Assembly (NCBI GenBank): GCA_005882135.1
Contig: VBDR01000025.1
Location: 152,480 to 216,479, forward strand
Direction of reading: 5' to 3'
Origin: Chloroflexota bacterium
Lineage (GTDB): Bacteria > Chloroflexota > Dormibacteria > Dormibacterales > Dormibacteraceae
DNA: 64,000 bases
The translations under genes were made by a program, and so were the position numbers. The notes beneath the pieces are model-generated. The model did no database searches and had not been told where the DNA came from. It saw nothing but the letters and a program-made list of their open reading frames with translations. This document shows, piece after piece, positions 1-64,000 of the stretch; the first letter of the stretch is position 1, and every line of letters starts with the position of its first letter.

Positions 1-245
1 GTGATGAAGGCGAGCAGGACGACCTGGAAGATGACCAGGAACAAGAAAAGAAATTGCCCGTAGTTGGTCCCCTGGCTGCCAAAGCCAGCCGTGTTGCTCG
101 TCATCGCGGCGAACACGGCCCAGCCCAGCCCCCCCAGGAGGACGATGTACAGGGTGATCGCGAAGGGCGAGCGCCAGGTCCGCATCCGCGTGCGGTACTC
201 CTTGGCGACGATGGGGTTCCACAGGGCTCGCGCCACGGGGTTCAT
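1..245 (-). CDS. ABC transporter permease, N-terminal part (gene runs off the left edge)
   Basis: Minus-strand frame starting at cat 243-245 reads MNPVARALWNPIVAKEYRTRMRTWRSPFAITLYIVLLGGLGWAVFAAM..., hydrophobic; ATGA overlap with the upstream ATPase stop. Confidence 0.7.
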   Translation of the reverse strand, partial: MNPVARALWNPIVAKEYRTRMRTWRSPFAITLYIVLLGGLGWAVFAAMTSNTAGFGSQGTNYGQFLFLFLVIFQVVLLAFI

Positions 246-1168
246 CCGACCTCCTCCGAAGTGGCCTTGAGGAATGCATCCTCCAGACCGCCGTCCACCG
301 GAATGAAGCTCGACACCCTGATCCCGGCCCCGGTGAGTGCGAAAAGAATGTCGGACGCCGTGCTTTCATCGCCCTCGTACTCGGCCTCGATCGTCCCGTT
401 CACAGATTCCACATTCCTGACCGACGCCAGCGGCGTCAGGACCTCGATCGCGGCGTCTTTTTGTTCGATCACCGTGATCCGAAGCCGGCGGCCCGTGGTG
501 AGTCGCGCGATCACCTCGCGCACCGAGCCGGTGGCGCGCATGCGGCCGTGGTCGATGATGCCGATCATGGTGCAGAGCTCGGTGAGCTCGGGAAGGATGT
601 GGCTCGAGATGATGATCGTCTTGCCCATGCCCTGGAGCTCTTTCAGGATCTCGCGCATCTCGACGCGCGCACGCGGGTCGAGGCCGGAAGCCGGCTCGTC
701 CAGGAGCAAGACTGCCGGGTCGTGGACCAGGGCGCGCGCCAGGCAGACCCGCTGCTTCAAACCTCTCGACAGGGTGTCGACGAGCTGGTGCTTGCGTTCG
801 GTCAAGCCGACGAGCGCGAGCAGGTCATTCACGATCGTCTGTCGCCTTCGCTTCTGCTGCCGGTAGCACGCCGCGTAGAAGTCGAGGTATTCGCCGACGG
901 TCAGCTGGTCGTACACGCCGAAGAAATCAGGCATGTAGCCGATGCGCGTGTGCACTTTTTCCCGGTCCCTGGTCACGTCGGCGCCGTCGATGAAGGCTTT
1001 GCCTTCGGTCGGCTCCAGTAGTGCGGCCAGGATCCGAAGGGTCGTCGTCTTGCCCGCGCCGTTTGGCCCCACGAAGCCAAAGATCTCGCGCTCGGGCACC
1101 TCAAACGATATGTGGTCAAGCGCGGCGCGCTTGCCGTAGACCTTGGTCAGGTCCTGGACCGCGATCAT
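242..1168 (-). CDS. ABC transporter ATP-binding protein
   Basis: Walker A GPNGAGKTTT, signature LSRGLKQRVCLARAL, Walker B LLLDEPASGLD. Confidence 0.95.
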   Translation of the reverse strand: MIAVQDLTKVYGKRAALDHISFEVPEREIFGFVGPNGAGKTTTLRILAALLEPTEGKAFIDGADVTRDREKVHTRIGYMPDFFGVYDQLTVGEYLDFYAACYRQQKRRRQTIVNDLLALVGLTERKHQLVDTLSRGLKQRVCLARALVHDPAVLLLDEPASGLDPRARVEMREILKELQGMGKTIIISSHILPELTELCTMIGIIDHGRMRATGSVREVIARLTTGRRLRITVIEQKDAAIEVLTPLASVRNVESVNGTIEAEYEGDESTASDILFALTGAGIRVSSFIPVDGGLEDAFLKATSEEVG

Positions 1169-3594
1169 TGGACCTTGCCAGTGATCGAAAGCGACGAAGA
1201 CGAGAACTGGCCATCAGAGCTCAGCTTCAGCCGGACCTCTCCGGTGCTGGGCTGGATCGCAGCATCCGGCACGGGCGACGAGGCGTTGTCCTGGTAATCG
1301 ATGTCGACCCAGGCGGAGCGGCTCCAGTCCCACACCTGGGCCCTGGGGACCACGACCGCGCCATTGGGCCCGATGATGCCCTTCGGACCGAACGGGTTGA
1401 CGCTGTCGATCGTGACGCGGGTGAGGTGCCTGCCGGGCGCCAGCGCCGGCAGAAACGAAAAGCTGATCGATCCGCCCTGCGCCACCATGAGCCCTTGTTG
1501 TCCTCCCTGGCTGACGTCAGCGTCGATGTCGACCACTCGTCCTTGTACGACCGACCGCGGGAGAGACCCGCTGGCGATGAGACCGGTGGACAGCGTCATC
1601 ACGACAGCGCTTTCGGCGTAGGTCCGCGGGTGCCCACCGTTGATGGTCACGTCCTGTAACGGTTGTTTGGTCCACAGCACGACCGTCGGCGCCGTCGGCC
1701 CGGTCATGCCGGTGACGCTGTTCATCATCAGCGTCGACAGGATCGAGGTCCTGGTCTCATATTCGCGCTCGAGGTCGGAGGAGCTGTTGGGGAATCCTCC
1801 TGTGTAGGCGTTGGGATAGACGTTCATGAAAATGGGCTGGCCCGGGAAGGTGCCGGTCGCGCCACCTGTCGGCAGCTGGACGCTGAACGCAAGGCTGCCG
1901 TCCGGCCCGAGGGCCCCGAGCTTTTGAAACGAGTTGGCCGAGAAAACGACGCCATCCGTGAAATTCAATGGCGACAGGTTGCGAATGGTGCCCGAGAGCT
2001 TGCCATCGGCAAACTGAGTCTTGCTGGTCAGCTGGGGAGCGGCCACGGTCCGCTCGTTCGCAAACCCGCGCAGCGTGAAGGCGGTCATGCCCGGGAGTGT
2101 GACCGCATGCGTCGTCGTGTTGACCCTCATGGCGCCGAAATTGGGGTCCGCGACGGGCCCTGAGTAGTAGTAGATCGGAGTGATCATCGTGTGCCCGGAT
2201 CCGAGCGCGACCTCGTAGTCGCCCCGCGTCGGAGCCAGGACGCCGGTGTACTGCTCCTGGTAGGCGCGGTCCCAACCCTGCTCGACATGGACGATCGAGA
2301 TCTCGTTTGCCAGCACCGACGTCCCTTTGGTGATCACACCCGCGCCATAGGCTCCCGCCGAACCCACGATTGCGATCGCGGGCACCGTGATCCATGCCAG
2401 CGCGCGGCGGTTGAGGGCACGGAGCACGAGGTAGTTGACCGGGCCCGCCAGCAGCACGTACAGGAGGACCAGGGAGCCGATCAACCACCACGCTGGCAGG
2501 TTCAGGGCCGGCACGTTGGCGAGGGCCTGGGTCAGCGAGCCGCCCTTGGTGGCGAGTGAGTTGACGCCGCCGAACTTGCCAGCGATCGGGCCGCTGACCG
2601 TCATGTTGTTGGTGTTGCCGTAGGTCGAACGCACAAAGACCTTCCGCAGCAGAGCAGAGATGCCGTTCCAGGACGAGATCGAGTCCTGGTTCCAGTCAAA
2701 GGTCGCCATCTCCACGAGGCCTGCGCCCACCGGCGCCTCGACGAGGAGCGGCTGGTCGCTTTCCGCAAGCCATGCGCTGCTGCCCGGCGTCAGCGTGCCG
2801 GTCGCGACCTCGAGCCTGCCCACGCCGGAAAGCGCACCGGCGGAACCGAGCACCTTCGAGCCCGTCACCTTCATCGGGACCATCGCGGACGGAAGTCCGG
2901 CCAGCGTCTTGTGCCATGACCCTCCCGTGCCTAGCAGGAGCGCTCCTCCTTGCACCACATAATCGGCGAGCGCGGTGCGCTGACCCTCGGTCAGCGAGTC
3001 CGTTGCGAAGTCATCGATTGCGATCAGGTCAAAGGCACGGAGCACCGGCGCCGAGTCGGAGATCTCGGCGGGAGCCAGATGGACGACAAGCGGCTGCAGG
3101 CCCGAGCGGATGATGCCGAGCCCGTCGAGAGACCCGGCCTGGTCGGAGATGACTGCAGCCATGAGGCCTGAATACGTGTTGGACACCGACGCCTCCTGGC
3201 TTGCCACGAGCCGGCCGCTCTCGACCACGCGCACGTCGATCGACCCCGGGAAGTCTTCAGTCACATAGGTCCTGACGTGCTTGGTGGCGCCGGTCGCGAG
3301 GCTGAGCGGCATGTGGTACACCGCCGCCCCAATCGGCGGCCCGCCGTTCCCGGGCATGGTGTTGCTGGCCTGGACCTCGAGCGTGCCATCGACCGCAGGA
3401 CCGGTGTTGGTCAGGTCGACGACAACCGGCATCCACTGCCCGAGCTTGACGGTGTTGTGGTAGCCGACCTGGACGGTGATCTGGATGGGTTTGGCGGCCG
3501 CCTCAGACGCCGCCGCCGTTGTACCGAGGCCGATCGCCGCGGCGAAACACGCGATGCTCGCCCTGACAGCAAAACGCCGGCCGCAGCCTGCCAT
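1165..3594 (-). CDS. Large membrane/exported protein of unknown function, probably associated with the ABC exporter
   Basis: 809 aa ORF, signal peptide, TM segments near residues 370-420; overlaps the ATPase start by 4 bp. Confidence 0.8.
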   Translation of the reverse strand: MAGCGRRFAVRASIACFAAAIGLGTTAAASEAAAKPIQITVQVGYHNTVKLGQWMPVVVDLTNTGPAVDGTLEVQASNTMPGNGGPPIGAAVYHMPLSLATGATKHVRTYVTEDFPGSIDVRVVESGRLVASQEASVSNTYSGLMAAVISDQAGSLDGLGIIRSGLQPLVVHLAPAEISDSAPVLRAFDLIAIDDFATDSLTEGQRTALADYVVQGGALLLGTGGSWHKTLAGLPSAMVPMKVTGSKVLGSAGALSGVGRLEVATGTLTPGSSAWLAESDQPLLVEAPVGAGLVEMATFDWNQDSISSWNGISALLRKVFVRSTYGNTNNMTVSGPIAGKFGGVNSLATKGGSLTQALANVPALNLPAWWLIGSLVLLYVLLAGPVNYLVLRALNRRALAWITVPAIAIVGSAGAYGAGVITKGTSVLANEISIVHVEQGWDRAYQEQYTGVLAPTRGDYEVALGSGHTMITPIYYYSGPVADPNFGAMRVNTTTHAVTLPGMTAFTLRGFANERTVAAPQLTSKTQFADGKLSGTIRNLSPLNFTDGVVFSANSFQKLGALGPDGSLAFSVQLPTGGATGTFPGQPIFMNVYPNAYTGGFPNSSSDLEREYETRTSILSTLMMNSVTGMTGPTAPTVVLWTKQPLQDVTINGGHPRTYAESAVVMTLSTGLIASGSLPRSVVQGRVVDIDADVSQGGQQGLMVAQGGSISFSFLPALAPGRHLTRVTIDSVNPFGPKGIIGPNGAVVVPRAQVWDWSRSAWVDIDYQDNASSPVPDAAIQPSTGEVRLKLSSDGQFSSSSLSITGKVQ

Positions 3595-3730
3595 TCAAAC
3601 CTCTAAAACGAGCGGGGGCGCAAATGGTAATACGTGCGGCCTCCCAATATGCGCCTCGCCGGACCACCGCCTCCCGCACCGCCTCTGAGCTACATGAATG
3701 CTCTGAGCTACATAAATAAGGACGAGGGGC

Positions 3731-4000
3731 TCAGCGCGCCCGGTACGGCGGCAAGCTCCCCACGTCGCCGGTTCCGAGGTCGGTGATCACCCGCCGAGAG
3801 GTCATCTTCTTGATCCGCCGGGCAGGGAGCTCGACTTTCTCGCCGTCGGGGCTGCGCCTCAGCACGATGCCGTGAAAGATGTCCTGCTCCTCGTCCCCGA
3901 GCACCGATTCCGCGATCCCGATCTCAGAGCCGTCGGCGCCGACAACGGGGGCGTGCGCCGGCACGGCCTGCCAGGCGACGGGAGTCTCGTCCTCGAACAT
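3731..4000 (-). CDS. Small PRC-barrel/DUF2171-like protein
   Basis: 89 aa; VVGADGSEIGIAESV...IFHGIVLRRSPDGEKVELPARRIKKMTSRRVITDL pattern. Confidence 0.6.
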   Translation of the reverse strand: MFEDETPVAWQAVPAHAPVVGADGSEIGIAESVLGDEEQDIFHGIVLRRSPDGEKVELPARRIKKMTSRRVITDLGTGDVGSLPPYRAR

Positions 4001-4042
4001 GCCTTGCTTACCACTCTACCGGCGAGCGTTCAAGATTGTGAG

Positions 4043-4813
4043 ATGAGCAATTACAGCCCGCTGCTGGCCCTCTTTGTCCTCGCGCCGCGATTACGCCGCG
4101 CGTCAAACCGCGCGGTGAGCATCTACCTGCCGGCGCGCTCAGAGGGCTATGACGCTCGTTTTTACGACATCGAGTTTCGTGACCTGCTGCATCGCTACAA
4201 CAATCGGCTCAGCGAAAAGGACCGCGAGCTGATGGAGTACGAGCTTCGCCGCCTCCGTCACCACGTCGCCGTGGTGCGGCCGGCAGGGTGCCCAGCCTTT
4301 GCGGGGTTCGCCGACGAGCCCCACGGCGTGCTCGAGCTCATCAAGCTGCGCGATGGGACCGAGGAAAGGCTCGAGGTCGGCGAGCTCCTGCTCGCACCGT
4401 TGCTCCGCCAGCTCGAGCAAAATCCGCCCGCGCTGATCGCTGTCGTCGACAAGGAGCATGCAAAGACCTTTGGGGCAATCATCGACGACATCATTCCGCT
4501 CGAGCACGTCAACGGGGCCGAGGTGCGGCATTCGCGCGCCGGGGGCACGTCGGCGCCGAGCAACCAGCGGAAGGCCGACAACAAAGCCCGGGCGAACCTG
4601 GAGTCGGCGGTGAAAACCGTGGAACGAGAGATGGCCACCGGCGCCTACATGCATCTCTATGTGGCAGGACCGGACGAGGCACGCGCCACCTTTGAGCGAA
4701 TGCTTCCGGAGCGCCTCAAGAAAGTCATCGCGGGGCATCTCAGCGCGTCCCTCGACTCGTCCGAGCTGAAGCGCGAGCTGCGGGAGAAGGTGGCGGCAGC
4801 GGCGAAGCGCTAG
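4043..4813 (+). CDS. Bacterial eRF1-like (baeRF/VLRF1-type) protein
   Basis: MSNYSPLLALFVL start; body with VSIYLPARSEGYDARFYDIEFRDLL and C-terminal Lys-rich helix typical of bacterial archaeo-eukaryotic release factor family proteins. Confidence 0.6.
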   Translation: MSNYSPLLALFVLAPRLRRASNRAVSIYLPARSEGYDARFYDIEFRDLLHRYNNRLSEKDRELMEYELRRLRHHVAVVRPAGCPAFAGFADEPHGVLELIKLRDGTEERLEVGELLLAPLLRQLEQNPPALIAVVDKEHAKTFGAIIDDIIPLEHVNGAEVRHSRAGGTSAPSNQRKADNKARANLESAVKTVEREMATGAYMHLYVAGPDEARATFERMLPERLKKVIAGHLSASLDSSELKRELREKVAAAAKR

Positions 4814-4826
4814 CGCGGTGTTCGTT

Positions 4827-5240
4827 TCAGGTTTGTGCCCTCAGCACCAGCTGCGTCTGCGTCACCTTCGCGATCAATTTGCCGGCCTCGTCGCGCACTG
4901 TGGTCTCGACCACCATCGTGGTGCCGCCCCGGTGCAGGAGCGATGACGTCGCCGATACGCTCTCGCCTCTGACCGCGCCCATGAAGTTGGTCTTCGACTC
5001 GATCGTGGTCGTGCCCGTCGCCTCCGCGGGCAGGTTCAGCATCGCGCAGGCGCCACCGGCCGAGTCGGCCAGCGCCATGATCACGCCGCCGTGCAGCGCA
5101 CCACCGGAGGTGCAGAGCGACGGTGACCAATCCAGCGCCAGTACGACCTGGTCGGCGGTGAACGCCTCAGCGCGCATGCCGAGGGTGGCCGCCAGCGGCA
5201 TCAAGGCGCGGAGGGCGTCGGTGGCGTTTTGCTCGCCCAC
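4827..5240 (-). CDS. PaaI-family hotdog thioesterase (start uncertain)
   Basis: SGGALHGGVIMALADSAGGACAMLNLP and TNFMGAVRGESVSATSSLLHRGGTTMVVETTVRDEAGKLIAKVTQTQLVL. Confidence 0.8.
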   Translation of the reverse strand: MGEQNATDALRALMPLAATLGMRAEAFTADQVVLALDWSPSLCTSGGALHGGVIMALADSAGGACAMLNLPAEATGTTTIESKTNFMGAVRGESVSATSSLLHRGGTTMVVETTVRDEAGKLIAKVTQTQLVLRAQT

Positions 5241-5298
5241 GGAGCGAGTATGGGAGTAAACGGGGCTGCGCCGGAGTTTTGCTTGGTGGGGGAACAAC

Positions 5299-6423
5299 AT
5301 GGACAAGACCAATCCGATCGCCGAATTGAAGCGCCTGGGCCAGAGCGTGTGGCTCGACCAGATCGACCGCGGAATGATCCGCTCCGGGCAGCTGGCCCGG
5401 TACCGCGACGCCGGAGTCAGCGGCGTCACCGCGAACCCGACGATCTTCGCCAGGGCGCTGGAGAGCTCGGACGCCTACTCCGACGAGGTGGCCAGGCGTC
5501 TCGACGCAGGGCAGGAGGCCGAGGCGACCGTGTGGGACCTGCTGATCGAGGACGTGCAGTCCGCCGCCGATATCCTGCGTCCGGTCTACGAGCGTGAGCA
5601 CGGCGGAGACGGGTTCGTCAGCATCGAGGTCTCGCCCGAAATCGCCGGTGACACACAGCTCACGATCGCCGCGGCGCGCGACCTGCAAAGGCGCGTCGCA
5701 CGGCCGAACGTGATGGTCAAGATCCCGGCCACTCCCGCGGGGCTGCCCGCGATCCAGACGATGATCGCGGAGGGCGCGAACATCAACGTCACCCTGATCT
5801 TCGGCATCGAGCGTTACGTCAAGGTCGTCGAGGCTTTTCTCGCCGGCCTCGAGGAGCTTCGCGTCAGGGGCGGCGATCTGAGTCACGTGCACAGCGTGGC
5901 CAGCTTCTTCGTCAGCCGAGTGGACAGCAAGGTTGACGAGCAGCTCACGAAAAAGATCGAGCAGGCAAACACGGGTCGACGGCACCAGCTCGAGAGCTTG
6001 CTCGGGAGGGGCGCGATCGCGAACTCGAAGCTCGCCTACGTGATGTTTGGGCAGCTGCATGCAGGCCAGCGGTGGGACGACCTCAGGTCGGCGGGAGCGT
6101 CGGTGCAGCAGTGTTTATGGGCGAGCACCTCGACGAAAAACCCGCTGTACGGCGACACGATGTACGTGGAGGAGCTCATCGGCCCGGCGACAGTGAACAC
6201 GATGCCGGTCGCGACATTCGAGGCTTTTCGCGACCACGGGCAGGTGGAGCTCACGCTGCAGGAGGACATCGACGGAGCCAGGCGCGTCCTCGATCAGCTT
6301 GCGATGAGCGGGATCGACATGGCCGCGATCACGCAGGAGCTGGAGGACGAAGGCGTGGCTGCGTTCGCCAAGTCATTCCGCGAATCCATCCAGCATCTCA
6401 ACAAGGTAGGAGCTCCGCGTTAG
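5299..6423 (+). CDS. tal: Transaldolase
   Basis: SVWLDQIDRGMIRSG, GVTANPTIFARAL, VMVKIPATPAGLPAIQ, NINVTLIFGIERY. Confidence 0.95.
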   Translation: MDKTNPIAELKRLGQSVWLDQIDRGMIRSGQLARYRDAGVSGVTANPTIFARALESSDAYSDEVARRLDAGQEAEATVWDLLIEDVQSAADILRPVYEREHGGDGFVSIEVSPEIAGDTQLTIAAARDLQRRVARPNVMVKIPATPAGLPAIQTMIAEGANINVTLIFGIERYVKVVEAFLAGLEELRVRGGDLSHVHSVASFFVSRVDSKVDEQLTKKIEQANTGRRHQLESLLGRGAIANSKLAYVMFGQLHAGQRWDDLRSAGASVQQCLWASTSTKNPLYGDTMYVEELIGPATVNTMPVATFEAFRDHGQVELTLQEDIDGARRVLDQLAMSGIDMAAITQELEDEGVAAFAKSFRESIQHLNKVGAPR

Positions 6424-6433
6424 ATTTGACGGT

Positions 6434-6859
6434 GTGATCAAGGTCGCGGTAAGGATGCCCGCCAAGCTCGTCGACGCGGGTGAGTTTCTGGCCGATGTGA
6501 GGGCGCTCGAGGCGGCGGGGGCAGAGATGATCGGACTGGACGGTGATGGCTCAGAACGGTGGATCCTGATGGGTGCGATCGCAGCGGTGACCGATCGCAT
6601 CCGGCTGTGGGTCTCGGATCCGGAGCCGGCCGCGATCCTGCAGAGGCTGAGCCGAGGACGGGTCGTGGGAGAGCCGGCCGGTGAGACCTGGGCCGAAATT
6701 CCATTGCCGCCGGACAAGAGCTCATGGGCCGCGACCCTCGACACGCATGAGAGCGCCGGCGCGACCGGAGTGATCGTGGCCTGGGATCCACGGCTTATCG
6801 ACCTCCTGCGCAACCCAGAAGCCGACGATCGTGGTGATCTGTCGATGTCAACCGGCTGA
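6434..6859 (+). CDS. Short luciferase-like (LLM class) domain protein, possibly degenerate
   Basis: 141 aa ORF directly downstream of tal; weak resemblance to LLM flavin oxidoreductase N-terminus. Confidence 0.4.
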   Translation: MIKVAVRMPAKLVDAGEFLADVRALEAAGAEMIGLDGDGSERWILMGAIAAVTDRIRLWVSDPEPAAILQRLSRGRVVGEPAGETWAEIPLPPDKSSWAATLDTHESAGATGVIVAWDPRLIDLLRNPEADDRGDLSMSTG

Positions 6860-6881
6860 AGCGCCACGCGCACCTGCGAAC

Positions 6882-6910
6882 TTGACTCGAGCACGAACCT
6901 GAGCTAGCGT
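6882..6910 (+). promoter_or_regulatory. Candidate sigma70-type promoter for the formate dehydrogenase operon
   Basis: TTGACT (6882-6887), 17-bp spacer, TAGCGT (6905-6910). Confidence 0.35.
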
Positions 6911-6928
6911 CACCTCGTTCGGGGGGTT

Positions 6929-9900
6929 TTGGTTCTGCCGACAGTCACACGTCGGGAATTCCTCAAGGTCGGCGCCGCCGGCGCCGGTGCACTCGCGGCC
7001 ACGGGCCTCGGTTTCGACCTCGCGGTGGCGGAGTCGACGCGCGTCAAGCAGAAACTCCGGATCGCAGGGACGAAGGAGCTGCACAGCGTTTGCCCCTACT
7101 GCGCGGTCGGTTGTTCCCTGGTGGCTTATACGCGCCAGAAAAGCGATGGCACGACTGAGCTTCTCCAGATCGAAGGCGACCCCGACAGCCCCGTCAATGA
7201 AGGTCGCCTTTGTCCCAAGGGCGCGACCGCGATGCAGCTTGCCGTATCGCCCCGGCGAGTCGAATCACCGCAGTACCGAGCCGCCGGTGCAACTGCGTGG
7301 AAGAGCGTTTCGTGGGACTTCGTGCTCGACAAGGTCGCACAGAACATCAAGGCGTCCAGGGACGCGTCGTTTGTGACGACCGACGGCAACGGCAACATCG
7401 TGAACCGGTGCGAAGGGATCGCCTTCGCCGGAGGCGCCGCGTTCAGCTCGGAGGAGGGCTACTTCGCCACCAAGCTGATGCGCGGCCTGGGACTGGTGCA
7501 TCTAGAACAACAGGCCAGGGTTTGACACGGTCCCACGGTGGTCAGTTTGGCCGCCACATTCGGAAGGGGAGCGATGACCAACCACTGGCGCGACATCAAG
7601 AACGCCGACCTCATCCTGATCAACGGCGCCAACCCCGCTGAGGCGCATCCGGTCGGCTTTCAGTGGTTCATGCGCGCCAAGCTCGATCGCGGCGCGAAGA
7701 TGATCCACGCCGACCCGCGCTTTACGCGCACTTCCGCCGTCGCGGACATGTACCTGCGCATCCGCACCGGATCCGATGTCGCTTACTTCGGCGGACTGAT
7801 CAATCACGTCCTCCAGAACAACCTGTTCCACGACGCGTACGTCCGCAATTACACCAACGCCTCCTTCATCGTCAAGCAGGGATATGCATTCAACGACGGC
7901 CTGTTTTCCGGTTACGACCCGGACAAGCGCACCTACAACATCGCGACCTGGAGCTACGAGAGCGATTCGGCCTCCGGCTTCGCCAGGCGCGACCTGACAC
8001 TGCAGGACCCGCGGTCGGTGTTCCAGCTGATGAAGAACCATTACTCGCGCTACACGCCGGAGGTCGTGTCGAGCATCACTGGCATCCCGGTCGCTGACTT
8101 CAACAAGGTCGCCGACCTGGTCGGCCAGATGGGCAAGCCGGACAAGGTGATGACCATCGTCTACGCGGTGGGGCTGACGCACCACACGACTGGTGGCCAG
8201 CTCATCCGGTCCGGCGCGGTGCTGCAGCTGCTGCTCGGCAACATGGGCCGGCCTGGCGGTGGCATGAACGCAGAGCGCGGACACGCCAACATCCAGGGCA
8301 ACACCGACCACGCGATCTCGTGGGAGATCCTCCCCGGCTATCTGAAGATCCCGGCGCCGGGCCAAAAGACCATCGCCGACTACGTCGCCCAGAGCGCTCC
8401 GAAGAAGTCGGACAAGAACTCGTGGAACTTCTTCGGCACCAACTACAGCAAGTTCATGGTGAGCACGCTCAAGGCGTGGTACGGCGACGCGGCCAAGAAG
8501 GACAACGAGTTTGCGTTTGACTTCGTGCCCAAGCCGGCTTCCAACGCGTCATGGATGACGATCTACGACCAGGCGCTGAAGGGAAAGATGGAGGGCCTGT
8601 TGCTCTCGGGCATGACGGCGGCCAGCATCGGTCCCGACAGCAACCAGGTGCAATCGGCCCTCGGCAAGCTGAAGTGGCTGGTGATCATGGACGCACTGCC
8701 CACGACCAGCTCCGAGTTCTGGCGCGCACCGGGGGTCGACGCGAGCCAGATCAAAACCGAGGTCTTCATGCTCCCGGCCACGCACTGGATCGAGAAGGAC
8801 GGGTCGTTCGTCAACAGCGGCCGCTGGTCGCAGTGGAAAGACCAGGTCCTGCCGCCCCAGGGCCAGTCTCGTCACGACCACTGGATCCTGGCCGACCTCT
8901 TTCAGCGGGTGAAGAAGCTATACCAGGCCCAGGGCGGCAAGTTTCCCGACCCCATCACGAGCCTGACCTTCAACTACAAGGATCCGCTGAAGCCGGAGCT
9001 CGACGAGATCGCCAGAGAGATCAACGGCAAGGACCTGACCACCGGCAAGCAGATGACCTCGTTCGCAAACCTGAAAGACGATGGAACCACCACGACCGGC
9101 GACTGGATTTACACGGGCAGCTATCTCGATTCGGGCAACCTGATGAAGCGGCGTGGCGGCATCCAGGACCCGAAGACCAACGATCCGACTGGGATGGGCT
9201 TCTATCCAAACTGGTCGTGGAGCTGGCCGCTCAACCGCCGCGTCATGTACAACCGCGCATCGGCGGACCTCGACGGCAAGCCATGGGACCCGGCGCGGCC
9301 GGGGATCACGTGGGATGGCAGTAAGTGGGTCGGCGATGTCCCCGACTATCCGCTGACGATGAACCCTCACGACCCCAACGCGTGGCTCCCTTTCATCATG
9401 AATGGCGAGGGCGTGGGTCGGCTGTTCAGCAACGGCATGGTCGACGGACCATTCCCAGAACACTACGAACCGGTCGAATCGCCCGTGGCCAATCCGCTGC
9501 ATCCCAACAACTCGGCGTCACCGGTCGCATTTCTCTACGACAAGGCGGCCGGCAGGCCGAACCGCTTTGGGACGCCCCAGGAGTTTCCGTACATAGCCAC
9601 CAGCTACCGCCTCACGGAACACGAGCACTACGTGACTCAGCACGTGCCGCACCTCGTGCAGCTGCAGCCGAAGCCTTTCGTCGAGATTCCGTACGAGCTG
9701 GCGAGCGAGAAGGGCATCAAGAGCGGCGACCATGTGAGGGTCTCGTCGAAGCGTGGCAAGGTCGAGGTCCTCGCGCTGGTGACCAAGCGGCTCGGCCCGA
9801 TGACGGTCGCCGGCCAGAAGGTGTACCAGATCGGGATCCCGATTCACTGGGGCTACATCGGCCTCTCCGCTGAAAGCGACCCAAGCCACGGGCGCTACTG

Positions 9901-9991
9901 GCTGGCCAACGCGCTGACGCCGTTTGTTGGCGACGCCAACGCGCGCACGCCCGAGTTCAAGGCGTTTCTTGTCAACCTGGAGAAGATGTGA
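6929..9991 (+). CDS. fdnG: Formate dehydrogenase alpha subunit, selenocysteine-containing, Tat-exported
   Basis: TTG start, Tat motif TRREFLKVG, 4Fe-4S CPYCAVGC, in-frame UGA at 7523-7525 in LEQQARV-U-HGPTVVSLAATFGRGAMTNHW (Sec position of FdnG-type enzymes); frame continues to the TGA at 9989-9991. The ORF track splits it into 6929-7525 and 7538-9991. Confidence 0.95.
7537..7555 (+). promoter_or_regulatory. bacterial SECIS hairpin (fdnG)
   Basis: GGTGGTC-AGTTT-GGCCGCC, 7-bp stem (with G-U pairs), 5-nt loop with G second, stem starts 12 nt after UGA. Confidence 0.75.
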
Positions 9992-10857
9992 TGGCGGTGA
10001 CGCTCACCGCCAACGATGTCTGGGCTGAGCGAAGGCGACGCGTCGCGGAGCTGCGAGCGCGGCAGGGCTTTGCCCGCCAGCTGCTTGATTTTTACGGCGC
10101 GCTGCTCGCGGTCCAGGAGAAAGCGTTCCAGGAGGCGGCCGCAGCCTCGCCGGCGGCGGCCGATCTCGCCTCCTACGTGGCCGAGGTCGTCGTCCCCAGC
10201 GTCGTCGACGTCAGCCTGTTCGCCGGCCCCGACCGGTTGCGATCGGAGGTCATCCATCGCCTGGAGACGGAGCACCCTCTGGGCATGATCGAGCGATGGA
10301 TCGCCGGCGATGAGCAGCCGATCGTCGATCGCTACCTGGCGCGAGCTGCGGTGGGTCCGGTGCTCGAGGCGCTCGGGGCAGAGGCGAGGGCAAGATGCGG
10401 GGGTCCGCGCGACGCGCGTCACTGTCCAGCTTGCGGCGGTCCGCCGCAGCTGAGCTACTCAGCATCGCCCATGGACGATCTCGCAACCGGGCCTCGGTTC
10501 TTGGCGTGTGCTCGCTGCGCTGCGAGCTGGGGCTATCCGCGTCTTACGTGCGCCGGCTGCGGCGAGGATTCGAGCGCACGGTTGCAGATCTTCAGCGAGC
10601 ACGGCACGACGTCGGGTGAGCGCGGCAGTGTGGTTCGCGGTCTCCCCGGCGACGGCGCGGCCCGCCGAAAGGACGCCGTATTCCCACACATGCGCATCGA
10701 GGCATGTGAATCCTGCCGCCGTTACATCCTCGGCATCGATCTGGCGACCGACCCGGCCGCCGTACCGCTGGTCGACGAGATGGCGGCGGTCCCGCTTGAT
10801 CTCTACGCGCGCGAGCGGGGTTTTTCCAAGATCACGACCAACCTGATGGGCTTTTAG
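9988..10857 (+). CDS. fdhE: Formate dehydrogenase accessory protein FdhE
   Basis: Cys motifs HCPACGGPPQ, FLACARCAASW, LTCAGCGEDSS and FPHMRIEACESCRRYILGIDL. Confidence 0.9.
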   Translation: MMAVTLTANDVWAERRRRVAELRARQGFARQLLDFYGALLAVQEKAFQEAAAASPAAADLASYVAEVVVPSVVDVSLFAGPDRLRSEVIHRLETEHPLGMIERWIAGDEQPIVDRYLARAAVGPVLEALGAEARARCGGPRDARHCPACGGPPQLSYSASPMDDLATGPRFLACARCAASWGYPRLTCAGCGEDSSARLQIFSEHGTTSGERGSVVRGLPGDGAARRKDAVFPHMRIEACESCRRYILGIDLATDPAAVPLVDEMAAVPLDLYARERGFSKITTNLMGF

Positions 10858-11658
10858 ATGGCAACGATAAAAGCGGGCGAGACATACGGCTTCTTCACCG
10901 ACACGAGCGTGTGCATCGGCTGCAAGGCGTGCGAGGTGGCGTGCAAGGAGTGGAACCAGCTCCAGGGCGACAGTCCGAGCTTCCTCGCCGACAGCTTTGA
11001 CAACACCGGGAGTCTCGACGCTCAGAACTGGCGTCACGTGAAGTTCATCGAGCACGTGCCGGACCAGTCGTCTACCGCCGGCAACGGCGCGGCCTGGCTG
11101 ATGATGTCCGATGTCTGCAAGCACTGCAAGCATGCGAGCTGCATGGAGGTGTGTCCGACAGGCGCAATCATCCGCACCGAGTTCAATACCGTGTTCATCC
11201 AGCAGGACGTCTGCAACGGCTGCCGCAACTGCGTGGCCGCTTGCCCCTACGGCGTGATCGGGATGAACCAGCAGACAGGGACCGCCCACAAGTGCACGCT
11301 CTGCTACGACCGGCTGCAGGGGGGCCTGGAGCCGGCGTGCGCCAAGGCGTGCCCGACCCAGTCGATCCAGTTCGGGCCCCTGGCCGAGCTCCAGCAGGCA
11401 GCGGACGTACGCGTCGCGGCCCTCCATAGCCAGGGCGTGACGCAAGCTCAGCTCTACGGCCGCGACGACAAGGTGTATGGCGGCTTGAACGCATTCTTCC
11501 TCCTGATGGACAAGCCCGAGACCTATGGCCTGCCCAACGCCGAGAACGCGACTTTGCCGAGCCGCAACGATGTGGGCGGCTATTTGACCGCGGCGGTGAC
11601 CGCCGTGCTGGCGGTGATCGGAGGCCTGGTTGCCTTCCGGCGCCGGGGGATGGGGTGA
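10858..11658 (+). CDS. fdnH: Formate dehydrogenase beta (4Fe-4S) subunit with C-terminal TM anchor
   Basis: CIGCKACEVACKEWN, CKHCKHASCMEVCPTGAI, CNGCRNCVAACPYGVI, CTLCYDRLQGGLEPACAKACP; C-terminal hydrophobic helix. Confidence 0.93.
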   Translation: MATIKAGETYGFFTDTSVCIGCKACEVACKEWNQLQGDSPSFLADSFDNTGSLDAQNWRHVKFIEHVPDQSSTAGNGAAWLMMSDVCKHCKHASCMEVCPTGAIIRTEFNTVFIQQDVCNGCRNCVAACPYGVIGMNQQTGTAHKCTLCYDRLQGGLEPACAKACPTQSIQFGPLAELQQAADVRVAALHSQGVTQAQLYGRDDKVYGGLNAFFLLMDKPETYGLPNAENATLPSRNDVGGYLTAAVTAVLAVIGGLVAFRRRGMG

Positions 11659-12569
11659 TGTACCTCGCCGAGCACTTCGTTCAGCCCCCACAGTGGACCT
11701 GGTACATCCTCTTCTACTTTTTCTTTGCGGGGCTGGCGGCCGGCGCTTATGTGCTCGGGACGTTGCTGAGATTCTCGGGGGATCCTCGCGACGAGCCGGC
11801 GGCGAGCATCGCGTTCCTGGTGAGCTTTCCCGCGACGGTGATCTGTCCGGTCCTGCTCACGGCCGACCTCGGCGTCAGCTGGTGGAAGTTCTGGCACATG
11901 ATGGTCGACGTGACTCCGGGCGACACCGGTCTCAACTTCAAGTACTGGTCGCCCATGTCGGTCGGCGTGTGGGCCCTGGTGGTGTTCGGATTCTTCGTGA
12001 CTGTCTCGGCTTTCGACGCGTGGCTGGGCAATCGGCGAGGCGCCGGCATCATCCCGATGGTCCTCAATCGCCCATTCAACGTTTTGGGTGCTGTGGTCGC
12101 GATCTTCATCGCCTCGTACACCGGAGTGCTGCTGAGTGTCAGCAACCAGCCGGTGTGGAGCGACACCTGGGTGCTCGGCGGACTTTTTCTTGCCTCGGGA
12201 CTGAGCGGCGCGGCGGCGCTCCTCGCCCTTCTCATCCGCAATCGACCAGACGCCAGCTTCAGCCTGGGCCGGCTGCACCAGGCGGACGGCTACTTCTCGG
12301 TGCTGGAGCTGGCGTTGATCATCGTGTTCTTCATCACGGTCGGGGCCGCTGGGACTCTCGCCCGCGAGGTGCCATGGCTTCCGCTGTGGGCCATCGCCGT
12401 GGCCGGCGTCGCCGGATCGCTGGTCGAAGCGCGGGGCCATGTGCGGATGCAGGCCACGGGAGGATCGGGCACCGTTGCGGGAGTGCGTCTCGACACGGTC
12501 GTGGTCTCCATCCTGGTCCTGCTGGGAGTCCTGGCTTTGCGTGCCGCGGTGATTTTCAGTGCCCAGTAA
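11658..12569 (+). CDS. NrfD/PsrC-type membrane subunit of the formate dehydrogenase
   Basis: Multi-TM protein, starts within 4 bp of the fdnH stop; WYILFYFFFAGLAAGAYVLGTLLRF. Confidence 0.85.
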   Translation: MYLAEHFVQPPQWTWYILFYFFFAGLAAGAYVLGTLLRFSGDPRDEPAASIAFLVSFPATVICPVLLTADLGVSWWKFWHMMVDVTPGDTGLNFKYWSPMSVGVWALVVFGFFVTVSAFDAWLGNRRGAGIIPMVLNRPFNVLGAVVAIFIASYTGVLLSVSNQPVWSDTWVLGGLFLASGLSGAAALLALLIRNRPDASFSLGRLHQADGYFSVLELALIIVFFITVGAAGTLAREVPWLPLWAIAVAGVAGSLVEARGHVRMQATGGSGTVAGVRLDTVVVSILVLLGVLALRAAVIFSAQ

Positions 12570-13632
12570 GGAAGACGTCCTCACGGTGCTGTCCGCGATC
12601 AAGGACCCTGACCTCGGCCGCGACGTCGTCAGCCTCGGCATGATCAAGGACGTCACGATCACCGAGGGCGGGCGGGTCAGCTTCACATTCGAGCTGACCA
12701 CGCCGGCTTGTCCCGTTCGCGACCGGTTCCAGTCGCTGGCCCGCGACCTTGTCGCCGGGATCCCAGGCGTGACAGCGGTCGACCTGAAGATGACGGCCAA
12801 CGTGCGGGCTGCCTTCAACGGCCGAGGACATGAAGCGGCGATCCCAGGCGTCAAGCACGTGATCGCGGTCGGCTCCGGCAAAGGCGGCGTCGGCAAGTCG
12901 ACGATCGCCGTCAACCTGGCGGCCTCGCTGCAGCTCTCCGGCGCCCACGTCGGGCTTCTCGACGCGGACATCTATGGGCCGTCGGTGCCGGGCATGCTCG
13001 GTGTGTACGACACGCCGAAGGTCCAGGACGAAAAGCTCGTCCCGCTCGAGGCCTACGGCTTGAAGGTGATCTCGATCGGCTTGCTGGCGGGAGCCGACAA
13101 GGCAATGGTGTGGCGAGGGCCGATGGTCTCGCGCGCGATCGAGCAGATGCTGACCGACGTCCGTTGGGGTGATCTGGACTACATGATCGTCGATCTACCG
13201 CCCGGCACGGGCGATGCCTCACTGACCCTGGCACAGGCTATTCCCCTGACCGGCGTAGCTGTCGTCTGCACGCCTCAGGACGCGGCGCTGAAGATCGCGG
13301 TGAAGGCTCTGCAGATGTTCCGCGGCCTCAACGTGACCCCGCTCGGGCTGATCGAGAATATGAGCTGGTTTGTCTGCGACGACTGTGGCAAGGAGCATCA
13401 CATCTTCGATCACGGTCGCGTCGAGCGATCCGCTCAGCGGCTCGGCGTGCCCTACCTCGGCGCGGTCCCGCTCGAGAGCGCCATCCGCGAAGAGGCTGAT
13501 GTGGGCGCGCCGGTGGTCGTCTCTCGTCCTGACGGCCCCGGGGCGCAGGCGCTGCGCAAGGTCGCGTCAGCGATTGCCGCACGCGTTTCGGTGCAGAGCT
13601 TCCGGCAGCTGCCGGTCATCAACGTGCGCTAG
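12559..13632 (+). CDS. mrp: Mrp/NBP35-type Fe-S carrier ATPase with N-terminal MIP18/DUF59 domain
   Basis: GSGKGGVGKSTIAVNLA, DYMIVDLPPGTGDASLTL, IENMSWFVCDDCGKEHHIF. Confidence 0.93.
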   Translation: MPSKEDVLTVLSAIKDPDLGRDVVSLGMIKDVTITEGGRVSFTFELTTPACPVRDRFQSLARDLVAGIPGVTAVDLKMTANVRAAFNGRGHEAAIPGVKHVIAVGSGKGGVGKSTIAVNLAASLQLSGAHVGLLDADIYGPSVPGMLGVYDTPKVQDEKLVPLEAYGLKVISIGLLAGADKAMVWRGPMVSRAIEQMLTDVRWGDLDYMIVDLPPGTGDASLTLAQAIPLTGVAVVCTPQDAALKIAVKALQMFRGLNVTPLGLIENMSWFVCDDCGKEHHIFDHGRVERSAQRLGVPYLGAVPLESAIREEADVGAPVVVSRPDGPGAQALRKVASAIAARVSVQSFRQLPVINVR

Positions 13633-13641
13633 GGATGGCCC

Positions 13642-13932
13642 CTAAAGTCCGGGGATTTCCCGCTCCAGCTTCTGCCTGACTTCCTGGATGAACTCCGCGA
13701 TGGCGCCCTCGTCCACCGCCGGCTTAGCTGTCCGCAATCGCTCAGCCGCAACGCCGGCCATGTAGCACGTCAGCGGCGCGAATCGCCGCTCCTGCGTGTG
13801 AGCGGCCACGCGCGCCAGCTCGAGTAGCTCGAGCGCCACGCGAGAGTCCAGCGCCGGCTTTACGATGGCGGCGCCGCGGCGCTGCGCGGCGTCGCCCCAG
13901 TCTTGTCCCAGAGCTTCGAAAAACTGATTCAT
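13642..13932 (-). CDS. Small DUF6457-like protein
   Basis: 96 aa ORF; ALELLELARVAAHTQERRFAPLTCYMAGVAAER. Confidence 0.6.
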   Translation of the reverse strand: MNQFFEALGQDWGDAAQRRGAAIVKPALDSRVALELLELARVAAHTQERRFAPLTCYMAGVAAERLRTAKPAVDEGAIAEFIQEVRQKLEREIPGL

Positions 13933-13989
13933 CAGACACAGCTATAGCACGCAAGCTCAAAAGAGACCCCGAGATGTAACCCTTGTTGA

Positions 13990-14814
13990 TCAGCGGCTGG
14001 CGACGAGGAGCTCGAGCGAGTCGACAAGACGCGGTCCCGGCCGGTTGAAGTAAGCGGATCCGTCGAGCACGACGACGGAGGTGGCTCCTGTTGCTTCGAT
14101 CTGGGGCCGCACGTAATCGGCCTCTTCCTCTGCCCGGGCCTGGCTGAACCCGCAGGGGGCCAGGATGAGCAGCTCCGGTTTCGCCTTCCCAACGTCGTCC
14201 CACGAAAGCGCAACCGACGGCACGCCGGCTCGCGCCAGGGGATCCTCGATCCCTGCGAGCGCCAACAGGTCCGGCGTCCAGTGGCCGGCGCGATATGGCG
14301 GATCTATCCATTCGAGGAAGACCCCCCGCACACGCGGCAGCTCGGCGGCCTTCGCCGAGGCGGCTTCAATGCGACGGCGCAGGCGCGCCATCAAGGGTAG
14401 TGAGTCGGCGCCGCACACCTCGGCCAGCTCCTCGATATCCGCCAGCACATCTCGAAGCGAGTGCGGATGCTGCCTGATCATCCGGATGCCGGTCAGGTCT
14501 TGCGCCACCTGGTCGGCGGGGATCGCGCAGACGTCGCAGATGTCCTGGGCCACCACGAGGTCGGGGTCGAGCCGGAGGATGGCGTAGGTGTCGACCTCGT
14601 ACAAGGAGCGTCCCTCGCGTGCGGCGAACGCGACCGCATCCTCGATGCCCGAGCTGCCCTGGTTCGCCAGGTCCAGCGTTGGCCTGGTGACCACCGGCAG
14701 CGATGCGGCCTCGGGCGGGTGATCACATTCATGAGTGACCGCGACGAGCTGGTCGCCGAGGCCCAGCGCGAACAGGGACTCGGTCGCGCTGGGCAGCAGC
14801 GAAACGATCCTCAT
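13990..14814 (-). CDS. Cobalamin-binding/BtuF-like periplasmic binding protein domain protein
   Basis: RIVSLLPSATESLFALGLGDQLVAVTHECDHP; ABC vitamin B12 binding fold. Confidence 0.85.
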   Translation of the reverse strand: MRIVSLLPSATESLFALGLGDQLVAVTHECDHPPEAASLPVVTRPTLDLANQGSSGIEDAVAFAAREGRSLYEVDTYAILRLDPDLVVAQDICDVCAIPADQVAQDLTGIRMIRQHPHSLRDVLADIEELAEVCGADSLPLMARLRRRIEAASAKAAELPRVRGVFLEWIDPPYRAGHWTPDLLALAGIEDPLARAGVPSVALSWDDVGKAKPELLILAPCGFSQARAEEEADYVRPQIEATGATSVVVLDGSAYFNRPGPRLVDSLELLVASR

Positions 14815-15428
14815 TCCGGTGAGGTTAGCCGGTCGACGACCTGCTTCAAAACGTCATAAGGCTGCGCGCCCATGACCAGGTAGCGGCGACCGAAGATATG
14901 GGCGGGTATCGCGTCGATCCCGGCGGAGGATGCAGCCCGGCGGTTCTCGTCGATCACCGCCGCGTACCGGTCTTCTGTGATCGCGGCCCTGAGCTCATCG
15001 GTTTCCAGGCCTACGCCGGCGCCGATCCGCACGAGGTCGTCGACGTCTTCCAGCTTTCCGGTGCCTGCCCAGTGCGCGTTGAAGAGCGCGTGGTGCATTG
15101 CGTCGAAACGACCGCGTTCGCGTGCGAACTCCGCCGCGCCGAGCGCGCGCCGAGAATTGATGATCACGTCGCGCTGCCGCATCTCCAGGCCGACGCCCGC
15201 CGCCACCGACTGCAGGTGATCGTGAATGCGCTCGGTACGGGCACGGCCGAAATAGACTTCGCGGGGGATGCCCTCTACAGGGGCCTCGGGATGCAGCTCA
15301 AAAGGCAGCCAGGTGACGTGAACCGATCCCTCGCGCTCGAGCTGTTCGACCCTGACCGAGTCGATGTAGCACCACGGTCAAACGTAGTCCGAGAAGATGA
15401 TCAGATCGACCGGCGCCGTCTTGGCCAT
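14811..15428 (-). CDS. FrnE/DsbA-family oxidoreductase, predicted selenoprotein (UPWC active site)
   Basis: Reverse-complement reading from ATG 15428: MAKTAPVDLIIFSDYV-U-PWCYIDSVRVEQLEREGSVHVTWLPFELHPEAPVEGIPREVYFGRARTERIHDHLQSVAAGVGLEMRQRDVIINSRRALGAAEFARERG...; UGA at 15378-15380 sits at the first Cys of CPWC; the frame is open to 14811. The ORF track lists only 14811-15206. Confidence 0.9.
15346..15364 (-). promoter_or_regulatory. bacterial SECIS hairpin (frnE-like selenoprotein)
   Basis: UCGACUC-GGUCA-GGGUCGA, 7-bp stem starting 14 nt after UGA, GGUC loop resembling the E. coli fdhF loop. Confidence 0.8.
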
Positions 15429-15610
15429 TCGTTCATAAATACGCGCCGTGCGCCTTCAGAATTCCTTCTGCGTCCTTTAACCAGCCGGTGGCACAATGGA
15501 CTGGAGGGGTCCCTCGGAGGACACCCCCGCTGATCGCTGGCGAAGCCTCAGATTTTCGTGAGGCTCAGCGACACCCCCCGTCAAGACTGGGTTCGAGGAG
15601 GCAGTGGACT

Positions 15611-16387
15611 ATGGCAGAGACCAGAACATTCGTTGCGAACGCGCCGGTGTGGGTCGACCTTTCGACCACCGACGCGGCCGCAGCGCGCGATTACTACGCG
15701 AAGCTCTTCGGCTGGAAGGTCGACCTGACCAAAGATCCCGACGCGGGCGGTTACGCCCTGGCGACGGTCGGCAACAAGAACGTTGCCGGCATCGGGCCGA
15801 CCCAGAATCCCCAGGCCCCTTCCGCGTGGATGCTCTACATCGGCACGCGCGACGCCGACGCGGTCGCCAAGAAGGTGCAGGCGGAGGGCGGCAAGGTGAT
15901 CGCGCCCCCGTTCGACGTGCTGAAGTCGGGGCGTATGGCCGTGTTCCAGGACCCGGCCGGCGCATTCATCTCGGTCTGGCAGCCGAAGGACATGCAGGGC
16001 GCGGACATGATGTACGCGCCGAGCTCGTTCGCCTGGGCGGAGCTCAACGCCCGCGGCTTCGAGAAGGACAAGCCCTTCTACAAGAAGATCTTCGGTTGGG
16101 GCGAGAAGCAGAGCCCGATGGGCGAAGGTCAGGGCGACTACACCGAGTTCAAGCTCAACGATGAGAGCATCGCCGGGGCGATGGAGATGAACCCGATGGT
16201 GCCCAAGGAGGTGCCTTCTTACTGGCTCGTGTATTTCGGCGTCGAAGACGTCGACAAGGCGCACAAGAAGGCGGTCGAGCTGGGTGGGCGCGAGATGCTC
16301 GAACCGCAGGAATTTCCGGGCGGCCGTTTCTCCATCCTGTCTGATCCGCAGGGTGCGGCCTTCGGTCTGCTGAAGATGCAGCGCTAA
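15611..16387 (+). CDS. VOC family protein, two glyoxalase/bleomycin-resistance-like domains
   Basis: PVWVDLSTTDAAAARDYYAKLFGWKVD and FAWAELNARGFEKDKPFYKKIFGWGEK repeats. Confidence 0.9.
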   Translation: MAETRTFVANAPVWVDLSTTDAAAARDYYAKLFGWKVDLTKDPDAGGYALATVGNKNVAGIGPTQNPQAPSAWMLYIGTRDADAVAKKVQAEGGKVIAPPFDVLKSGRMAVFQDPAGAFISVWQPKDMQGADMMYAPSSFAWAELNARGFEKDKPFYKKIFGWGEKQSPMGEGQGDYTEFKLNDESIAGAMEMNPMVPKEVPSYWLVYFGVEDVDKAHKKAVELGGREMLEPQEFPGGRFSILSDPQGAAFGLLKMQR

Positions 16388-16442
16388 AGACTCGACAACC
16401 GGTGGGCCGCCACAGGCCCGCCGGTCTTATTCTTCGGGCCGG

Positions 16443-16832
16443 ATGAAACGGGATCCCTACGTCGAGAAGTGGTTTGCCGGCAAGCCGGCCGAGCGGATCC
16501 TGCGCCGGGTCCGGGATGTGATCCTGTGGTCCGACGGGCGGATGACCGAGTACCTGAAGTACGGCACCGTGCAGTTCGCGTGCAACGGCGACCTTGCGAG
16601 CTTCGTCCAGCACGGGAGCAAGACCGCGACGCTCATGTTCAACCGCGGGGCGAAGATCCAGGGCAATTTTCCGCACCTCGAGGGCACTGGGCCGTCGGCC
16701 AGGTTCATGCGGTTCGCCGACCTCGACGAGGTGGACGCGCTCACCGCCGAGCTGGCCAAGATCGTCGTCGCATGGTGCGACATGATGGCCCCGAGGGCGA
16801 AGGTGGTCCCAGTGAAAAAGCCTGGCCGTTGA
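16443..16832 (+). CDS. DUF1801-like protein
   Basis: RRVRDVILWSDGRMTEYLKYGTVQFACNGDLASFV. Confidence 0.7.
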   Translation: MKRDPYVEKWFAGKPAERILRRVRDVILWSDGRMTEYLKYGTVQFACNGDLASFVQHGSKTATLMFNRGAKIQGNFPHLEGTGPSARFMRFADLDEVDALTAELAKIVVAWCDMMAPRAKVVPVKKPGR

Positions 16833-16884
16833 GCGCTCGGAATCCCGGCCAGCTCCTCGAAGCTGGTCTCGCAGCCGTGGCTAT

Positions 16885-17211
16885 TCATCTTTGCTCCTTC
16901 ACGAAGTCGAATGCCTCCCGCGCCATTGGCAGCCACGGAACCTTCGACGCAGGGGAGAGGACGAACCACTCGCGCATCGGTTTGCCCTTGCCGGCGTCAA
17001 AGCGCTGACCTTCGCCGGCCTCGACGAGCGAATCGACGCGCCGCCCGGGGAGCTTGACCACGAGCGCGCCCTTGACCAACATCGCGAAGATCCTGCCCTC
17101 GACTTTCAGCTGGCCGGTGGAACCGAAGCCCTTGCCCTGGGTGACCTGGGCCACGCCGGCCTGCGCCGAGATCTTCTTGACCAGGGCCGCGTATCGCGCC
17201 TCGGGCGTCAT
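16885..17211 (-). CDS. TfoX N-terminal/MmcQ-like small protein
   Basis: MTPEARYAALVKKISAQAGVAQVTQGKGFGSTGQLKVEGRIFAMLVKGALVVKLPGRRVDSLV; 4-bp overlap with psuG stop. Confidence 0.7.
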   Translation of the reverse strand: MTPEARYAALVKKISAQAGVAQVTQGKGFGSTGQLKVEGRIFAMLVKGALVVKLPGRRVDSLVEAGEGQRFDAGKGKPMREWFVLSPASKVPWLPMAREAFDFVKEQR

Positions 17212-18092
17212 GCAGCGAGAAAAGCGCGTGCGACCTGGGCCGCGACGCGTGCGTTGTTGACCACCAGGTCGATGTTCAGGTCCAGCGACCGGCCACCTGA
17301 CAGCTCGGCCATGCGAGCCAGCAGCCGCGGGGTGACGTCGGCGCCGGCAAGATCGCGCTCGTCGGCCACCGCGCGCCGTGCCATCTCCTCGGCGCCTTCC
17401 AGCTCGGCGGGGGGCGGGATGGCGACCACGATGCCGCGGACGCCCGTGTCCCAGGCCGCGCCGAGCGTGCGCGCCGCCTCGGCGGACCCATCGACGCGGG
17501 CGCTCACCGGACAACCGCTGTGCCGCGAATAGAAGGCGGGAAACTCGTCGCATCCATAGCCGAGCACCGGGATCCCGAGGCTCTCGAGGCGCTCGACGGT
17601 GAGGCGCAGGTCGAGGATGATCTTCGCCCCGGCGCAGAAGACCGCGACCGGCGAGCGCGCCAGCTCGACCAGGTCCGCGGATTGGTCTTCGGGGTGGCCG
17701 CGATGGATTCCGCCGATGCCCCCGGTGGCCAAGAACCGTATCCCGGCCATGGCCGCCGCTCGCATGGTGGCGGCGACCGTCGTCGCCCCGGCCGATCCGC
17801 GTGCCATCGCCGGCCCCAGGTCGCGTGTGCTTACCTTCACCGAGCCCGCGGCGATGCGCTCGAGCTCAGCGTCGCTCAGGCCGACGCGCAGGCGGCCGTC
17901 GAGCACGGCCACGGTCGCCGGCGCTCCACCTTCCTCGCGGATCGCCGCCTCGCAGGCCCGCGCCGCCTTCAGGTTGTGCGGAGGAGGGAGACCCTGGCCG
18001 AGGATGGATGTTTCGAGCGCGACCACCGGAATGCCCTGCGTCAGCGCGTCGGCCACCTCGGGCGAGACTGACAGCCGCTCGTTCAGGTCGGC
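17208..18092 (-). CDS. psuG: Pseudouridine-5'-phosphate glycosidase (start approximate)
   Basis: PVVALETSILGQGLPPPHNLKAA, FLATGGIGGIHRG, DQSADLVELARSPVAVFCAGAKIILD. Confidence 0.9.
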   Translation of the reverse strand, partial: ADLNERLSVSPEVADALTQGIPVVALETSILGQGLPPPHNLKAARACEAAIREEGGAPATVAVLDGRLRVGLSDAELERIAAGSVKVSTRDLGPAMARGSAGATTVAATMRAAAMAGIRFLATGGIGGIHRGHPEDQSADLVELARSPVAVFCAGAKIILDLRLTVERLESLGIPVLGYGCDEFPAFYSRHSGCPVSARVDGSAEAARTLGAAWDTGVRGIVVAIPPPAELEGAEEMARRAVADERDLAGADVTPRLLARMAELSGGRSLDLNIDLVVNNARVAAQVARAFLAA

Positions 18093-18922
18093 CGCGCTCC
18101 GGCCAGCAACACAGACTGGGAGGCGGCCTGGACCGCTTTCTCGGCCGCGTCGATCGGCGCGGCCCCCCGCAGCCACGCGGAGCAGAACGCGGCTGCGAAA
18201 GCGTCGCCGGCCCCCGTCGGGTCGATCGCATCCACGTCCGGCGCCGGGATGGTGCGGCCGAAGACGCGGCAACCGGAGGCGCCCAGCTTCAGCACCGGTA
18301 CCTGGGCCAGGCTGTCAAGTGGCACCGCGAGGGTTGCGGCCTCGGCTTCGGTGGCGAAGAGGACCTCAGGCTTCATGCGCGCCAGCACATAGGCCATTCG
18401 CGCGGGACCGAACGCGCGCAGCCCGGCCGCCGACGACAGATCCACGGCGAGCATGCCCTCCGACTCGCGCACGACCCTGATCGCGGCGCGGGTCGCGCTT
18501 GCGATCGGTTCGAGGAACAAGGAATAGGCCGGCACGTGGAGCAGGCGGGCGTCCGCGAACCACGCTTCCTGCAGGTCATCCGGGTTCAGGCCCACACTCG
18601 CCCCGCGCTGCGTCGCCATCGTCCTATGGCCGTCGGGTCCGACCAGCACCGCGATGGCGCCGGTCGGCTCCGCGGACCACACCGCGCGCACCTCGACCCC
18701 TCGCGACTCGATGTCGGCCACCAGCCTCCTGCCGGACTCGTCATCGCCGACGCGCGTGACGAGGCGTGCCGGTTCGCCCAGCGCGGCGGTCCAGGCGCAG
18801 AAGTTGGCGGCCTGGCCGCCTCCGCCGATCGTGATCGTGGCCGGGGTATCGTCATCCGGCTGGAGCGGTCCCTGGGGCACGATCCTGACGTCGAGCACCA
18901 GGTCGCCGATGGAGACGATCAC
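18083..18922 (-). CDS. PfkB-family carbohydrate/pseudouridine kinase
   Basis: GGGGQAANFCAWTAALG, DAIDPTGAGDAFAAAFCSAWL; overlaps psuG. Confidence 0.85.
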   Translation of the reverse strand: MIVSIGDLVLDVRIVPQGPLQPDDDTPATITIGGGGQAANFCAWTAALGEPARLVTRVGDDESGRRLVADIESRGVEVRAVWSAEPTGAIAVLVGPDGHRTMATQRGASVGLNPDDLQEAWFADARLLHVPAYSLFLEPIASATRAAIRVVRESEGMLAVDLSSAAGLRAFGPARMAYVLARMKPEVLFATEAEAATLAVPLDSLAQVPVLKLGASGCRVFGRTIPAPDVDAIDPTGAGDAFAAAFCSAWLRGAAPIDAAEKAVQAASQSVLLAGARPT

Positions 18923-19232
18923 GACCTGACGAGGATAGCGGCCGCCCAGAGCACGCAACAGCTCAGGTACCTCAACTGAGGTAGCACGAAATCGTTCAAA
19001 TGCAGGCTGGTCACGACGACCGTCGTCGGCGATGATTTCGGACAGTCGGGTTCTGGGCCCGGCATGCGTTCAGGCTGCGGGGGGCGAGCCATGCGCCACG
19101 CGCATGGCTGCTCCCTCTCCTCAACTCTCGCGGAAATTCGCTGTGCTCCGGTGGTCTGCGCGACCGCTTGAATCGAAGCGGATTGGGTGAGCCGCACAGT
19201 TCGCCGCATCGTGGCGGGTGATGGCGAAGGTC

Positions 19233-20150
19233 TCAGTGCCGTGAGCGTTCCGGTGTAAGCAATCCCCACTCCGCGAGCCGCTCGCGGAGCCGCGCCTCGC
19301 GCCGCTCGTCGAGCCGCCTCGCGGGCGGCGCCGGCCAGGGTTCGCAGATGCCCTGCAGATGGAGCGCGGCTTTGATCGCGCTCGGAAAGACACCGCCGCG
19401 GAGCGCCATCACCACTTCGTAGAGGGCATCCTGGCTCACGCGCGCGGCCTCGAGGTGCCCGCCCATGAAGTCGTCGTAGATGCGGACGACCCAACGCGGC
19501 GCGATGTTGCCCGCGCCGCAGATCGTGCCCGCGCCGCCTACCGCAAGCGAAGCAAGCAGCATCGTGTCGCTGCCCGTGAAGACGCGGAATCCGGCCACGT
19601 CGCGGGTGGCGAGGCAGATTCCTTCGAAGTATTCGAAATCGCGGCTCGAATCCTTGATGCCCGCGATCGCGCCTTCGCGCGCAAGCGTGGCCACTGTCGC
19701 GGGCTCGACCACGACCTTGGTGAACTGAGGAATGTTGTAGACCAGGATCGGCACCGGCGCCCGCTCCCCAATTTCCCGGTAGAAGGCGAGCACGCCGTCC
19801 TGGTCCATGGGGTAATAGAACGGAGGCGCCACGAGCGCAGCGTCGGCTCCCTGGCTCGCGGCGGCTTCGACCTCCGCCCGGGCAGATGACAGCCGGCTCT
19901 GTGCCACGCCGCAGATGACCGGGACACGTCCGCCGGCCGACTTGATCACCGTGCCGAGGATCTGGCGCCGGGCTGGCGCGTCGAGCGCGGCCGTCTCGCC
20001 AGTCGAACCGAGCGGGAGGAGGCCGTGCACGCCGCCCGCGAGCACATGCTCGACCAGCCGCGTGACCCCGGCCTCATCGACCGCGCCGTCCTTCTTGAGC
20101 GGCGATGCGAGCGCGACGAGGACGCCCGAGAGCCCGTCGAGCTTGAACAC
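19233..20150 (-). CDS. Dihydrodipicolinate synthase/KDG aldolase family protein
   Basis: GVHGLLPLGSTGETAAL, VPILVYNIPQFTKV, IAGIKDSSRDFEYF. Confidence 0.9.
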   Translation of the reverse strand: MFKLDGLSGVLVALASPLKKDGAVDEAGVTRLVEHVLAGGVHGLLPLGSTGETAALDAPARRQILGTVIKSAGGRVPVICGVAQSRLSSARAEVEAAASQGADAALVAPPFYYPMDQDGVLAFYREIGERAPVPILVYNIPQFTKVVVEPATVATLAREGAIAGIKDSSRDFEYFEGICLATRDVAGFRVFTGSDTMLLASLAVGGAGTICGAGNIAPRWVVRIYDDFMGGHLEAARVSQDALYEVVMALRGGVFPSAIKAALHLQGICEPWPAPPARRLDERREARLRERLAEWGLLTPERSRH

Positions 20151-20173
20151 CGCCGCTCAGACTACCGCGCGGG

Positions 20174-21052
20174 CTACGGCGTCGCTGCTGAAACGACGTG
20201 GTTGCGCAGGGTGCCGATGCCTTCGACCTCGGCCTCCATCAAGTCACCAGGCTTGAGGAACTCGGGAGGGGTGCGTGCAAAACCGACTCCGTCGGGTGTG
20301 CCGGTGGCGATGATCGCCCCGGCCGGCAGCGTCATGCCCCTTGAGACCCACTCGATGATGGTGTCGACTGCGTAGATCATGTCGCGGGTGTTGCCGTCTT
20401 GCTTCACGACCCCATTGACCCGAAGTAGCAACCGGAGCGACTGGGGGTTGCCGATCTCGTCGGGAGTCACGATCCACGGACCGATCGGGCAGAAGCCGTC
20501 CAGGCTCTTGCCCTTGAAGTACTGACCGCCCCACCCGAACTGGATGTCGCGCGCGCTGACATCGTTCAGCGCGACGAAGCCGAAAACATGGTCCAGCGCG
20601 CGCTCGCGTCCAATGTTCTTGCCGGCACGCCCGATGACCACGCCGAGCTCCACCTCCCAGTCGACCTGTGCGGTCACGTCGCCGTCGATGACCACGTCGT
20701 CGTAGGGACCGGCGACCGTCGTCACCGCCTTGGTGAACACGGTCGGCGGATCGACGGCCTTGCCTGATGCGCGCGCACTTTCTTCGGCATGCGCCTGGTA
20801 GTTGCGGCCGATTCCGATCACGTTGCCCCGCGGTTGAGGGAGCGGCGCCATCAGCTCGAGGTCCTGGAGTGCATGCGTCCGCGACCTGCTGGACGCAAGA
20901 GCGTCCCGCAGCAGCGCCATGCCTTCCTCTCCCGCGTCGATCAAGGACAGCATGCCTGCAGGCTCAGCCAGCTCGACGATCTCGTTTGGATTGTCCGATC
21001 GCGCCACCCCAAGGCGATAAGCCCCATCGAGGCGAAACGTAATCAGCCTCAT
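20174..21052 (-). CDS. Fumarylacetoacetate hydrolase family protein
   Basis: VIGIGRNYQAHAEES, QVDWEVELGVVIGRAGKNI, GFVALNDVSARDIQF, GTPDGVGFARTPPEFLKPGD. Confidence 0.93.
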   Translation of the reverse strand: MRLITFRLDGAYRLGVARSDNPNEIVELAEPAGMLSLIDAGEEGMALLRDALASSRSRTHALQDLELMAPLPQPRGNVIGIGRNYQAHAEESARASGKAVDPPTVFTKAVTTVAGPYDDVVIDGDVTAQVDWEVELGVVIGRAGKNIGRERALDHVFGFVALNDVSARDIQFGWGGQYFKGKSLDGFCPIGPWIVTPDEIGNPQSLRLLLRVNGVVKQDGNTRDMIYAVDTIIEWVSRGMTLPAGAIIATGTPDGVGFARTPPEFLKPGDLMEAEVEGIGTLRNHVVSAATP

Positions 21053-21053
21053 C

Positions 21054-21569
21054 TCACGCAGATTCTGACTGCGCCCCGACGTCGGGTTTGAGGCGCTGGC
21101 CGATCAGCAGCGCGCATTCGCGCATCAGCTCGAGGATCTCATGCTGGATTTCCACCTGTTCCTTGCTCGCACCGCAGAGCGTCCCGAAGAACCTTCCCTC
21201 GGCGGTGAACACGGGGTAGGAGACGAAGGTCCGGATCTGGAGCAGCCTGGCGACGCTGCTCTTGGGAAATTGTTTCTGGGCCTCGCTCGTGTAGTTCGGG
21301 CCGCCCTCGACGACAAACCGGCACACCCCCTCGGACCAGGGCAGGGTCACGTCCTCCGGGATGTGGAAGAAATTGCTGCGGTTGCACGAGAACACGATGT
21401 ACTGCTCATCCATGGTCAACCTCGTCTCGGCCAGGTACGTGGAGCTGAGGCCCGTGAGCTCGGCGAGGCGCGCCAGCACTCCGCGGGCGACGGTCTCGAG
21501 GTCCGCGCCATCCGCCGCCGCCTCAGCGAGCAGCTCGCGGGCGCTTGGCCTTTTGACATCCCAGGACAT
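21054..21569 (-). CDS. GAF domain protein
   Basis: LAELTGLSSTYLAETRLTMDEQYIVFSCN...LPWSEGVCRFVVEGGPN...ASKEQVEIQHEILELMRECALLIGQRL. Confidence 0.75.
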   Translation of the reverse strand: MSWDVKRPSARELLAEAAADGADLETVARGVLARLAELTGLSSTYLAETRLTMDEQYIVFSCNRSNFFHIPEDVTLPWSEGVCRFVVEGGPNYTSEAQKQFPKSSVARLLQIRTFVSYPVFTAEGRFFGTLCGASKEQVEIQHEILELMRECALLIGQRLKPDVGAQSESA

Positions 21570-22357
21570 CAGTCGCTCTCGGCGTTTTCCTCGGGCTCGG
21601 CGTACCAGCGCACGCGGTCGCCGACGCGGTTGCGCAGCCGCCACCTGCCGCTCTTGGGTTCGTTCTCGATCCCCTTCCGGAGCAAAGCCAGCCGCTCTTC
21701 GATCAGCCCGACGGATTCCCCGTCCAAGCCATACGAGCCGATGTTGGCCTGGCAGTGCTCGATCGTGCTCTTGGCGGTGCGCCAGAGGCCCCAATCGCGG
21801 GCGCAGACCTGGGCGATGAAGTCTCCCTCGATCCCCGAGCTGTCGCCGTCCGTGACGGGGTGGTGATAGATGAGGTTGTAGATGTCGCGCTGGTCGCGCT
21901 CGGTGAGCTTCACGATCTGGAGCTTGGTGAGCAAGAGCTCGGCCAGCGGCAGCGTTAGCGGCTCGCGCTCGAGGCGATCGGCGATCGGGATCTGGTGGCA
22001 CATCGAGAAGTCGCCGATGAAGACATCCAGCTTGCGGGCATTGGCTTCGTCGTAAAAGAGGAGGCGGCCGGCCCCGTGGAGGGCGTTGAACATCCGGTCG
22101 GGCGCGTAGCCGGCCGCGATCAGCACCTGGGTCACGGCGGTGCGAGCCCCGCGGTGCGTGGCCACGTCGATGTCCTTGATGGGGCGGGGGAGAAGCGGTC
22201 CTTCGGCCGGGGCCTGGAGGTACACGGCGGCGCCGCCGAGGACACGCGCCACCACACCCAGGCGGTTCGCCGCTTCGACGAGTCGCCGCGCTTCGGCAAC
22301 CGGGTCTCGAAGAGGAACGCTATCCGGTCGTGAAGAGGAAATCGATGTAGCTTCCAT
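21569..22357 (-). CDS. Nucleotidyltransferase (AbiEii-like/hypothetical NTase fold)
   Basis: RVLGGAAVYLQ...PIKDIDVATHRGAR, ARKLDVFIGDFSMCHQIP, LLLTKLQIVKLTERDQRDIYNLI. Confidence 0.65.
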   Translation of the reverse strand: MEATSISSSRPDSVPLRDPVAEARRLVEAANRLGVVARVLGGAAVYLQAPAEGPLLPRPIKDIDVATHRGARTAVTQVLIAAGYAPDRMFNALHGAGRLLFYDEANARKLDVFIGDFSMCHQIPIADRLEREPLTLPLAELLLTKLQIVKLTERDQRDIYNLIYHHPVTDGDSSGIEGDFIAQVCARDWGLWRTAKSTIEHCQANIGSYGLDGESVGLIEERLALLRKGIENEPKSGRWRLRNRVGDRVRWYAEPEENAESD

Positions 22358-23285
22358 CCTCGGCGAAGTCCACGATAGCGCCGCGGAGCACGTCTGCGGC
22401 GTAATCGCTGCCCGGATTCAGACACATCGTCGAGCCGATCTTCTGCGCCGCCTTCGACTCGTGGATGTGGCCGTGCAGCCCGACCGCCGGCTGGTGGCGC
22501 TTGATGACCTCCCGCACCGCCTTGCTGCCGACAGGGACGATGCTCGGCCTCCCGCCTCGGATCACCGGACGCAGCTGCGGGTCGAGCTCGGCCGCGAAAT
22601 CGAGGCCTGAGCCGTAGGGCGGGCAGTGAAAGTTGACAACCATCTTCCTGCCCACCGGCGCCCCCTCCAGGATCTTCTCCAGCCTGCGGCCGAGCTCGTC
22701 TTCCGGGTATTCGCGCTCGGTGTTCCAGGGCGTGGGCGTGACGTCGCCGCAGCTTGCCATCACGACTGGCCCGAGATCGCAGATCTCGGCCTCGGGTGAC
22801 TCGATCCTGCCTGCCGCCTTGAGCACCGGGTCGATCGCTTTGGGATCGTCGTTGCCGGGCGTGATGATGCAGCGGACACTCGGCGCGAGGCGTTCTTCCG
22901 CAAGCGCGCACCAACCCTCGATCTGCTCGATGATCGCCCGCTGGAAAGCCCTGTCCAGGTGCGCCTGGTCGCGCTCCATGCGCTCGATGTCCTCCGCGTC
23001 GCTGAGGACGGAGTAGAACCCCATGCGGTTGATCTCGGCGCGGAGGCGCTCCTCCTCCGCGCGGGGCACGGCCACCGGCTCCCCGCGGACCCTCGCCACG
23101 AGGTTGCCGTTCTCCCTTCGGATCGGAACCAGGCCCTTGCCGGCGATGTCACCGCCGAGAACCAGGACGTCCGCCTCGTAAGAGTCCGCGGCGGCGAGGA
23201 ACTTCCTGAAGCAGCGGTCGGAGCCGTGGATGTCGGTCGCGAAGAAGACGCGGAGGGCCCGCTTTTTGGGACGCCCGAAAAACAT
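22320..23285 (-). CDS. Metallophosphoesterase
   Basis: FFATDIHGSDRCFRKFL, VLVLGGDIAGKG, ITPGNDDP, NFHCPPYGSGLD, GLHGHIHESKA. Confidence 0.93.
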   Translation of the reverse strand: MFFGRPKKRALRVFFATDIHGSDRCFRKFLAAADSYEADVLVLGGDIAGKGLVPIRRENGNLVARVRGEPVAVPRAEEERLRAEINRMGFYSVLSDAEDIERMERDQAHLDRAFQRAIIEQIEGWCALAEERLAPSVRCIITPGNDDPKAIDPVLKAAGRIESPEAEICDLGPVVMASCGDVTPTPWNTEREYPEDELGRRLEKILEGAPVGRKMVVNFHCPPYGSGLDFAAELDPQLRPVIRGGRPSIVPVGSKAVREVIKRHQPAVGLHGHIHESKAAQKIGSTMCLNPGSDYAADVLRGAIVDFAEDGSYIDFLFTTG

Positions 23286-23305
23286 GGAACCCCTCCGCCT
23301 TCTCC

Positions 23306-24946
23306 TTACTCGGGCGGCAGCTCGCGCATGGCGAGGCGCAGATCGATCGACGAGCGCGACAGCCTCATCTGCCTAGCGATCAGGTAGATCACCGGACCGG
23401 CCAGGAGCACGATCACCAGCGCGCCAACGGATGTGAGCGTGAAGCTGCCGAACACTTCAGGGTGCGTGACGATCAGCGCGACCACAATCACGGCCAGCAG
23501 CGTCGTGGCCGCTCCCCAGAGAGACGGCACCGGGACGCCGCCCACGCGCGCCAGCTCGGTCTGGCCTGGCCGCATGATCAGGTCGGGACGGCGGTAAGGA
23601 AGCGCGGTCGCCGCCACTCCTCCGGCCACGATGATCAGGGCAACGAACAGAGCCAGGTTGGCCACGATGTTGGAGAGGTTGACGAAAGCCGCCAGGATCG
23701 CGAAGAGGATGCCGATGACCACCGCAACGATGATCGCGTTGGTGGGAATCGCGCTCCGCTCGCTGATCTTGGCAAGGCTGATCGGGAGCAGGCGGTCGAA
23801 GGCGAGGGCGAACATGACCCGCGTGACCACGGCGACGAAAGCGAGGTCGACGGCGAGCTCCGCCGACGGCACCGCGATACCGATCAGGATCTTGGAGATC
23901 GGGTCACCCGACAGAATCAGCCCGTAGCCAAGCCCGCCGGCGGACGACTGAAGGCTCGTGATCTTCCCGTAGGCGTCGGGATCCGTGGCGCCGAGCTTGG
24001 CCTGTGACTGCATGAAATCCAGGCCCACCGTGTTGCGCATCAGCAGCCAGACACCGAGCCAGACCACGACCAGGAGCCCGATGCTGATCACAGACGCGTA
24101 GAGATACGTGCGCCCGGGCCGCTTCAGTTCGCCGCCGACGTAGTACGCGTAGAGCACACCGTTGTAGTTCAGGACCATGAACGGCACCGCGGTCAGCGAG
24201 GCGCCGATCGAGATCCCGAGCGGGATCTGGTTCTTCTGCGCGGCGGCAAGGATGTCATTGAAGGCATTCGGGTGGTTGCTGAAGGTGGCCAGCGCGTTGA
24301 CGAAATCCTGGTGCGAGTGGGTGATCAGAAGCCAGCCGAGGACCAGGAAGGCCAGCAGCTGGATGCCCACCAGAGCGAGGATCACCTGGGCGAGCCGGCG
24401 GATCGAGACCAGGGAGACCGCGCCGACGACCAGGAGCATGACGACGCTGATCGCGGCGATCGCGCCCTGGCTCGTCACGTTGCCTGCCGCGTCGCTGATC
24501 GCCGAGCTGTTGAAGGCGGCGCCCAGTGCGGTGAGCATGAACGGCGTGTAGGCCGCGGTGAAGTTGGCATTCGCGGCCAGGATGTAAGTGAAGGCGATGC
24601 AGATGCTGATGCCGGCCATCGCGCCCAGCGCGGGCGAGATGATGCGGGAGAGGTACACGTACTCGCCGCCGGCGCGGGGGATGGCCTCGAGCAGGTACTT
24701 GTAGGCGAACATCGCAACCAGCCAGATCGCCGCGCCCAGCAAGAGCGGCAGCGTCATGTCGGCCTGGTTGAAGGAGACAAGACCGGCATTGAAGTTGATG
24801 AACGTGTTGACGACGGCGACCGAGGCCAGCGCGATTCCGGTGGCGGCCGGGACTCCGAGCTCGCGGACAAGGCCGGACGACTGGCGGGTGAAAAGGCCCT
24901 GGCCGGCGGCGGCCTTGCCTCCGACTGATGCGCTGGTACTCGCCAT
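23306..24946 (-). CDS. APC-family amino acid permease
   Basis: 12-TM-like protein; IPRAGGEYVYLSRIISPALG. Confidence 0.9.
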   Translation of the reverse strand: MASTSASVGGKAAAGQGLFTRQSSGLVRELGVPAATGIALASVAVVNTFINFNAGLVSFNQADMTLPLLLGAAIWLVAMFAYKYLLEAIPRAGGEYVYLSRIISPALGAMAGISICIAFTYILAANANFTAAYTPFMLTALGAAFNSSAISDAAGNVTSQGAIAAISVVMLLVVGAVSLVSIRRLAQVILALVGIQLLAFLVLGWLLITHSHQDFVNALATFSNHPNAFNDILAAAQKNQIPLGISIGASLTAVPFMVLNYNGVLYAYYVGGELKRPGRTYLYASVISIGLLVVVWLGVWLLMRNTVGLDFMQSQAKLGATDPDAYGKITSLQSSAGGLGYGLILSGDPISKILIGIAVPSAELAVDLAFVAVVTRVMFALAFDRLLPISLAKISERSAIPTNAIIVAVVIGILFAILAAFVNLSNIVANLALFVALIIVAGGVAATALPYRRPDLIMRPGQTELARVGGVPVPSLWGAATTLLAVIVVALIVTHPEVFGSFTLTSVGALVIVLLAGPVIYLIARQMRLSRSSIDLRLAMRELPPE

Positions 24947-24993
24947 GCTTCCCTCCCCTAAACGAGCGACAAAAAGAACATCAAAGGGCGATC

Positions 24994-25011
24994 TTCTGGA
25001 GCGTTCCAGAA
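24994..25011. promoter_or_regulatory. LacI-type operator upstream of the permease
   Basis: TTCTGGAGCGTTCCAGAA, near-perfect palindrome. Confidence 0.65.
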
Positions 25012-25066
25012 CCATAGGTCAAGGCAGGTAACGCGTCAAGAACGATTTAGGGAGTGGGGGTGACCG

Positions 25067-26182
25067 CTAACCCACAATCTCCGCAACGGTCACCCACCGG
25101 CGCTCCACCGCCGAGCGCTCAATCGCTTCGCAGACCGCCTGGACCGCGGCTCCCTGGGCGAAATCTGGTTCCCATGGCCCCTCCGGCCAGCGGTCCAGCA
25201 GGTCGCCCAGCTGGTTGACGAAGCTCGAGCCGTAGCCGACGCCCTGGCCGATGGGCCACCAGTCGGCCGTGTACGGGTGGCTTGGATGCTCGGCCCGGAT
25301 CCTCCGCATGCCATAGAGCTCGGGACGGTCGTCGCCATCCCCGTACAGCAGCTCGTTCAGCCGCGCGTATTCGAAGACGAGCGTGCCGCGATCGCCGTTG
25401 ACCTCGATCGTGAAGTCGCACGGCCGGCGCACGGCGGTCCGGGCCATCTCGAAGACTCCGCTGGCGCCGGACTCGAACCGGGCCAGCGCCGCGGAGGCGT
25501 CGTCCACGGTTACGGGCCGTCCCGACCGCTCGCGGGCAAAGGTCTCGGACTGGCCGCTCACCTCCGCGATCGGTCCGGCCATCCAGGTAGCCATGTCGAT
25601 GAGGTGGCTTCCCAGGTCGGCGATCGTCGTCCCGCCCATCGATCGGTCGAAGCGCCAGTCAAACGGGATCGCAGGGTCGACGAACTCGTCGGACAACCAC
25701 GTGGCGCGGAGCAGCCTCACGGCGCCGACCGCGCCTTCGTCGATCATCCGCTTCATCAGCGAGACCGCGGGAAGGCGCCGGTAGTTGAAGCCGACGGCGT
25801 TCAGGACGTGCGCCTCCTCCACCGCCGCGACGGCCGACGCCGCCTGCGCGTAGGTGACGGCCAGCGGCTTCTCACATATCACCGCCTTGCCTGCCTCGGC
25901 TGCCGCGGCGGCAATCTCGGCATGCGTGCCGGGCGGGGTGCAGATGTCGACGATGTCGACGTCGGGGCGACCGACCAGGTCGCGCCAGTCGCTCACCGAG
26001 CTTGCGATGCCGTACGCGGTAGCGGCCGCGGCCACCTTCTCCCGGTCCCGCCCGCTGATCACTCGGACGCGCGGGCGATCGCGAAGGCGCCGCATGACCG
26101 GCGCCACCCTGTAGCCGTAGGAGTGGGCCTTGCCCATGGCTCCGTAGCCGACGATGCCGATGCCGATCTCGGCCGCGCCCAT
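25067..26182 (-). CDS. Gfo/Idh/MocA family oxidoreductase
   Basis: MGAAEIGIGIVGYGAMGKAHSYGY, EKPLAVTYAQA, FNYRRLPAV, DLGSHLIDMATWM. Confidence 0.92.
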   Translation of the reverse strand: MGAAEIGIGIVGYGAMGKAHSYGYRVAPVMRRLRDRPRVRVISGRDREKVAAAATAYGIASSVSDWRDLVGRPDVDIVDICTPPGTHAEIAAAAAEAGKAVICEKPLAVTYAQAASAVAAVEEAHVLNAVGFNYRRLPAVSLMKRMIDEGAVGAVRLLRATWLSDEFVDPAIPFDWRFDRSMGGTTIADLGSHLIDMATWMAGPIAEVSGQSETFARERSGRPVTVDDASAALARFESGASGVFEMARTAVRRPCDFTIEVNGDRGTLVFEYARLNELLYGDGDDRPELYGMRRIRAEHPSHPYTADWWPIGQGVGYGSSFVNQLGDLLDRWPEGPWEPDFAQGAAVQAVCEAIERSAVERRWVTVAEIVG

Positions 26183-27105
26183 CAAGCAGTCACGGTTTGG
26201 GCGGCCGCACGCTCCGCAGCGTCGAGCGCCGCGGCGGCATCGTGTGCGCTCGCGCCTTCGAGCGGCCCGCCTCGGACGTGGCGTGCGAAACTTTCCGCCT
26301 GCAGTCGCAGCGCGCCAAAAAAAGTGTCGTCGGCGGTCGGCGGCCACAGGAACTTGCACTCCTCAGCATCCCTGGTGCCGAAGACCTCGACCTTGCATAC
26401 GTCGCCTAGCGGAAATCGCCTCCCCAGCGAGACGACGGCCGTCGTCCCGCCCGAGAGCGCCGCGATCGCATGCGCGCTTTCTGGGTCGCCCGGCCAGGGC
26501 TCGGCGGCGACGCCCGACGCGAGCGATGAGATCGCGCCGAACTCCTGCTCGACGAGCCAGCGCGTCTGGTCGAACTCGTGCACGCCCATGTCGACGAAGA
26601 TGCCCCCGCTGTGGGCCCGAAAGTTGGCGCCCGGAGGCTCCGCGTCCCACTGATAGTTCGCGACCATATAGATCTCGCCGAGCTCACCCCGGACGATCCG
26701 CTCGCGCAGCCGTTTCAGCATGGGCACGAACCTGCGCCAGAAACCCACCTGGAATGGCAACCCCGCCGAGGTCACGAGGGCAGCGGCCTCGCGGGCCTGC
26801 GACGCCGTGATGCCGACAGGTTTTTCACAGAGCGTGGGCATGCCGGCAGCGAGGAGGCGCTTGACGGTCTCGAGGTGCAGGTCGCTCGGCACGCAGACGA
26901 GCACGGCGTCGAGGCGGCCCGACTCGAGCATCGCGTCGAGGTCTTCGTGGACTGTCGCGACGGTTGGGCCCAAAGACCGCCGGGTCGCTTCGCTCGGCTC
27001 GGCGATGGCGGCCACCTCCACCTCGGCCGAGCCTCCCAGCGCGCGTAGGTGGTTGCGGCCCATCCGACCGGCGCCGGCCAGGCCGAACCTGAATGCTGAC
27101 AAGCG
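26182..27105 (-). CDS. Gfo/Idh/MocA family oxidoreductase (non-ATG start, approximate)
   Basis: SAFRFGLAGAGRMGRNHLRAL, CEKPVGITASQAREAA, GIFVDMGVHEFDQTRWL. Confidence 0.92.
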   Translation of the reverse strand, partial: RLSAFRFGLAGAGRMGRNHLRALGGSAEVEVAAIAEPSEATRRSLGPTVATVHEDLDAMLESGRLDAVLVCVPSDLHLETVKRLLAAGMPTLCEKPVGITASQAREAAALVTSAGLPFQVGFWRRFVPMLKRLRERIVRGELGEIYMVANYQWDAEPPGANFRAHSGGIFVDMGVHEFDQTRWLVEQEFGAISSLASGVAAEPWPGDPESAHAIAALSGGTTAVVSLGRRFPLGDVCKVEVFGTRDAEECKFLWPPTADDTFFGALRLQAESFARHVRGGPLEGASAHDAAAALDAAERAAAQTVTA

Positions 27106-27106
27106 T

Positions 27107-28024
27107 TCAGAACCCCCGCGCGGCCAGGTACTCACGGTTCGCGCGCTGGTCCGCCGCCGCCGTCCCGTCTGGGTCCGGCAGCACGTCTTGCTCGACCACG
27201 ATCCATCCCGCGTAGGAGTCTCGGATCGCCTCCAGGACCGCGTCGACGTCGAGATCTCCTTCACCCAGGCGGCAGAACGCCTTTCTCCGCCAGATTTCCG
27301 AAACCGGCGCCGCTTCCCGCACGATTCCTTCGACCACCTGCCGGCGCGCATCCTTGAGGTGAAAGTGATTGATCCGGCCGCGCCATTCGCGGATCGCTCG
27401 CACCGGATCGCCGCCGCCGAGGAGCAGGTGCCCGGTGTCCAGGCAGAGGCCGATCGAGGTGTCTTCCAGGACGCGCTCGATCTCCCAGGGGGCTTCGACG
27501 TGGGTGCCCGTCTCGTGGTGAAAAGTGGGTACGTAGCCTCGCTCGCGGCAGCATGCCACCGCCATCTCGACGCCTTCCGCGAATCGTTTCCAACCTTCGG
27601 CGTCAAAACCCAGCGAGCGGTCACTGGCGGCCTGACCCGGCTTTGACCGGCGCAGGTCACTGCCGACGTCGGCCAGCGTCGGTCTCGGCTTGAGGCCGTT
27701 TTTCGCCCCCACGGTGTCGAACACGTCGAGCAGGGAACCCAGCTCTCGCAGCGCGGCAGGCATCTTTGCGTGGTCACTGAACGGCAGCTCGAAAAATCCG
27801 CCCGACAGCGCAAGGCCGCGGCGGGCGAGGTTTACCGCTAGGTCGTCTCCGAGGCCGAAATAGCCCAAAGGCCCGAGATCGATCCCCGCGTAACCGGCGC
27901 CGGCCACCTCGTCGAGCACGGTGTCCCCATCCGGGACGCCGGGCAGGATGCCTACGGTCAGCTCGAAGGCGCCGTAGCTGACTGGCGCGTTGGCGATGAC
28001 GATGTCGCGCGCTTCCGTCACGAG
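27107..28024 (-). CDS. Sugar phosphate isomerase/epimerase, IolE/inosose dehydratase-like
   Basis: ANAPVSYGAFELTVGILPGVPDGDTVLDEVAGAGYAGIDLGPLGYFG, IGLCLDTGHLLLGGGDP, NHFHLKDARRQV, GWIVVEQDVLPD. Confidence 0.88.
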   Translation of the reverse strand, partial: LVTEARDIVIANAPVSYGAFELTVGILPGVPDGDTVLDEVAGAGYAGIDLGPLGYFGLGDDLAVNLARRGLALSGGFFELPFSDHAKMPAALRELGSLLDVFDTVGAKNGLKPRPTLADVGSDLRRSKPGQAASDRSLGFDAEGWKRFAEGVEMAVACCRERGYVPTFHHETGTHVEAPWEIERVLEDTSIGLCLDTGHLLLGGGDPVRAIREWRGRINHFHLKDARRQVVEGIVREAAPVSEIWRRKAFCRLGEGDLDVDAVLEAIRDSYAGWIVVEQDVLPDPDGTAAADQRANREYLAARGF

Positions 28025-29154
28025 TGTTCGCTGGGAGCCGTTGCCATCGCCGGCTCTGAGGGTCGAGCTCGGGGCGTGCGACTTTGATGCACCGCGACCA
28101 CGGCCTCGCACAGCGCTATGTCGTGCAGCGCGTCCGGACCCGAAGTGATCGGACGCCGTCCGCCGCTCACGCAGTCGTGGAAGTGGATCAGCTCTTCCTT
28201 GAAGCTCTCGCGATAGGACGTCACGTCTTCTGTGTGAGACGCGCGTGGGGACCCGGCCTGCCCGTCCTCGGTGATCAGCAGGGTTGGCATGCTGCGCAAG
28301 AACGGCGACGGGAAGGCAAGGATCACCCTGCGCTCAGGCGAGTAGAAGGCAAACTCCATCGAGTAGCGCGCTATCCCTGGCAGGTCGACCCACGCCAGGA
28401 TGCACTGCGTCGCGCCGTACTTGAAGATGGCCGTGAGGCCCGTGTCGCGGATGTCGGCGAACTCGAGGCTGTCCGGTTCGCCCATCACGCCGCGCATCGC
28501 GTTGAACTCGTGGACCACGCTGTCGAGGAGCACGCTCCGGTATGCCCACCGCGACAGCGCGTCTGCATCCGGCACCGCCGCGTCGAGACGCGCGGCGTCA
28601 TCCTCGCTCAGGGTCTGGGCGAGATCTTTCGGCAGCGTCCCTCCCCGGCGCAGGTTGTACTGCTGGACATAGGGCTCGATGGGGGACTCGAGGGTGGTGA
28701 TGCGAAGCAGGCGCAGGTCGCGAAGGGTGCGCACCTCCTCGATCACCCGCGCGTACGCCGGGTCGTAGCGCTTGTTGTAGCCGACCATCAGCACGACGCC
28801 GGCAGCCTCGGCCGCCTCGATCATGGCCCTGCCTTCGGCGACCGAGAAGCACATCGGCTTCTCGACCATGACGTGGATGCCGGCCTTCGCGGCCGCGATC
28901 GCAATCGGCGCGTGGCTCCCCGAGGTCAGGACCAACACGGCGTCAAGACGCCGGGCGAGCAGCTCCTGCCACGAGGCGAACTGCTCCGGCACCCGATACT
29001 CGCGCGCGCAGGCCGCCCGAAGCTCCTCCGATACATCGCATACCGCCGCGATCTCGAAGCGGTCGGCCAGCTCGCGCAGATAGTGGAGGTGCATGACCTG
29101 AGCGATCAAGCCGCACCCGATTACCCCTACCCTCAGTCGGCCGGCCATGCTCAC
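28018..29154 (-). CDS. Gfo/Idh/MocA family oxidoreductase
   Basis: RLRVGVIGCGLIAQVMHLHYLREL, MVEKPMCFSVAEGRAM, GYNKRYDPAY. Confidence 0.92.
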   Translation of the reverse strand: MSMAGRLRVGVIGCGLIAQVMHLHYLRELADRFEIAAVCDVSEELRAACAREYRVPEQFASWQELLARRLDAVLVLTSGSHAPIAIAAAKAGIHVMVEKPMCFSVAEGRAMIEAAEAAGVVLMVGYNKRYDPAYARVIEEVRTLRDLRLLRITTLESPIEPYVQQYNLRRGGTLPKDLAQTLSEDDAARLDAAVPDADALSRWAYRSVLLDSVVHEFNAMRGVMGEPDSLEFADIRDTGLTAIFKYGATQCILAWVDLPGIARYSMEFAFYSPERRVILAFPSPFLRSMPTLLITEDGQAGSPRASHTEDVTSYRESFKEELIHFHDCVSGGRRPITSGPDALHDIALCEAVVAVHQSRTPRARPSEPAMATAPSEHS

Positions 29155-29203
29155 CCCGATGTCAACCCCGCCAGTTCAGTCCGGGCGGGATGCGTGGATA
29201 GGT

Positions 29204-29215
29204 TGGAACGTTCCA
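29204..29215. promoter_or_regulatory. LacI-type operator
   Basis: Perfect palindrome TGGAACGTTCCA about 50 bp upstream of the 28018-29154 gene. Confidence 0.75.
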
Positions 29216-29243
29216 CCGACCCTATACGAAAGCCTCTACAGTG

Positions 29244-30233
29244 TCAACACCCGGGCCTTTTCCAGGCGCTCGCGATCACACTCACGGCCTCGGGGATGCC
29301 TTGCTCGGGGTCGACGAAGGGGTCCTCGTGCTCGATCGCGATCGTGTGCAGGCGGCTGTTTTGGCCAAGCGCGCCGACAAAGTCCCGCCACCAGGCCGCG
29401 TCGTGGCCACGGCCGACGACGCTGAAGTTCCACGGCATCGCTTCGGGTGCCCGCGGCCAGCGGCGGTCGAGCAGCCCGTTGACGGCGAGGTTCTGCGCAG
29501 CGAAAACCACGTCCTTGCCGTGGCAGTGGCCGGCTCCGTCACCGATCGCCCGCACCACCGCCAGCGGATCCATGCCCATCCAGAAAAAGTGGCTGGGATC
29601 GATGTTGGCGGCGATCGGGTCACCCAACGCGGCGATCCGCTCGAACGTCTCGACGTTGTATACGACGGTGCCGGGATGCAGCTCGAGGCAGATCAGCAGC
29701 TGAGGGTGCTCGCGCACCACAAACTCGGCGATCCCCGACCAGTAGGGCTCGACCCATCGCTCCCACTGCGCCTCGTGTATCGATTCCAGGTAAGGCAGCC
29801 ATCCGCCACCCGCGAAGTGCGGCGTCCGGTCGCCGATGGCGCCCGGCGGGCAGCCGGCCAGCGCCACCACGCGATCGACGCCGAGCAGCGCTGCGAGCCG
29901 GATTGCGTCGCGCAAATCCGAGTCGTGCTTGCTCGCAATCGCCTCCTCGGGGTGGAGCGGATTGCCCCATACGTTGAGCGCACCGACCCGCAATCCACGC
30001 GCGCTGACCTCGCGTTGCCAAGCCTCGCGCGCCGCCGCGTCCGTGAGCATGCGCCGTGTATCGCAGTGGCCGGTCGGCGCGTAGCCGCCGGCGCCGACCT
30101 CGAGGTCGCTGATCGCCGGCGCGGCCCGGACCAGCCAGTCCATGACGTCGATGAGTGGTCGATCCGCGAATGCTTCGGTCACCAAGCCGAGCCGTGGTGC
30201 GTCAGTCGGGGACCCCTTGGGGTTCCCTCTCAT
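29244..30233 (-). CDS. Sugar phosphate isomerase/epimerase (TIM barrel)
   Basis: LICLELHPGTVVYNVETFERI, NIDPSHFFWMGMDPLAVV, HCHGKDVVFAAQNLAVNG; paralogue of 52025-52990. Confidence 0.88.
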   Translation of the reverse strand: MRGNPKGSPTDAPRLGLVTEAFADRPLIDVMDWLVRAAPAISDLEVGAGGYAPTGHCDTRRMLTDAAAREAWQREVSARGLRVGALNVWGNPLHPEEAIASKHDSDLRDAIRLAALLGVDRVVALAGCPPGAIGDRTPHFAGGGWLPYLESIHEAQWERWVEPYWSGIAEFVVREHPQLLICLELHPGTVVYNVETFERIAALGDPIAANIDPSHFFWMGMDPLAVVRAIGDGAGHCHGKDVVFAAQNLAVNGLLDRRWPRAPEAMPWNFSVVGRGHDAAWWRDFVGALGQNSRLHTIAIEHEDPFVDPEQGIPEAVSVIASAWKRPGC

Positions 30234-31156
30234 GTTTGTGTCGCCATCGCCTCACTCAGCACACGCGCGCATTCATCGATCGCGGCCTGAGCCGCGTCGA
30301 CGCGACCCAGATAGCTCACGAAGCCGTGGATCATACCGTCGTAGCGCCTGGCTGTGACCTGCACGCCGGATTGCTGGAGTAGACGGGCGTAGCGCTCGCC
30401 CTCGTCCACCAACGGGTCGTACTCGGCCGTCAGGATGAAGGCGGGGGCCACACCTGCGAGGTCGCCGGCGCGCAGAGGCGACGCGTGAGGATTGGCGGCG
30501 TCGGCCGGAGACTGCAGGTACATGTCCCAGAAGCACCTCATGTCTTCCTGCGTCAATCCGTAGCCTGTCGCGAGATGCTCCATCGATGGCTCGCGGAGGC
30601 CGGGATCGAAGGCGGGATAGATCAGGACCTGGAGCGCCACGTCGTCGAGCCCGCGTTCGCGGGCGACCAGCGCGATCGCCGCCGCGAGATTGCCACCCGC
30701 GCTCTCACCGCACACCGCAATCGCCGAAACATCCGGTTGCCCATGCAGCCACAGCAGGGCTGCGAACGAGTCTTCCAGCCCGGCCGGGAATGGGTGCTCG
30801 GGAGCAAGCCGGTAATCCACCGACGCGACGAGCATGTTCGAGGCGCGGCACAAGGCGCGGCACAGGTGGTCCGACAGCTCGACGCTGCCGAGCGCCCAGC
30901 CGCCGCCGTGCATGAACATCACAGCCGGAAACGATGGCCCGGCATCCGGAGAGTAAAGCCGGATCCGCAGCGGTCCCGACGGTCCGTCGATGTCCATGTC
31001 GCTCACCGACGCAACCACCTGGGGCGGCCCTGAGAACCTCGCTTCGATTTGCTCCAGGCGTCGAAGCTCCGCGATATCGCACGGTCGCGAAACACTGAGC
31101 CGGCCGGCGGCGATTTCGTCGAGCACGGCACGCGCCTGTGGATGCAGCGGCGTCAT
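30230..31156 (-). CDS. Alpha/beta hydrolase, HSL-type esterase
   Basis: MFMHGGGWALGSVE, AVCGESAGGNLAAAIAL, ILTAEYDPLVDEGERYA. Confidence 0.92.
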   Translation of the reverse strand: MTPLHPQARAVLDEIAAGRLSVSRPCDIAELRRLEQIEARFSGPPQVVASVSDMDIDGPSGPLRIRLYSPDAGPSFPAVMFMHGGGWALGSVELSDHLCRALCRASNMLVASVDYRLAPEHPFPAGLEDSFAALLWLHGQPDVSAIAVCGESAGGNLAAAIALVARERGLDDVALQVLIYPAFDPGLREPSMEHLATGYGLTQEDMRCFWDMYLQSPADAANPHASPLRAGDLAGVAPAFILTAEYDPLVDEGERYARLLQQSGVQVTARRYDGMIHGFVSYLGRVDAAQAAIDECARVLSEAMATQT

Positions 31157-31170
31157 GGCACGCCGACATC

Positions 31171-32403
31171 ATGGCCTATCGTTCGCGCATCACCGAGTCA
31201 CTCATTCGCAGCCGCAGCGGAGGCCTCATCGCGGCGCTTGCGTTCGCGACGCTGGCGACGGGCCTGCTGGAGATCGCCGTTCCCCTCGAGCTGAGGCAGC
31301 TGCACGCCAGCCCGAACGAGATCGGGCTGACGCTCGCGATGTTCGGGTTCGGGATGTTTGCGTTCGAGTGGGTGTGGGGCGTGGTCGCAGACCGCGTCGG
31401 GTACGGCGCGCCGCTGGTCGCGTCACAGCTGCTGTACGGCGCCTTCATCGTGTTGCTTTCGCGGGTTCAGTCGATACCGCTGATCGCAGTCGGCTACCTG
31501 CTCGCGTCGGGGATGATGGTCGCGGTCGGGCCGATCGCGCGCTCGTACCTGGGCACCACGCTTCATGCGCGCCTGCGTGCCACGGGCCTTGCCCTGCTCG
31601 CCTCCCAGTGGGTCATCGCCGAGGCGGTTGGCGCGGGCGTGGGCGGACAGCTGATCGACCGTTTTCCGATTCGTGACGTGATGCTTGCGGGCGCCGCACT
31701 GCCCGCCGTCTCGGCGGTGCTGGTGCTCTGGGTCTTTCGCGGTTACACGATCGCCGACCATCACGTGCGCATCAACGCCGAAAACGCGGCGGGCGAGGAA
31801 AGCTCCCGCGCGGGGCCGAGCGTGACGCACGTGCTGGCGATCACCGCCACGCTGGCCCTTCTGATCCAGATCGGCCTGGGCGGCGAGCTCGCCCTGCTTC
31901 CGCTTCTGGTCACCAACCACCTGCAGCTTTCGGCCGCGGCGGCGGGCGCCGCCATGCTGGCGGTCGGCCTCATCGGTGGCGTGCTGCTGGTGCCTGGAGG
32001 CAACGCTTCCGACCGCTGGGGTCGCAGGCCGACGATGGTCACCGGCGCTGCAGTTTCTGCGCTCGGTTTTGTCGTCTATGCGCTGGCAGGCAACTTTGCG
32101 CTCGTGATCGTCGGCGCCGCCATCCGAGCCCTGGGGGCGTCGCTGATCTGGCCCGCGGCGACCGCCTGGGTCGCGGAATCCATGCCGCGCCGCCGGCACG
32201 CCTTCTACATGGGACTGTTCGGCGAGTTCGAGAACATCGGTGTCACCGTGGGGCCGATCGTGGGAGGGGTGGTGTGGTCGATCGCGGGGATCCAGGCGGC
32301 CTTCTACGCCTACGCCGTCGCCGCCGTGCTTGCGGCCGTTGTGGCTGCGCTAGCCGTGCGCCCGGCGTCACGTGCCGCAACCCCCGAACCGGTGCTGCCC
32401 TAG
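31171..32403 (+). CDS. MFS transporter
   Basis: 12-TM-like, ASDRWGRRPTMVTGAAVSALGFVVYAL. Confidence 0.9.
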   Translation: MAYRSRITESLIRSRSGGLIAALAFATLATGLLEIAVPLELRQLHASPNEIGLTLAMFGFGMFAFEWVWGVVADRVGYGAPLVASQLLYGAFIVLLSRVQSIPLIAVGYLLASGMMVAVGPIARSYLGTTLHARLRATGLALLASQWVIAEAVGAGVGGQLIDRFPIRDVMLAGAALPAVSAVLVLWVFRGYTIADHHVRINAENAAGEESSRAGPSVTHVLAITATLALLIQIGLGGELALLPLLVTNHLQLSAAAAGAAMLAVGLIGGVLLVPGGNASDRWGRRPTMVTGAAVSALGFVVYALAGNFALVIVGAAIRALGASLIWPAATAWVAESMPRRRHAFYMGLFGEFENIGVTVGPIVGGVVWSIAGIQAAFYAYAVAAVLAAVVAALAVRPASRAATPEPVLP

Positions 32404-32640
32404 CCGGCGCCTCGCCGCGGTGGCGCCGTGGTGTCGCGCACGACCAGCTCTGGCGCCAGCACGTGTCGCCGCGCCTGTGCGGATGGCTTTTCGATTCGCC
32501 GGATGACCGCTCGCATCGCCATCTCACCGATCTGGTTTCTCGGCTGATGGATCGTCGTGAGCGAGATGTGCCGCAGGGCGGCGAGCGCGGTGTGGTCATA
32601 GCCGACGAGTGAGGCGTGGCGCGGAACATGGATACTGGCG
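32401..32640 (-). pseudogene. 5'-truncated LacI-family regulator (C-terminal about 75 residues only)
   Basis: Reverse-complement frame reads ASIHVPRHASLVGYDHTALAALRHISLTTIHQPRNQIGEMAMRAVIRRIEKPSAQARRHVLAPELVVRDTTAPPRRGAG*; no HTH domain upstream. Confidence 0.75.
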
Positions 32641-32667
32641 GGAACGTTCCCGTGGGAACGTTCCCAC
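32639..32667. promoter_or_regulatory. Tandem LacI-type operators
   Basis: CGGGAACGTTCCCG (32639-32652) and GTGGGAACGTTCCCAC (32652-32667), centres 14 bp apart. Confidence 0.75.
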
Positions 32668-32707
32668 GACTTTGGCCTGGTGCCGTCCGGGCTGGGAGAA
32701 GAAGCTG

Positions 32708-33700
32708 CACGTTGGGCTCGTAGGTACCGGAAGGATCGGCATGCTGCATGCCCGCACCCTCAAGGGGAGTCCCCTGGTGTCGACGCTCACCCTCGTCGAT
32801 GCCGACCAGGGTCGGGCCGCGGCGGTCGCCGCGCAGGTTGGCGCCGCGCAGGCCGAGAGTCCGCAGGCCCTCCTCTCGGCGGGCGTGGATGCGCTGGTCA
32901 TCGCCGCGGCCACCCCGGTCCACGCCGAGCTGCTGCACATGGCGGCCGATGCCTCGGTCCCGACTTTTTGTGAAAAGCCCATCGCGCTCGACCTCGGGGC
33001 GACGGATGACGTCATCAGGCACATCGAGCGCGTCCGGCTGTTCGTCCAGATCGGGTTTCAGCGCCGGTTCGACGCAGGCTATCGGGCGGCGCGCGAGGCA
33101 TACGCTTCTGGAGCGCTCGGCGCCGTGCATGTCGTCCGGCTCGCCACCCATGATCCGGCTCCGCCCCCCGAGCAGTACATCGCGGATTCCGGCGGCATCT
33201 GGCGCGACCTCGCGATCCATGACTTCGACATCGCCGCCTGGGTTCTTGGACGCCCGGTCGTCGAGGTCTTCGCTGCCGGGCAGGCGAACTCACCGCTGTT
33301 TGCCAGGCATCACGATGTCGACGCCTCCTGCGCGACTCTGCGCTTCGAGGGCGGAATCGTCGGCGCGCTGACCGCGACGCGAAACGACCCCCGGGGCTAC
33401 GACGTGCGCATGGAGCTGTTCGGCCTCCGCGACAGCGTGGCCGTGGGCTGGGACGGACGGACCCCGCTGCGGTCAGTCGAACCGGGTGTCGCCGCTCCGC
33501 CTCAGCCCGGCTACAGAGATTTCCTCGAGCGTTTCGAAGCTGCGTATCGTGCGGAGCTGGAAGCATTCCTGGGCGCGGTCGAAGAGGGCGCTGAGAGTCC
33601 TTGCTCGGTGGCCGACGCGCGGCGGGCGCTCGTCGTCGCGCTGGCCGCGGATTCCTCGATGCGGGAACGCCGTCCGGTGAGGGTGGACGATTTTTCATGA
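32708..33700 (+). CDS. Gfo/Idh/MocA family oxidoreductase, inositol 2-dehydrogenase-like (start approximate)
   Basis: KLHVGLVGTGRIGMLHARTL, CEKPIALDLGATDDVI, GFQRRFDAGYRAAR, WRDLAIHDFDIAAWVLG. Confidence 0.9.
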   Translation, partial: HVGLVGTGRIGMLHARTLKGSPLVSTLTLVDADQGRAAAVAAQVGAAQAESPQALLSAGVDALVIAAATPVHAELLHMAADASVPTFCEKPIALDLGATDDVIRHIERVRLFVQIGFQRRFDAGYRAAREAYASGALGAVHVVRLATHDPAPPPEQYIADSGGIWRDLAIHDFDIAAWVLGRPVVEVFAAGQANSPLFARHHDVDASCATLRFEGGIVGALTATRNDPRGYDVRMELFGLRDSVAVGWDGRTPLRSVEPGVAAPPQPGYRDFLERFEAAYRAELEAFLGAVEEGAESPCSVADARRALVVALAADSSMRERRPVRVDDFS

Positions 33701-34221
33701 AGGTCGCGGGTGCACCGATCTCCTGGGGCGTGAGCGAGCTCGAGCGCGAGGCGTCGGCGCTGGCGGCCTCGAGCGCGGAGGTGCTCGTCCCCGAAGATAT
33801 GGAGACGTTTCTGGAAATGACGCAGGTCGACCTGTGTCTGGACACGGGCCACGTTTTCCTGGGGGGCGCGGATCCCGTCGCGATCGCTCGCGACGCGGGC
33901 GCCCGGGTGAGACACGTCCACCTCAAAGACGTCGACGCGGAGCTCGCCGAGCGGTTCCAGGCGAGGAAGATCTCCTATGCCGAGGCGGTGCGGCGCGGCC
34001 TCTACAGGCCGCTTGGCCTGGGCGACCTCGACATCGAGTCGGTTTACGGCCGGCTGCAAGCCGCCGGCCATCGGGGCTGGTACGTGCTCGAGCAGGACAC
34101 GGCGCTTACTGCTGAGCCCGAACCGGGAGCGGGACCTGTCGCGGCGGCGCGGCAGAGCCTTGAGTATTTTCGTCACATTGCCAGCGCCAAGCTGTCCACC
34201 AGCGCATCCAAGGAGGAGTGA
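33697..34221 (+). CDS. Internally deleted sugar phosphate isomerase/epimerase (IolE-like)
   Basis: MKVAGAPISWGVSE joined directly to a C-terminal half containing VDLCLDTGHVFLGGADPVAI, RHVHLKDVDAELAERF, GWYVLEQD; 174 aa versus roughly 290 expected. Confidence 0.7.
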   Translation: MKVAGAPISWGVSELEREASALAASSAEVLVPEDMETFLEMTQVDLCLDTGHVFLGGADPVAIARDAGARVRHVHLKDVDAELAERFQARKISYAEAVRRGLYRPLGLGDLDIESVYGRLQAAGHRGWYVLEQDTALTAEPEPGAGPVAAARQSLEYFRHIASAKLSTSASKEE

Positions 34222-34226
34222 ACGAG

Positions 34227-35222
34227 ATGAGTCGGTTTCGGGTGGTCATCGGGTTGGCTGCCTTGTGCATTGTGGCCGCGGCATGCGAGAGCGGGACGCC
34301 CAGCTCCAACACGTCGCCGTCCGCAGCTGCATCCGGCAGCAGCTACCGCTTCTACTTCGTGACCCACGGTGACAACGGCACGTTCTGGTCGGTCGTGCAG
34401 AAAGGTGAGAGCCAGGCTGCCACTGACCTCGGCGTTTCGGTCAACTACCAGGGCAGCAACAACGACGACAACCAGGAATGCCAGTTCATCAGCGCCGCGG
34501 TGACCGCGAAGCCCGACGGCCTCGTCGTCTCTCCGCACAGCCAGACCGTCCTCGACTGCGCCAAGCAAGCCGCTGGACAGGGCATTCCGCTGATCTTGAT
34601 CAACAACTGCGGCACGACAACCAGCGGCCAGAGCTACATCGCATACTCAGGTGCGCTCACCTGCGTCGGCCAGCCTGAAACGGCTGCGGGCCAGCAGGCT
34701 GGGATCAGGCTCAAGGCGGATGGCGGCCACAAGCTGCTGTGCGTGATCCACGAGGCCACGAGCACGAGCCTGCGCGACCGCTGCGCCGGCGCCAAGACCG
34801 GCTTCGGCGGCAGTGAATCGGACCTCGTCATCGACAACGCCAAGTCCAACGTCTCGTCGGCGACGGCCACCCTTCAGGCGAAGCTCAGCGCTGACAAATC
34901 GATCGACGCCATCCTCGCGCTCGACCCCGACGTCGCCAAGAACATCGTGGAGGCCGCCGTCACGGGCGCGAGCTCAACCGCGAAGATCGCGACCTTCGAC
35001 ATCAGCACCGGCGTCATCGCGGACATCCAGTCGGGCAAGATCGACTTCGCCGTCGACCAGCAGCAGTACCTGCAGGGTTACCTGCCGATCGTCTTCCTCA
35101 AGCTGTTCAAGCAGAATGCGAACACCGTCGGCGGTTTCGACACCGTCAAGAGCGGCCCGGGCATCGTGGACAAGAGCAATGCCGCCACGGTCGCCAGCCT
35201 TGCCGGCAAAGGCACTCGATAG
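34227..35222 (+). CDS. Sugar ABC transporter substrate-binding lipoprotein (RbsB-like)
   Basis: Lipobox AAACESG; HGDNGTFWSVVQKGESQAATDLGVSVNYQGSNND. Confidence 0.92.
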   Translation: MSRFRVVIGLAALCIVAAACESGTPSSNTSPSAAASGSSYRFYFVTHGDNGTFWSVVQKGESQAATDLGVSVNYQGSNNDDNQECQFISAAVTAKPDGLVVSPHSQTVLDCAKQAAGQGIPLILINNCGTTTSGQSYIAYSGALTCVGQPETAAGQQAGIRLKADGGHKLLCVIHEATSTSLRDRCAGAKTGFGGSESDLVIDNAKSNVSSATATLQAKLSADKSIDAILALDPDVAKNIVEAAVTGASSTAKIATFDISTGVIADIQSGKIDFAVDQQQYLQGYLPIVFLKLFKQNANTVGGFDTVKSGPGIVDKSNAATVASLAGKGTR

Positions 35223-35287
35223 ACTGAATCGGAGCTGATCACCGGGCCGGTCGACTCCGGCCCGGTGACATCCGGGGAGCGCAAAAG

Positions 35288-36376
35288 ATGAGCGTGGCAA
35301 GCACCCAGCCCCGTCCGAGTCCGGCCCCCCAACAGGCGGGCGCGGGGCGGGACGAGCGGCTGGCCGGCGTCAGCGTTCTGGTGCGCCTTCTGCAGCGCCC
35401 CGAGCTGGGGGCCCTGATCGGCGCCCTCGCGGTTTACCTGCTTTTCGCAAGCGTCGACGCCACGCCAGGACACCTGTTCACCTCGATCGCGGGCATGCAG
35501 AACTGGACCGACGCCGCCTCGACCTACGGCATCATGGCGGTCGCCGTCGCGCTCCTCATGATCGGCGGTGAGTTCGACCTGTCAGCGGGCGTCATGACCG
35601 GGACCAGCGGCCTGCTGCTCGGCATGCTCATCACCCGGCAGCAGGTCAACGTGTGGGTGGCCATAGTGGCCGTGCTGATCTTCGCCGGCATCATCGGGGC
35701 GGCGAACGGCATGCTCGTGGTACGGACCAAGCTGCCGAGCTTCATCATCACCCTCGCCACGTTCTTCGTCCTCCGCGGGGTGGACGTCGGCGTCACTCGG
35801 CTGCTCACGAACACGGTGCGGTTCGACATCTCCGACCAGGCACCGGGCTTTGTCAGCGCTCAGTCGATCTTTGGCAGCACATTCCTCGCCCCCTACAACT
35901 TCCAGGATGCGGTGCTCTGGTGGATCGCCATCACCGTAATCGCCACCGTGGTGCTGACCCAGACCACTTTCGGAAACTGGATCTTCGCTGTCGGCGGAGA
36001 CGCCAACGCCGCGCGCGCCGTCGGCGTTCCGGTCTCGCGCACGAAGGTGATCCTCTTCATGTACACGGCGATTTCGGCGGCCGTGGTCGGCATCATGGTT
36101 GCCCTTCGCTTCAAGGGGATCCAGTCGGGCCAGGGAGTTGGGCTCGAGTTCTTCTACATCATCGCCGCCGTGGTCGGAGGTTGCCTCCTGACCGGTGGAT
36201 ACGGTTCCGCAATCGGGGCCTCGCTGGGCGCGCTGATCATCGGATTTGCCCAGATCGGCATCATCTTCGCCAACTGGGACTCCAACTGGTACTACACGTT
36301 TCTGGGCGTGATCCTTTTCGTCGCCGTCGGTGTCAACACCCTCGTCAGACGGCGCGCCGCGAGCGCGCGCCGATGA
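35288..36376 (+). CDS. Sugar ABC transporter permease (RbsC-like)
   Basis: [44 protein letters not shown]. Confidence 0.92.
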
Positions 36377-36386
36377 GGGTCGCCGG

Positions 36387-37232
36387 ATGAGCCAATCCAA
36401 GAACGGCGTGCCTCTCCTGGAGGTGCGCAACGTCAGCAAGTACTTCGGGAGCGTGATCGCACTCCGCGACATCTCGATGCAGGTTCACGCCGGCGAGGTT
36501 ACGTGCGTGCTCGGTGACAACGGCGCCGGCAAGTCGACACTGATCAAGATCCTGTCCGGGGTCCACCCGCATGACGAAGGCGAGCTGCTCGTCGACGGCA
36601 AGAGCGTGCGCTTCGGGGGCCCACGCGAGGCCCGGGCCGCGGGCATCTCGGTTGTTTTTCAAGACCTGGCGACCGTGCCCCTGATGTCGATCTGGCGCAA
36701 CTTCTTCCTCGGCTCCGAGCCGACTGTCGGTTTCGGTCCGGCGCGCAGGCTCGACACTGGCTTTGCCAAGCGCGTGATGCGCGAAGAGATGGGCAAGATG
36801 GGAATCGATGTCCGCGATCCCAATCAGGCGGTCGGCACCCTTTCCGGTGGCGAGCGGCAGGCTGTGGCCATCGCGCGTGCGGTGTACTTCGGGGCCAAAG
36901 TGCTGATCCTCGATGAGCCGACGTCCGCGCTCGGCGTGCGGCAGTCGGGCATCGTCTTGAAGTACGTCGTGCAGGCAAGGGAGCGCGGCCTGGGGGTGAT
37001 CTTCATCACACACAACCCGCATCACGCGTATCCGGTGGGCGATCGGTTCGTGCTCCTGAACCGAGGCAAGCTCATGGGCGCGTATGCCAAGCACGAAACC
37101 TCGCTGGAGGAGCTGACCAGGATGATGGCAGGGGGAGAAGAGCTGGAGCGCCTTTCCAGGGAGCTGGAGAAGTTGGCGGCCGACCCGGAGATGAAGCAGG
37201 TCGCACGCGAGCTGCGGGAGGAAGCACGATGA
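36387..37232 (+). CDS. Sugar ABC transporter ATP-binding protein (single-domain RbsA-like)
   Basis: [43 protein letters not shown]. Confidence 0.93.
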
Positions 37233-38662
37233 TCCGCAACCTGATCGGTTCCGATTGGCAGATGCCCGCCGACGGCGCGGTCTCCCTGCCCGTCTTCAAC
37301 CCCGCCACGGGCGAGGTCATCGAGCAGGTTCCGCTCTCGGGGGCGCAGGAGGTGGATGCGGCGGTCAAGGCCGCGAGCGGGGCCTTCGCATCGTGGTCAC
37401 GGACGGCGGTGATGGAGCGGGTGCGCCTGATGTTCCGCTACAAGGCCGTGCTCGAGGAGCATTTCGAGGAGCTCGCTTCGATCGTCACCCGCCACCACGG
37501 CAAGACCCTGGACGAGTCGCGTGGCGAGGTTCGGCGCGGGATCGAGGTCGTCGACTTCGCGTGCGGCGCGCCGACCCTGCTTCAAGGCCGCACGCTGCGC
37601 GACGTCTCGGGTGGCGTCGACCAGGACCTTTATCGCTATCCGGTCGGCGTGTGTGCGGGCATCCCGCCCTTCAACTTCCCGGTGATGATCCCACTCTGGA
37701 TGTTTCCGCTCGCCGTCGTCGCGGGCAACACATTCGTGCTCAAGCCGTCCGAGCGGACGCCGTTGGGCGGCCAGCGGCTGGCCGAGCTCTTCCTGGAGGC
37801 CGGTTTTCCGGCGGGAGTGCTCAACGTCGTCCACGGCGCGGCCGGCGCTGTCGACGCATTGCTCGAAAACCCAGGGGTCAGCGCGATCTCATTTGTGGGC
37901 TCGGCGCCAGTCGCCAAGCACGTCTATACAGAGGCCGCTGCGCGCGGCAAGCGCGTCCAGGCGCTCGGCGGCGCCAAAAATCACATCGTGGTCATGCCTG
38001 ACGCCGACCCTGAAATCACCGTCCCCGCGATTCTCAACTCGGCGTTCGGCAACGCGGGTGAGCGATGCCTGTCCGGCTCCGTCGCCGTCGCGGTGGGCAA
38101 GGCGGCCGACATCCTGCTCGACCCATTGCGCGACGCGGCCTCGAAGATGGTCGTCGGACCAGGCGACCAGCCTGGGGTGCAGGTCGGGCCGCTGATCCGG
38201 GCCGAGCATCGAGATCGAGTCGCCTCCTACGTCGAAAAGGGCACCGCCGAAGGCGCGCAGCTCGTGGTCGACGGCCGGGGCGAGATGTCGCGGCAAGGAT
38301 TCTTTCTGGGGCCGACGATCCTGGACCGGGTCACGCCGCAGATGGCGGTCGGCCGCGAAGAGATCTTCGGACCCGTCTTGTCGGTCGCCCGCGCGGCGAC
38401 GCTCGAGGACGCGATCGCACAAGCCAATGCGTCGTCGCTTGGCAACATGGCGACGATCTTCACGCAGTCCGGTCGCGCCGGGCGCGAGTTTCGGGAACGC
38501 GTCGAAGCCGGGATGACGGGCATCAATGTGCCCATCGCGCAGCCTTTCGCATTCTTTCCTTTCAGCGGATGGAAGGGTTCTTTCTTCGGAGACCTGCACG
38601 TCCATGGCACGGACGGAATCGAGTTCTATACCCGAAAGAAGGTCGTCGTCACGCGTTGGTGA
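37229..38662 (+). CDS. mmsA/iolA: CoA-acylating methylmalonate-semialdehyde dehydrogenase
   Basis: [72 protein letters not shown]. Confidence 0.93.
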
Positions 38663-38672
38663 CACATGTAAT

Positions 38673-39788
38673 GTGGAGACCGAGTTGACGGCCACAGATC
38701 CAGCGGTGGCGAGGGTGACGTTCAAGAGCCGGCTGCATCAGATGACGCAGACGACGCCGACGATGCTGTGGAACGACTCGGCCGACATCGGCGAGCTCAT
38801 CTACGCGATCGAGAACGGCGCCGTCGGAGCTACCTGCAACCCTGTCATCGCCGTCGGCATCCTGAAGAAGGAAATCGCTGTCTGGCGGCCTCGCATCGAG
38901 GCCCTGCTCCATGACCTCCCTGGCGCGACCGAGGATCGGATCGGGTGGACGCTGGTCGAAGAGATGTCGGTCAGAGCCGCGAAGCTTCTCGAGCCGGCGT
39001 TCGCGGCCCATGCCGGGCGCGACGGCCGCCTCTCCATCCAGACGGATCCCCGTTTTTTCCGCGACTCCGAAGCGATCCTCGAGCACGCCATGAGGTTCAG
39101 CCTCCTCGCGCCGAATGTGATCGTGAAGATCCCGGCGACGCGGGCCGGCGTCGTCGCCATCGAGGAGGCGACGTACCGCGGCCTGAGCGTGAACGCGACC
39201 GTCTGCTTCACCCTTCCCCAGTGCATCGCGGTCGCCGAGGCTGTCGAGCGAGGACTCCGGCGGCGTGAGAGCGAGGGCAAGGAGATCGCCTCGATGGGCC
39301 CGGTCTGCACGATCATGGTTGGCCGCCTCGACGACTGGCTGAAGGTTCTACTCGACAGGCGTGAGATCACCGTCGACCCTGGGATCCTCGAATGGGCGGG
39401 CGTCGCGGTTTTCAAGAAGACGTACGGCATCTTCCGCCAGCGGGGTTACCGGCTGCGGCTGCTGTCGGCGGCATTCCGGAACCACATGCACTGGAGCGAG
39501 CTGATTGGCGCCGACGCGGTCATCTCGCCCCCGTCGGCATGGCAGAAGCGATTCAACGCGGGTGACATCGAGGTGCGGCCGCGCATCGACGACCCGGTCG
39601 ATCCCGAGGTGCTGGGCCACCTCCTCTCGCACTTCCCGGATTTTCGGCGCGCGTACTCGGAGGACGGGCTCACCGTCGACGAATTCGACTCGTTTGCGCC
39701 GACCGTGCGCACGCTGCGTCAGTTCATCGCAGCCTGCACCGACCTTGCCGGGCTGGTGCGCGACGTGATGCTTCCAGAACCCGCGTAA
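38673..39788 (+). CDS. Transaldolase-family protein
   Basis: GAVGATCNPVIAVGILKKE, NVIVKIPATRAGVVAIEEATYRGLSVNATVCFTLPQ (Schiff-base Lys context). Confidence 0.85.
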   Translation: METELTATDPAVARVTFKSRLHQMTQTTPTMLWNDSADIGELIYAIENGAVGATCNPVIAVGILKKEIAVWRPRIEALLHDLPGATEDRIGWTLVEEMSVRAAKLLEPAFAAHAGRDGRLSIQTDPRFFRDSEAILEHAMRFSLLAPNVIVKIPATRAGVVAIEEATYRGLSVNATVCFTLPQCIAVAEAVERGLRRRESEGKEIASMGPVCTIMVGRLDDWLKVLLDRREITVDPGILEWAGVAVFKKTYGIFRQRGYRLRLLSAAFRNHMHWSELIGADAVISPPSAWQKRFNAGDIEVRPRIDDPVDPEVLGHLLSHFPDFRRAYSEDGLTVDEFDSFAPTVRTLRQFIAACTDLAGLVRDVMLPEPA

Positions 39789-39797
39789 GGTCGCGCC

Positions 39798-41678
39798 GTG
39801 AAGACGCTGAAGCTGACCATGGCGCAGGCGCTGGTGCGCTTTCTGGCGTCCCAGCATGTGGAGCGTGACGGCGTCGAGCACCGCTTCATAGGCGGCTGCT
39901 TCGGCATCTTCGGCCACGGCAACCTCACGGGGATCGGCCAGGCGTTGGCCCAGAATCCGGAGCTCCTCACCTACTACCAGGCGCGCAATGAGCAGGCCAT
40001 GGTTCACACGGCAGCCGGCTTCGCGAAGATGCGCAACCGCCTTGCCGCCCTCGCCTGCACGACCTCGATCGGGCCTGGCGCGACGAACATGATCACCGGA
40101 GCCGCGGCGGCGACGGTGAATCGCCTTCCGGTCCTGCTTCTACCAGGCGACGTCTTTGCCTCCCGCCGGCCCGACCCCGTGCTGCAACAGCTGGAGTCGC
40201 CCTCGCGCGGCGACGTCAGCGTCAACGACGCGTTCATACCCGTGTCGCGGTACTTCGACCGGATCCAGCGTCCGGAACAGCTGATCCCCGCGGCGCTGTC
40301 GGCGATGCGAGTGCTGACCAGTCAGGTCGACACCGGCGCGGTCACGCTGGCGCTGCCCCAAGACGTGCAGACGGAAGCGTTCGACTATCCGGCCGAATTC
40401 TTCGAGAAGCGGACCTGGCGCCTTGCCCGTCCGCTGCCCGACGAACCTGCACTCGAGCGCGCAGCGGGCATCATCCGCGCCGCCCGGCGCCCGCTCCTTG
40501 TCGCGGGCGGAGGGGTCATCTACTCGGAGGCGACCGACGCCCTGCGGGGTCTGGTCAGGCGCACCGGGATGCCGGTGGCGGAGACCCAGGCAGGCAAGGG
40601 ATCTCTGGCCTACGATCACGCGGGTGCGCTCGGCGGCGTCGGCGCGACGGGCACGCTTGCAGCCAACCGGATCGCGGCGAGCGCCGACGTGGTCATCGGC
40701 GTCGGGACGCGGTACACGGATTTCACGACCGCCTCCAAAACGGCGTTTCAAAATCCCGACGTCCGGTTTGTCAACATCAACATCGCGGAGCTGGACAGCC
40801 ACAAGCTCGGGGGTGTTCCGCTGACCGGTGACGCTCGAGCGATCCTGGAGGCGCTCGACCGAAGGCTGCAGGGCTGGTCGGTGGCCGAGGCCTACCGGCG
40901 CGACTACGAGCAGCTTCGCGCCGAGTGGGATGCGGAGGTGTCCCGCCTTTACAACCTGGGCCACTCGCCGCTGCCCGCTCAGTCGGAGGTGCTGGGCGCG
41001 GTCAACGAGCTGTCGGCGCCGCGCGACGTCGTCGTGTGCGCGGCGGGCTCGATGCCCGGCGACCTGCACAAGCTGTGGCGCACGCGCGACGCCAAGGGCT
41101 ACCACGTCGAGTACGGGTACTCGACGATGGGCTACGAGATCGCCGGCGGCCTGGGCGTCAGGCTTGCCGATCCCTCGCGCGAGGTCTACGTCATGGTCGG
41201 CGACGGGTCGTACTTGATGATGGCGCAGGAGATCGTGACCTCGATCCAGGAGCACGCCAAGCTCACCATCGTGCTCGTCGACAACGAAGGCTTTGCGTCG
41301 ATCGGCGGCCTCTCGCGATCGAAAGGCAACGCTGGTTTCGGGACTCGGTACCGGTATCGCAACGGCGGATCGCTCGGCGACGACGCCGAGCACAGCAACG
41401 GCGAGAGGCTCCCGGTCGACCTCGGGATGAACGCCCAGGGGCTCGGCGCCCACGTCTACCGGGCACGCAACGTCGAAGAGCTCCGTGACGCGCTTGTCGC
41501 CGCGAAGAAGATCGATCGCACCGTGGTGATCCACGTCGCCGTTGATCGCTACGAAGGCGTGCCGAGCTACGAGAGCTGGTGGGAGGTGCCGGTGGCGGAG
41601 GTGTCGGAGTCGGCCGATGTCAAGAAGGCGCGTGAGGAGCACCGGCGCGGCTTGGCAAGGCGCCGCTGGCACGTATGA
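39798..41678 (+). CDS. iolD: 3D-(3,5/4)-trihydroxycyclohexane-1,2-dione acylhydrolase, ThDP-dependent
   Basis: FGHGNLTGIGQAL, YQARNEQAMVHTAAGFAKM, MVGDGSYLMMAQEIVTSIQEHAKLTIVLVDNEGFASIGGLSRS. Confidence 0.93.
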   Translation: MKTLKLTMAQALVRFLASQHVERDGVEHRFIGGCFGIFGHGNLTGIGQALAQNPELLTYYQARNEQAMVHTAAGFAKMRNRLAALACTTSIGPGATNMITGAAAATVNRLPVLLLPGDVFASRRPDPVLQQLESPSRGDVSVNDAFIPVSRYFDRIQRPEQLIPAALSAMRVLTSQVDTGAVTLALPQDVQTEAFDYPAEFFEKRTWRLARPLPDEPALERAAGIIRAARRPLLVAGGGVIYSEATDALRGLVRRTGMPVAETQAGKGSLAYDHAGALGGVGATGTLAANRIAASADVVIGVGTRYTDFTTASKTAFQNPDVRFVNINIAELDSHKLGGVPLTGDARAILEALDRRLQGWSVAEAYRRDYEQLRAEWDAEVSRLYNLGHSPLPAQSEVLGAVNELSAPRDVVVCAAGSMPGDLHKLWRTRDAKGYHVEYGYSTMGYEIAGGLGVRLADPSREVYVMVGDGSYLMMAQEIVTSIQEHAKLTIVLVDNEGFASIGGLSRSKGNAGFGTRYRYRNGGSLGDDAEHSNGERLPVDLGMNAQGLGAHVYRARNVEELRDALVAAKKIDRTVVIHVAVDRYEGVPSYESWWEVPVAEVSESADVKKAREEHRRGLARRRWHV

Positions 41679-42478
41679 CGGAGCTCGTCGTGCGCCGGAC
41701 CAACAAGCCCGCCGGCGAAGGACCTGTGGCCATCGTCACCCCCGAATCCGCGGGCTGGTCCTATGTCGGCTTTGAGGTTTACGAGCTACGACGCGGTGAC
41801 CGGATCCGGCAATCGACCGGGGCGAGAGAACTGTGCGCGGTGATGCTGGCGGGTCAGGCGGACTTCACGGTCGGATCGCACGCGTGGAAGGAGGTCGGGT
41901 CCCGGAGCAACGTATTCGAGGGCACGCCCGACTCGGTCTACGCGCCGCCAGGGCAGCCGCTCGAGATCAGAGCCTCGAGCGAGAGCTGCGAGGTCGCACT
42001 CTGTTGGGCGCCCGCCTCGCGTGGCGCCGAGCCGGCCCTGATCCAGGCGGCCGAGATCAAACCGTTCAGACGTGGCTCAGGTCGCACCGAGCGCACGATC
42101 CACAACATCCTGATGGAGGATCGACTGGCCGAGGCGCTTCTCGTGACCGAGGTGTTGACGCCCGCCGGAAACTGGTCGAGCTATCCGCCGCACAAGCACG
42201 ACACCGACGATCCCCCGCGCGAGACATACCTCGAGGAGACGTACTACCACCGCATGGCGCGGGCCGAGGGTTTTGCGGTGCAGCTCATCTACACGGATGA
42301 CCGCTCGCTGGACGAGGCGATTCAGGTTCGCGACGGCGACCTGGTGCTGGTCCCGCGCGGATTTCACCCGGTCGCCGCGGGTCCTGGCTACGACCTCTAC
42401 TACCTGAACGTGATGGCCGGGCCGACCCGGCGCTGGCTGGTCACGACCGACGCCGACCACCGCTGGCAGCTGGATTGA
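41675..42478 (+). CDS. iolB: 5-deoxy-glucuronate isomerase
   Basis: SSYPPHKHDTDDPPRETYLEETYYHRM, VPRGFHPVAAGPGYDLYYLNVMAGP. Confidence 0.93.
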   Translation: MTELVVRRTNKPAGEGPVAIVTPESAGWSYVGFEVYELRRGDRIRQSTGARELCAVMLAGQADFTVGSHAWKEVGSRSNVFEGTPDSVYAPPGQPLEIRASSESCEVALCWAPASRGAEPALIQAAEIKPFRRGSGRTERTIHNILMEDRLAEALLVTEVLTPAGNWSSYPPHKHDTDDPPRETYLEETYYHRMARAEGFAVQLIYTDDRSLDEAIQVRDGDLVLVPRGFHPVAAGPGYDLYYLNVMAGPTRRWLVTTDADHRWQLD

Positions 42479-42483
42479 AATCC

Positions 42484-42495
42484 TGTAACGTTCCA
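42484..42495. promoter_or_regulatory. LacI-type operator (degenerate)
   Basis: TGTAACGTTCCA, one mismatch from TGGAACGTTCCA, just upstream of the dehydrogenase. Confidence 0.5.
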
Positions 42496-42500
42496 AACTT

Positions 42501-43658
42501 GTGAGCGGGACGGTCCGAGCGGCCGTTATGACAGCCCCGGGGCATCTCGAGCTGAGGCATTTCCCGCGTCCCGACCCCGCGCCGGGCGCGGTCCTGATGA
42601 AGGTCACCTACTCGGGCATCTGCGGCACCGACAAGCACACGTATCGGGGCGAGTCGAAGCAGTACGCGGGCACCGACCATGAGCGCGAGATCACCTATCC
42701 GCTGATCTGCGGCCATGAGAATGTCGGCGTGATCGAAGCGATCGGAGGCGCCGATTCGATCCCCGACAGCGAGGGTCGGCCGTTGCGGCCCGGCGACCGT
42801 ATCGTGCCCGCCGCGAATGTGCCCTGCGGGCGCTGCGTCTTCTGCCTCAACGACTATCCGTACTACTTCTGCGAAAACCTGCAGGACTACGGAAACAGCC
42901 TCCACGCCGGGATCCCCCCGCACCTGTTCGGCGGGTGGGCGGAGTACATGTACCTGCTGCCGGGCACGCCGCTGTTCAGAGTGCCGGACGGGCTGCCGGA
43001 CGAGCTGGCGGCGCTGACCGAGATCATGGCGGTGACCCACGGCTTCGACCGCGCCCGCATGCTGAACGCGAGCTGGGGCGGAAGCGCGTTCGGCGAATCG
43101 GTGGCGATCGTCGGGGTCGGGCCACTTGGCTTCTGCCACCTGGTCAAGGCGCGACTCATGGGTTGCGGCAAGCTGGTCGCCATCGACCGGATCGAGTCGC
43201 GACTCGAGCTCGCGCGGCGCTTCGGCGCGACGCTGACCGTCAACGCCGCCAAGACCAGCGAGAAAGAGCGGATCGAGCTCCTGCGCGAGCACACCCACAC
43301 CGGGCCGGATATCGTCATCGACTGCACGGGCGTCGCGCAGTCGTTCCCCGAATGCCTGCACCTTGTGCGGTATGGAGGCACTGTCGTCGAAGCCGGCACT
43401 TTCGTCGACATGGGCCCGGTCGGTGTCAATCCGAACTCCGACATCTGCACGAAGAATGTGAGCGTCATCGGCGTTGGTGGCGAAACGGCAACCTCCTACG
43501 TTCCCGCCATGAACATGCTGGTGCGCAACCTCGACCGGCTGCCTCTCAGCGAGATCGTCACCCATCGGATGCCGCTCGAGCGCGCGACCGAAGCGGTCGA
43601 GCTGTCGCAGCATGAGGGCACTATGAAGGTTCTGATGGACCCGGCGATGAAGGCCTGA
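42501..43658 (+). CDS. Zinc-type alcohol/polyol dehydrogenase
   Basis: YSGICGTDKHTYRG, GHENVGVIEAIGG, structural zinc CGRCVFCLNDYPYYFCEN, GVGPLGFCHLVKARLMG. Confidence 0.9.
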   Translation: MSGTVRAAVMTAPGHLELRHFPRPDPAPGAVLMKVTYSGICGTDKHTYRGESKQYAGTDHEREITYPLICGHENVGVIEAIGGADSIPDSEGRPLRPGDRIVPAANVPCGRCVFCLNDYPYYFCENLQDYGNSLHAGIPPHLFGGWAEYMYLLPGTPLFRVPDGLPDELAALTEIMAVTHGFDRARMLNASWGGSAFGESVAIVGVGPLGFCHLVKARLMGCGKLVAIDRIESRLELARRFGATLTVNAAKTSEKERIELLREHTHTGPDIVIDCTGVAQSFPECLHLVRYGGTVVEAGTFVDMGPVGVNPNSDICTKNVSVIGVGGETATSYVPAMNMLVRNLDRLPLSEIVTHRMPLERATEAVELSQHEGTMKVLMDPAMKA

Positions 43659-43668
43659 ACCCGTCCTC

Positions 43669-44748
43669 ATGAGCCGAACCCCATTGCCTCCGATGGCCGT
43701 CCCTCACGATTCCGCGCCCGCGATGCGCCGGCACCCGACCATCCTTGACGTCGCCTCTCACGCGGGGGTTTCGAAATCGACGGTGTCCAACGTGGTGCGC
43801 GGACTGCCGGGCGTCTCGGAAGCAACGCGCCGGCGGGTGCGGACGGCGATCCGCGAGCTCGGCTACCGGCCCAACGTCCTCGCCCGCCAGCTCGTCCAGC
43901 AGCGCACCAGCATCCTGGGCGTGGTCGTGGGCGATCTCGCCAACCCGTTTTTCGCCGAGATGGCGAAGTCGGTCGAGCGCCAGGCTGCCGCGCGGGGGTA
44001 CACCGCCATGTTCTGCAACACCGAAGGCGACAGCCAGAGTGAGCTCGCCGGCGTCGAGACCCTGCTGGAACACAGGGTCGCCGGCATCGTCTTCCTTGCG
44101 TTTTCCGGCGACTCCCGGACCATGCAGGAGACCCTGCAGCACCAGGTCCCGGCGGTCTTCGTCAGCTGCAGCGCCGGATGGGGCGACGTGGTTTCCGTGG
44201 ATGACGCATTCGGAGGCCGTCTCGGGACGAGGCACCTGGTCGAGGCGGGCCACCGTCGTGTCGCCTACCTTTCGATTCCCGAGCTGGAAGACGCGTCAGA
44301 CCACGCCCGCTGGGACGGTTACTGCGAGGCGCTCAAGGAAGCCGGCCTTGGGCCGCAGCTCAAGATCAGCTGGACGCCTCCGTCCGACCAGGCGGAGATC
44401 GACGGTGTGGAGCGGCCGCTTCTGGACGTCTTCACCGGTCCCGGTCGCGCGACCGCAGTGTTTGCGTCCAACGACGTCGCCGCGATCGCCCTGCAGGAGT
44501 TCGCCGATCGAGTCAGTCTCCATGTCCCGGGGGACGTCTCGATCGTCGGCTTCGACGACGTCCCCATGGCCGGGCTGGCGCGCATCGCTCTGACCACGGT
44601 CGCGCAGCCGCGCGACGAGCTGGCCAGGCTTGGCATCGCCACCATCGCCGACCGCATCGAGGGCAGGCTGAAAGGGCCGCCAAAGCGAACCATCGTCGAC
44701 GTGAATCTGGTGGCCCGAAACTCAACCGCACCTCTGCGTCGCGCCTAG
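43669..44748 (+). CDS. LacI-family transcriptional regulator
   Basis: PTILDVASHAGVSKSTVSNVVRGLPGVSEATRRRVRTAIRELGYRPN HTH; C-terminal VSIVGFDDVPMAGLARIALTTVAQPRDEL. Confidence 0.95.
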   Translation: MSRTPLPPMAVPHDSAPAMRRHPTILDVASHAGVSKSTVSNVVRGLPGVSEATRRRVRTAIRELGYRPNVLARQLVQQRTSILGVVVGDLANPFFAEMAKSVERQAAARGYTAMFCNTEGDSQSELAGVETLLEHRVAGIVFLAFSGDSRTMQETLQHQVPAVFVSCSAGWGDVVSVDDAFGGRLGTRHLVEAGHRRVAYLSIPELEDASDHARWDGYCEALKEAGLGPQLKISWTPPSDQAEIDGVERPLLDVFTGPGRATAVFASNDVAAIALQEFADRVSLHVPGDVSIVGFDDVPMAGLARIALTTVAQPRDELARLGIATIADRIEGRLKGPPKRTIVDVNLVARNSTAPLRRA

Positions 44749-44810
44749 GCTCGCCAGCGCACGCCCCAGAGCGGGGGGCTTGACGGTCGGGCCAGCCGCC
44801 TAGAGAATTA

Positions 44811-44835
44811 CGGAACGTTCCAGTGGAACGCTCCA
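44811..44835. promoter_or_regulatory. Tandem LacI-type operators upstream of ABC permease operon
   Basis: CGGAACGTTCCA (44811-44822) and TGGAACGCTCCA (44824-44835). Confidence 0.7.
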
Positions 44836-44869
44836 AAGGTCGGCGAGGGGCGCAGCGGAGGAGTTGAGC

Positions 44870-45763
44870 ATGGCGGTTGTGGGCACGCTCGGGCCGAGGC
44901 TGGACCGCGAAAGGTTCCAGTGGTCGAGCCTCCTCATGCTCGCGCCGGGCCTGGTCCTGCTCGTCGTGCTGTTTCTCGGCCCTGTGCTGTACGCCTTCTA
45001 CATCGGCTTCACCAACCTGGCGCTCGTCGGTTCGCGCTCCCGTGATTACTCGTTCACCGGGCTGGAGAACGTCGCCCGGATGCTGGGCGACTACGTCTTC
45101 ATCAAGTCTTCCTGGCTGACGATCCTCTTCGTCGTCGGTTCGGCGATCGTCGGCCAGTCCGTGCTCGGCATGCTGCTCGCGATCCTGCTGCGCAACGCGG
45201 TGGTGCCGATCAGGATCGTCGTCGGGTCGATCGTCATCGTCGCGTGGGTCCTGCCGGAGATCACCGTCGCCCTGATCTGGTACGCGTTCTCGCAGGCCGG
45301 CGGCACCCTGTCGATCCTGCTCGGGCACGGCGGCACCAACTTTCTGGTCCTGGTCCCGATGCTGATCGTGTCGGTCGCCAACCTCTGGCGCAATGTCGCC
45401 TTTTCGATGCTCGTCTTCTCGGCTGGCTTGCGCAACCTTCCCTCCGAAGTGCTGGAGGCCGCCGAGGTCGAGGGCGCGTCGGCGTGGAGGCGCTACCGGT
45501 CGGTCATCCTCCCGCTGCTGAGGCCGACGATCGTCACCAATCTCCTGCTGGTGACGATCCTGAACCTCTCCGAGTTCACCCTCATCTACGCGATGACGCA
45601 GGGCGGTCCGGGGATCGAGACGACGACGCTTCCGATCTATGTCTACCAGGAGGCGTTCGTCTTCCACCAGCTGGGTTACGGCACCGCCATCTCGCTCGTG
45701 CTGGTCTTGATCGGCGCCTTTTTCTCGCTGCTGTTCGTGCGCGCCTCGAGGAGGCAGGTGTGA
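44870..45763 (+). CDS. Carbohydrate ABC transporter permease (MalF/UgpA type)
   Basis: EAAEVEGASAWRRYRSVILPLLRPTI EAA loop. Confidence 0.92.
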   Translation: MAVVGTLGPRLDRERFQWSSLLMLAPGLVLLVVLFLGPVLYAFYIGFTNLALVGSRSRDYSFTGLENVARMLGDYVFIKSSWLTILFVVGSAIVGQSVLGMLLAILLRNAVVPIRIVVGSIVIVAWVLPEITVALIWYAFSQAGGTLSILLGHGGTNFLVLVPMLIVSVANLWRNVAFSMLVFSAGLRNLPSEVLEAAEVEGASAWRRYRSVILPLLRPTIVTNLLLVTILNLSEFTLIYAMTQGGPGIETTTLPIYVYQEAFVFHQLGYGTAISLVLVLIGAFFSLLFVRASRRQV

Positions 45764-46632
45764 GCGCGGTGCAGGCGCGGCCGCTGGCCGGCGACAAGCT
45801 GATCGTGGTGCCTTATCGAAAGGTCTCCGCCGCCGCGATGGCCACCAACCTGGTGCTCATCCTGCTGGGCTGCTTCTTCCTCCTCCCGATGCTGTGGATG
45901 GTCTTCGCCTCGATCGACTCGAACCCCGACTGGGCGATCAGGATCCCATCGCCCACGCTCGCGAACTTCGCGGACGTGCTCGGCCGCGCGGACGCGTTGA
46001 GCTCGTTCCGCAGCAGCTTGATCCTGGCCGGCACCACCACGGTTCTCACCACGCTTCTCGCGCTGCTGTCCGCCTATCCGCTGTCGCGCATGCACATCCC
46101 GTTCAAGCGGCCTTTCATGCTCGTCATCCTCTTCGCGTCCGGCCTCCCGGTGTCGATGCTGGTCGTGCCCGTCTACCAGATGTATGTCTACCTCGGCTGG
46201 CTCGACTCGCTGTACACGACAGCGTTGTTCCTGGCCGCCAGCTCGCTGCCCTTCGCGATCTGGCTGATGAAGAACTTCATCGACGCGGTGCCCGTCGAGT
46301 TGGAGCACGCGGCTGCCATCGATGGGGCGAGCACGTTCCGGATCCTGCGCGAGGTCGTCCTGCCCTTGACCGTTCCCGGAACCGCGGTCACCGCGATCTA
46401 CACCTTCATCAATGCGTGGGGCGCGTTCATCATCCCTTTCGTCCTGACCTACAGCCCCGACAACCAGCCGGGCCCGGTGGAGATCTACAACTTCATGGGC
46501 TCGCACGGCCTCTTCAAGTTCGGAGACCTGGCCGTATTCTCCCTGCTGTTCTCGGTCCCGGTGATCGTGCTTTACCTCTTCATGTCGCGCTACTTCAGCG
46601 GTGCTTTCAACTTCGGCGGCGCGGTGAAGTAG
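45760..46632 (+). CDS. Carbohydrate ABC transporter permease (MalG/UgpE type)
   Basis: EHAAAIDGASTFRILREVVLPLTVPG; GTG start overlapping the previous stop. Confidence 0.92.
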   Translation: MSAVQARPLAGDKLIVVPYRKVSAAAMATNLVLILLGCFFLLPMLWMVFASIDSNPDWAIRIPSPTLANFADVLGRADALSSFRSSLILAGTTTVLTTLLALLSAYPLSRMHIPFKRPFMLVILFASGLPVSMLVVPVYQMYVYLGWLDSLYTTALFLAASSLPFAIWLMKNFIDAVPVELEHAAAIDGASTFRILREVVLPLTVPGTAVTAIYTFINAWGAFIIPFVLTYSPDNQPGPVEIYNFMGSHGLFKFGDLAVFSLLFSVPVIVLYLFMSRYFSGAFNFGGAVK

Positions 46633-47868
46633 ATGCTGAGCGAGGTCCGGTTCGACGGCGTGCACAAGATCTTCGGCGCCGAGACGGCGGTGGAGGACCT
46701 AAACCTCACCGTCAACGCCGGTGAGTTTCTCGTCCTGGTCGGTCCTTCAGGATGCGGCAAGACGACGACGCTGCGGATGCTGGCTGGGCTCGAGCGGCCT
46801 TCGTACGGGCGGATCCTGATCGGCGACAAGCTGGTCAACAACGTCTCCCCGCGCTTTCGCGACGTGGCGATGGTCTTCCAGAGCTACGCCCTCTACCCGC
46901 ACATGAACGTCTACGACAACCTCGCCTTCGGCATGCGCGCGCGGGGGGCGTCCAAGGATCTGGTGGCGCAGCGGGTGAAAGAGACTGCCGACGTGCTGGG
47001 GTTGGGAAAGCTGTTGAAGCGTCGCCCTTCGGAGCTGTCCGGCGGACAGCGGCAGCGCGTCGCGCTTGGCCGCGCGCTGATCCGGCAACCGCAGGTGTTC
47101 CTCATGGATGAGCCGCTGTCCAACCTTGACGCTGGGCTACGCGTGCAGATGCGAGCTGAGCTCAGCCGCCTTCATCAACGCTTCCGTGTGACGACGGTTT
47201 ACGTCACCCACGACCAGGTCGAGGCGATGACGATGGGGGACCGAATCGCCGTCATGAACAACGGCCGGCTGCAGCAGGTCGACGCGCCGGAGACGCTGTA
47301 CGACAACCCCGCGAACGTTTTCGTCGCGGGCTTCATCGGCTCGCCGCGGATGAACTTCGTGCCGGGGCGGCTCGCGTCCTCTGACGGCAGGACGTCGGTG
47401 GCGTTCCTCGGCATCACCACGCCGCTCGGGACCGGGTCGAGACTGACTGCGGGGGCATCCGATGGCGAGGTGACCGTCGGCATCCGGCCGGAGGACCTGA
47501 TGTGGCGACCTGCCGCGGGCCCCGACTGCACGCTGACGCTCAGCGCCGACGTGGACGTCGTCGAGCCGATGGGCCACGAGGCTTATGTGACCGCGCTGTG
47601 CGCAGGCGAGACGGTCACATCTCGATTCCCGCCGAGGTCCGGCGTGAGGCCGCAAGAGCGCGTCGACCTCGCCCTGAATCCTGCGCGCCTACATCTTTTC
47701 GACGCCCAGAGCGGGATCACGATCCTGCAGCGGCCGCCGGCCGCGGGGGCCGAGACGCTGAGGTCCGTGGGGGAGGCGCGGACCAATGATTCGGCCGGAG
47801 GGCGATCGGAGCGCCATGGTCAACCGGAGGCACGCAGGGTGCCTTCCAGGACAGAAGAGATTTCTTGA
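46633..47868 (+). CDS. Carbohydrate ABC transporter ATP-binding protein (MalK/UgpC type)
   Basis: GPSGCGKTTTLRMLAGLE, LSGGQRQRVALGRAL, LMDEPLSNLDAGLR; C-terminal TOBE region. Confidence 0.94.
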   Translation: MLSEVRFDGVHKIFGAETAVEDLNLTVNAGEFLVLVGPSGCGKTTTLRMLAGLERPSYGRILIGDKLVNNVSPRFRDVAMVFQSYALYPHMNVYDNLAFGMRARGASKDLVAQRVKETADVLGLGKLLKRRPSELSGGQRQRVALGRALIRQPQVFLMDEPLSNLDAGLRVQMRAELSRLHQRFRVTTVYVTHDQVEAMTMGDRIAVMNNGRLQQVDAPETLYDNPANVFVAGFIGSPRMNFVPGRLASSDGRTSVAFLGITTPLGTGSRLTAGASDGEVTVGIRPEDLMWRPAAGPDCTLTLSADVDVVEPMGHEAYVTALCAGETVTSRFPPRSGVRPQERVDLALNPARLHLFDAQSGITILQRPPAAGAETLRSVGEARTNDSAGGRSERHGQPEARRVPSRTEEIS

Positions 47869-47881
47869 GGAGGTAAAAGCA

Positions 47882-49300
47882 TTGAGGAACCCTGGCCAAC
47901 GGCTTGGTGTCTGGTCGAAGTTGGTGACCTTGCCGACTTTGCTGTCTGTGGCGCTGATTTCTTGCGGAGGCGCCAGCAACAACCCCAGCTCCACAAGCCT
48001 GAACGACGACATGACAGGCACGATCACGGTCGCCTACTCGACGACGTACGTGTTCGACTCGGACGACACGTCCGTGATCTGGTGGGACAAGGTCAAAAAG
48101 GAATTCGAAGCGGCTTATCCCAAGGCAAAGCTGAACCTGCAGGGCTTCAACGGGACAGACGTCGACCTCGTCAACAAGGTCGCGCTCGAGTACAAGAATC
48201 CGTCCACGACGCCGGATGTCTTCATGCTGCCGACCGGCTACGTGGGGCAATGGGTCGGCTCTGATTACCTCCTGCCTCTCGACTCGTTCGTCACCGATTC
48301 GAGCAAAGCGCCGTTCTGGAAGTCGTTTCCGAAGGTCATCCAGGATGAGAGCCGCATCAACGGCAAGGTGTACGCCGTCAACACCGGCGAGAACGACTCC
48401 GCCATCTACTACAACACCTCGATGCTCACCAAGGCGGGCATCTCGGTACCGTGGGCACCCAAGAACTGGAACGACCTGCTCACCGCCGCGCGAGCGGTGA
48501 AGAAGAGCGGACAGAACGTCGTCTCATTCTGGGCCCCGGCCGGGACGAGCGCCGGCGCGGGCGGCGTGCTGCAGGGCAGCGCGAACATGGTTTATGGATC
48601 TTCGACGCCGACCATCTATGACTACAAGACCAACAAGTGGGTCGTCGACAGCCCGGGACTCAGAGAAACGTTCCAGTTTTACAAGAGTGTCTACTCGGAG
48701 GGTCTCGGCGGTTCCACCTCCGACCTCTTCTCGCCCAAGGCGGTCGGCCGGCCGGTGGTGCTGCTGAAGGACCACCAGATGGCCATCGCGATCGGATCCA
48801 ACTGGTTCGCGGACGCGTGGACCGAGCAAAACCGCCACTGGGCGACGGCGGCCCAGGAGGCCAGCGCCGTTCCGCTGCCAACCTCCAAGGGCCAGGCGCC
48901 GGGCAGCGCGAGCACGCTCGGAGGCTGGGCGGTCTCCATCTCCAAGGTGACCAAGCATCCCCAGCTCTCATGGGGTCTGATCAAAGTCATCCAGAGCGAC
49001 GACAACCAGACCTACATCGCCAACCGCGCGGGCTTCGTCCCACCGAGCCAGACGGTCGCTCACTCGGATGGCTTCCTCAACTTCGCGCCGCCCTTCAACA
49101 AGGCGTTCGGCGACACGCTTCCGAACTCCAAGCTGGTTCCCTCCGAGCAGGAGGGTTACCCGGCGTGGGTGCAAGGCATCGGGCAGGCGACAGGACAGAT
49201 CGCGACGGATCCGAACACATCGGTTGACGCGGCGATCAAGATCCTGCACGACACCGTGGCCAACCAGGTTGGCGCCGATAAGGTCGAAACTCTGAAGTAA
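47882..49300 (+). CDS. Carbohydrate ABC transporter extracellular solute-binding lipoprotein
   Basis: RBS gaggaggt, TTG start, lipobox LISCGG; DVFMLPTGYVGQWVGSDYLLPLDSFV. Confidence 0.9.
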   Translation: MRNPGQRLGVWSKLVTLPTLLSVALISCGGASNNPSSTSLNDDMTGTITVAYSTTYVFDSDDTSVIWWDKVKKEFEAAYPKAKLNLQGFNGTDVDLVNKVALEYKNPSTTPDVFMLPTGYVGQWVGSDYLLPLDSFVTDSSKAPFWKSFPKVIQDESRINGKVYAVNTGENDSAIYYNTSMLTKAGISVPWAPKNWNDLLTAARAVKKSGQNVVSFWAPAGTSAGAGGVLQGSANMVYGSSTPTIYDYKTNKWVVDSPGLRETFQFYKSVYSEGLGGSTSDLFSPKAVGRPVVLLKDHQMAIAIGSNWFADAWTEQNRHWATAAQEASAVPLPTSKGQAPGSASTLGGWAVSISKVTKHPQLSWGLIKVIQSDDNQTYIANRAGFVPPSQTVAHSDGFLNFAPPFNKAFGDTLPNSKLVPSEQEGYPAWVQGIGQATGQIATDPNTSVDAAIKILHDTVANQVGADKVETLK

Positions 49301-49373
49301 CTCCAAACGGGGGGCGGGGCGGGCACCGTGCCCGCCCTGCACACCATCCTCGCCACCAAAAGGAGCATCGATC

Positions 49374-50495
49374 ATGTACTCGGGCCCGGTCATCGACTGT
49401 GACGTCCACCACGCTCGGAGCACGGATGCCGAGCTGATCCCATATCTGTCGAAGGGCTGGCGAGAGTACGTCACCGACCGGGGGCCGGCGGGCAACGTGC
49501 CCCTCACGGTGCAAGACGGATTCCCGAACCCACACGGCTTCATGCGCGCCGACACCTATCCGGCGGGAGGCGGGGAGCCCGGCTCGGATTACCCGACCAT
49601 GCGGCACCAGCTGCTCGCGGCCTCTGACGTCCGGCGCGCCATCCTGACCTTTGGCGATGACAGCCACCTCGCCGGCCATCACAACCCATACTTCGCGGCC
49701 GAGCTCGCGCGCGCGACGAACGACTGGAGCGTCGACCGCTGGCTGAGCCAGGATCCGCGGCTCTTCTCTTCCATCATGGTGGGCAGCCAGCTGCCGGAGG
49801 TGGCGGCCGAAGAGGTCCGGCGCCATGCAGCGAACCCACGCATGGTCCAGGTGATGCTCGTCGACAACCCATTCAATCGCGGGTTCGGCCACCCGGTCTT
49901 TCACCCCATCTACGCCGCCGCGGAAGAGACGGGGCGGCCGGTGGCGATTCACGGTGGCGCCGGCGGCTGGGCCAACCCGCCGAGCACCGGCGGCGGCACC
50001 GTCAGCACGTACTTCGAGACGCACGTGCTGTGGCCACAGGCGATCCAGACCCACCTCGTCAGCCTCATCGCGCACGGCGTCTTCGAGAAATATCCGCGTC
50101 TTCACATCGTCTTGGTTGAGGGCGGGTCGGCATGGATACCCAGCTTGTTGTGGCGCTTTGACGCCGAGTACAAGGGCCTCCGCCGCGAGGTGCCGTGGCT
50201 CAAGCGCCTGCCCAGCGAATACTTCGCGCGGCATGTTTGGGTCACGACGCAACCCCTCGAAGTCGCCCCCAGGAAGGAGAACGTGATCGAGCTGCTGCGG
50301 TCGATGCACCTCGAGGACCGTCTCGTCTACTCGTCCGACTACCCGCACTGGGATGCCGACGAGATCGACTACCTTACGACCCGCCTCCCGGGCGACTGGC
50401 ACCGCGGCGTCTTCTTCGGCAACGCTTGCCGTCTCTACGACTGGAAGGAAGAGGACATCGAACAGCCCCGTGCGGCCGCCGAAAAGGCCAGATGA
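49374..50495 (+). CDS. Amidohydrolase-2 family (metal-dependent TIM-barrel hydrolase/decarboxylase)
   Basis: GPVIDCDVHHARSTDAELIPYLSKGWREYV, PVAIHGGAGGWANPP, HIVLVEGGSAWIPSLLWRFDAEYKGLR, LVYSSDYPHWDAD. Confidence 0.9.
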   Translation: MYSGPVIDCDVHHARSTDAELIPYLSKGWREYVTDRGPAGNVPLTVQDGFPNPHGFMRADTYPAGGGEPGSDYPTMRHQLLAASDVRRAILTFGDDSHLAGHHNPYFAAELARATNDWSVDRWLSQDPRLFSSIMVGSQLPEVAAEEVRRHAANPRMVQVMLVDNPFNRGFGHPVFHPIYAAAEETGRPVAIHGGAGGWANPPSTGGGTVSTYFETHVLWPQAIQTHLVSLIAHGVFEKYPRLHIVLVEGGSAWIPSLLWRFDAEYKGLRREVPWLKRLPSEYFARHVWVTTQPLEVAPRKENVIELLRSMHLEDRLVYSSDYPHWDADEIDYLTTRLPGDWHRGVFFGNACRLYDWKEEDIEQPRAAAEKAR

Positions 50496-50514
50496 GGCCA
50501 CTCAGAGGTTGAGG

Positions 50515-50871
50515 GTGGACGTCGGCGCGGTCTCCGATTTCAAAGACAAGCGGGTGCGAATCGTTCAGGCCGGCAGCCATGAAGTTGGCGTGCTCAGGTG
50601 GCGCGACCGCTTCTTCGCCGTGCACAACCGCTGTCCGCATCAGAGCGGCCCTGTGTGCCTTGGCATCGTCAGCGGACGACTCTCCGGCTCCGCACCCGGC
50701 TCAATGGAGGTCGACGAGGAAACGCCCGTGCTGGCGTGCCCGTGGCACGGTTGGGAGTTCGAGCTGGAGGGTGGCCGCGCGCTCTGGGACGCGAGCTACG
50801 CCGTGAAAATGGTGAGTGTCAGCGTCGAATCGGGTCGCGTCATCCTCGAGGTCGGGCGGAGCCGGGATTAG
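50515..50871 (+). CDS. Rieske [2Fe-2S] ferredoxin-like protein
   Basis: HNRCPHQSGPVCLG and CPWHGWEFELEGG Rieske motifs. Confidence 0.92.
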   Translation: MDVGAVSDFKDKRVRIVQAGSHEVGVLRWRDRFFAVHNRCPHQSGPVCLGIVSGRLSGSAPGSMEVDEETPVLACPWHGWEFELEGGRALWDASYAVKMVSVSVESGRVILEVGRSRD

Positions 50872-52028
50872 TCGCCGGCGGTGATCGTATGCGTGCTCAC
50901 TGTGTAGTGCGCGATGCGCTCCTCGTCGAGCACGATCCCGAAGCCCGGACGTTCGGGCACCCGAACACAACCCTCGTCGTCGATCACGAGCGGCTCGAGG
51001 AGCATCTGGTCTCGCGCCGCGGCGGTCCATCCGCTCGGCGGATCGTGGGGGAACTCGAGGAAAGGACAGTTGGGAATCGCAGCCGCGAGGTGCAGGTTCG
51101 CGAGCAGCCCGATTCCGTTGCCCCACGTGTGCGGGGCCACCTCCAGGCCCGCGACCTCCGCCAGCGCGGCGACCTTGCGCATCTGGCCGACCCCCTCTGA
51201 AAGCAGGGCGTCCGGCTGCAGGATGTCGTAGCAGCCGCGATCGATCAGCAGCTTGAACTCGTGCAGGCCGTGGTTGTCCTCGCCGCCGGCGATCGGGAGC
51301 GTGTCCAGCCTGTCGCGGAGGCGGCGCAGCCCGTCGTAGTCGTGGCGGGGGAGAGGTTCCTCGAGCCACCGCACGCGCATCCGCTGCAGCTCGCGGGCGA
51401 TGGTCAACGCCATCGCAAATCCCCATGCGCGGTGCCCGCCATGGCCCGGCTCGACGCCGGCCTGGTTGGCGTCGACCATGATCTCGATGCGGTCGCCAAC
51501 CGCGGCCCGCACCGCTTCGACCACCTTCAGGTCCTCGAGCGGGTCGGGCAGGTGGAAGCGGAACTTCACCGCCCGGTAGCCTTCGTCGAGCATGCGCTTG
51601 ACGTCTTCCACGCGTTGGGCCGGCGAGCGGACCTCGGCGGTGGCGCAGTAGGCGATGACGCGGTCGGAGTATCCGCCCCACAGGCGGGCCACCGGCAGGC
51701 CGGCCGCCTTGCCCACGATGTCCCAGAGCGTCGTCTCCATGCAGTAGACCGGCGCGCCGAGGATCTCCGTGTCACGGAGCACCGGGACCAGGCTTTCCAC
51801 GTGCATCGGGTCCTGCCCGATGAAGTAGGGAGCCACGAAGCGCTCGATGGTGACCGCCGCCTCCAGGCCGGCGTGCGCCGCCCCGATGCCGGTCAGACCG
51901 TCGTCGGTATCGACCTCGATCAGCACCATGAGCAGGTTTGGTTGGTTGCGGCCGCGCGCCCAGGCGGGGTGGAACTCACGGTCGAGCGGAAAGTCGACCA
52001 CCCGGCATGTGATGCGGTCGATCTTCAT
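50868..52028 (-). CDS. Mandelate racemase/muconate lactonizing enzyme (enolase superfamily) protein
   Basis: MKIDRITCRVVDFP, AVKFRFHLPDPLEDLKVVEAVR, IEIMVDANQAG, RWLEEPLPRHD, IAGGEDNHG. Confidence 0.93.
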   Translation of the reverse strand: MKIDRITCRVVDFPLDREFHPAWARGRNQPNLLMVLIEVDTDDGLTGIGAAHAGLEAAVTIERFVAPYFIGQDPMHVESLVPVLRDTEILGAPVYCMETTLWDIVGKAAGLPVARLWGGYSDRVIAYCATAEVRSPAQRVEDVKRMLDEGYRAVKFRFHLPDPLEDLKVVEAVRAAVGDRIEIMVDANQAGVEPGHGGHRAWGFAMALTIARELQRMRVRWLEEPLPRHDYDGLRRLRDRLDTLPIAGGEDNHGLHEFKLLIDRGCYDILQPDALLSEGVGQMRKVAALAEVAGLEVAPHTWGNGIGLLANLHLAAAIPNCPFLEFPHDPPSGWTAAARDQMLLEPLVIDDEGCVRVPERPGFGIVLDEERIAHYTVSTHTITAGD

Positions 52029-52990
52029 GAGGCCAGCACGGAGGAGAGCAATCGCGCGGATTCGAGGACGGATTCCTCGACCGGGACGAAGGGGTCTTCG
52101 TATTCGATGCTGATGGTGCCCTTGAAACCCTGGTCGCGCAGTACGCGGACGAACGTGCGCCACCACTCCTTGTCGTGGCCGCGCCCTACGGTCGCGAAGT
52201 TCCAGGGCATCTCGTCGGGCGGGTTGGGCCAGCGGGTGTCCAGCACTCCATTCAGCGCCAGCCGGCGCGCGTGGAGCGTCGTGTCCTTGCCGTGCGCGTG
52301 GCCTATGCGGTCGCCGAGCGCCTCCACCATCACCACGGGGTCCATCGACTGCCAGAAGAAGTGGCTTGGGTCGAGGTTGACGCCCAGGTTGCTGCTCAGC
52401 TGGCGCATGCGGCTGAAGGTCTCGAAGTTGAAGACGAACGTCCCCGGGTGAAGCTCGAAGCAGATCAATAGACGCGGGTGTTCGCTGCGCGCGAACACTG
52501 AAACCTCATGCCAGTACGGTGCGACGCGCTCTCGCCACTGCCAATCCGCAATGCGCTCCAGGTCGGGCAGCCAGCCCCCGCCGGAGAAATGAGGAGCAGA
52601 GCGATCGGCCGGACCGGCCCCCGGGCAGCCGGACATGGCGACGATGCGCTCGACGCCAAGCTGCGCGGCGAGCCGGATCGCCTGGCGGAGCTCGCTGTCG
52701 TGGCGGGCGGCGATCTCGGGGTTCGGGTGCAGCGGGTTGCCGGAAACGTTCAAGGCCGAGATGCCGAGGCCCGCGTCGTCGATCGGCTTCCGCCAGCTCG
52801 CCGCGGCCGCCGGCCGGCCGAGCAGCTCGCCTGGGCGGCAGTGCGGAGACGGCGAGTACCCGCCGACGCCGATCTCGAGGTCCTGGATGAGACCGGTGCG
52901 CAAGACCCAATCGGCCACCTCGCCGAGTTCGCGGTCGGGCATCGCGTCGGTGAGCAAGCCGATCCTCAGCGCGGAATTGGAGCGTTCCAA
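52025..52990 (-). CDS. Sugar phosphate isomerase/epimerase (TIM barrel)
   Basis: LICFELHPGTFVFNFETFSRM, NLDPSHFFWQSMDPVVMV, HAHGKDTTLHARRLALNG. Confidence 0.88.
   Translation of the reverse strand: MERSNSALRIGLLTDAMPDRELGEVADWVLRTGLIQDLEIGVGGYSPSPHCRPGELLGRPAAAASWRKPIDDAGLGISALNVSGNPLHPNPEIAARHDSELRQAIRLAAQLGVERIVAMSGCPGAGPADRSAPHFSGGGWLPDLERIADWQWRERVAPYWHEVSVFARSEHPRLLICFELHPGTFVFNFETFSRMRQLSSNLGVNLDPSHFFWQSMDPVVMVEALGDRIGHAHGKDTTLHARRLALNGVLDTRWPNPPDEMPWNFATVGRGHDKEWWRTFVRVLRDQGFKGTISIEYEDPFVPVEESVLESARLLSSVLAS
52977..52990. promoter_or_regulatory. LacI-type operator
   Basis: TTGGAGCGTTCCAA at the 5' end of the 52025-52990 gene. Confidence 0.6.
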
Positions 52991-53044
52991 ATCCGCCCCA
53001 AGGTATGGCTCGCAGGTGAGTTTGTCAACGGGTCGCGACGCGCC

Positions 53045-54241
53045 TCAGCCGTACCGCGCCACGGTGTGGTGCTCGATCAGCTCCTCGTCGAGCTCGAATC
53101 CGAAGCCGGGCCGGTCCGGGAGCGCAAGACAGCCGTCCGGGTCGATCCACGGCCTGGAGGTCAGCATCTGACTCAACGCCGAGGCCGGCCAACCGGGCGG
53201 TTCGTGGGGAAACTCGAACCACGAGTGGTTGGGGATCGACGCGACCAGGTGCAGGTTCGCGAGCAGGCCGATGCCGTGGGTCCAGGTGTGGGGGGCCACC
53301 AGGAGCCCGGCCGCCTCGGCAAGCGCGGCGACCTTCCGGAGCTGGTAGACACCTTCGGACAGCACCGCGTCTGGCTGGAGGACGTCATAGCAGCCGTCGT
53401 CGATCAGGCGCTGGAACTCATGCAGGCCGTGGTTGTTCTCTCCTCCCGCCAGCTGCAGCGTGCCAAGCCGGTCCCGCAACCGCCGGAGCCCCGCATGGTC
53501 GTGACGGGGCAGGGGCTCTTCCAGCCACGTCACGCCAAGGCGCTCGAGCTCGAGCGCGACCTCCACCGCGGTCCGGAAGCTCCACTGGCGATGACCGCCC
53601 AGTCCAGGGAGGACGCCGGCCTGGTTGGCGTCGACCAGGATCACCAGGCGGTCACCGAGCTCGCGGCGTATCGCCTCGACCACGCGGATGTCATCGCGTG
53701 CGTCATCGGAGTGGAAGCGAAGCTTGACCGCCCGGAAGCCGTCGGCCAGGATGCGGCGGCAGTCTTCGACGCGGCGCTCCGGGCTCCTGACCTCGCCGGT
53801 CGCGCAGTAAGCCGGCACACGACCCGCCACCGCGCCCCACATCTTGTAGACCGGAAGACCGGCGATCTTGGCGGCGATATCCCAGAGCGCGACCTCGACG
53901 CAGTAGACGGGAGGGCCGAGGATCTCTGCGTCGCGTAGAACGCCGGCCAAACGTTCGGGCGCAGCCGCGTCCTGGCCGATGAGGTGCGGGCTCACGAATC
54001 GTTCGACCGAAAGAGCCGCCTCCGGCCCAGCCTCAGCCGCGGTCACGCCTGTGATGCCGGCTGCCGTCTCGACTTCGATCAGGGTCATGTAGAAGGAGCG
54101 CTGGATCTCGTTGCGTCCCCATGCGGGCCGGAACTCAGCCGGCAGGGGCAGGTCGAGGACGCGGGACCGCACTCGAGTGATCCGCGACTCGGGTCGCGAC
54201 CAAGCCCCCATCGCGGCCATCCTATCCGGCGACAATTTCAC
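53045..54241 (-). CDS. Mandelate racemase/muconate lactonizing enzyme family protein (second paralogue)
   Basis: FRAVKLRFHSDDARDDIRVVEAIR, VILVDANQAGVLPG, TWLEEPLPRHDHAGLRRLRDRL. Confidence 0.92.
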   Translation of the reverse strand: MKLSPDRMAAMGAWSRPESRITRVRSRVLDLPLPAEFRPAWGRNEIQRSFYMTLIEVETAAGITGVTAAEAGPEAALSVERFVSPHLIGQDAAAPERLAGVLRDAEILGPPVYCVEVALWDIAAKIAGLPVYKMWGAVAGRVPAYCATGEVRSPERRVEDCRRILADGFRAVKLRFHSDDARDDIRVVEAIRRELGDRLVILVDANQAGVLPGLGGHRQWSFRTAVEVALELERLGVTWLEEPLPRHDHAGLRRLRDRLGTLQLAGGENNHGLHEFQRLIDDGCYDVLQPDAVLSEGVYQLRKVAALAEAAGLLVAPHTWTHGIGLLANLHLVASIPNHSWFEFPHEPPGWPASALSQMLTSRPWIDPDGCLALPDRPGFGFELDEELIEHHTVARYG

Positions 54242-54243
54242 GC

Positions 54244-54492
54244 GTGAGAACCATGCTCGGCAACCTTTTCTCGTGGACGGTCACCGCGCTCTTCGGGGCG
54301 ATCACGCTCCTGTTGGCTTTCGAGAGCTGGGCGCTGCTTACGGGCCATACGCCCATCTCCGAATACATCCGGCCCGCGGTCCACTCCTATCCGGGCGTCG
54401 CCTTCGTGATCGCGGTCGTGATCGGGATTCTGCTCGGGCATTTCCTGTGGGGACCTGCTTACGGCCGGACTTCGCCCAGTGGCGACAAGTGA
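54244..54492 (+). CDS. Small two-TM membrane protein
   Basis: 82 aa; LFSWTVTALFGAITLLLAFESWALL...VIAVVIGILLGHFLWGP. Confidence 0.65.
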   Translation: MRTMLGNLFSWTVTALFGAITLLLAFESWALLTGHTPISEYIRPAVHSYPGVAFVIAVVIGILLGHFLWGPAYGRTSPSGDK

Positions 54493-54701
54493 GATTCACA
54501 GCCGAGTCGATCCTGTCGCTCATCGCCACAGGCGCTTCGCTGGTCGCATTCCTCCTCATGCTCCAGGAGTCGCTTGCCCTGCGCAAAGGCACTGACCCCA
54601 TCACCAACGCCGTGCGGTCGCTGGTCCGGCAGTTCCCGCGGGCCACCTATGCGGTCGCGGTTTTGATCGGCATGCTGCTCGGCCACCTGCTCTGGCCCTA
54701 G
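54489..54701 (+). CDS. Small two-TM membrane protein (paralogue of the preceding gene)
   Basis: 70 aa, GTG start; FTAESILSLIATGASLVAFLLMLQESLAL...YAVAVLIGMLLGHLLWP. Confidence 0.65.
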   Translation: MRFTAESILSLIATGASLVAFLLMLQESLALRKGTDPITNAVRSLVRQFPRATYAVAVLIGMLLGHLLWP

Positions 54702-54748
54702 ACACCGCGGCGGCGGTCAGCCGCAGGACAGAGTGGGCGGGCACGGCG

Positions 54749-55618
54749 ATGGTGCTCACGTCCGCGAGCGCCTTCGGCACGCTCTCCATCCTGGCCAAGC
54801 TCGCTTACCGCGCGGGGCTGGGGACTCAGCAGACGCTCGCCTTCCGCTTCGTGCTGGCGGCGATCGGGATGTGGGGTCTGGCCCTGTTCATGCGCCAGAA
54901 CCCCTTGCGCTTCCGCCGCCGCGACCTGGTGACGCTGATCGCGCTCGGCGCGGTCTTTTACACGGCCCAGTCGCTCACGTACTTCACCGCCCTGCGGTCG
55001 CTGCCGGCATCGCTGTGCGTCCTGATCGCATACATCTACCCGAGCCTGGTTGTGCTCGCGGGCTGGCTGTTCCTCCGCCGCTCGGTCTCGGCTTGGCACG
55101 GGGTGGCGCTGATCGCCAGTTTTCTCGGCGTCGCCCTGCTGGTCGGGGGTGCGCACTTCCAGATCGCATGGGCGCTGGTCTTCGCGATCGCGTCGCCGAC
55201 GATCTACACCGGATACATCCTGCTCGGCGAGAGGGTGATGGGCTCCGTGCCGGCGGTCGGCGCGAGCGCCGTCATCGTGTCGGGCGCGGCGATCGCGTTC
55301 TGCATCATCGCCGCGTTCACGGGAGAGCTGGCGCTGCCAGTCACCGCGCAGGGCTGGGCGGTCGGTTTCGCGATCGCCCTCATCCCGACGATGGTCGCTA
55401 TCTCGCTGTTCCTGGCGGGCCTGCCCCGAATCGGGGCCGCGCGGTCATCGCTGCTGAGCACGTGGGAGCCGGTGGTCACCGTGCTGCTTGCGGTCGTCCT
55501 GCTCGGGGACCGCCTGTCGCTGGTCCAGGTCCTGGGCGGCGTCCTGGTTCTGCTTGCGGTCGGGGTGGTGCAGTCCGCATCGCTGTGGAAATGGAGCGCG
55601 CCAAGCGCGATCAAGTAG
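54749..55618 (+). CDS. EamA/DMT family transporter
   Basis: 10-TM-like, two EamA repeats. Confidence 0.88.
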   Translation: MVLTSASAFGTLSILAKLAYRAGLGTQQTLAFRFVLAAIGMWGLALFMRQNPLRFRRRDLVTLIALGAVFYTAQSLTYFTALRSLPASLCVLIAYIYPSLVVLAGWLFLRRSVSAWHGVALIASFLGVALLVGGAHFQIAWALVFAIASPTIYTGYILLGERVMGSVPAVGASAVIVSGAAIAFCIIAAFTGELALPVTAQGWAVGFAIALIPTMVAISLFLAGLPRIGAARSSLLSTWEPVVTVLLAVVLLGDRLSLVQVLGGVLVLLAVGVVQSASLWKWSAPSAIK

Positions 55619-57041
55619 CCAGCCGGTCGCGGAGCCGGCTGAGAATCGGATGCAGCTCGTGCGCGCCGCGGACCGACGACGTGTCGATCTCCCATTCCTT
55701 CTTCGCGAGGACGAATGGATGAAGCTGGTCTCCGCCGATCGAGCCGTGGCCGCCGGCCTGGTCTTCGAAGTTGACCTGCTTGCCGTCGACGAACGCCCCG
55801 AACACGATCAGGTCACCACAGCTTTGAAACGAGTTGAGGCGCGACAGCTGTGCGAAGAGAATGTCGGGATCGTCGTACGCCGCAAGCAGAGGTTTGATCC
55901 TGGGTCCGCGGATTTCTTCCCCGCGTACGTGGAACACGTCCTCGCCGCCGTCGCGAGACATCACGAGGGCGACCTGCCGCAGACCTGAGACCGCCCGGGC
56001 AAGATCCGGATGCTGCGCGGTGAGCTCGGTGTGGCCCATCCTGGCGCGCCGACCGTCGAAATAGACATGCGCCAGGCCGCCGGACATCGTGACCCGGACG
56101 CGCCCGGTGGCCTGATCTTCGGGCGGGCCGTAGTCCGCACCTTTGATTTCCTGGATGCGAAATCCGGGCAGCAGCTCCGCCAGCACCTCGCCAAACGCTC
56201 GGCCGCGGGCGCCGGCGAAACGAGTCGTCTCGACTTGACCATGGTCGGAGAGCACAAGCAGCTCGTAGGCCTCGCCGCGCACGGAGGCGACCTTCCTGAT
56301 CGTGCGGTCGACGTGCTTCAGCACGTGCATGGCCGACCGGTCACTGGGTCCGAATGCGTGCGCGGTCTCATCGAAAGCGTAGAAGGCCCCGTAGATGGGC
56401 GAATATCCCTCGCGCATCGCCTTCTGAACGGCGTAGCGCGTGAGGTGGTGGACGAAGATCTCTTCGACCACATCGACCGCGACGTATCCTCGCGCCGGGT
56501 GCCGGCCCTCCGACCGCGCAATCGCGTAGTCCTTGGCGGTGCGCGCGAGCACGGCGACGGTTTGCACGACCCAATCACCAAGGTGGATCGGGTTGGCCAG
56601 ATAGGGCACGAGCACGCTGGCCGCCGACCGCGACTTTGCCTGCCTGCCATACGAGCGGTCCTGATACGCGATGCCGAAGTCATCCGCTGCACCCGCCGGA
56701 TAACACGCGGCGATGCACGCGCCGTCTCTGGTCAGCGGGTCACGGCCCTGGAAATACTTGTCGGCGACGGACTTGAAGGTCGAGCCGGCTCCGAACTGCA
56801 CGACCACGCTTCGCTCCCGGTCCCACCAGCGAAAGCTCGGGATCTCAATGTTGTCGCCATAAAGGATCCCCGCCTGGGCGAACGGGGTCGTCGACGGCAC
56901 GCCGCATCGATAGCGATGGAGCTCGTACCCCTCGGCGTCGATCAGGTGCTGCACGAACGGCATCTCTCCCGCGGCCAGCGCCTTCGCGAGGAAATCGGCG
57001 CTCACGCCGTCGATGTGCAGCACGACGAGCTTGCGGCTCAA
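55611..57041 (-). CDS. Alkaline phosphatase-superfamily hydrolase (phosphodiesterase/sulfatase fold)
   Basis: KLVVLHIDGVSADFLAKAL, GVPSTTPFAQAGILYG, LLVLSDHGQVETTRFAG. Confidence 0.85.
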   Translation of the reverse strand: MSRKLVVLHIDGVSADFLAKALAAGEMPFVQHLIDAEGYELHRYRCGVPSTTPFAQAGILYGDNIEIPSFRWWDRERSVVVQFGAGSTFKSVADKYFQGRDPLTRDGACIAACYPAGAADDFGIAYQDRSYGRQAKSRSAASVLVPYLANPIHLGDWVVQTVAVLARTAKDYAIARSEGRHPARGYVAVDVVEEIFVHHLTRYAVQKAMREGYSPIYGAFYAFDETAHAFGPSDRSAMHVLKHVDRTIRKVASVRGEAYELLVLSDHGQVETTRFAGARGRAFGEVLAELLPGFRIQEIKGADYGPPEDQATGRVRVTMSGGLAHVYFDGRRARMGHTELTAQHPDLARAVSGLRQVALVMSRDGGEDVFHVRGEEIRGPRIKPLLAAYDDPDILFAQLSRLNSFQSCGDLIVFGAFVDGKQVNFEDQAGGHGSIGGDQLHPFVLAKKEWEIDTSSVRGAHELHPILSRLRDRLAT

Positions 57042-57763
57042 ATCTCAGCGAACACTGGAAGATGGTCGGACGCCCGCACGTTGAGCGTCCATGCACGGTG
57101 CTGGGCCGCGACCGCGGCGCCCGCATAGATCGCGTCGAGCTTCTGCGCGGTCCAGTGGGTGCGCCGAAGACCGCGCGTGAGCTCGACCAGCTCGGCCTCG
57201 TGCGCCGCCGCCCGGATCCGCCGCCACAGCTGGAGGCGAGGCGGCCCGAAGGTGTTGAGGTCGCCCGCGATCAGCGTCAGCGGAACCGGGTGGCGCGCCC
57301 TCATGTCGCTGATGATGGCGCGGAACTGTTCGAGCTTGTGGGTGAACCCGACCACGTCGAGGTGCATTACGTAAACGCGCAGCGCGGCGGACTCGGCCCG
57401 GATCGCGATCCGCTTCTGCGGCGGTATCGCCCGCAGGAGCGTGCGCTCCACGCGCGTTATGCGCATGGTCGGGAGCCCCGACAGCGAGACGACCTCCGGC
57501 GAGTGCGGCTCGAACAGTTCCCTTCTCCAGATCAAGGCGTTGCCTTGCTCCCGGCCGCGAAAGAGCTGCGCTGTTGCCTGGAAGTACGCGTAGCCCTCGC
57601 CCAGGGCTTCCGCGACCGCCTCGGCGTCCGGACGGCCATCGTGCACGGAGGCTTCCTGGAGAGCGATGAGGTCGACGCCGCGAAAGTCGGGCAGTGTGCG
57701 CACCGCTTCGAGGACCTTGTTGAGCCGAAGCCCCAGCAGGATGTTCCATGTGCAGATCCGCAT
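57038..57763 (-). CDS. Endonuclease/exonuclease/phosphatase family protein
   Basis: RICTWNILLG, DLIALQEASVHDG, TLIAGDLNTFGP, ASDHLPVFAEI. Confidence 0.92.
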   Translation of the reverse strand: MRICTWNILLGLRLNKVLEAVRTLPDFRGVDLIALQEASVHDGRPDAEAVAEALGEGYAYFQATAQLFRGREQGNALIWRRELFEPHSPEVVSLSGLPTMRITRVERTLLRAIPPQKRIAIRAESAALRVYVMHLDVVGFTHKLEQFRAIISDMRARHPVPLTLIAGDLNTFGPPRLQLWRRIRAAAHEAELVELTRGLRRTHWTAQKLDAIYAGAAVAAQHRAWTLNVRASDHLPVFAEI

Positions 57764-57858
57764 GGGTCAATTGTTCCGGCTATCCTGCCCGCCATGAGCA
57801 CAAGCGAGCGCAAAGCAGGCATCGGCTGCTTTTTCGGCATCGCCAAGGCAGCCCAAGC

Positions 57859-58254
57859 CTGACGGAGTTCGCCCAGCTCGACTACCTCTACACGCCGAGC
57901 AGCGACGTCGCCGGGGACGCGCGGTTCTTCACGGAGGTGTTGGGCGGGAAGCTCGCCTTCGCAGTCGAGGGGATGGGCGCGAGGGTCGCGATGATCGAGC
58001 TGACGGATGGTCCACCTCATGTTTTGCTGACGGACCACCTGGAGGGGGATCGCGCGATCTACATCTACCGGGTCGGCGACCTGCGCAAAGCTGTCGCAGC
58101 GCTGAAGAAGCGCGGGCTGAAAGGCGAGCGGCAGCTCGAGATCCCGATGGGACCTTGCTCGTCGTTCGTCCTGCCCAGCGGCCACCGAATCGCGCTGTAC
58201 GAGGCGTCGCGGCCAGAAGTCTTGAAGCATTTCCTGGGCCGCAAAGATTTCTGA
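57859..58254 (+). CDS. VOC family protein (start codon unclear)
   Basis: LTEFAQLDYLYTPSSDVAGDARFFTEVLGGKLAFAVEGMGARVAMIELTDGPPHVLLTDHLEGD; no ATG in frame near the domain start. Confidence 0.7.
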   Translation: MTEFAQLDYLYTPSSDVAGDARFFTEVLGGKLAFAVEGMGARVAMIELTDGPPHVLLTDHLEGDRAIYIYRVGDLRKAVAALKKRGLKGERQLEIPMGPCSSFVLPSGHRIALYEASRPEVLKHFLGRKDF

Positions 58255-58419
58255 ATTTTTGCGCCTGGCGTGCGCCCGACGGTACCTCTCCCTCCGAAAT
58301 TGCGATCACGGGGTCGCTGACCGACGCCGCGCGAAGACTGCAGAGCCGCACGACGCGCCCTCGCTGATCCCGGGCAGAATAGGCATCGGTTTGGGGCGGT
58401 TGACTATTTCTCGGACGGC

Positions 58420-60003
58420 ATGAGCACCAAGCGCTGGATCCTGGTCGCGGCGGTGCTCGGGTCAGGGATCGTGTTCCTCGACTCCACGGTGGTCAACGTC
58501 GCGCTGCCGAGGATCGGACGGGACCTCCCGCGCTCTTTCCTCGGCGTCCTCGAAGGCCAGTCGTACGTATACAACGCGTACCTGCTGACCCTGAGCGCGC
58601 TGCTCATCCTGGCCGGTGCGGTGAACGATTTCTACGGCCGTAAGCGAACGTTCCTGTTGGGCCTGCTCGGCTTTGGCGCGACGTCGGTGCTGTGCGGTTT
58701 CGCGCCGACCATGGAGCTGCTGGTGGTCTTTCGAATCCTTCAGGGCGCGACAGGGGCGCTGCTCGTGCCCGGCTCCCTGGCGCTCATCACCGCCAGCTTC
58801 GACGGTGAGGAGCAGGGGCGGGCTTTCGGGACGTGGGCCGGCGCCTCGGGTGCGACCACGATCCTCGGCCCGCTGATCGGAGGCCTGCTTGTCGACACCA
58901 TCTCGTGGCGCGCGGCATTCTTCATCAACGTTCCCCTGGTCGCGCTGGCCGCATGGGCGACCTGGACCCACGTGCCAGAGAGCCGAGACGAACGCGCGTC
59001 GCCGCATTTCGACTGGCTTGGCGCGGCCATCGTCGCCCTTGCGGTTGGCGGGCTGGCGTTCGGCACCATCTATGGCCAGCAGCGAGCCTGGCGCGATCCG
59101 ATTGGGTTTATCGCCCTCGCGGTCGGAGTCGTGGCCACGATCGCACTCCCTCTCTGGATGATGCGCGCGAAGCATCCGCTCATTCCGCTCGACCTGTTTC
59201 GATCACGCAACTTCACCGTCACCAACATCTCGACGCTACTCATCTATGGGGCGCTCTACGTCACGTTTTATTACGTCGGTCTGTTCCAGCAGGGCACGCT
59301 GGGTTACGCCGCCGCGGCCGCGGGCGCCGCCGGAATTCCCGGAAGCCTGTTTCTGATCTTCTTCTCGAGTCGATTCGGCAGCTTGGCGGCCAAATATGGG
59401 CCGCGGATCTTCATGGCCGCCGGTCCCCTGATCATGGCGGTCGGCGTGCTGTGGTTTGCACGCGTCCCGGCCAGCAGCACGCCGTGGAGGCTGATGCCTG
59501 ACAACCCAAGCACGTATCTGCCGCCCGCCTCGTACTTCATCGACTTCCTGCCGGGCTCGATCATCTTTGGAGTCGGCCTGATGATCATGGTGGCGCCGCT
59601 CACGACCGCGCTGATGAGATCGGTGCCCGTCCGCAACTCCGGACTGGGATCGGCCATCAACAACGCGATCTCTCGCGTAGGCCCGCAGCTGGCGGGGGCG
59701 CTCATCTTCGTGTTCCTGACGGCGAACTTTTACGCCATGCTCGCGACGCGGGTCAGCGGCATCGATGTCTCGTCGGAGAGCTTCCGCAACCGCGTCAGCC
59801 CGTTGAACACGCCCACCGATCCCAACCTGGTGGCCGCGGTGCGCGACGCATCAACAAGCTCATTTCACCTGGCCATGATCATCGGCGCGGGACTGCTCGT
59901 CTTGGGAGCGATCGTCAACGCTGTCGGGATCCGCAACGAGGCCGCGACGCGGCGGGCCACGGAGCCTGCGCAGCAGGAGTCTGTCTCCCCGGCCCAGCCG
60001 TAG
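58420..60003 (+). CDS. MFS transporter, DHA2 (EmrB/QacA-like) type
   Basis: 14-TM-like; VFLDSTVVNVALPRIGRDL, NDFYGRKRTFLLGLLGFG, WRAAFFINVPLVALA. Confidence 0.93.
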   Translation: MSTKRWILVAAVLGSGIVFLDSTVVNVALPRIGRDLPRSFLGVLEGQSYVYNAYLLTLSALLILAGAVNDFYGRKRTFLLGLLGFGATSVLCGFAPTMELLVVFRILQGATGALLVPGSLALITASFDGEEQGRAFGTWAGASGATTILGPLIGGLLVDTISWRAAFFINVPLVALAAWATWTHVPESRDERASPHFDWLGAAIVALAVGGLAFGTIYGQQRAWRDPIGFIALAVGVVATIALPLWMMRAKHPLIPLDLFRSRNFTVTNISTLLIYGALYVTFYYVGLFQQGTLGYAAAAAGAAGIPGSLFLIFFSSRFGSLAAKYGPRIFMAAGPLIMAVGVLWFARVPASSTPWRLMPDNPSTYLPPASYFIDFLPGSIIFGVGLMIMVAPLTTALMRSVPVRNSGLGSAINNAISRVGPQLAGALIFVFLTANFYAMLATRVSGIDVSSESFRNRVSPLNTPTDPNLVAAVRDASTSSFHLAMIIGAGLLVLGAIVNAVGIRNEAATRRATEPAQQESVSPAQP

Positions 60004-60021
60004 CTTCTACGATCGATTTGT

Positions 60022-60732
60022 ATGGCGACGGTGATCGATCGCGATCAGCTCCAGGACCTGGTCTCGCAAGGAGCTCTGCTCGTCGAGGTGCTCAAGGCTG
60101 AGGAATACCAGGAGGATCATCTTCCCGGCGCCCTGAGCATCCCCCTGGCCCAGATCGATCGGGAGACCGTTAAGACCCTCGACCAGGAGCACCCGATGAT
60201 CGTGTACTGCTGGGATGCGGCTTGAGACATGGCGCCTAGAGCCGCGGCGCGGCTCGAGCTCCTCGGCTTCACAAAGGTCTTTCACTATCACGCCGGCAAG
60301 CTCGACTGGATGGCGGCCGGGCTTCCAACCGAGGGCGAGAACGCAAAGCGCCCGCGCGCGGGCACGGTGGCGCGCAAGGACGTGCCGGTCTGCGCGCTGA
60401 CTGACCGCGTCGGCCAGGTGCGCGACCGCGCTCGCGCCCTGGGATGGGACGCCGCCGTCGCCGTCAACGACGATCACGTCGTCCTCGGCCTTCTTCGGAG
60501 CGCTGAGCTCGACAAGGACGCCGATCAGCCGATCGAGGAAGCAATGCGACCCGGACCGAGCACGTTCCGGCCGTACGTGCCCATCAAGGAGATGGCTGAT
60601 TACATGACCCAGCACAAGCTGGAGAGCTCGCCGGTCACGACATCGGACGGCAAGCTCGTCGGTTTGCTCTTGAGGTCCGATGCCGTGGCGCAAGCCGAAG
60701 GTTGCCCCGACTGCGTGCGGAAGATGATCTAG
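60022..60732 (+). CDS. Rhodanese-CBS fusion, predicted selenoprotein
   Basis: In-frame UGA at 60223-60225: ...HPMIVYCWDAA-U-DMAPRAAARLELLGFTKVFHYHAGKLDWMAAGLPTEG...then CBS-pair sequence; rhodanese homology runs through the UGA in one frame. The ORF track splits it into 60022-60225 and 60229-60732. Confidence 0.88.
60239..60255 (+). promoter_or_regulatory. bacterial SECIS hairpin (rhodanese-CBS)
   Basis: GAGCCGC-GGC-GCGGCTC, 7-bp Watson-Crick stem starting 14 nt after UGA, loop begins GG. Confidence 0.65.
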
Positions 60733-61412
60733 GCGTCAACCCGCATCGTGACGAGCTCATGCGGGGGGTCGAGCGGCCCGAAGAATTCGTCGAGCCAGGC
60801 GGGGTGGTGAGGCGCCTGCAGCGGCGGCGCGGTGATGCGCAGCCATCCCTCCGCCTCAAACCATTCAGGACTCTCCGGGCTTATCAACGCGATCATTCCC
60901 CCCGGCGCGGTGACGCGTCGCAGCTCGGCGAGCACGGGCGGATCCGGCCCGAAGGCGCCGCTCGCCGCGGTGAGGTGCGAGCAACCGTCCTCGAGAGGAA
61001 GCGATTCTGCCCAGCCCGCAACCGCGCTCACCGCCGGCAGTCGCCGGGTAAGGATCGCGCGCAGGCCGGCTGAAGGCTCCACCGCGACCACGCGCCTGGA
61101 GCGCGTGACAAGCTGCTGTGTCAGGCGGCCGCTGCCCGCGCCCACGTCGAGCGCGATGTCGACGCCGCTGGGCAGGGCATGGATGAGGTCCGGATGGATC
61201 GGTTCGTGTCGCGCCAGCTGGTCCCACTTTTCGGGTTCGAGGTGATAGACGAGGGTCCAGAACAGGGCGCGGATGATCCGCTCGCCGGGTTCACCGTCCG
61301 GGATCCGTGCCATCTCGTGCCGCCAGACCGCTTCCGGCAGCCGCGCGACATCTTCGATCGTGAAGTGCCGCCAGCCCGGCGGGGCCTGCTCGACCGCCTC
61401 TGCATATTCCAC
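60729..61412 (-). CDS. Class I SAM-dependent methyltransferase
   Basis: IALDVGAGSGRLTQQLVTRSRRVVAVEPS motif. Confidence 0.9.
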   Translation of the reverse strand: MEYAEAVEQAPPGWRHFTIEDVARLPEAVWRHEMARIPDGEPGERIIRALFWTLVYHLEPEKWDQLARHEPIHPDLIHALPSGVDIALDVGAGSGRLTQQLVTRSRRVVAVEPSAGLRAILTRRLPAVSAVAGWAESLPLEDGCSHLTAASGAFGPDPPVLAELRRVTAPGGMIALISPESPEWFEAEGWLRITAPPLQAPHHPAWLDEFFGPLDPPHELVTMRVDA

Positions 61413-61442
61413 CGAAGTCCTGGATCAGACTAGGACGCGGCT

Positions 61443-62468
61443 GTGAAGATCGCCGTCGTCGCCTCGCCGGTGACGCCGCTGCGCCCGGCGCAGCTTGGCG
61501 GCGCGCAAGCCTTCATCTGCGACCTCTCCGCCGGGCTGGCCGCTCGAGGCCACGACCTCACCCTCTACTGCGCGGAAGGCTCCGAAGTCGCGGGAGTCAG
61601 ACTGGCCACAGTTTCTTTACCACCTGACGCCGGCGTCGCGCTGGTCATGCCCGGTGGGGCGCCGCCGCCACCAACACCAGGTGTTGCCGCTGCGCTCGGG
61701 GCCATGTTCGACGCGATCGACGCCGCAGGGCTCGACGTCGTCAGCCAACACGCCTTCGACGCGCCTGCGTTTGACCTCGCCCGGGATCTGCCAGTGCTCC
61801 ACACCCTTCACCTGCCACCAATCGTTGAGGCGGTCGTCTCCGCCGCGAGGCACGTGCCTTCACCTCGACTGGCCACGGTATCGCGGTCCTGCCAGGCGTC
61901 GTGGCAGGCGGTGGGCGTCGAGGTGCCCCGCGTGCTGCGCAACGGTGTGGCCGACATGCCGGTGCAGCTCACGCCCAGTCGGGCGGCGCTCATTGCAGGC
62001 CGGATCTCGCCCGAGAAGGGAATCGAGCACGCCATCGCCGCGGCGCGCGCAGCCGACATCGAGGTCCGCATCGCAGGCGCGCACTACGATCCCGCTTATG
62101 AGGTGGACCTCAACAGCACCACGCAATTCGGATCCCTGCGCCGCGACGAGCTGCGCCTGCTGATGGCGCAAAGCGCCGTGACCATCTGCGCGGTGCGCTG
62201 GGACGAGCCGTTCGGCATGGTCGCCGCCGAAGCGCAGATGGCCGGCTGCCCCGTGGCTGCGTACGGCCGCGGCGCGATGCCCGAGGTCGTGGAGGAAGGC
62301 GTCAGCGGATTCCTCGCCGAACCCGACGATGTCGATGCGTTGACACGCGCCGTGGGCAGCTGCCTCGCGCTCGACCGCGCCGCCGTGCGCGCCAGCGCCC
62401 AGCGCCGCCTGGGACTCGAAGCCGCACTCGATCAGTACGAGATCGCATTGCGTGAGGCGGCCGGTTGA
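61443..62468 (+). CDS. Glycosyltransferase family 4
   Basis: MKIAVVASPVTPLRPAQLGGAQAFICDLSAGLAARGHDLTLY, AGRISPEKGIEHAI, DEPFGMVAAEAQMAGCPVAAY. Confidence 0.92.
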   Translation: MKIAVVASPVTPLRPAQLGGAQAFICDLSAGLAARGHDLTLYCAEGSEVAGVRLATVSLPPDAGVALVMPGGAPPPPTPGVAAALGAMFDAIDAAGLDVVSQHAFDAPAFDLARDLPVLHTLHLPPIVEAVVSAARHVPSPRLATVSRSCQASWQAVGVEVPRVLRNGVADMPVQLTPSRAALIAGRISPEKGIEHAIAAARAADIEVRIAGAHYDPAYEVDLNSTTQFGSLRRDELRLLMAQSAVTICAVRWDEPFGMVAAEAQMAGCPVAAYGRGAMPEVVEEGVSGFLAEPDDVDALTRAVGSCLALDRAAVRASAQRRLGLEAALDQYEIALREAAG

Positions 62469-63085
62469 CCCTAACCGCGGTGGTGACCGGCGGCTCCGGC
62501 GGCATCGGCAAGGAGGTTGTCCGCGGGCTTCGCGCGCGCAGCTGGGACGTTACGTCGCTGAGCCGGCGCGAGGGCACCGACGTGTCTGACGAGAAGGACG
62601 TCCTGAAGGCGTTTGCACGGTTGAAGTCGCTGGACGCGCTGGTGCACTGCGCCCAGGTCCTGATCAAGCGACCTTTCACCCGCTTGACTGCCGAAGAATG
62701 GGACCAGCAGATCAGCTCGGGATTGCGCGGGGCCTTTCTCTGCAGCCGCGAGGCTTTCAAGCTGATGCGCCGGCGTGGTGGTTCGATCGTGTTCGTGTCG
62801 AGTCTTTCCGGCGTTTTCGGCGTCGAAAAATTTCCCGGCATGGCCGCATACGTAGCCGCGAAGTCGGGCCTTGCCGGCCTGACCGAGGTGCTGGCCGTCG
62901 AAGGTCGAGAACGAGGAATTCGTGTCAACGCGATCAGCCCAGGGTCAGTCGACACGCCAATGCTTCGCACGGCGGGCGTCCAAGGTCCCGCGCTGCAGCC
63001 CGCGGAGGTGGCGCGAATCATCGCCTGGCTCGTGTCGCCAGAATCCGCGCCGCTCTCGGGTGCTAACTTGCGGATGGACCCATGA
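62465..63085 (+). CDS. SDR family oxidoreductase
   Basis: AVVTGGSGGIGKEVVRGL, AAYVAAKSGLAGLTEVLAVEGRERGIRVNAISPGSVDTPM. Confidence 0.93.
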   Translation: MTLTAVVTGGSGGIGKEVVRGLRARSWDVTSLSRREGTDVSDEKDVLKAFARLKSLDALVHCAQVLIKRPFTRLTAEEWDQQISSGLRGAFLCSREAFKLMRRRGGSIVFVSSLSGVFGVEKFPGMAAYVAAKSGLAGLTEVLAVEGRERGIRVNAISPGSVDTPMLRTAGVQGPALQPAEVARIIAWLVSPESAPLSGANLRMDP

Positions 63086-63492
63086 TCTCTGACGTGCGAA
63101 TCACCCGCCGCGCCACCTTCGCTGCTGGTCATATCCTGTGCCGCGACGACTGGACGGATGAAAAGAACCGCGAGGTGTTCGGCGCCTGTTCGACCGACCA
63201 CGGTCACAACTACGTGATCGAGGTCACTGTAGGCGGCACTGTCGATCCCGGCACGGGCATGGTGGTCAACCTGAAGCACGTGGACACCGTGTTGCGGCGG
63301 GAGTTCGTCGACGCGGTGGATCACCATCACTTGAACCGCGACGTCGATTTCATGCAAGGCGTGATCCCGACCGCGGAAAACGTCGCCCTGGCGGCCTTCC
63401 GTCGCCTGGAGCCGCACCTTAAACCGGCGCGCCTGCTGAAGGTGCGGGTGGTGGAGACAGAGAACAATGCCGCCGAGGTGAACGCCGACTAA
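63082..63492 (+). CDS. 6-pyruvoyl-tetrahydropterin synthase/QueD family protein
   Basis: ARRATFAAGHIL, FGACSTDHGHNYVIEVTVGG, VDHHHLNRDVDFMQGVIPTAENVAL. Confidence 0.93.
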   Translation: MISDVRITRRATFAAGHILCRDDWTDEKNREVFGACSTDHGHNYVIEVTVGGTVDPGTGMVVNLKHVDTVLRREFVDAVDHHHLNRDVDFMQGVIPTAENVALAAFRRLEPHLKPARLLKVRVVETENNAAEVNAD

Positions 63493-63534
63493 TCAGGCCC
63501 GCGCGGCAGTCCGAATGTAAGCCCCATCCCCCGC

Positions 63535-64000
63535 CTACGGCGGGGACTTCCCCATGAATGGGGAAGACGGCGCGATGGTGATGGTCTGGCCGGATTCGGT
63601 TTTGATCAGCTGCCAGCCGCCTTCGTGGACCATCCGACAGAGCAGGACCAGGTTGTCGAGATCGGTGCCGCCGCCGTCTATCCAGTGGACCACGTGGTGG
63701 CCGTCGCACCAGGACGCCGGTCGCTCGCAACCCGGCCAGCGGCAGTGGCCGTCGCGCGCCATCAGCGCCTTGCGCGCGGGGCCCGAAATCACCCTTTTGG
63801 AGCGGCCGACGTCGATGGTCACCGACTCCTGGCTGAGCAGGACCCGGGTCACGCTGCAGTCGCAGGCCATCCGCTGCACGGCGGCGGAGGAGATGGGGAG
63901 CGAAAACTCCATCTCCGCCCCCGCCGCCCCGGCCAACCCCTTCAGGGTCTCGATCGTCGCCGTGACTTGGATGTTGGCCGGCTTGCCGCCCGAAGCCAGC
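63535..64000 (-). CDS. DUF222/HNH endonuclease-domain protein (runs off the right edge)
   Basis: RKALMARDGHCRWPGCERPASWCDGHHVVHWIDGGGTDLDNLVLLCRMVHEGGW; frame open to the window edge. Confidence 0.9.
   Translation of the reverse strand, partial: LASGGKPANIQVTATIETLKGLAGAAGAEMEFSLPISSAAVQRMACDCSVTRVLLSQESVTIDVGRSKRVISGPARKALMARDGHCRWPGCERPASWCDGHHVVHWIDGGGTDLDNLVLLCRMVHEGGWQLIKTESGQTITIAPSSPFMGKSPP

Follow-up and report, generated by a model that had tools for sequence, protein, structure and literature searches.

The window analysed here, a stretch of DNA of 64,000 nucleotides, carries on its minus strand (14811-15428) a predicted selenoprotein gene for a FrnE-type oxidoreductase of the DsbA family, 205 residues long and with the active site UPWC. 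When the minus strand is read from the ATG at 15428-15426 to the terminal TGA at 14813-14811, the gene forms one frame with a TGA at 15380-15378 as the sole internal stop, just as the first-pass annotation had described. This codon (15378-15380, minus strand), which we read as selenocysteine (Sec), corresponds to residue 17, the first position of UPWC, and the N-terminal part of the read-through product is MAKTAPVDLIIFSDYV-U-PWCYIDSVRVEQLE... The codon for Cys20, the second active-site residue and the expected resolving thiol, lies at 15369-15371 on the same strand, and this residue is invariant in alignment A1. The earlier remark that all but the last 131 codons are lost from the open reading frame track is borne out by the standard list, which keeps just 14811-15206; the active site is consequently invisible in standard annotation. 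A naive scan for a TGA with a Cys codon nearby gave 26 matches in the window, so the motif alone is weak and homology decides. Directly downstream lies a gene for a protein of the periplasmic-binding-protein fold (BtuF-like, PF01497; 13990-14814, minus strand), which begins with an ATG in a 4-nt overlap with the stop of the selenoprotein gene, making co-transcription of the two genes probable.

With regard to family membership, the PF01323 DSBA profile matched the read-through protein with 106.4 bits (cut-off 25.6) over residues 9-197, and thus across the TGA, in agreement with the earlier claim that homology continues on both of its flanks. In addition to this score above the cut-off, the protein has the thioredoxin fold with a helical insert that defines the DsbA family. 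The best sequence match in the PDB was FrnE of Deinococcus radiodurans (E 2e-22), with SCO1869 of Streptomyces also near, and the alignments with both proteins put the TGA on the first Cys of CPWC. The AlphaFold model of the protein (mean pLDDT 93) had FrnE structures as its top PDB folds, with TM values of 0.83-0.87. The FrnE/DsbA identity proposed in the first-pass annotation therefore stands, the more so as the SDxxCPWCY active site of the FrnE subfamily is found, Sec being allowed, and FrnE is the nearest solved relative. Apart from U17 and C20 the protein has no redox residues; Pro175, at the cis-Pro position, is invariant. The C-terminal CxxxxC of FrnE is absent from the 205-residue protein; since it is also missing in some accepted FrnE proteins (PMC8945050), it is no strict criterion for the subfamily. 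The Rcas_1661 (seleno)lipoprotein model NF041057 matched the C-terminal part alone, with 47.5 bits against a curated cut-off of 190, and the protein is not a member of that family.

Relatives were collected at several depths. The window's family comprises 42 genomes and is the single family of its order here, so that a search at the level of the order gave the same 42. The gene with the TGA was found in 31 of these genomes. One of the 31 (G003, loci L041 and L138) has the same TGA with one base fewer directly after it, which shifts the frame and may represent a deletion or an assembly error. One further genome of the family (G019, L136 and L141) holds just two partial tandem copies that are fused, lack the N-terminal active-site part and lie beside a cold-shock gene. 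The search of the class added relatives from a second family (f4), each with one internal TGA where the codon is covered, as well as two more distant relatives in f2. From the public genome collection came further Chloroflexota loci, including two TGA-bearing ones from Ktedonobacterales, as well as Cys forms from Anaerolineales, Dehalococcoidia, Myxococcota and Pseudomonadota; the nearest named records to the gene were soil metagenome Chloroflexi genomes. Over all loci the codon at the position was TGA in 47, TGC in 45 and TGT in 16. In the non-redundant Sec clade, which takes in every relative from the window's family and the second family of the class that covers the codon, TGA occupies the identical codon in 39 of 39 loci, whereas the codon is TGC or TGT in 61 loci at a greater distance. 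The alternation of U and Cys that had been put forward as a check is thus seen across the more distant homologues, and relatives have the first Cys of CP(W/F)C exactly where the stop had been said to replace it. Neither of the two families studied yielded a Cys version of this orthologue.

A second FrnE-type paralogue is present in G034 and G038 (L133 and L134), with the sequence SDIV-U-PWCYIGKRRFE and a TGA at the same active-site Cys, while the copy in G035 (L137) has Cys and a frameshift. A tree of 114 rows gave two state changes, one for the main Sec set and one for this second paralogue; the tree was a quick one with long branches, and neither its deep branches nor the direction of the changes can be taken as secure.

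Next to the TGA, a bacterial SECIS-like hairpin lies at 15346-15364 on the minus strand, with a 7-bp stem (UCGACUC/GGGUCGA) and the loop GGUCA. The first-pass annotation had recorded the same hairpin with a spacing of 14 nt; the hairpin is there, but it starts 13 nt after the TGA. It is situated immediately 3' of the UGA and has a G in a small apical loop, as is characteristic of a bacterial SECIS element. The five inner pairs are intact in every one of 38 distinct sequences, one pair being variously U-A, U-G or C-G; the loop reads GGUCN or something close to it that contains a G. Rfam gave no match in the window at the gathering threshold, and the folding energy of the hairpin is unexceptional (z -0.53).

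The encoded peptide itself predisposes this region to pairing, and it might be argued that Sec is inserted without the hairpin being the signal, the pairing following simply from conservation of the peptide IDSVRVE. As many as 15% of random synonymous sequences for these residues pair fully, and so do two of 67 Cys loci. However, all seven pairs are retained in 36 of 41 Sec loci (88%), and the stem codons have one fifth of the usual synonymous diversity (0.10, compared with 0.50 in other conserved codons; p 5e-4). The Cys homologues show no such synonymous drop, in a comparison limited to one stem codon. Moreover, all 7 pairs persist in L055, a divergent locus with different residues. We therefore regard an origin of the pairing in the peptide as improbable, and favour the hairpin as the insertion signal. 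Among the Cys homologues, one from Chloroflexota (L070, 1321-1899) has all 7 pairs at the SECIS position, either as a relic or by chance. The two Ktedonobacterales loci with TGA (L092 and L102) have a different hairpin, UUCCA-GUU-UGGAA, further downstream.

The coding sequence was also compared with that of same-genus relatives. Downstream of the TGA, dN was about 0.14-0.18 and dS about 0.8-1.9, and in the 16 codons upstream dN was lower than dS in all pairs for which dS could be computed. The parts on both sides of the TGA are thus under purifying selection as one protein. These values bear directly on the view that the TGA is a real stop, leaving either a pseudogene or a shortened protein made from the downstream frame (the 131-codon ORF, beginning with GTG at 15206), a view that accords with the fact that standard gene callers would give just this ORF. 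Against it, selection acts on either side of the TGA, the frame upstream has a conserved sequence and a conserved start throughout the genus, and the TGA stays at one codon in all 39 loci of the Sec clade with no build-up of other stops, random stops in close relatives being what the first-pass annotation had named as a sign of decay. A real stop is accordingly very improbable. A pseudogene and a sequencing error were both rejected on the relatives, since the same TGA recurs in the 39 non-redundant loci and the 61 distant ones have TGC or TGT.

The first-pass annotation had also pointed to tRNA-Sec, selA, selB and selD as the genes to look for. The genome contains a tRNA-Sec with the anticodon TCA (72.5 bits) and adjacent selA (506 bits) and selB (350 bits) genes; selD was not found in this assembly, which is 85% complete. 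In the family of 42 genomes, tRNA-Sec was matched with at least 65 bits in 32, selB was found in 34 and selD exceeded its curated cut-off in 36. The tRNA-Sec matches below 65 bits probably represent other tRNAs with a long arm. Of the 36 family genomes whose selD exceeds the cut-off, 34 (L129-L132 among the loci) have an in-frame TGA within selD itself. The window also holds, about 7 kb from the FrnE-type gene, a gene for the alpha subunit of formate dehydrogenase (6929-9991, plus strand) with an in-frame TGA at 7523-7525, at the Sec position (ARV-U-HGPT), and a hairpin of similar placing after it; genes for FdhE, Fe-S, NrfD and Mrp-type proteins lie downstream. This subunit is the second, classical selenoprotein of the window, and its TGA is an internal sign that UGA is decoded as Sec in the cell. 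That TGA has been recoded throughout the genome as another amino acid (Trp or Gly), for which the reassignment of TGA in some bacterial lineages offers a generally known precedent, is hardly conceivable and was rejected on the Sec machinery, the terminal TGA stops and the relatives, since genes here (the FrnE-type gene and that of formate dehydrogenase) terminate at TGA, homologues otherwise have Cys at the position, and a tRNA-Sec with the TCA anticodon, SelB and a conserved hairpin are present.

The claim that the UGA stands for Sec is thus supported by tRNA-Sec, selA and selB in the genome and by the fixation of the TGA among close relatives, and the apparent stop in this DsbA/FrnE-type gene of a soil Chloroflexota almost certainly encodes selenocysteine at the active site. 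Our full reading, in which we have high confidence, is that of a probably cytosolic FrnE-type thiol:disulfide oxidoreductase whose UGA at 15380-15378 is translated as Sec by means of the downstream SECIS element, with Sec as the nucleophile. Sec insertion at this codon would proceed by recruitment of SelB with Sec-tRNA-Sec to the hairpin 13 nt downstream of the UGA, whereupon the ribosome would place Sec there and continue to residue 205. As the N-terminal and nucleophilic residue of U-P-W-C, Sec would attack either a disulfide in a substrate or a low-molecular-weight mixed disulfide, after which Cys20 would resolve the intermediate to give a selenenylsulfide, which a cellular thiol reductant would recycle; both the direction of this redox reaction and the cytosolic location of the protein are presumed. 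Sec would be expected to enhance the redox properties of a FrnE-type protein. In the description given in PMC8945050, Deinococcus FrnE acts in the cytosol as a disulfide reductase or isomerase and is regenerated with the help of its C-terminal CxxxxC. As the present protein lacks this motif, its recycling route would have to differ from that of Deinococcus FrnE.

Among known proteins, D. radiodurans FrnE (DR_0659; 5cnw, 5co3, 5cp1) is alike in fold (TM up to 0.87), belongs to the DsbA family and has its CPWC at the same place (PMC8945050), but here Sec replaces the first Cys, identity is about 30%, and the Deinococcus protein has about 245 residues and the C-terminal CxxxxC, compared with 205 residues and no such motif. 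SCO1869 of Streptomyces coelicolor (3gl5) is likewise FrnE-type with the same fold (TM 0.87) and has Cys where the present protein has Sec, at 28% identity. The cytosolic disulfide reductase DsbM, HCCA isomerase and kappa-class GST have the overall fold in common, but they are weaker fold matches with less than 20% identity and belong to another subfamily.

The selenoproteins closest in kind come from COG2761, which we take to be the FrnE group. DsbA-like UxxC selenoproteins from the Sargasso Sea were assigned to this COG in 2005 (PMC1088965), and DsbA-like selenoproteins appear again in later surveys and reviews (PMC2398784 among them), so that the metagenomic precedents mentioned in the first-pass annotation do exist. 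The Sargasso Sea and GOS proteins (COG2761, pfam01323) resemble the present one in having Sec as the first residue of UxxC and a SECIS-like hairpin with a G in its small apical loop (PMC1088965, PMC2398784), a likeness that, for the 2005 proteins, is one of motif, Pfam and FrnE similarity. However, those members are marine, whereas the present protein belongs to soil Chloroflexota, is fixed across two families and has a second Sec paralogue. In the open-access literature we found no paper on bacterial FrnE selenoproteins under that name and no relevant one on selenoproteins of this lineage or of Limnocylindr-. Since such proteins were already reported in 2005, the kind has been predicted since then; what is new is a well-supported member throughout a Chloroflexota lineage.

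A survey from 2006 counted three selenoprotein families for Chloroflexota (PMC1794560), to which phylum a firm selenoprotein is now added. In an enzyme type for which Cys is the usual choice, it shows Sec fixed throughout a deep clade. The natural pairs of Sec and Cys homologues provide material for asking what selenium contributes to a disulfide oxidoreductase. The evidence leaves it evenly poised whether this soil lineage relies on a Sec-only FrnE-type enzyme, with the UGA kept across contexts and a second paralogue gaining Sec separately. If so, the lineage would have a cytosolic disulfide system that depends on selenium and differs from that of Deinococcus FrnE, given that the C-terminal regenerating Cys pair is lacking.

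As to genomic context, within the genus the selenoprotein gene and a VOC (glyoxalase-family) gene are divergently oriented, and the BtuF-like gene comes directly downstream of the former in roughly half of the loci. More distant relatives retain the TGA without VOC or BtuF-like neighbours. The BtuF-like product itself carries CDVC, and the selenoprotein families given in a 2026 review (PMC13188914) include a BtuF family with CxxU.
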